A DNA stretch of 20,253 nucleotides from a virus. Below, piece after piece: positions 1-20,253 of this stretch. A model generated the notes under the pieces. It ran no database searches and had not been told where the DNA came from. It saw only the letters and a list, made by a program, of their open reading frames with translations. Position 1 is the stretch's first letter, and every line of letters begins with the position of its first letter. The position numbers were made by a program, and so were the translations under genes. The stretch lies in IMG/VR virus record IMGVR_UViG_3300046559_000035, positions 1-20,253 of that record, one strand, 5' to 3'.

Positions 1-127
1 GTTCGGCTGGCGTAACGCTAGCATTTTCTAGCGTTACTCAGAGCGAACGCTTAAAAGTTATCCACAGGCTTAGCGTTACTGTAGCCGAACGCTAAATGAC
101 CACCTAGCGTTCCCATAGCGAACACCC
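1..127. repeat. Cluster of 24-bp imperfect dyad repeats (iteron- or operator-like)
   Basis: Several copies of a 24-bp element with half-sites TAGCGTT and AACGCTA separated by 10 bases are visible. One copy lies at 29-52 (last base differs) and one exact-arm copy at 71-94. A third is cut by the left edge, with its right arm at 14-20. A degenerate copy lies at about 105-127. The edge copy and the 71-94 copy agree at nearly every visible base when one is reverse-complemented, so the units have a direction. The edge copy and the 29-52 copy face each other, giving a perfect 9-bp inverted repeat at 12-20/29-37. Such arrays bind replication initiators, partition proteins, recombinases or repressors. 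Which applies cannot be decided from this window. Confidence 0.75.
58..66 (+). promoter_or_regulatory. DnaA box, perfect consensus
   Basis: TTATCCACA matches the high-affinity bacterial DnaA-binding consensus exactly. It sits between two of the 24-bp dyad repeats and about 65 bases left of an A+T-rich stretch (131-157). A single 9-mer can occur by chance, but its position inside a repeat array makes a role in replication or DnaA-responsive regulation plausible. Confidence 0.5.
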
Positions 128-130
128 GCA

Positions 131-157
131 AAATTATCGATAAACTCTATTATGTCA
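131..157. other. A+T-rich stretch beside the repeat array
   Basis: This short stretch is strongly A+T-rich in otherwise GC-rich DNA. It contains ATCGAT and a TATTAT hexamer at 148-153 that could serve as a -10 box. No good -35 hexamer is seen 16-18 bases upstream. It could be a DNA-unwinding element next to the iteron-like repeats, or part of a promoter for the plus-strand gene at 240. The rest of 158-239 shows nothing recognisable. Confidence 0.35.
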
Positions 158-239
158 ACCGCGAAAAAAGTTCTGCTCGTCTGATGAAAGGCCGGTAACA
201 TCTGACAAAACCACCTTGGCCCAAAGACCGAGAACCAAA

Positions 240-389
240 ATGAACGAAAACATCGGGGAAGTCGCCGCCATCCAAGAAGCGGCGCAGCAGGACGTTCGTG
301 AAACAGAAGTGCAAGCGACCGATAGGCCGCCCGCACTCGATCACATGCCGCCCGGCCTGATGATGCGCTACATGGCGTGGCGTGATTAG
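240..389 (+). CDS. Small plus-strand protein of unknown function (49 aa)
   Basis: I do not recognise this protein. The frame begins MNENIGEVAAIQEAAQQ and ends MMRYMAWRD. It is acidic and glutamine-rich in the first half, with no membrane segment or cysteine. Codon choice resembles the neighbouring phage genes. It is the only plausible gene on the plus strand in the left end. It lies downstream of the dyad/DnaA-box cluster and converges on the fibre gene, overlapping its last four bases. The ribosome-binding site is weak (a purine-rich stretch around 225-234), which lowers confidence. It could be the last gene of an early or replication operon read rightwards, or a chance frame. Confidence 0.45.
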   Translation: MNENIGEVAAIQEAAQQDVRETEVQATDRPPALDHMPPGLMMRYMAWRD

Positions 390-1291
390 CGAACCCGGCG
401 CGCTCGGATGAAGCCGTTACACGTCATCGTGCTAACGGTGAATGTCGACTGAGCGACCGCGTAGACCGTCGTGGTGCTGGCGAGGCTGACGCGCACCGTC
501 GGCGAGTTCTGAACCTGCGCAGCGCCGGCCGGGAAGCTGCTTGCGAGCTGCACATAGCCGCCCGTATTCGAGCCCGGCAGCGTGGCCGACGTCGTGTTGA
601 CGCCCGTTGACAGGATCGACGGCACGGTTGAGCCAGCCGGAACGAACGTGACAACCGCCGACACATCCCAATCGCCGGCCGGCAGGCTGATGCTGGTCGC
701 ATTGCCGGGCGTCGCCGTCGTCAGCGAGGTTCCTGCCGTCGAGTTCGTCAGATATTCGCCGACGATGCCCGATGCCGCGTTGTTGTTCGTCGCGGTGCCT
801 GACACGTCTGCCGATGTCAGCAGCCGGAAAGCCGGATCTGCGCCGATGCCGCTACTGGCGAGCACCGTGCCGGCTGCGCCGATCGATGCCGCAGCGAATG
901 CCGTGCCACCGCCCTGCCCGAGCACAACGCTATGTGCCGGGAATGAGTTCTGACCAGTGCCGCCGTTGACAACCTGGATCGCCGACGCCCCGAGCACAGC
1001 AGCGAGCGCGGCCGCCTGCGTCGTGGCGCCAGTGCCGCCGTGCGCAATATCGACGGTCGGAAGATCCGCCACCACGAGCGATCGGAAACTAGGCGCAGCA
1101 GAGCCGCCGCTAGTCGGACCGGCAAAGACGGTATTAGCCGTCTGCGTGGAGATCGCGCCCTGAAACGCCGTCACGGCTAATTGGACATCGCGCAAGCCGA
1201 CCGGCTGCGTCGGGTCGTAGCAATGCAGGACGCCACCAGCCGGCGCGACTGACTCGGCGGGAAGCTGGTTAAGACTGATGGTATTTGCCAT
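386..1291 (-). CDS. Tail fibre-like protein (301 aa)
   Basis: This is probably a virion fibre or adsorption protein. The sequence is low in charge and rich in G, A, S, T and V. It carries fibre-type glycine motifs: GGTGATT near residues 85-91 and GGTGQNS near 110-116. A segment around 61-78 (APSFRSLVVADLP) is of a type common in phage side fibres. The C-terminal 120 residues look beta-rich and end in a basic RARRVR. No head-binding domain of the tailspike type is seen, so attachment to the virion is unclear. It is the last late gene, 24 bases after the 3TM holin gene. The ribosome-binding site is weak, and the start was chosen because MANTI is the first in-frame ATG. Specificity cannot be predicted. 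Confidence 0.7.
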   Translation of the reverse strand: MANTISLNQLPAESVAPAGGVLHCYDPTQPVGLRDVQLAVTAFQGAISTQTANTVFAGPTSGGSAAPSFRSLVVADLPTVDIAHGGTGATTQAAALAAVLGASAIQVVNGGTGQNSFPAHSVVLGQGGGTAFAAASIGAAGTVLASSGIGADPAFRLLTSADVSGTATNNNAASGIVGEYLTNSTAGTSLTTATPGNATSISLPAGDWDVSAVVTFVPAGSTVPSILSTGVNTTSATLPGSNTGGYVQLASSFPAGAAQVQNSPTVRVSLASTTTVYAVAQSTFTVSTMTCNGFIRARRVR

Positions 1292-1315
1292 TTATTGCGC
1301 TCGTAAAAAGATCGT

Positions 1316-1858
1316 TTAACCGCGGTTGTCGGTGTTGATGCGCGGGTCTGCCTGTGCTTTCCCGCGGAAGAACGATGCGACACCGAGCACGGCGCCGATC
1401 GTCAGCGTCAGGTCGGTAGAGAGGGAAACCGGCTGCACATGGAACAGCGGCAGGACGAACAGCGAAATGATGTAGAAGCCGAACGTGAAGCCGATAAACG
1501 GGCGCCAGGTGTACGAAGGCCAGTGATCGGACTTCGCCTCGCTCTGCATCGTGTCGTTGACGTCGCCGATCGCGTCAGAACCGGCCTTAATGCTCGCCTG
1601 CTCGGTTGCCGCGGCAATCTGCGCCATCTGAACCTTGAAGTCGTTGTCGGCCTTCTGAAGCGCTGCAATGGCGTCCGGAGACAGACCGGCTTGAATCGCC
1701 TGCGTCACCTGGTCGGACGTGCCGTCCTGATGCCCGAGCACCGCGCTACTCACCGCGCGCAATGCGGCGCCCGCGACCATGCCGGCCGGGCCGCCTACGA
1801 CAGACAGAGCCGTCGCCAATGTCGGCGCAACGCCGCCGAGAATCGACTTCCAATCCAT
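1316..1858 (-). CDS. Holin of the 3TM superfamily (180 aa)
   Basis: This is likely an inner-membrane lysis protein. Residues 6-36 form a hydrophobic, glycine/alanine-rich helix. A charged, helical middle (about 45-110) follows. The family-type motif WPSYTWRP at 113-120 then leads into two clear membrane segments at about 121-139 and 149-165. The layout and length fit the 'Holin_3TMS' group known from gene-transfer-agent and phage lysis cassettes. The gene begins one base after the lysozyme stop, and AAAGGGG upstream could serve as its ribosome-binding site. A second, unrelated holin-like gene lies just upstream of the lysozyme. One may therefore be the timing holin and the other an antiholin or accessory, and the sequence does not say which. 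Confidence 0.75.
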   Translation of the reverse strand: MDWKSILGGVAPTLATALSVVGGPAGMVAGAALRAVSSAVLGHQDGTSDQVTQAIQAGLSPDAIAALQKADNDFKVQMAQIAAATEQASIKAGSDAIGDVNDTMQSEAKSDHWPSYTWRPFIGFTFGFYIISLFVLPLFHVQPVSLSTDLTLTIGAVLGVASFFRGKAQADPRINTDNRG

Positions 1859-1859
1859 G

Positions 1860-2312
1860 TCAGACCCCTTTGCGCATCATGTCGGCGAGGCGTTGCGCCC
1901 TGCCCTTTACTTGAGTGGCCCACGTCGAGTTGAGCAGTTCATTCGCGGAGACGTCGTATTTGCCCTGGCGAGCCGCCGTGAGCGCTTTCACGAACCCGAG
2001 CAGGCGCGTTATCCCCATGTTGAAACAAAGGTTTGCTATGACACGCTGACGCACGTCGTTAAGATCACGCCACCACTGCAGGTTGCGGTCGAGATCGTGG
2101 AATACGTCTTCAAGGTCATCGCCGAGCAGCGAATTGACCTGCGTGTCGTTCAGCGGAGGCTTCCACCCAATCGTGAGTGGCTTGCTATCCATGTTGTGAC
2201 CCACGCCGATAGTCCAATTTGGCGGATTTGCCGTATCCAGATACGGCAGATACCGAACGCCTTCATCGCGTCGCAGCTCGGCGATCAGCGTTTGAAGATT
2301 TTGGTTATTCAT
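1860..2312 (-). CDS. T4-type lysozyme, glycoside hydrolase family 24 endolysin (150 aa)
   Basis: This is a muramidase that cleaves the MurNAc-GlcNAc bond of peptidoglycan at lysis. The catalytic triad of the T4 lysozyme family can be placed by spacing and context: E17 in RRDEG, D26 in PYLD, and T34 in WTIGVGH. The length of 150 residues is typical. There is no N-terminal signal or membrane anchor (it starts MNNQNLQTLIAEL), so it should stay in the cytoplasm until a holin opens the membrane. The start codon overlaps the end of the upstream holin gene by eight bases, and the downstream 3TM holin gene follows after one base. This is a compact translationally coupled lysis unit. Confidence in the family is high. 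Confidence 0.93.
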   Translation of the reverse strand: MNNQNLQTLIAELRRDEGVRYLPYLDTANPPNWTIGVGHNMDSKPLTIGWKPPLNDTQVNSLLGDDLEDVFHDLDRNLQWWRDLNDVRQRVIANLCFNMGITRLLGFVKALTAARQGKYDVSANELLNSTWATQVKGRAQRLADMMRKGV

Positions 2313-2493
2313 TGACGGGCTTTCCCCTCTTCAGCCGCTTTATGGCCGAATACAGTTGCACTGCGGTATATGCGATAGACAGCACGAGCAGCATTCGCGG
2401 AAAATTGACGTCACCCCAGGCCAGCGCGGTGACGATCCATGAGGGCGTGGTCTTTACCACCGACCCGATTACTGCGGATGCTTCTGATTGCAT
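2305..2493 (-). CDS. T7-type (class II) holin-like protein (62 aa)
   Basis: This is a small membrane protein with the look of phage T7 gp17.5-type holins. It has a polar and weakly hydrophobic N-terminus, a hydrophobic segment at about residues 33-49 containing IAYTAVQ, and a basic tail (KRLKRGK). The T7 holin has a very similar IAYTVVQ core, to my recollection. The frame is open farther upstream to 2583, but that extension reads through the terminator hairpin at 2511-2532 and the end of the preceding gene. I therefore start at the ATG at 2493, which has GGGGA a few bases upstream. Together with the overlapping lysozyme this forms a standard holin-endolysin pair. Confidence 0.72.
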   Translation of the reverse strand: MQSEASAVIGSVVKTTPSWIVTALAWGDVNFPRMLLVLSIAYTAVQLYSAIKRLKRGKPVNE

Positions 2494-2503
2494 CGGTTTC
2501 CCC

Positions 2504-2532
2504 GAAAAGAAAGCCGCCTCTGTGGGCGGCTT
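2504..2532 (-). terminator. Rho-independent terminator after the 56-aa gene
   Basis: An 8-bp perfect stem (2511-2518 with 2525-2532) with a 6-base loop is followed on the minus strand by TTTCTTTTC-type sequence. It starts five bases past the stop of the 56-residue gene. The holin ribosome-binding site follows almost at once, so there is no space for a separate holin promoter. Confidence 0.7.
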
Positions 2533-2536
2533 GGGT

Positions 2537-2707
2537 TTATGCCTTCTGGCTGAGGTCTTGTTCGATCGCATCGATCGTTTCAAGCGCGGAATACAGGCCC
2601 AGCAGGCTCTTTTCGGCCTCCTCCTTCATTCGCACGCCGTCAGCCAAAAGCGACTTGGCTTGCGAAATCTGGTTGTTCAAAAATGCGCGTCGTTCGTTGA
2701 AATTCAT
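2537..2707 (-). CDS. Small helical protein of unknown function (56 aa)
   Basis: I do not recognise this protein. It begins MNFNERRAFLNNQISQAK and ends IEQDLSQKA. It is predicted to be almost wholly helical with regular leucines and many charged residues, so a small coiled coil or helical hairpin is likely. There is no membrane segment or signal peptide, so it is not an obvious holin or spanin. It has a good ribosome-binding site (AAGGA about seven bases before the ATG), which overlaps the end of the tailspike gene nine bases away. A terminator follows directly. Its position between tailspike and holin could mean a lysis regulator or a spike-related factor. That is inference. Confidence 0.68.
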   Translation of the reverse strand: MNFNERRAFLNNQISQAKSLLADGVRMKEEAEKSLLGLYSALETIDAIEQDLSQKA

Positions 2708-2716
2708 GTCTTATCC

Positions 2717-4204
2717 TTAGAATGCGTGATCGGCTGCTGCAAGGTCGAAGTAGCCGCGCCGGTCGTACGTCGAGCCGTTATAGACCCACAGTTCGATAGC
2801 GTTGGTCGCCACGTTGAACTGCATAAAGGCAAAGCTGCCGAAGCCCAGCCGCTGATCGCGCATGTGAATTGCGCATTGATTCGGGCCGGTGCCATACGAA
2901 GCAGCGGCCTTCAGTCCGACGTCGAGCCCAATGCCGCCCGGCGTGATGCCGGTTCCATCGGTCGATGCGCCATACTTGAAGTTGATAAGCGTCTGCGGCT
3001 GCGCCTGAATGTCGATGCCGATGTGATCGACAGAGAACGTTTTCATGTAAATGCCGGTGCGCCACTGGTTGGCAACGCTGCCGCTGGCAATGCCATGCGC
3101 GAAAGTGTTCTTGTTCGGGCCGAACGAGATATTCCAGACACCGCACGTAAAGGGCGCAGTCGTCGGGAATGTGTCGTTGTAGGTGTAATCGCTGCCCGAA
3201 TAGTTGTATGTGTCGACTTCGAAGCCGGTAGCCGTCACAGCGTGGTTGTGCGCCCATGCCTCCGTGTACAAGCCCCACACCGCGCCGCTGCTCACGCCAT
3301 GCGCCGACGATGCCAGCCCGACCGATTGCGCCGCGCCGCTGGTCGACTGGTCCTCAAGGTAGAAGTACCCGCCATAGAGCCAGCCAGTGCCGCCCGGAAG
3401 CCGCTTGTGCGTGACGTAGAGCGCCGGGATCAGGTTCGCCGCGGTGTCGCCTGACACCGACTTGTCGACGCGCTGAATGTAGGCGGTCGGCGTCGTGCCG
3501 TCCGTGGTCGGATTGGCCGCCGTGCCATGCCACACGGACATGCGCTTGCTGACGTTCGGCGTTGCGTTGTACGTCATCGACGACGCTTGATGCGCGAGCG
3601 TGCCAGTGCCAGAGAGCGATGCGCCGCCCGAGAACTGCCAATTGATCGTGCCGGGCCCGGCCGTCACGTTCGTATTCAACAGATACGTGCCGTCAGGGAT
3701 GAACACGTTAAGCACGGTGCCGGCCGCGCATGCGTTCTCGGCGGCCTGGAATGCGGGACTATCGTTCGTCGCGCCATCACCCTTCGCGCCGAAATCCTTG
3801 ATGCTGATCCGCTCGGCGTTCTTCTGGTGCTGGTTGCGCGATACGGCGCCGGAATACGGCTGCTTGACCGCGACCAGCGCATCGCCATTGCCGACAAGCG
3901 ACGGATCGGCGAGGTTCGACTGAAACAGCACGAAACCCGAGTCGGCCGACTGTACGACCTGATCCCAAATCGTCACGCCCGCGGAGTTCTGCACCACTTG
4001 GCGGAACGAGCCCGATCCCCAAATGACCGCCTGGCCGTTGGAGTCGAGCACGACCGGGTTCGTGTTCGGGACAGTGCCGGACGAGTCCTGATACGTGTTG
4101 ACCGGGTTCGTCGTGCCGGGCGCGTAGTAAAACACTTGACCACCGGCCAGTGGCGCCCCGTTGCTGTCGATGAACTGGGATTTCCCCAAAGGCAAAATTT
4201 GCAT
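2717..4204 (-). CDS. Tailspike / receptor-binding protein (495 aa)
   Basis: This is probably the trimeric tailspike that attaches to, and may cleave, a host surface polysaccharide. Residues 1 to about 85 resemble a P22-type head-binding domain in layout: D-NGAPLAGG, a DPVN-like NPVNTYQD segment, VVLDSNGQAV, and VTIWDQVV. A neck at about 109-132 (DALVAVKQPYSGAVSRNQHQKNAE) leads to the beta-helix entry motif ISIKDFGAKGDGATND at 133-148, typical of pectate-lyase-like phage spikes. The remainder is glycine-, aromatic- and asparagine-rich and beta-type. Catalytic residues cannot be assigned. GAGG lies five bases before the ATG. Two terminators stand immediately upstream, leaving no room for a promoter. 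Confidence 0.85.
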   Translation of the reverse strand: MQILPLGKSQFIDSNGAPLAGGQVFYYAPGTTNPVNTYQDSSGTVPNTNPVVLDSNGQAVIWGSGSFRQVVQNSAGVTIWDQVVQSADSGFVLFQSNLADPSLVGNGDALVAVKQPYSGAVSRNQHQKNAERISIKDFGAKGDGATNDSPAFQAAENACAAGTVLNVFIPDGTYLLNTNVTAGPGTINWQFSGGASLSGTGTLAHQASSMTYNATPNVSKRMSVWHGTAANPTTDGTTPTAYIQRVDKSVSGDTAANLIPALYVTHKRLPGGTGWLYGGYFYLEDQSTSGAAQSVGLASSAHGVSSGAVWGLYTEAWAHNHAVTATGFEVDTYNYSGSDYTYNDTFPTTAPFTCGVWNISFGPNKNTFAHGIASGSVANQWRTGIYMKTFSVDHIGIDIQAQPQTLINFKYGASTDGTGITPGGIGLDVGLKAAASYGTGPNQCAIHMRDQRLGFGSFAFMQFNVATNAIELWVYNGSTYDRRGYFDLAAADHAF

Positions 4205-4218
4205 GTGGCCTCAAAAAC

Positions 4219-4242
4219 AAAAAGGCCGCACAATGGCGGCCT
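4219..4242 (-). terminator. Terminator directly before the tailspike gene
   Basis: A 7-bp perfect stem (4223-4229 with 4236-4242) has a 6-base loop and is followed on the minus strand by TTTTTGTTTTT. It is the second of a tandem pair. Its T-tract ends about 10-15 bases from the tailspike start codon and abuts that gene's ribosome-binding site. Confidence 0.78.
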
Positions 4243-4250
4243 AGAATGAG

Positions 4251-4274
4251 AAAAGCCCGCACTGTGGCGGGCTT
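4251..4274 (-). terminator. Terminator after the ejection-protein operon
   Basis: An 8-bp perfect stem (4253-4260 with 4267-4274) has a 6-base loop and is followed by TTTTCTC on the minus strand. It lies about 100 bases past the stop of the gp16-like gene and is the first of a tandem pair with the hairpin at 4219-4242. It likely ends or attenuates the long neck and ejection operon. Confidence 0.78.
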
Positions 4275-4286
4275 AAGGGGATGTCA

Positions 4287-4493
4287 ATGAATAGCGATCA
4301 GTTTTGGCGAATGATCTTTACGACCGCCTGCATTGCGGCGCTCTCAGTCGCATACCCGAAACTCAAGGCCATATTCCTACTGGCCTGTGAGCGCTCGGAG
4401 GAGCGCATTGGACGCCGGCGCGGCGATTGGGACCCCGTAGCGCGTAAGCGCATTCCCTACTGGTGCCGCGAACGCGGGACGCGAAGTAAGTAA
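4287..4493 (+). CDS. Possible small membrane protein on the opposite strand (68 aa)
   Basis: This is a low-confidence candidate. The frame from the ATG at 4287 has a good ribosome-binding site (AAGGGG six bases upstream), a hydrophobic segment at about residues 9-34, and a very basic, arginine-rich tail (RIGRRRGDW, WCRERGTRSK). The first 90 bases lie in an otherwise empty gap between the ejection gene's end and the terminators. The last 117 bases run antisense through the 3' end of the ejection gene, whose frame looks real there. No promoter is visible, and the hairpin at 4251-4274 lies directly upstream. It could be an independently expressed add-on gene or a chance frame; arginine-rich tails are common in antisense frames of GC-rich genes. 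Confidence 0.28.
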   Translation: MNSDQFWRMIFTTACIAALSVAYPKLKAIFLLACERSEERIGRRRGDWDPVARKRIPYWCRERGTRSK

Positions 4494-6128
4494 CGCTTGC
4501 GCGGCCTTCTGGCCCGCTGCGGTGTACGGCAAAGCGCCCGCACCTATCGCCGCAGCAAGCGGAGCGGTGTAGGCGGGGACGAACGCATGACCGAGTGCAG
4601 CCGGGCCCATGAGAGCCAGCAGCGATCGGCCGGGCGTCCCTGAGTCGGGATACTTAGACCCCAGCACAGACTGGCCGGCGCTCGAAAAGTCCTGCATCAG
4701 CGCATTGCCTGTTGCAGTCGCGCCCTTGCCTGCCGACTTGTCCGCGCCTCGCACGGCATTGTTAAGTTGCGCCGCCGTAAATACGCCATCATTGTTCATC
4801 GCCCCCTGCGACCCGGCCGCGCCACGCAGCCGCACAAAATTTGCGTAAGCTGCATTCGCCTTCGTCAGATCCTGTACGGCATCGGCGGCGTTGTTCCGCG
4901 GCAACGACGATTCAACGATGTTCTTGATTTCGCCGATCGCCTGCCCGAGCTGCTGATTGTCGAATGAAGGATCGCCAGTGAGCCCGCGCGAGATACGGCC
5001 GAGTTCGCTTTGCACCCCCTTGAGCGTGGCGCCGTCCATCGTGCCCTGCGGCGACAGCTTGCCGGCAACCTGCGTTTTCAGGACGTTCATGAACTGCTGC
5101 TGCTGCGCAGCCGGCAACGACTGCGCCATCTGCGTGAGGTTGCCGAGGTCTGATTGAAACTGTGCATCCGGCTTGAACGTCAGTTTCGACAGCGCGCCGT
5201 CGTAGGCGTCACTGATGGTCTTTTGAACCGCCGCCACGCCTTCATTGCCGACAGGCCCGGAATACTTCTGGCCGAGCGGCGCAAGAACCTGATCGTATGT
5301 CGCCTTGTTGAAGCCCTGCACCGCACGCTGCTGGCCGTTCTTTATCATGTCGCCGAGAAACGGCACGCTCGTCAGCTTCGCCTCGGTGCGCGCTGCTGCG
5401 CCGCCGAGAATCTGGCCGGGCGTCAACGGAACGCCCGCATCGAGCAGCTTGCGTTGCGCCGCGCCAATCGTCGGCGATACCGCGCTTCCGATAGCGCTGA
5501 CTAGCGGGTTAGCAACGGCGCCGACTGCTGCGCTCGTTCCGACCTGCGAAGCCTTCTGTTGCGCGTAAGTGTCGCCCGCATTCGTGACTGGAGTAAGCAA
5601 GCCGCTTGCGGCGCCCGACAAAGCGCCGGCGCCAGCCTTGGCAAGCAAGCCGCCGCCAGCGCCGGCCGGAAGCGCCATCAGCGGAGCGCTGCCAATAACG
5701 TTGCCAGCCGCCCGGCCGAGGTCAATGCCGGAGCCGCCCTGCGCCGCGCGCTGCTGCGCATACTGCGCGTCTTGAGACTGAATCGTCTGATCGACTTGCG
5801 GGACCGCGGCGTTAATGTCCTTTGCGAACTGTGAATCCGGCGCGATCTTATCGGCGAGCCATGCGCCGCCGTGAACCATCGATTGAACGCCGCCCTTGAT
5901 GACGTCGCCAATACCCATCGTCACGGAACCCGGCGTTTTCCATTGCCCGCCTTGCGGTGCGGCCGGCGCAGATGGCGAGGGCGCGGCCGGCGCATCCTTA
6001 GCCGACATGACGCTATTTGCCATGTCGAGCAAAGGATCGCCGGTAGGCTTGGCGGCCGATCCGGCAGCCGTCGAGACGGCTTTGCCAGATTGCACCGCGT
6101 TCGCCATATCGAGCAGCGGATCTGCCAT
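4377..6128 (-). CDS. Ejection protein in the P22 gp16 position (583 aa)
   Basis: This is probably a virion protein released into the host with the DNA. It is rich in A, G, Q and S with few charged residues. The octamer DPLLDMAN occurs twice, at residues 3-10 and 31-38, followed by a proline/alanine linker (about 44-58). Several glycine/alanine-rich hydrophobic stretches (about 140-210 and 505-580) could contact membrane. Residues 220-450 look helical and more soluble. No lysozyme or transglycosylase motif is visible. It is the third of three consecutive large proteins after a gp14-like gene, exactly where P22 places gp7, gp20 and gp16, and its start follows the previous stop with no gap. The function rests on position and composition, not on clear sequence identity. 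Confidence 0.72.
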   Translation of the reverse strand: MADPLLDMANAVQSGKAVSTAAGSAAKPTGDPLLDMANSVMSAKDAPAAPSPSAPAAPQGGQWKTPGSVTMGIGDVIKGGVQSMVHGGAWLADKIAPDSQFAKDINAAVPQVDQTIQSQDAQYAQQRAAQGGSGIDLGRAAGNVIGSAPLMALPAGAGGGLLAKAGAGALSGAASGLLTPVTNAGDTYAQQKASQVGTSAAVGAVANPLVSAIGSAVSPTIGAAQRKLLDAGVPLTPGQILGGAAARTEAKLTSVPFLGDMIKNGQQRAVQGFNKATYDQVLAPLGQKYSGPVGNEGVAAVQKTISDAYDGALSKLTFKPDAQFQSDLGNLTQMAQSLPAAQQQQFMNVLKTQVAGKLSPQGTMDGATLKGVQSELGRISRGLTGDPSFDNQQLGQAIGEIKNIVESSLPRNNAADAVQDLTKANAAYANFVRLRGAAGSQGAMNNDGVFTAAQLNNAVRGADKSAGKGATATGNALMQDFSSAGQSVLGSKYPDSGTPGRSLLALMGPAALGHAFVPAYTAPLAAAIGAGALPYTAAGQKAAQALLTSRPAFAAPVGNALTRYGVPIAAPASNALLRALTGQ

Positions 6129-7667
6129 TTAAAATGCTCCCAAGGCTTTCATTGCCTGATAGTCCTTCGTCCACTGCTTCAAATGGCCCGATGCCTTCAG
6201 CTTCTGCATTGCCGCCTGCTGATCTTCCGGCGAGCCAAGCGAGCGGATATACGACACGTCAGGGTTAAACGACTGGTTCCACTTCGCCTCAAACTGCGGC
6301 AGCGCGGCCGTGCTGTTGCCGTTCTGAGCGAGGAAATTGGTCGTCGCCTGCTGGCGGTCGAGAACCGCTTGCTGCAGCCCCTTGACGTGGTTGATCGAAT
6401 CAAGCAGCGCCGGGCCGTTCATGTTGTTCGGATCGGGCTGCCCTGCCTTCGCTGCGGCAAGGCGAGAATCGCTGCCCGACAGCCCGAGCGATGCCGCCGC
6501 TTGGTCGGCCGCGCTGTTCAGGTAGTTGGCGAGAAGCTGATTGTTCTTCACCGCATCTGTACCGGCCTGAATGCCGAACGTATTGAGCAGAGCCGGGACA
6601 TTGAGCGCAGCATTCGCGCCCTTGCCCGCGATCGTGCTCTTGAGCGCTTGCGCTGCGAGGTCGTATGTCTGCATGAGCGGCTTTGCCTGCTGTGCCGCCT
6701 GTTGCAGTGCGCCGTAACGCTTTCCTGCATCGTCCGCGACACCTGATGCGCCCATCGGCGTACCGGTTGCCACGAAGTGAGCCGGGCCACCAGCCGGCGC
6801 GGCCTGGCCGGGCATCGGCACGGCCTGCCCTGCGCCTTGCTGGTTCGCGGCAGTCGGCAGCGGAGGCACGTTGATCTGCGGCGTTCCTGCGCCACTGACG
6901 CCGTTGCCCCACATTTCGCCGCGCGGAACGACGCCTGGCGTGTTGTTCGGACCCATGACGCCGACGGGTGACGTTGCGGATTCCGGCGTCAGTTGGTTCT
7001 GGACCGACGTCCCGATGATCCCCGGATTCGAGATCGCGTTCGTATCAAGGTATCGCTTCGTCATACCGTCGTCGACCAGCGTCGGCGTAGGCGTCATCGA
7101 CTTAAGCTGCGATCCTGCATCTTGCAGCGATGCCAGTGCGCTGTTGCGCCATGCCGCGCGCCCCGCGGGGTCCTGCGGGATGGTCGACAGTTCGTGAATG
7201 ACCATCTGCGGGTCAACGCCGAACTGGTTCACGAGCTGGTGCCCGAGATCCATCGCGTGTGCCGCGAACTGCGGGTCTTGCGGGTCAAGCGAGCCAAGGC
7301 GCTGCGTCACCGTGCCGAACATCTTTTTGGCGTTGTCGATCTTGTCGTTGCTCAGGCCAATAGACCCGCGGTCCAGCGTCTGCTGCGCTTGCTGTGCATC
7401 GAGAATGCTCTTGTTAATTTGCGGCAGGTTGTACCCGACACCGCTTCCCGCCATGATCGACCGGAACTTGTTGTAATCGGTATTTCCGCTTGCATCCGTC
7501 GCCTGCTTGAACGCGTCTGAGGCGGCGTTGTTGGCGTCCAGCTGTTGTTGCGCAGCGAGCCCATTGGCGTTATAGGCGCGGTACTGCGCGACCTGAAGCG
7601 CCGTTTGAAGCGGATTCATCGGCGCGGGCGCGTTCGCGTTTAGTGCGATCGAGGTATCGAGGGGCAT
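6129..7667 (-). CDS. Ejection protein in the P22 gp20 position (512 aa)
   Basis: This is likely an internal virion protein that travels with the DNA during infection. It is alanine- and glutamine-rich and mainly helical in residues 15-200 and 315-512. A flexible proline/glycine-rich middle (about 225-305, including NVPPLPTAANQQ and MPGQAAPAGG) separates the two halves. There is no signal peptide, cysteine cluster or enzymatic motif. The gene starts two bases after the gp7-like gene and its stop abuts the next start, so the three ejection proteins should be made together. The length is close to P22 gp20 (about 470 residues), but I rely on synteny and not on recognised motifs. Confidence 0.7.
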   Translation of the reverse strand: MPLDTSIALNANAPAPMNPLQTALQVAQYRAYNANGLAAQQQLDANNAASDAFKQATDASGNTDYNKFRSIMAGSGVGYNLPQINKSILDAQQAQQTLDRGSIGLSNDKIDNAKKMFGTVTQRLGSLDPQDPQFAAHAMDLGHQLVNQFGVDPQMVIHELSTIPQDPAGRAAWRNSALASLQDAGSQLKSMTPTPTLVDDGMTKRYLDTNAISNPGIIGTSVQNQLTPESATSPVGVMGPNNTPGVVPRGEMWGNGVSGAGTPQINVPPLPTAANQQGAGQAVPMPGQAAPAGGPAHFVATGTPMGASGVADDAGKRYGALQQAAQQAKPLMQTYDLAAQALKSTIAGKGANAALNVPALLNTFGIQAGTDAVKNNQLLANYLNSAADQAAASLGLSGSDSRLAAAKAGQPDPNNMNGPALLDSINHVKGLQQAVLDRQQATTNFLAQNGNSTAALPQFEAKWNQSFNPDVSYIRSLGSPEDQQAAMQKLKASGHLKQWTKDYQAMKALGAF

Positions 7668-7669
7668 CG

Positions 7670-8530
7670 TTAGACCGTGAAGTAGTTCGGGTTACCTGCC
7701 GACGTCGTGCCGTAAGTCGGATTTGCAGCAGCCGCCGCGCTGCCCGCATTGTTCTGAGACAGGCCGTACAGCATCGCGCTATTGCCCACACCGTTTAGCG
7801 CGCTCGTCAGAGCATTGGCGCCGCCAACGGTGCCCGAGGCGGCCGCGTTCGCCGCGCTCGTCAGCATGTTCCCCTGGTTGGTCGCCGCCTGTTGTCCAAG
7901 GCTGCCCGTCTGTGCCGCCGAGTTCTGGCCCATCGATACCACGCCGGAAAGCCGGCTGATCTGGTTGCCAAGCGTCGACTGGTTCGTGTTGTACTGGCCG
8001 AGCGCGCTGTTGTAGTTCGTGTTGTAGGCCGACTGCGACGTGTTGAAGTTCGTGTTATAGCTTTGCAGCGCACGATTGAACACGTCGTTATAGGTCGAGT
8101 CAGCAAGGCCGGTCGCGTAGTTCGCCGCGCCTTTGAGCGCCGCGCCTGACGTGCCGAGCCCGCGAGCCGCAGCGCTGTTCTGCGTCGACTTAAGCCCCTG
8201 ATCGAGCGTGAACTGATAGCCCGGCGTAGCCTGCGCTTGCGCTGCGGTCGGAGCGGTGAACGCTGCCGGCGCATTGAACTTGTCGTAATAGAAGCCCTGC
8301 GTGAGCGCTGGGTTGTTCAGCAGCGATTGCAGGCTCGTGATGTTGTTCTTGCCGAAATCGGTGAACGGCTGAAGGTCCGTGCGCGTCTGCTGGTATTGCT
8401 GGTTTTGCAGATCGGCGGCGTATTTCGCGGCATCTGACTGCGTATTGGCCGCGCTCTTGCTCGCGCTCGCGCCGGCAATGCCGCCCACCAAGCTGCCGAC
8501 GCCGCTTACGATGCTTCCGATAAGACTCAT
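7670..8530 (-). CDS. Ejection protein in the P22 gp7 position, with 11-residue repeats (286 aa)
   Basis: This is probably an ejected virion protein. The first 25 residues form a glycine-zipper-like hydrophobic segment (GSIVSGVGSLVGGIAGASAS) that could insert in a membrane. A soluble part follows, with a conserved-looking LGTSGAALKGAANYATGLAD region at about 125-144. Residues 147-190 are built of four 11-residue repeats starting YNDV, YNTN, YNTN and YNTN at 147, 158, 169 and 180. This hendecad spacing suits a long helix or a right-handed coiled coil. The tail is Q/N/G/A-rich. The start overlaps the stop of the gp14-like gene (ATGA). The assignment rests on gene order and composition. Confidence 0.72.
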   Translation of the reverse strand: MSLIGSIVSGVGSLVGGIAGASASKSAANTQSDAAKYAADLQNQQYQQTRTDLQPFTDFGKNNITSLQSLLNNPALTQGFYYDKFNAPAAFTAPTAAQAQATPGYQFTLDQGLKSTQNSAAARGLGTSGAALKGAANYATGLADSTYNDVFNRALQSYNTNFNTSQSAYNTNYNSALGQYNTNQSTLGNQISRLSGVVSMGQNSAAQTGSLGQQAATNQGNMLTSAANAAASGTVGGANALTSALNGVGNSAMLYGLSQNNAGSAAAAANPTYGTTSAGNPNYFTV

Positions 8531-8898
8531 GTTTGCCTCGAATATGCAAATTGTTTGCAGCGCATTAAGATCGCTCCGCCCCGAATCTCGACTGGCTTGA
8601 ACCCGAGCCGCTTGCAGAAGCGCATGCTTTTCTCATTGCCGATTTCAACGAGCGTTTCGGCATAGCCGAATTCGTCAATCGTGCGTTGAAGGTGCTGGAT
8701 CAAATGACCGCGGATGCTGCTCTGTGGGTCGGAGAAGAAAACGATGTGTACTTCGGGACCGCGCTGCGCGACTGCGCCAACCTCTGCGCCGGATGACAGC
8801 AGCGGATGGATTAGCCATCCCTCAAAGTGCCGTCTGAAGTCATCCCACGCAATGCCATGTCGCGCCGCGTCGACGCACTCATACATTCGCCGCAGCAT
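8527..8898 (-). CDS. GNAT-fold protein in the P22 gp14 position (123 aa)
   Basis: This looks like a small GCN5-type acetyltransferase fold. A beta region with EVHIVFFSD leads to a helix, and the C-terminal part carries the family-typical GNEKSMRFCKRLGFKPVEI (about 87-105). The acetyl-CoA pyrophosphate loop, usually R/Q-x-x-G-x-G/A, is degenerate here (SSIRGHLIQHLQ), so enzyme activity is doubtful. P22-like phages carry a similar small GNAT-like protein (gp14) needed for assembling ejection proteins, at the same place between the needle and gp7 genes. The best reading is a morphogenesis or chaperone protein with an acetyltransferase ancestry. It starts three bases after the previous stop and its end overlaps the next start. 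Confidence 0.75.
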   Translation of the reverse strand: MLRRMYECVDAARHGIAWDDFRRHFEGWLIHPLLSSGAEVGAVAQRGPEVHIVFFSDPQSSIRGHLIQHLQRTIDEFGYAETLVEIGNEKSMRFCKRLGFKPVEIRGGAILMRCKQFAYSRQT

Positions 8899-8901
8899 GC
8901 G

Positions 8902-9222
8902 TTAGACGCTCTCCGCGCCGGAAACCGTGCAAGTGACGCCCAAGCCGGTAGCCCAAAGCATCATTCCCGGAACGAGCTTGTGATTGATTAGGTTCGGCAC
9001 TTGAATGGACTGGCCGGCCGGCGCGACGATCGATTCGACCGTCGTTGCGTCCGTTTCCGATCCGCTGACCGGGACAATGTAGAACTTGACCGTTACAGGC
9101 GCACCGGTCGGGTTCCAAAGGTTCGCCGCTTGGATCGTCGCGTAAGTGTTCGTCGGCGCCGCGTAGAGTTGCGAAGGCGATGCCGCCAGGACCGATTGAG
9201 CGAGTTGTTTCCAGGTAATCAT
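8902..9222 (-). CDS. Small beta-rich virion protein (106 aa)
   Basis: This is likely a structural protein. The sequence alternates short hydrophobic strands (VTVKFYIVPVSG, SIQVPNLINHKLVPGMMLWATG, VTCTVSG), giving a beta-sandwich pattern. I associate this layout with small phage tail or decoration proteins (SPSQLYAAPTNTYATI and ANLWNPTGAPVTV segments). No enzyme motif is visible. It is an insertion relative to P22, where the needle gene is followed directly by gene 14. The ATG overlaps the upstream stop (ATGA-type), so it belongs to the same translational unit. It may sit on the tail needle or neck; the exact role is unknown. Confidence 0.68.
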   Translation of the reverse strand: MITWKQLAQSVLAASPSQLYAAPTNTYATIQAANLWNPTGAPVTVKFYIVPVSGSETDATTVESIVAPAGQSIQVPNLINHKLVPGMMLWATGLGVTCTVSGAESV

Positions 9223-9581
9223 GATTTCCCTATTACGAGTACGGTGCCGCTGATCGGCGGAGGCGGCTGCAGCCCTGCGATGGTCTGCTCTAGCGCTGTG
9301 ATGCGCGCTCGCAGATCGGCGTTCTGCTGGCTTGCCGAATTGCTGGCTACCAATTCCTCTAGAGCAGCGATCCGAGCCAGCAGCGCGGCGTCTGGATGGC
9401 TCACGAAGCCGTTATCCAGCAGTAGCGCGTTCGCGCCGTCAGTGGAGCCCGGAACAACGCCCGAGATCGCGCCGCTTCGGTTGAATAGCGACAACACGAG
9501 CGGCAACCAAACGGGCGTGATTCGCCCTGTCTTTGGGTCGGTGAACGGCGCCCCAACATCGGGGAAGTTTTGTGCGCTCAT
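9219..9581 (-). CDS. Short coiled-coil tail protein, tail-needle candidate (120 aa)
   Basis: This is a candidate for the plug or needle that closes the portal channel. The N-terminus (NFPDVGAPFTDPKTGRITPVWLPLVLSLFNR) is of a type common in small phage tail proteins. Residues about 65-104 form a clear heptad coiled coil (LLARIAALEELVAS, LRARITALEQTIAGL). A proline run and a short hydrophobic strand (SGTVLVIGKS) end the protein. The position after the gp10-like gene matches P22 gene 26. However, P22 gp26 is about twice as long, so the role is inferred mainly from order plus coiled coil. Both ends overlap neighbours by ATGA-type junctions. Confidence 0.62.
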   Translation of the reverse strand: MSAQNFPDVGAPFTDPKTGRITPVWLPLVLSLFNRSGAISGVVPGSTDGANALLLDNGFVSHPDAALLARIAALEELVASNSASQQNADLRARITALEQTIAGLQPPPPISGTVLVIGKS

Positions 9582-11113
9582 GTTCTGGCCGGTGATGCGT
9601 CAACAAACGCGCCGTTGAGTGCTGTCTTGACCGGCGCGGACCATGAAAGCTCGAATACCCGGTCGCGCGAATAGCCGAGCCGCTGAAACTGGATCGACGT
9701 CAGGAACTCGCCCGTCTTGCCGAGGCTCGACATAACAGGGTTGCCCCACGATTGCCCGCGGTCGTCGCTCCACCGCAGCCATACCATTGGCGGCCGGGCG
9801 TCAGGAACAAGCGCGGCCTGCTCTGCGATGAAGCTGCTCACCTGATCGGCTGTGACGACCGTTGCGCCGCCGTCCGTCGTCAGCAATGGCGACGAATACT
9901 GCGTGAGCATGACCGGCTGATATGTGTTGCCGACTTCCATATCCGCGATGAACTGGCGGAACATGACACGGTTGCCGTCTTTGCCGGCGATATGCGGGAA
10001 ACTGCGGATGCGGATCATTGCCGCGCCGTTGTCGGTATAGGCGTTCGGATCGAGCGCGTACACCTGGCCCGTTTGCCAGTCGCCAACGAGGTTTTGACCG
10101 CCATAGAACGAATGGCAGTTCATACGATGGCGCGACAGGCTGCCGTCCGCTTCGAGATACGCGCGCTGATGCCACATGCCGGACGCCAGATCGAAGCACC
10201 ATGTCTTATTGGCGGTCGGAAAGGTCAGCACATAGAAGGCATGGCCTTCCTGCAAGTACGAAAAGCCGATCGCGTCATCGGTCCGGCTGTAAGTGCTGAA
10301 TTCATGCGCGAGCGCAGGCGTTGAAATCGGCTCGGCGCCGTAGTTCTTGCCAGCGAATACGACGTCCTGCCCCTGCAGATCTTTCCCGAGCCAGAACAGC
10401 GCCAGGTCGATCTTTGCAACAGAGTGTTTCGCCGCACAGCCGTGCTCGATGAACACGCCAGGCATGCGCCCAAACGTGAAGTCGGAAGCGCCGGTGTTGT
10501 ACCAGACCTCAGTTGTCAACTCGCCAAACAGCCAAACTTCGCGGTGCATCACGGCGAGCGTTACAAGGTTGTCCGAATACGTCGATTTCGACGCGATGTC
10601 GAGCGGATCGAACGTGATGTCGTTGAACTTCGAGATGTAGAACTGCTGCGAATTCGGCTTATTGAACACGAAATAGCCGTCGACGTATCCGACCGCATCA
10701 GCGCCATAGAACGCCGGGTCAGTTACTGCCGACATCTTGTTCTGCGTGATGTCGACCGTAAATCCAACGCTCGTTCCATCCACCACAAACGCCTGCGTGC
10801 CGTTATCCACCATCGCCACCGGGCCGCTTGACGTCGAGAGCGCGCCGAGCAGGTTGTATGTCAGCGAGGCGTCGACAAAGTACAGATTCGAGCCGACGAC
10901 TTCGTATCGGTTGCCATTGCTGGCGGTGTAGATGCAGCGGCTTTCGGCCACGATCGGCGGCGTCGATGCGAGCGTGAGACCCGGCGTCGGGTAATGCGTC
11001 GTCGGCGATGGAGAGTCTTGCGGGTTCGACTCGACGTACAGGTTCACGCAGCGCTGCGCGTTGGCAATTACGCTGCGCGCCATGTATGCGCCGGACGTGA
11101 GCGGGATTCGCAT
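9578..11113 (-). CDS. P22 gp10-like packaged-DNA stabilisation / tail hub protein (511 aa)
   Basis: In P22 this protein forms a ring beneath the gp4 adaptor and helps hold packaged DNA inside the head. Here the start MRIPLTSGAYMARSVIANAQRCVNLYVE and following NPQDSPSPTTHYPTPGL are typical of the family. The body is beta-propeller-like, with repeated aromatic strand motifs (GYVDGYFVFNKPNSQQFYIS, VWLFGELTTEVWYN, LFWLGKDLQGQDVV, WCFDLASGMWHQR). The length is near P22 gp10 (472 residues). The start has AGG upstream, overlapping the gp4-like gene's stop region, and the stop overlaps the next ATG. Order and sequence agree, so confidence is good. Confidence 0.85.
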   Translation of the reverse strand: MRIPLTSGAYMARSVIANAQRCVNLYVESNPQDSPSPTTHYPTPGLTLASTPPIVAESRCIYTASNGNRYEVVGSNLYFVDASLTYNLLGALSTSSGPVAMVDNGTQAFVVDGTSVGFTVDITQNKMSAVTDPAFYGADAVGYVDGYFVFNKPNSQQFYISKFNDITFDPLDIASKSTYSDNLVTLAVMHREVWLFGELTTEVWYNTGASDFTFGRMPGVFIEHGCAAKHSVAKIDLALFWLGKDLQGQDVVFAGKNYGAEPISTPALAHEFSTYSRTDDAIGFSYLQEGHAFYVLTFPTANKTWCFDLASGMWHQRAYLEADGSLSRHRMNCHSFYGGQNLVGDWQTGQVYALDPNAYTDNGAAMIRIRSFPHIAGKDGNRVMFRQFIADMEVGNTYQPVMLTQYSSPLLTTDGGATVVTADQVSSFIAEQAALVPDARPPMVWLRWSDDRGQSWGNPVMSSLGKTGEFLTSIQFQRLGYSRDRVFELSWSAPVKTALNGAFVDASPART

Positions 11114-11123
11114 TTATTTTTAC

Positions 11124-11840
11124 CTAGTAAGGGCGGTCCGCATAAATATTGAACCGCTGTTTCGAGCCGAGCCCGCGCGGCATCGTCATGGCTTGGATGC
11201 TCGTGTTCATTCGCTTCACGATGCGCTTGGCGTTCACCGCAAGGCCGATCAGCGTGCGCTGCGGGTCGATCTGATACGACGGGGCCAGAAACATCGCCAG
11301 GTTGTAGCGAATCGCCGTCATGTACTCAGGCGGCAGGTTGATGACCGTTGCCGGCGTGGCGAACTGCGGCAGCGCTTCCATCGTCACGATGTGCAGCTCG
11401 AACGTGTTGTTCGGAACCGGGTAGAAAATCAGGTTGCCGAGCGGATATGCCGGGTCGTAATACGCATACGACGGGAAGGATTGCAGCGCCTTCAGAGCGA
11501 TGCGCGCATAGTCCTCGCGCGCGTCGATGATCGTCACCGGGTAATCGATCGGCGTTGCGCTGCCCGCGTTCAGGCGCGCATATGCCGCATTGATCGCAAT
11601 CGGCCGCTGAATGTTGAAATTGCCGCCTGTGCCGACGGTGTAGGACTGCGCGCCGGTCGACGGGATGGCGGTATCCACCAGGTGATAGACGCTCAGGCGT
11701 TCGCCCTGCCACTGACCGAGCATCATGTTCAGCGTAGCGAGCGCGTCCGCAGTGTCGTCGGCAGAGATCGACTGCCCGATGCCGAGCGCGCCGATGTCTT
11801 TCAACGCAAGCGTAATGAGATCAAGCGCGGTCGTAGCCAT
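11124..11840 (-). CDS. P22 gp4-like head-completion / portal adaptor protein (238 aa)
   Basis: This is likely the adaptor that binds the portal after packaging and on which gp10 assembles. The N-terminus (TALDLITLALKDIGALG, then DTADALATLNMMLGQWQGERL) has the helical pattern of short-tailed-phage head-completion proteins. The C-terminal half has conserved-looking LPPEYMTAIRYNLAMFLAP and a basic end. At 238 residues it is longer than P22 gp4 (166). The frame allows a TTG one codon upstream, but the ATG at 11840 is preferred because it overlaps the preceding TGA stop (TGATG), a common coupled junction in this operon. The family fit is good on order and style. Confidence 0.8.
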   Translation of the reverse strand: MATTALDLITLALKDIGALGIGQSISADDTADALATLNMMLGQWQGERLSVYHLVDTAIPSTGAQSYTVGTGGNFNIQRPIAINAAYARLNAGSATPIDYPVTIIDAREDYARIALKALQSFPSYAYYDPAYPLGNLIFYPVPNNTFELHIVTMEALPQFATPATVINLPPEYMTAIRYNLAMFLAPSYQIDPQRTLIGLAVNAKRIVKRMNTSIQAMTMPRGLGSKQRFNIYADRPY

Positions 11841-12172
11841 CAAGCAGCCTCAAGTGCGGCCCGAATCTTGTCGTCGGACCAACGTTTATCGATCTTCACG
11901 CCCTTTTCGGCGGCGATCTGGATCAGTGCTTCGCGCTCGTCCTCGCTATCGGAGCCGAGCAGCGCTGCTTCTTCTTCAGCCGATTGCACAAGCTGGTCGC
12001 CGATCCACTTTGGATAAGCGACAAATTCGGGGGATTCTTCGCGCGGCACAGGCGGCACGTATGCGGGCACGATCCATCCATCGCCGAGCGCGGCCTGTTC
12101 GTCGGCGCTGTTGACGATCTTCTGCGCGCCATCGGGGCCAGTGACCCACTTCGGAAACTCTTCGTATGCCAT
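11840..12172 (-). CDS. PKW-repeat protein between coat and gp4-like genes (110 aa)
   Basis: The function is unknown. Two copies of an approximately 20-residue unit are visible: FPKWVTG...IVNSADEQAAL at about 6-29 and YPKWIGDQLVQSAEEEAAL at about 53-71, joined by a proline-rich linker (PAYVPPVPREESPEF). The C-terminal 30 residues (EREALIQIAAEKGVKIDKRWSDDKIRAALEAA) look like a small helix-extended loop-helix (HeH/LEM- or SAP-like) fold. The protein is strongly acidic. An upstream in-frame ATG at 12232 would pass through the coat-gene terminator, so I start at 12172, which has GAGGG upstream. Possible roles are a head decoration, or a linker that docks partners through its PKW units. Confidence 0.72.
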   Translation of the reverse strand: MAYEEFPKWVTGPDGAQKIVNSADEQAALGDGWIVPAYVPPVPREESPEFVAYPKWIGDQLVQSAEEEAALLGSDSEDEREALIQIAAEKGVKIDKRWSDDKIRAALEAA

Positions 12173-12187
12173 CGAGCCCTCAGAATG

Positions 12188-12211
12188 AAAAAACCCCTCC
12201 GAAGAGGGGTT
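12188..12211 (-). terminator. Strong terminator after the coat protein gene
   Basis: An 8-bp perfect stem (12192-12199 with 12204-12211) is closed on the minus strand by a TTCG tetraloop between C and G, an extra-stable RNA loop. It is followed by six T residues. It lies 24 bases past the coat stop and about 16 bases before the next gene's start. It likely caps the abundant coat transcript while letting some polymerase through to the tail operon. Confidence 0.88.
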
Positions 12212-12234
12212 CGATTGCTGGATCAGCGGCATGC

Positions 12235-13443
12235 TTACCTAATGATTTTGGTAGCCAATTCCGGGTAAATCGCGCTATAGCCGTACAAGACATCAATTCG
12301 ACACGGCACCGTATCCGTGCCGATCGCGTACTGGCGGCTGATACGCATCGAAATGCCCTTGTGCATGCGGCGAGCGCCCCATGCGCCGTACTGCGCGACA
12401 TCTTCCAAGTCAGCCGTCACGAGCGTGAAAGCATCCTTGTGATAGCCGAGGTTCGCGCTGTATTGCGTCGATGCAACGACGTCCCACGTCACCACGGCCG
12501 CGTTCGCCGGGCCAGCCGAAACCGTCTGATACTGCTGGTTCGATGCCGCGGTGTTGATCGCCGGGAAGATCGCGAGCGTTGCGTTGCCCGAGCCGTCGGC
12601 CGTTGCGTCAGCCGTCACGACGAACTGGCGCAACACGCCGGTCGTCTGGCGGTTCTGCGGGTTGACGCCGAACACGCCCGCGATCGTGAACACATCGCCC
12701 TTCTTGACCGTGGCAGCAGCGCCCAGGCCCGTCACGAGCAGCGACGAACCGGTTTGACCTGCGCCGGAAACGGTGCCGTTGGTGCGCGTGCCAGTCGTGA
12801 ACACGTTCACGTTCTGATCCATGCCGATGTCGAAGCCGAGGCCTGACGGCGAGAAGATGCCCGACTCATACTGCGCGCCGACCTTGTTCGACGGGTTGAA
12901 CAGGCCAGCAGCAGCCTTGACCATCGAGCCGTTCGTCGCCGGATCCCACACGACGGTGCGCTGACCATCGCGCGGCGCCGCTTCGTTATCGAGCTTGACG
13001 CCCGCATTCAGCAGAACCGAGATGTCGTTCGGCGTGGTGCCGACCGTGCCGATGCTGTTTGCAACGTTGCCCGCGAGCGCGAGGCCGTCGAAGTCGATTT
13101 TGTTGGCGATCGTCGCCATTGCCGGCTTGATGTAGCGATCGGCGAATTCGTCGACAACCAGCGTCAGTTCTTGCGAGCTGAACGTGAAGTCAACGTGAAA
13201 CTGAGTCGTCAGCGTGATCGGAACCGAAGTTTCGTTCACGTTTTCGAGGTTCAGTGCCGGGCCGGTCGTACCGACAAAGCGGTTCGGCTTACGTGCGTTG
13301 ACGGTCGAGCCGATCTTCGCGCCGCTGACAGCGAATTCCTTGCTGTATTCGCGGTTGATGCGCGAGGAGAACGTCAGGTTGTTCTCAAGAATCATCAGCG
13401 ATTCGTCGAGAATCTTGGTCGGGGTGAGAAGCGTATTTGCCAT
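12235..13443 (-). CDS. Major capsid protein, P22 coat family (402 aa)
   Basis: This is the shell subunit of the head, with an HK97-type fold. The N-terminus MANTLLTPTKILDESLMILENNLTFSSRINREYSKEF and IGSTVNARKPNRF follow the pattern of P22 gp5 relatives. A strand-rich central region (about 205-300, with VNVFTTGTRTNGTVSG and KKGDVFTIAGVFGVNPQNRQ) corresponds to the inserted domain found in this family. The C-terminal part (LGYHKDAFTLVTADLE, ISMRISRQYAIGTDTVPCRIDVLYGY) is highly characteristic. The length is close to P22 coat (430). The ribosome-binding site is good (AAGG about eight bases upstream). It follows the scaffold gene by three bases and ends before a strong terminator, which fits high expression. 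Confidence 0.93.
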   Translation of the reverse strand: MANTLLTPTKILDESLMILENNLTFSSRINREYSKEFAVSGAKIGSTVNARKPNRFVGTTGPALNLENVNETSVPITLTTQFHVDFTFSSQELTLVVDEFADRYIKPAMATIANKIDFDGLALAGNVANSIGTVGTTPNDISVLLNAGVKLDNEAAPRDGQRTVVWDPATNGSMVKAAAGLFNPSNKVGAQYESGIFSPSGLGFDIGMDQNVNVFTTGTRTNGTVSGAGQTGSSLLVTGLGAAATVKKGDVFTIAGVFGVNPQNRQTTGVLRQFVVTADATADGSGNATLAIFPAINTAASNQQYQTVSAGPANAAVVTWDVVASTQYSANLGYHKDAFTLVTADLEDVAQYGAWGARRMHKGISMRISRQYAIGTDTVPCRIDVLYGYSAIYPELATKIIR

Positions 13444-13446
13444 TTA

Positions 13447-14169
13447 TCAGCCTTTGTTTCGTTTCTTCCAGGCGATGTACTCGGCCGTCGACCCGAACTC
13501 AGCGGGCTCGACTGGCGCGGACTTCCCGCCAACCGGGGTAATCGGTGCGGGCGCCTTGGAAACTTGTTTCGGGGGAGTGGCTTGACCGACCTTCGCCTCA
13601 AGGCGGGCCAGTTCAAGCGCCATGCGCAACGGGGGGAGAGACAACAGACGTTCAGCGGCTTCGGGGTCTTGGCCGAGTGCGTGAAGCACCTTGTGGCCGT
13701 GATCCATCGCAGTGACGGCTTCCAGGAAGTCAGGCGATGCGCCGCCTAGCATCTGGAACGTGCGAAGCGACGAATCCCATTCGCGGCCGTACTCAGTCGC
13801 GCCAGACTCGAAAACCTTGTTGCAGTCGGCGTCGAACTTTTCTTGCTGAATGAGCTTCTTCGCCTCGGCGCGGATCTGGTCAGGCGTCATCGGCTGGCCG
13901 TTGTTCTGCTCGGCTGGCGGTTGACCCTGGCTGTATCGCGCTTCTGCGTCTGCTGCGCGTCGAAGTGCCTCGTGTTTCTCGCGCGTAAGCTGGTCGATAC
14001 GCCGTTGGACCCAGTCACTTTTGGGCTTTTCCTGCTGCGGCTGCTCGACTGCTGCTGCGGTTTGCTCGGCGCCCGGTTCCGTGCTTACTTCTGCGGGCTG
14101 TTGCGCCTGTTCCTGCTCCGTAGGCGTGACGTTTTCTTGTTGCGGTGCTGCGTTTTCTTCGATTTGCAT
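13447..14169 (-). CDS. Scaffolding protein (240 aa)
   Basis: This is an assembly chaperone that fills the procapsid and leaves before DNA entry. The first 75 residues are dominated by Q, E, P and A (EQEQAQQPAEVSTEPGAEQ), followed by a charged helix (DWVQRRIDQLTREKHEALRRAADAEARY). The central part is helical. The last residues, STAEYIAWKKRNKG, form a basic helix like the coat-binding end of P22 scaffold. The gene lies between the portal/decoration genes and the coat gene, as expected. The frame extends four codons upstream to a TTG. I chose the ATG at 14169 because no ribosome-binding site precedes the TTG, although the site before the ATG is also modest (GGA). The length is shorter than P22 gp8 (303). 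Confidence 0.85.
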   Translation of the reverse strand: MQIEENAAPQQENVTPTEQEQAQQPAEVSTEPGAEQTAAAVEQPQQEKPKSDWVQRRIDQLTREKHEALRRAADAEARYSQGQPPAEQNNGQPMTPDQIRAEAKKLIQQEKFDADCNKVFESGATEYGREWDSSLRTFQMLGGASPDFLEAVTAMDHGHKVLHALGQDPEAAERLLSLPPLRMALELARLEAKVGQATPPKQVSKAPAPITPVGGKSAPVEPAEFGSTAEYIAWKKRNKG

Positions 14170-14232
14170 GGACGAGTCCAAGGATTTAGCCCGGTGATGC
14201 CGCGCCGGTACGGTGGTTAATGCGAATTCGGT

Positions 14233-14541
14233 TTAGCGCTGGCCGCCGATGATGTATTGCTCTGCCGTCGGCACAATCGGGCTGCCGGTCGTGTTCACGA
14301 ACTGGATCGCCAGCGTGTTTGCCGCGGACACGCGCACGTTGCCGATCGACAGGCCGGTCTGGTGCGACGCCTTGTTGATGTCGATCGAGTCGCCGAGCTG
14401 CAAGCCGGGGACGGCGAACGTCTGCTCAGCGCTGGTGTTGGCGCCGACCGATGCGGGCGTGAGGGTTTGGCGGATGACGAACAGCGTGCTTACGGGCGTC
14501 GCGTTCGACGCGTCCTGCAAAATTCCGATGTAGCCGGGCAT
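14233..14541 (-). CDS. Small beta-rich head protein, decoration candidate (102 aa)
   Basis: The sequence is low in charge and made of short strands and turns (SLFVIRQTL-like segment, LSIGNVRVSAANTLAIQFVNTTGSPIVPTAEQY). I have seen this pattern in small capsid decoration or fibre-base proteins of phages, so a structural role is likely. It lies between portal and scaffold, where P22 has no such gene. The ribosome-binding site is strong (AAGGA seven bases before the ATG), suggesting high expression. No enzymatic motif is present. About 63 bases separate its stop from the scaffold start, and I see no clear element in that gap. Exact placement on the virion is unknown. Confidence 0.68.
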   Translation of the reverse strand: MPGYIGILQDASNATPVSTLFVIRQTLTPASVGANTSAEQTFAVPGLQLGDSIDINKASHQTGLSIGNVRVSAANTLAIQFVNTTGSPIVPTAEQYIIGGQR

Positions 14542-14550
14542 TCTTGTTCC

Positions 14551-16683
14551 TTATTGAGCGGGCAAAGAAAAACCCGCACTAGGCGGGCTCGGTTGTTGTT
14601 GCATCTGCTGCGATGGGTCAGGCGGTGGTTCGCCTTGCGGCGCACCTTCCGGCGAGCCGGTCTGCATCATCTGCATGACGACTTGCGTTGCGACGTGCGC
14701 CACGACTTGAGGATCGAGCGGCTGGCCGAGCGCTTGCAGGCGCTTGGTTTCGCTGTCGTAGGCTTTGATGCTGATTTCCTGCGCATCACTGCCCTGCTTC
14801 GCGTTCTGCAGTTCCTGCGTCAAGTGCTCGATCATCTGGCCCATCTGCTGCATCTTCTGCTGCATGTCCTGCTCTTGCGGGCTCGGACCTTCGCCCAAGA
14901 TCGCCGGAGAGATCGTGCGATGCAGACGTTCAGCCACTTCATCAGCCATCGGGAAGTCAGCAGCCTTGAACAGCAGGTCGCCGGCAACCTTCATCAGTTC
15001 CTGATCCTGGCTCATGATCTGCGTGAGCGCGTTGAACGCTTCCTGCCTGCGCGTCTCGTAGTTCGGGCCGACTTCGACCGTCACGTCATAGCGGCCGATG
15101 CCAGGGTTGTAGATCAGCGCGACGTCCTTCAGGTGATCGCGCTCGCTCTCAGGCGGCGCCGGCTGTCCGTCAGGCAATCCGACCGGGTGTTGCTGATCCG
15201 GGTTGAACTGCGCAAATGTCTCCGTGCCGTCCTCGCCGATGATGCGGATCACGCGCTGCGTGTCGTAAATCTTCGGGATAAGGTCAATCAGGATGCGGCC
15301 GGTGTAGCGAATTGCTCGAGCAACGTTGTCGATGAAGTGATACGTTGCACGGTCGCCCTGCCGTTGCCGCGCCTGAATGGCGACGCCTGCCTGAGCGTTC
15401 GACTGCTGGCCGAACTGCTCCTGATATTGGCCGGTCGTCATCATCAGTTCTTGCTGCGCCGTCTGCATGCCTTGCAGGTACGCAGAAGCCCCTACAGGCG
15501 GTTGCTCGCGCTGCGGACGATCGATAGGCTGCCCCGACTCGTCGTAGGCGTTGTAGGGCAGATACGGCAGGTTGTCTTTGTTCGCGTTCGCCCATTCGCT
15601 TTCGAATCCCTCGAAGGCTGCGGCCGGGCCGACGAATGGCGTTTTCGTCTGAAGCGCGATGTATTCGACGTTAGCGCTCGACATGTAGTTGTACATGCGC
15701 TGCGCGTCTTTCTGGTTGCGCGTGTGGCCTTTGCGCTCTACCTTGCCGTCGATAACGATTTCCTCGCCGATGACGCGCACTATCGGGATGTAACGCCCCG
15801 CCCACGGCTTTTCGTCGATGATCTTGTCGCCGGCGATCAGATACCAGGTGATTTGCGGCTGGCTGACCGGGCGCTTCTGCACGCTCGGATCGTTCTCGAT
15901 GATCTTGCGTTCTTCCGGGTCCTCGACTTCCGACAGCATCATCGGACCGTTGATCGGATGATTGATAAGCGTGTCGGTCTTGTGCGTCTTGCGGAAATAC
16001 TCACAAACGCGGATCTTGTCCTTGCCGATCCAGTCGTCGCCGGTCGAATCGTCACCGAAAACGACGCTTTGCGCGTCCTCGCCCGGATAGGTCGCCTCGA
16101 ATTCGGTCTTGCTCATTTGCTCGAACACGAAGGCGAACTTCATATCCGAGCCGTCGGCCGACTCAATATCCGGGTCGGTGTAGACCGTCAGCGGGTTCTT
16201 GACGCGGCGCAGGAAGATTTCCTGATCGAACGAGCCGTCGTGAGCGTATTCACAGACGACGCGCCAATAGCCGAGGCCAGCCTGCACCGCAAACTCTGTC
16301 GCCGTGTCGTAGACGATTTCAGCGTGGCTGTTGTACTCGATATGACGAACAATGCCATCGAGAATCTTCGCAATCTCAATATCCGCATCACCGTCGACAG
16401 GGAGTGTTTTGACCGACGGCTTGTTCTGCTTCGCATCGTTGATAATCTGCAGGTTGTGCTGACGCGTCTTGTTGATCGTCAGGCACGGCCGCTGATCGCC
16501 TTCGCGCGTGTTGCGGATCGCATCGGGCCATTGCCAGCCGTTGTCGGCGTCGCCATTGGCGAACTTCAAATCTTCGACGAACTTCTTGCGAAAGTCGCTT
16601 TCGGCTTCCTCGCAGCGGGCGAACCGCTCTTTTGCCTCAGCGACAATCTTTGCGCTAGGACTTTCTTTCGGCTTTCGCGCCAT
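14551..16683 (-). CDS. Portal protein, P22 family (710 aa)
   Basis: This protein forms the dodecameric ring through which DNA enters and leaves the head, and it initiates assembly. Recognisable features include an early KTRQHNLQIINDAKQNKP segment. GRYIPIVRVIGEE parallels the P22 portal segment GEHIPIVPVFGE. RTP-like TKTPFVGPAAAFEGFE then precedes a long helical region. A glutamine/methionine-rich C-terminal coiled coil (DMQQKMQQMGQMIEHLTQELQNAK) is followed by a Q/P-rich tail. The size is close to P22 gp1 (725). The open frame reaches an ATG at 16731 within the preceding small gene. I choose the ATG at 16683 (MARKPKESP), which follows that gene's stop by two bases and has GGAA upstream. The last codons contain a terminator-like hairpin. 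Confidence 0.92.
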   Translation of the reverse strand: MARKPKESPSAKIVAEAKERFARCEEAESDFRKKFVEDLKFANGDADNGWQWPDAIRNTREGDQRPCLTINKTRQHNLQIINDAKQNKPSVKTLPVDGDADIEIAKILDGIVRHIEYNSHAEIVYDTATEFAVQAGLGYWRVVCEYAHDGSFDQEIFLRRVKNPLTVYTDPDIESADGSDMKFAFVFEQMSKTEFEATYPGEDAQSVVFGDDSTGDDWIGKDKIRVCEYFRKTHKTDTLINHPINGPMMLSEVEDPEERKIIENDPSVQKRPVSQPQITWYLIAGDKIIDEKPWAGRYIPIVRVIGEEIVIDGKVERKGHTRNQKDAQRMYNYMSSANVEYIALQTKTPFVGPAAAFEGFESEWANANKDNLPYLPYNAYDESGQPIDRPQREQPPVGASAYLQGMQTAQQELMMTTGQYQEQFGQQSNAQAGVAIQARQRQGDRATYHFIDNVARAIRYTGRILIDLIPKIYDTQRVIRIIGEDGTETFAQFNPDQQHPVGLPDGQPAPPESERDHLKDVALIYNPGIGRYDVTVEVGPNYETRRQEAFNALTQIMSQDQELMKVAGDLLFKAADFPMADEVAERLHRTISPAILGEGPSPQEQDMQQKMQQMGQMIEHLTQELQNAKQGSDAQEISIKAYDSETKRLQALGQPLDPQVVAHVATQVVMQMMQTGSPEGAPQGEPPPDPSQQMQQQPSPPSAGFSLPAQ
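14568..14589 (-). terminator. Terminator-like hairpin inside the end of the portal gene
   Basis: On the minus strand a GC-rich stem (14573-14577 with 14583-14587, extended by a G-T and an A-T pair) is followed by TTTTTCTTT. It lies about 15 bases before the portal stop codon and so forms part of the coding sequence (encoding roughly SPPSAGFS). It probably attenuates transcription between the portal and the highly expressed head genes. Confidence 0.6.
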
Positions 16684-16685
16684 TG

Positions 16686-16850
16686 TCAATATTCCGATGT
16701 GAACGTTTCGCCGTTCTGCTGGCAAAGCCACTCAGCGACGCGGTTAAGGTTCTCGAAAACGTATTCGCGCCCGACCGCGTCGGAGCAATACTGCATTGGC
16801 TCCGAAACGATCCAGCCGTTCTCAACTTTGCGCAGCAGATACTTGTTCAT
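16686..16850 (-). CDS. Small protein between terminase and portal (54 aa)
   Basis: I do not recognise the function. The protein starts MNKYLLRKVENGWIVSEP and ends NGETFTSEY, with the body containing EYVFENLNRVAEWLCQQ. The pattern is three or so short strands followed by a helix, so a compact alpha/beta domain is plausible. There is no membrane segment. The ATG directly follows the TAA of the terminase large subunit (TAAATG) and has GGATGGG upstream. The stop lies two bases before the portal start. Such tight spacing on both sides argues strongly that it is translated. A role in packaging or portal assembly is only a guess from location. Confidence 0.75.
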   Translation of the reverse strand: MNKYLLRKVENGWIVSEPMQYCSDAVGREYVFENLNRVAEWLCQQNGETFTSEY

Positions 16851-18089
16851 TTAACCCATCCATGCGCCTCCACCTATCACGGTGCGGCGGACTGTCGGTT
16901 TCGGTTGCGGTTTCGGAGCCTTGCCGGCGCGTCGTGCGCCCTCGCAGGCGTATCGCAGCGCGTCGATGACGTGGTTATCCTTGTCTTCGAGAATCGGCAG
17001 GATGGCGCCCGTCAGCGGGTCTTCCTTGTACTTGTAGAGCGTCAGTTCGTCGATCAGATGCTTGCACCGCGGATGCACGATGATGTCGAACGACTTCAGG
17101 AATTCGACGCCTTCCTCAAGCGATTTCGCGCCCTTGATGGCCGGCCGGATCTTCGGGAAGCCGTTCTTCTGCATGTGGCTGATCGTCTCGGGTCGCGCGG
17201 AGTCAGCCGTAATCGGCCACTTCTCAGCGTCCGGCACGCCCATGAACAGTTCCGGCAGGTTCACGATCTCGCAGCCGACCTGATACGCCTCGTAATCGAC
17301 GTATAGGTTGTTGCCCTGGATGTCGCATCGGATCAGCACGGACGGGTCGACCGAGAAGCCCCAATCAGCGCCGAGCCGGTGAATCGTGCCTTCGGGCCGT
17401 TCGAATTCCTCGATGCGCCAGTTCTTGAACACGCGCGCTTCGCTGTTCTGCTGGTAGTGACCGAGCCAAACGTGCGCGTATTTATCAGGGTCGCGCCGCT
17501 TGTCGTACTCCATTTCCTCGCGCAGCTCGTCAGGGAGCCACGGATTGTTCATGTAGTTCGCTTCGACGACGACGGCGCCTGGCGGCAGTTCATCACCGCG
17601 GAGCAGTATGTCGACAGGATCAGTCGCCTTGCTCGGGTTCCAGCCAAACCACAGTTGCGAACCCGGCTTGCGGATCGTCGGACGCAGCAGCGTCAGGCTC
17701 TTGTCGCTGGCGTTCTGTGCTTCCTCGAACCATGCGCGATCGAATCCCTCGAGCGACTTGATCGACTCGGCTGTGTGGTTCTGCATGCCTTCAAAGATCG
17801 TCACGCCACCGGCCTTCGACAGAATGCGTCGGTCCTGCACGTTGAAGTAATCGCCGGCATTGAATGCGGAGATCTTCGACTCGAGCAACTTCTTCACAGA
17901 GAACTCGAGCGACTTCAGCGTTTCGCGCAGACAGACGAAATCCAGCTTTTCGCTGATGCTCTCCTCGAGCCACAGCTCGCCGAAGAAATGAGACTTGCCC
18001 GAGCCGCGGCCGCCGTGCGCTCCCTTGTAGCGTGCGGGCTGAAGCAACGGCTCGAATACTTCAGGCGTTTGTATTTGCAGGACGGACAA
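16851..18089 (-). CDS. terL: Terminase large subunit (412 aa)
   Basis: This is the ATP-driven packaging motor and endonuclease. Walker A is GGRGSGKS at residues 26-33, and the Walker B region with the catalytic glutamate is DRAWFEEA at 117-124. The RNase H-like nuclease domain shows acidic residues in GADWGF (D242), ITADSA (D296) and DNHVIDALRY (D376). The protein resembles the Terminase_3/PBSX-Sf6 group and is a little shorter than Sf6 gp2 (470). The start is a TTG: an in-frame TAA lies directly before it, GGAG lies seven bases upstream, and the next in-frame ATG is only at residue 102, past Walker A. The first 29 bases overlap the end of terS. Headful packaging is likely from the relatives but not shown here. 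Confidence 0.95.
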   Translation of the reverse strand: MSVLQIQTPEVFEPLLQPARYKGAHGGRGSGKSHFFGELWLEESISEKLDFVCLRETLKSLEFSVKKLLESKISAFNAGDYFNVQDRRILSKAGGVTIFEGMQNHTAESIKSLEGFDRAWFEEAQNASDKSLTLLRPTIRKPGSQLWFGWNPSKATDPVDILLRGDELPPGAVVVEANYMNNPWLPDELREEMEYDKRRDPDKYAHVWLGHYQQNSEARVFKNWRIEEFERPEGTIHRLGADWGFSVDPSVLIRCDIQGNNLYVDYEAYQVGCEIVNLPELFMGVPDAEKWPITADSARPETISHMQKNGFPKIRPAIKGAKSLEEGVEFLKSFDIIVHPRCKHLIDELTLYKYKEDPLTGAILPILEDKDNHVIDALRYACEGARRAGKAPKPQPKPTVRRTVIGGGAWMG

Positions 18090-18696
18090 TTACGCGCTCC
18101 ACCTTTGTATATGCCGCGGGCTTGTTCGGATCGTCCTCGCCGGCCGCCGCAATGCCGTATGCCTCGCGCTCGAGCCCGACAAGCGTCTTGAGCGTGTCAG
18201 ATAGCTTCTTCATGCTGTCGATGCGGCCGACGCTCGAGATCACGCGCTGATATACGTCATTGCGCTTGTCCGCGCCCTTCTCGTCATCGCTGCGCAGGAA
18301 GTCGCCGAGCTCTTGGAACAGTTCGATGCTGCCCGTCGCCACTTCCAATTCCTCGAGCAGCGCCATTGCCAGGCGTCTCGAGCGGGAAATGTCTGACCGG
18401 TGCGACAGTCGCACTCGAGCGATTGCTTCTGCATTCGCCTCGACGATCACCTTGTCGGTTTCCGCCTTCGCTTTGGAAACCTCGCTGGAAACCTCCGCTT
18501 TGGAAACCAGCGCGTCGGCCTTCGCCTTGATCTTTGCGGATAGGTCGCGCTCCCATCCGTCTTTGCTCGAGCGCTTGTTGATGGCGGTGTGTGACACGCC
18601 ATGCGCGGATGCTATTTCCCGGACCGACAGCACGCCTGCCCGGTAGTCGGCTTCGATGCGCTCCCAATCCGGCGCGGTCTTTTCAGCCTGCGCCAT
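18061..18696 (-). CDS. terS: Terminase small subunit (211 aa)
   Basis: This subunit recognises the packaging start site and regulates the large subunit. The N-terminus carries a helix-turn-helix at about residues 24-42 (SVREIASAHGVSHTAINKR), preceded by WERIEADYRAG and followed by GWERDL. This is the arrangement of many phage TerS proteins. Residues 50-100 form a lysine/alanine/glutamate-rich helix suited to ring assembly, and the centre and C-terminus are helical, ending in a basic VERVIVRPANTNA that may contact the large subunit. AGGA lies seven bases before the ATG. The gene is directly upstream of terL and overlaps it. The pac site is often within or near this gene; none can be pointed out with certainty. 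Confidence 0.88.
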   Translation of the reverse strand: MAQAEKTAPDWERIEADYRAGVLSVREIASAHGVSHTAINKRSSKDGWERDLSAKIKAKADALVSKAEVSSEVSKAKAETDKVIVEANAEAIARVRLSHRSDISRSRRLAMALLEELEVATGSIELFQELGDFLRSDDEKGADKRNDVYQRVISSVGRIDSMKKLSDTLKTLVGLEREAYGIAAAGEDDPNKPAAYTKVERVIVRPANTNA

Positions 18697-18717
18697 GTGT
18701 GATCCTGTGTGTTAGGT

Positions 18718-18769
18718 GCGCGCTTCCGGCCCGTATGTGTTCCGGGTTCCTGCCCTGACCGGAGCGCGC
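18718..18769. repeat. Inverted repeat just upstream of terS
   Basis: The arm GCGCGCTTCCGG (18718-18729) pairs with CCGGAGCGCGC (18759-18769) except for one bulged T. The loop is 29 bases. No T-run follows on either strand, so it is not a standard terminator. The position, about 20 bases before the terS start, allows a role as mRNA structure, protein-binding site or packaging signal. Confidence 0.5.
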
Positions 18770-18781
18770 GAAAGAGGGTTG

Positions 18782-18970
18782 CTACTTCTTGGCTTCACCG
18801 ACGTCGGCCAGCTTCGCGATGATTTGCACCATCACACAGACCGGCAGGTATACCCAGTACAGAAGCCACATAACATCCGTCGCGCCGACGAGCTGAAGTA
18901 TTTTGTAGAGCAGGAAATACCAAATGGGGGTAGTGACGAAAATAGACAGGATCGCGACAATTGCTTTCAA
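18782..18970 (-). CDS. Small two-helix membrane protein (62 aa)
   Basis: The function is unknown. Two strong hydrophobic segments are visible: AIVAILSIFVTTPIWYFLLYKIL near residues 3-25 and VMWLLYWVYLPVCVMVQIIA near 33-52, followed by a charged tail (KLADVGEAKK). The frame is open to an ATG at 19081, but that extension is arginine/proline-rich and unlike a real N-terminus. A TTG at 18970, preceded by GGAG six bases upstream, gives a compact membrane protein. This start is an inference. It lies between a small soluble protein and terS, away from the lysis cassette. It could be an accessory holin-like protein or a superinfection-exclusion factor. Confidence 0.6.
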   Translation of the reverse strand: MKAIVAILSIFVTTPIWYFLLYKILQLVGATDVMWLLYWVYLPVCVMVQIIAKLADVGEAKK

Positions 18971-19100
18971 TGGCTTCTCCAATAGTTGAGGGGTTGCTAC
19001 GCCTGCCGCGTGTCGAGTTCCCGGCGTACCGGGCGGAGCGTCACGCTTCCATGAGCCGCGTAGCTGACGCTGTTTTCCCACCTGCGCCTGGGGATGAGTT
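18971..19100. other. Short intergenic gap with minor dyads
   Basis: About 130 bases separate the small acidic protein gene from the membrane protein gene. A short palindrome-like element (CCCGG-CGTA-CCGGG at 19020-19033) and a widely spaced 7-bp inverted repeat (19037-19043 with 19065-19071) are visible. No convincing promoter or terminator is seen. Confidence 0.4.
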
Positions 19101-19313
19101 CTAGTGCACTGCCCTGCTGCGCGCCATGATCTTCGCGGCAGCTTCGAATAGGTCCATCAGGTCGTCAGCCTCGTAACAGGCCGCGCGCTGCACGAGAAGC
19201 TCTACAGCGTCCTCGTTCATTTCCAGTGCGCCTGTCACGTACATGTGATGCATGGCGACCGCCAGCGCGTCGCATAGCGTGTCGATGTCTGCGTGCGGGT
19301 CGATTCGGCTCAT
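19101..19313 (-). CDS. Small acidic helical protein (70 aa)
   Basis: I do not recognise this protein. It begins MSRIDPHADIDTLCDALAVAMHH and is dominated by D, E, A and M, with predicted helices throughout (DAVELLVQRAACYEADDLMDLFEAAAKIM). There are two cysteines and two adjacent histidines, but no zinc-finger spacing. The start overlaps the stop of the metallophosphoesterase by ATGA, so the two are likely made together. It might be a partner of that enzyme, but no evidence beyond coupling supports this. Codon use matches the neighbours. Confidence 0.65.
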   Translation of the reverse strand: MSRIDPHADIDTLCDALAVAMHHMYVTGALEMNEDAVELLVQRAACYEADDLMDLFEAAAKIMARSRAVH

Positions 19314-20253
19314 GTCGCGCCCTCGAACATGTCCGGCGTGACGATGGTTCTCGCCACCTGGCCGAATCGCGAGTGATACGTGATCGCCACCGCGGCGCGC
19401 TCCGACAGCCAGCCACCACGCGCGGCGTAGGCATCGCGAGCGGCGATCGTCGGATGCTGAATTACCGTCATCCCGCTATGCTCTTTTTCCTCGACGTGGT
19501 GTCGGTGCCCTGTGTGCGCGTAACGCTTCGTTGTCGCGCCCCACACTTTCGGGAACTGAGCGGCAAAGAAGATCGGCAGCGCGTCGTTTCGCTTCATGTG
19601 ACCGTGATGGAACGCGACCAACGTCTCACCGTGCTGGTGGACGTAGTACGGCAGCTCCGACTCGATCACCTTGACGCGCGGCTCTTTCTCGTAGAGCGCC
19701 TTGAACATGGCGCGGAGCCAAATGCTCGATGCCAGGTCGTGATTCCCTTCCGCCATCAGCACGACAACCTGCTCATGCCTCTCTAGCGCGAAGTCGACGA
19801 TACGGCGAAGCACGCGAAGTGCCGCGCCAACAATTTTCGAGAATCGGCCGTCCTGATCCAGAATGTGACCATTCGTCGGCGTGACCGGAAGCATGCCGTC
19901 GCTGTGCAGGAAGTCTCCGAGCTGCGCGATCAAGCCTGTCTTTGCGGCTGGCGCGGAGTTGACCATCTGCTCAAACGCAGCAACAAGCATGCGCTCGGCA
20001 ATTTTCACGTCCCAATCTGCGCCGCCTTCCTTGTGCCAGGCAAGCGCGCCAAGGTGGCAATCCGTCAGCGTGTAGACGTTGCACAAGTCGGCCTTCGTGT
20101 CCGCAGGCGCAGCAACCGGATCGACGCGCGGAAGCTCTTGCGCCATCGCGGCGAATGCTTCCTGCATGATTGCGGCCTGCCGGTCATTGTCGACAGCGCT
20201 CTTAACCCACTGGCCGCGCGGCTTTCCGTCGTCGCCGTAGTATGTCGAAACGC
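19310..20253 (-). CDS. Metallophosphoesterase, 5' end beyond the window
   Basis: This is a calcineurin-type phosphoesterase that uses two metal ions to cleave phosphodiester or phosphomonoester bonds. The motifs occur in order: DCHLG (D-x-H), GDFLHSDG (GD), GNHD, HHGH and TGHRHH (G-H-x-H), giving a complete metal-binding set. The first ATG inside the window is at 20167. The frame stays open without a stop to the edge and reads YYGDDGKPRGQWVKSAVDNDRQ, which looks like true coding sequence, so the gene begins outside. Similar proteins occur beside the terminase genes of many phages, often with an N-terminal DNA-binding part, which cannot be checked here. The substrate is unknown; a role in DNA processing is a reasonable guess. 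Confidence 0.85.
   Translation of the reverse strand, partial: VSTYYGDDGKPRGQWVKSAVDNDRQAAIMQEAFAAMAQELPRVDPVAAPADTKADLCNVYTLTDCHLGALAWHKEGGADWDVKIAERMLVAAFEQMVNSAPAAKTGLIAQLGDFLHSDGMLPVTPTNGHILDQDGRFSKIVGAALRVLRRIVDFALERHEQVVVLMAEGNHDLASSIWLRAMFKALYEKEPRVKVIESELPYYVHQHGETLVAFHHGHMKRNDALPIFFAAQFPKVWGATTKRYAHTGHRHHVEEKEHSGMTVIQHPTIAARDAYAARGGWLSERAAVAITYHSRFGQVARTIVTPDMFEGAT

Follow-up and report, generated by a model that had tools for sequence, protein, structure and literature searches.

An array of 24-bp dyads at the edge of a P22-type phage contig as the probable right-hand part of a Rep- and DnaA-dependent replication origin

Results

We analyzed a stretch of 20,253 bp (the window), an IMG/VR viral contig with a P22-type portal, P22 coat, terminase, lysozyme and holin, whose left edge falls within an array of 24-bp dyads containing a DnaA box. 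Judged from this sequence and that of its relatives, the array probably forms the right-hand portion of a theta-type (iteron-like) replication origin that depends on Rep and DnaA, and the phage is probably a plasmid prophage. An iteron-type origin was also the leading reading of a preliminary description of the window, which had suggested looking for further units to the left, for a DNA-binding gene beside the array and for conservation of the motif in related phages. Relatives supply all three: further unit(s) are present on the left, a Rep gene with replication-initiator-like matches directly adjoins the array, and the array and its DnaA box occur in all close relatives.

Organization of the array

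The leftmost dyad in the window (unit 2, GTTCGGCTGGCGTAACGCTA; minus strand, positions 1 to 20) has its first 4 bases cut off by the contig end and is complete in L007, L019 and L072; in L019 and L113, TAGC precedes the equivalent of window base 1, making the reverse-oriented dyad whole. It is followed on the plus strand by unit 3 (TAGCGTTACTCAGAGCGAACGCTT, 29 to 52), which has one mismatch to TAGCGTT-N10-AACGCTA and starts 32 bp after the unit 2 start in relatives; by a perfect-consensus DnaA box (TTATCCACA, 58 to 66), whose position is identical in all relatives of the window's clade; by unit 4 (TAGCGTTACTGTAGCCGAACGCTA, 71 to 94), a perfect TAGCGTT-N10-AACGCTA dyad 42 bp after unit 3; and by the degenerate unit 5 (TAGCGTTCCCATAGCGAACACCC, 105 to 127), 34 bp after unit 4. 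The preliminary description had counted at least three units and a degenerate fourth; the degenerate unit stands, but the third is truncated by the contig end and just two dyads are full-length in the window. Units do occur in both orientations, as it had stated (1 to 20 reverse, 29 to 52 and 71 to 94 forward), and direct reading of the sequence bears out its perfect DnaA box between two dyads.

Window positions 1 to 157 contain 5 half-sites (TAGCGTT or AACGCTA) where 0.013 would be expected by chance (Poisson P about 3e-12); for a DnaA box in the same interval, the chance expectation is 0.0008. The 24-bp pattern with up to three mismatches was found twice in the whole window against 0.68 expected, which by itself is not significant; it is the clustering and conservation of the array, rather than a bare pattern count, that place it beyond chance. 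Because the window carries P22-type late genes, the array sits just beyond the 3' end of the late operon. Several other contigs (L015, L060, L099, L054 and L072) also break off within the array. L015 does so precisely at base 1 of the window, and this shared end looks like an assembly break at strain-shared sequence. A telomere-type palindrome at the contig end was rejected, since L007 and L019 read through it.

To the right of the array, and separate from the A+T-rich stretch of the origin, lies an A+T-rich block (about 128 to 170) containing a promoter-like element (GATAAnnnnTATTATGTCAA, plus strand, 139 to 158), in which an ATG at 152 to 154 opens a hypervariable plus-strand gene slot. Among the matches listed, which include chance matches, the element is found in L135 (about 4740), L149 to L151, L154, L162, L165, L177 and L179; it recurs after several arrays, ahead of otherwise different ORFs that start MS..., that of L135 being glycosyltransferase-like. 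The GATAA-to-ATG spacing of the element would suit a leaderless transcript, and the short starts MSTAKKVLLV and MSNAKNNQTF recur behind differing flanks. The preliminary description had taken this block as part of the origin; on sequence grounds it is better read as a promoter and the start of a variable cargo slot, which it probably is. The conserved A+T stretch lies on the left, where it is likely that the unwinding region occupies the sequence preceding the first dyad, outside the window.

Leftward context in related contigs

Relatives were located by a motif scan of viral contigs, in which 102 contigs had the bare 24-bp pattern, most of them scattered single matches that we took as chance. 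A near-identity search of window positions 1 to 12000 against phages gave no match. In related IMG/VR contigs, the sequence left of the window contains one more dyad, an A+T-rich stretch and a gene for a winged-helix protein of about 200 amino acids (Rep), preceded by genes for ParA and a ribbon-helix-helix (RHH)-type DNA-binding protein. The closest link is L113 (contig 3300046471_000025), which matches the window at 97.8% identity over 3,937 bp from window base 1 and in which the array comes directly after the rep gene; from this we infer that the window's own phage would encode this Rep, whose gene falls outside the window. In L007, a member of the same family, the genes run ParA, a small RHH-like protein, a short helix-turn-helix (HTH) protein and Rep (HTH_36); the A+T-rich stretch comes next, then an array of five units and the DnaA box, then the converging late operon. 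The small protein adjoining ParA in L007 had no Pfam match; it is called RHH-like because of where it lies and because it resembles RHH-type genes in other lineages. The short protein between it and Rep (5148-5399) is a second HTH_36 protein, perhaps a Rep paralogue or regulator. The array thus occupies the interval between the 3' ends of two convergent operons, rep and late, and an A+T-rich stretch can be read to the left of unit 1 in seven lineages.

Conservation and turnover of the repeats

Searches with Rep returned up to 33 viral loci, of which we examined 26, representing 23 distinct downstream sequences. The first 220 nt after Rep are repeat-rich in all 23 (P at most 0.02, dinucleotide shuffles, a test independent of the clade consensuses described below), and a DnaA box follows Rep in 23 of 23, two of them at one mismatch (TTATCAACA and TTTTCCACA). 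The repeat itself differs by Rep lineage: TAGCGTTACTNNAGCCGAACGCTA in A, TAGCGTTACTCCTACCGAACGCTA in B, TAGCGTACCTGTGGCCGAACTCTA in H, TAGCGGTACTCCAGCCGTTCGCTA in F, TTGCGTTCANNNNNGTGAACGCAA and variants in D, E and C, and AAGTGTTCAATTTGAACACTT in G. Despite these differing dyad sequences, the first two unit starts lie 31-32 bp apart in six of the eight lineages. The first three units keep this spacing, equal to three helical turns, in lineages A, D and H, and a fourth unit follows 42-43 bp on in A and H; clade C deviates, with two units found 53 bp apart (five turns), as does clade G, with one unit in this consensus scan. Unit counts are descriptive, the consensuses for the spacing scan having been picked by eye from the same sequences. 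Four clade H arrays (L150, L151, L153 and L154) have at their right end, about 150-200 nt after rep, a clade-D-like dyad (for example, GCGTTCATCACCGTGAACGCAA), possibly a recombination remnant, which is missing in the clade H locus L149, whose ParA differs.

Cumulative GC skew, proposed earlier as a further check, is uninformative: the curve peaks at the array in G001, and such a peak marks the terminus by bacterial convention, while the array is not marked in G002 or G003. Genes converge at the array, making skew a poor guide to the origin.

The initiator protein

All 20 aligned Reps matched PF13730 (HTH_36); at E 0.01, neither the Rep_3 (PF01051) nor the RepA_N (PF06970) profile was listed for these proteins. 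Most or many Reps also match phage replication-initiation and DnaD-like PHROGs, with O-like initiators and DnaD-like loaders among them. In the AlphaFold model, whose mean pLDDT is 77, a winged helix is predicted with confidence, and Foldseek returned generic winged helices alone for it, none at E <=0.001. A second structural alignment superposed the model over 95 residues with 4pql_B (Z 10.0) and 4pt7_B (Z 9.8), chains titled 'N-Terminal domain of DNA binding protein' and 'Structure of initiator' that we take to be staphylococcal RepA; most other rows cover 60-70 residues, and winged helices of the riboflavin-kinase and CRP types score about as well. Searching solved structures by Rep sequence found nothing meaningful.

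Sequence relatives outside the viral contigs are few. By tblastn, the L007 Rep had one weak Bacillus phage match (32%) and none among plasmids, and the L115 Rep had none among phages and three weak matches among plasmids; the best plasmid match, a Bacillus altitudinis plasmid protein, adjoins a DNA replication protein and a DnaB-like helicase. Against genome contigs, Rep query A2 found no relative and query A3 found one, at 48% identity (L161, 237-833), on a Polaromonas MAG contig of 3,090 bp. This relative on a small contig hints at a Burkholderiales host or plasmid; as support for the origin it was set aside, its downstream dyad being different and no TTATCCACA being seen there.

Partition genes and lifestyle

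ParA is present in six records of 32-41 kb (G001, G011, G012, G013, G014 and G015), and no tyrosine or serine recombinase (PF00589/PF00239) was found in any of them, although all the contigs are metagenomic and possibly incomplete, so that an absent integrase is not proof that the phages do not integrate. The P22 portal occurs in only three of the six (G001, G012 and G014), and we restrict the term P22-like to these and the window. On one molecule, G001 carries the P22 portal, ParA and Rep, the gene content of a phage-plasmid, and it also encodes a DnaB-like helicase; in the window alone, virion genes and a portion of the origin can be seen. Searching for a lysogeny repressor gave none (PF01381 absent). 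A tyrosine recombinase is present in the other lineages; in L034, L115 and L118 it lies near ParA, and it may be either a resolvase or an integrase. In G003/L108 (97-2154, 5687-6559), a Rep/origin module of this kind accompanies a different virion, a family-A DNA polymerase and a tyrosine recombinase. An origin with neighboring ParA and RHH genes would make a plasmid maintenance module, and the window phage, with its P22-type portal and coat, therefore probably persists as a low-copy plasmid prophage rather than by chromosomal insertion.

Alternative functions of the array

The preliminary description had also named a partition site, repressor operators and recombinase arm sites. RHH proteins bind short repeats, and genes for ParA and an RHH-type protein are found no more than about 2 kb to the left of the array, so the dyads might be a centromere (parS/parC) for the neighboring operon; such a site should follow the type of its partition proteins, and it does not. 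Array similarity across 15 loci rises with Rep identity (Mantel r 0.81, P 0.0002) and hardly with that of ParA (r 0.18, P 0.06) or RHH (r 0.21, P 0.04; partial 0.16 given Rep). The correlation with Rep is no proof of Rep binding, since rep is the gene closest to the array and linkage contributes to it. Rep, ParA and RHH have recombined, ParA and RHH freely, which provides natural tests. Near-identical partition proteins accompany unrelated repeats in L133/L150 (ParA 98% identical, Rep 51%) and L141/L160 (ParA 97%, Rep 58%), and the same repeats accompany unrelated partition proteins in L143/L160 (ParA 22%, Rep 97%) and L156/L157 (ParA 25%, Rep 100%). Dyad type thus tracks Rep nearly independently of ParA and RHH, which argues strongly against a centromere. 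DnaA boxes would not be expected at one, and we consider this reading highly improbable. No clear centromere-like repeats were found upstream of parA. Operators or arm sites are the least credible of the alternatives, hardly to be entertained: operators are typically inverted repeats bound by HTH dimers, but the array is flanked by the 3' ends of the rep and late operons instead of occupying a promoter common to both, it has conserved DnaA boxes, which neither kind of site would lead one to expect, and neither tyrosine nor serine recombinases were found in the P22-like records.

A role in lytic growth is less remote, if still unlikely. Rep would then start replication after infection from a lambda-O-like origin, with no part in plasmid maintenance, as its O-like and DnaD-like PHROG matches, the dyad-type iterons that lambda O likewise binds and the DnaB-like helicase of G001 would allow. 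Against this, ParA and a small DNA-binding gene adjoin Rep and the array wherever upstream DNA is readable, except in L155 (by ORF scan), and G003 retains Rep and the array despite having its own family-A DNA polymerase. Lytic and plasmid-maintenance roles could coexist. Under the preferred reading of a plasmid origin, Rep would bind the 24-bp dyads, probably as dimers on one helix face, host DnaA would bind TTATCCACA together with Rep on the array, and the two would melt the A+T-rich sequence that separates the first dyad from the rep stop codon, admitting a DnaB-type helicase; ParA and the RHH protein would segregate the replicon copies.

Discussion

The proposed origin can be compared with several known systems. 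Phage lambda has dyad-type binding units and a winged-helix initiator, O, to which the PHROG matches of Rep correspond, but the lambda origin lies within the O gene, whereas the present array is downstream of rep, includes DnaA boxes and adjoins ParA and RHH genes. Iteron theta plasmids have tandem direct repeats of about 17-22 bp; here, dyads of 24 bp in either orientation recur at a pitch of about 32 bp, and Rep is a winged-helix PF13730 protein of about 200 amino acids with its origin downstream of rep. What the array would share with such plasmids (RK2, F, P1 and pSC101; the Rep_3 class) is a short intergenic stretch holding several copies of an apparently Rep-specific repeat next to rep, a DnaA box beside the repeats and a candidate A+T-rich unwinding region (PMC4980987). 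The Rep of pPR9 has, according to a review, a PF13730-type N-terminal initiator domain and supports autonomous replication (PMC5703833). The modeled Rep resembles this RepA_N/pPR9 type of staphylococcal initiator in that domain and in its predicted 95-residue alignment with initiator chains, although generic winged helices score similarly; it differs as an environmental phage protein of about 200 amino acids with no RepA_N match, and the pSK41 origin lies inside rep rather than downstream.

Functional precedent for an extrachromosomal prophage comes from Miko and RedRock, temperate tailed mycobacteriophages that have parABS instead of an integrase, some with RepA; deletion of repA from Miko left lytic growth intact but stable lysogens were not formed (PMC7157519). 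The present phages likewise have partition genes and no detected integrase, whereas Miko and RedRock have another host group, a RepA of 320-350 amino acids and no repeated motifs identified at the origin (PMC7157519). Environmental phages with ParA/ParB form the glacier-virome phage-plasmid groups of Bellas et al. (2015), in which the present Rep and origin are not known to have been described (PMC4490671). Bcep22-like phages were rejected as a close model because JC1 integrates (PMC9144972).

A Rep/DnaA origin with repeats on a phage-plasmid is of an already known kind; what looks undescribed in the open-access literature searched is the family of the initiator, the geometry of the dyads and the transfer of rep with its origin between phages of different virion genes. 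We give about an even chance to the broader proposal that these phages represent an undescribed phage-plasmid replicon family, in which a small winged-helix initiator and an origin of constant dyad geometry (about 32-bp pitch, DnaA box) acquire new specificities in concert and pass as a pair between phages whose virions and partition systems are unrelated, making new incompatibility groups. The analysis points to a P22-type podovirus group likely living as plasmids, with an initiator family known from the phage and plasmid collections searched as weak matches only. As Rep and its repeats diverge and the geometry stays, these loci form a natural series for studying changes in initiator/origin specificity and phage-plasmid compatibility, and they offer candidate small replicons for uncultured, possibly Polaromonas-like, bacteria.
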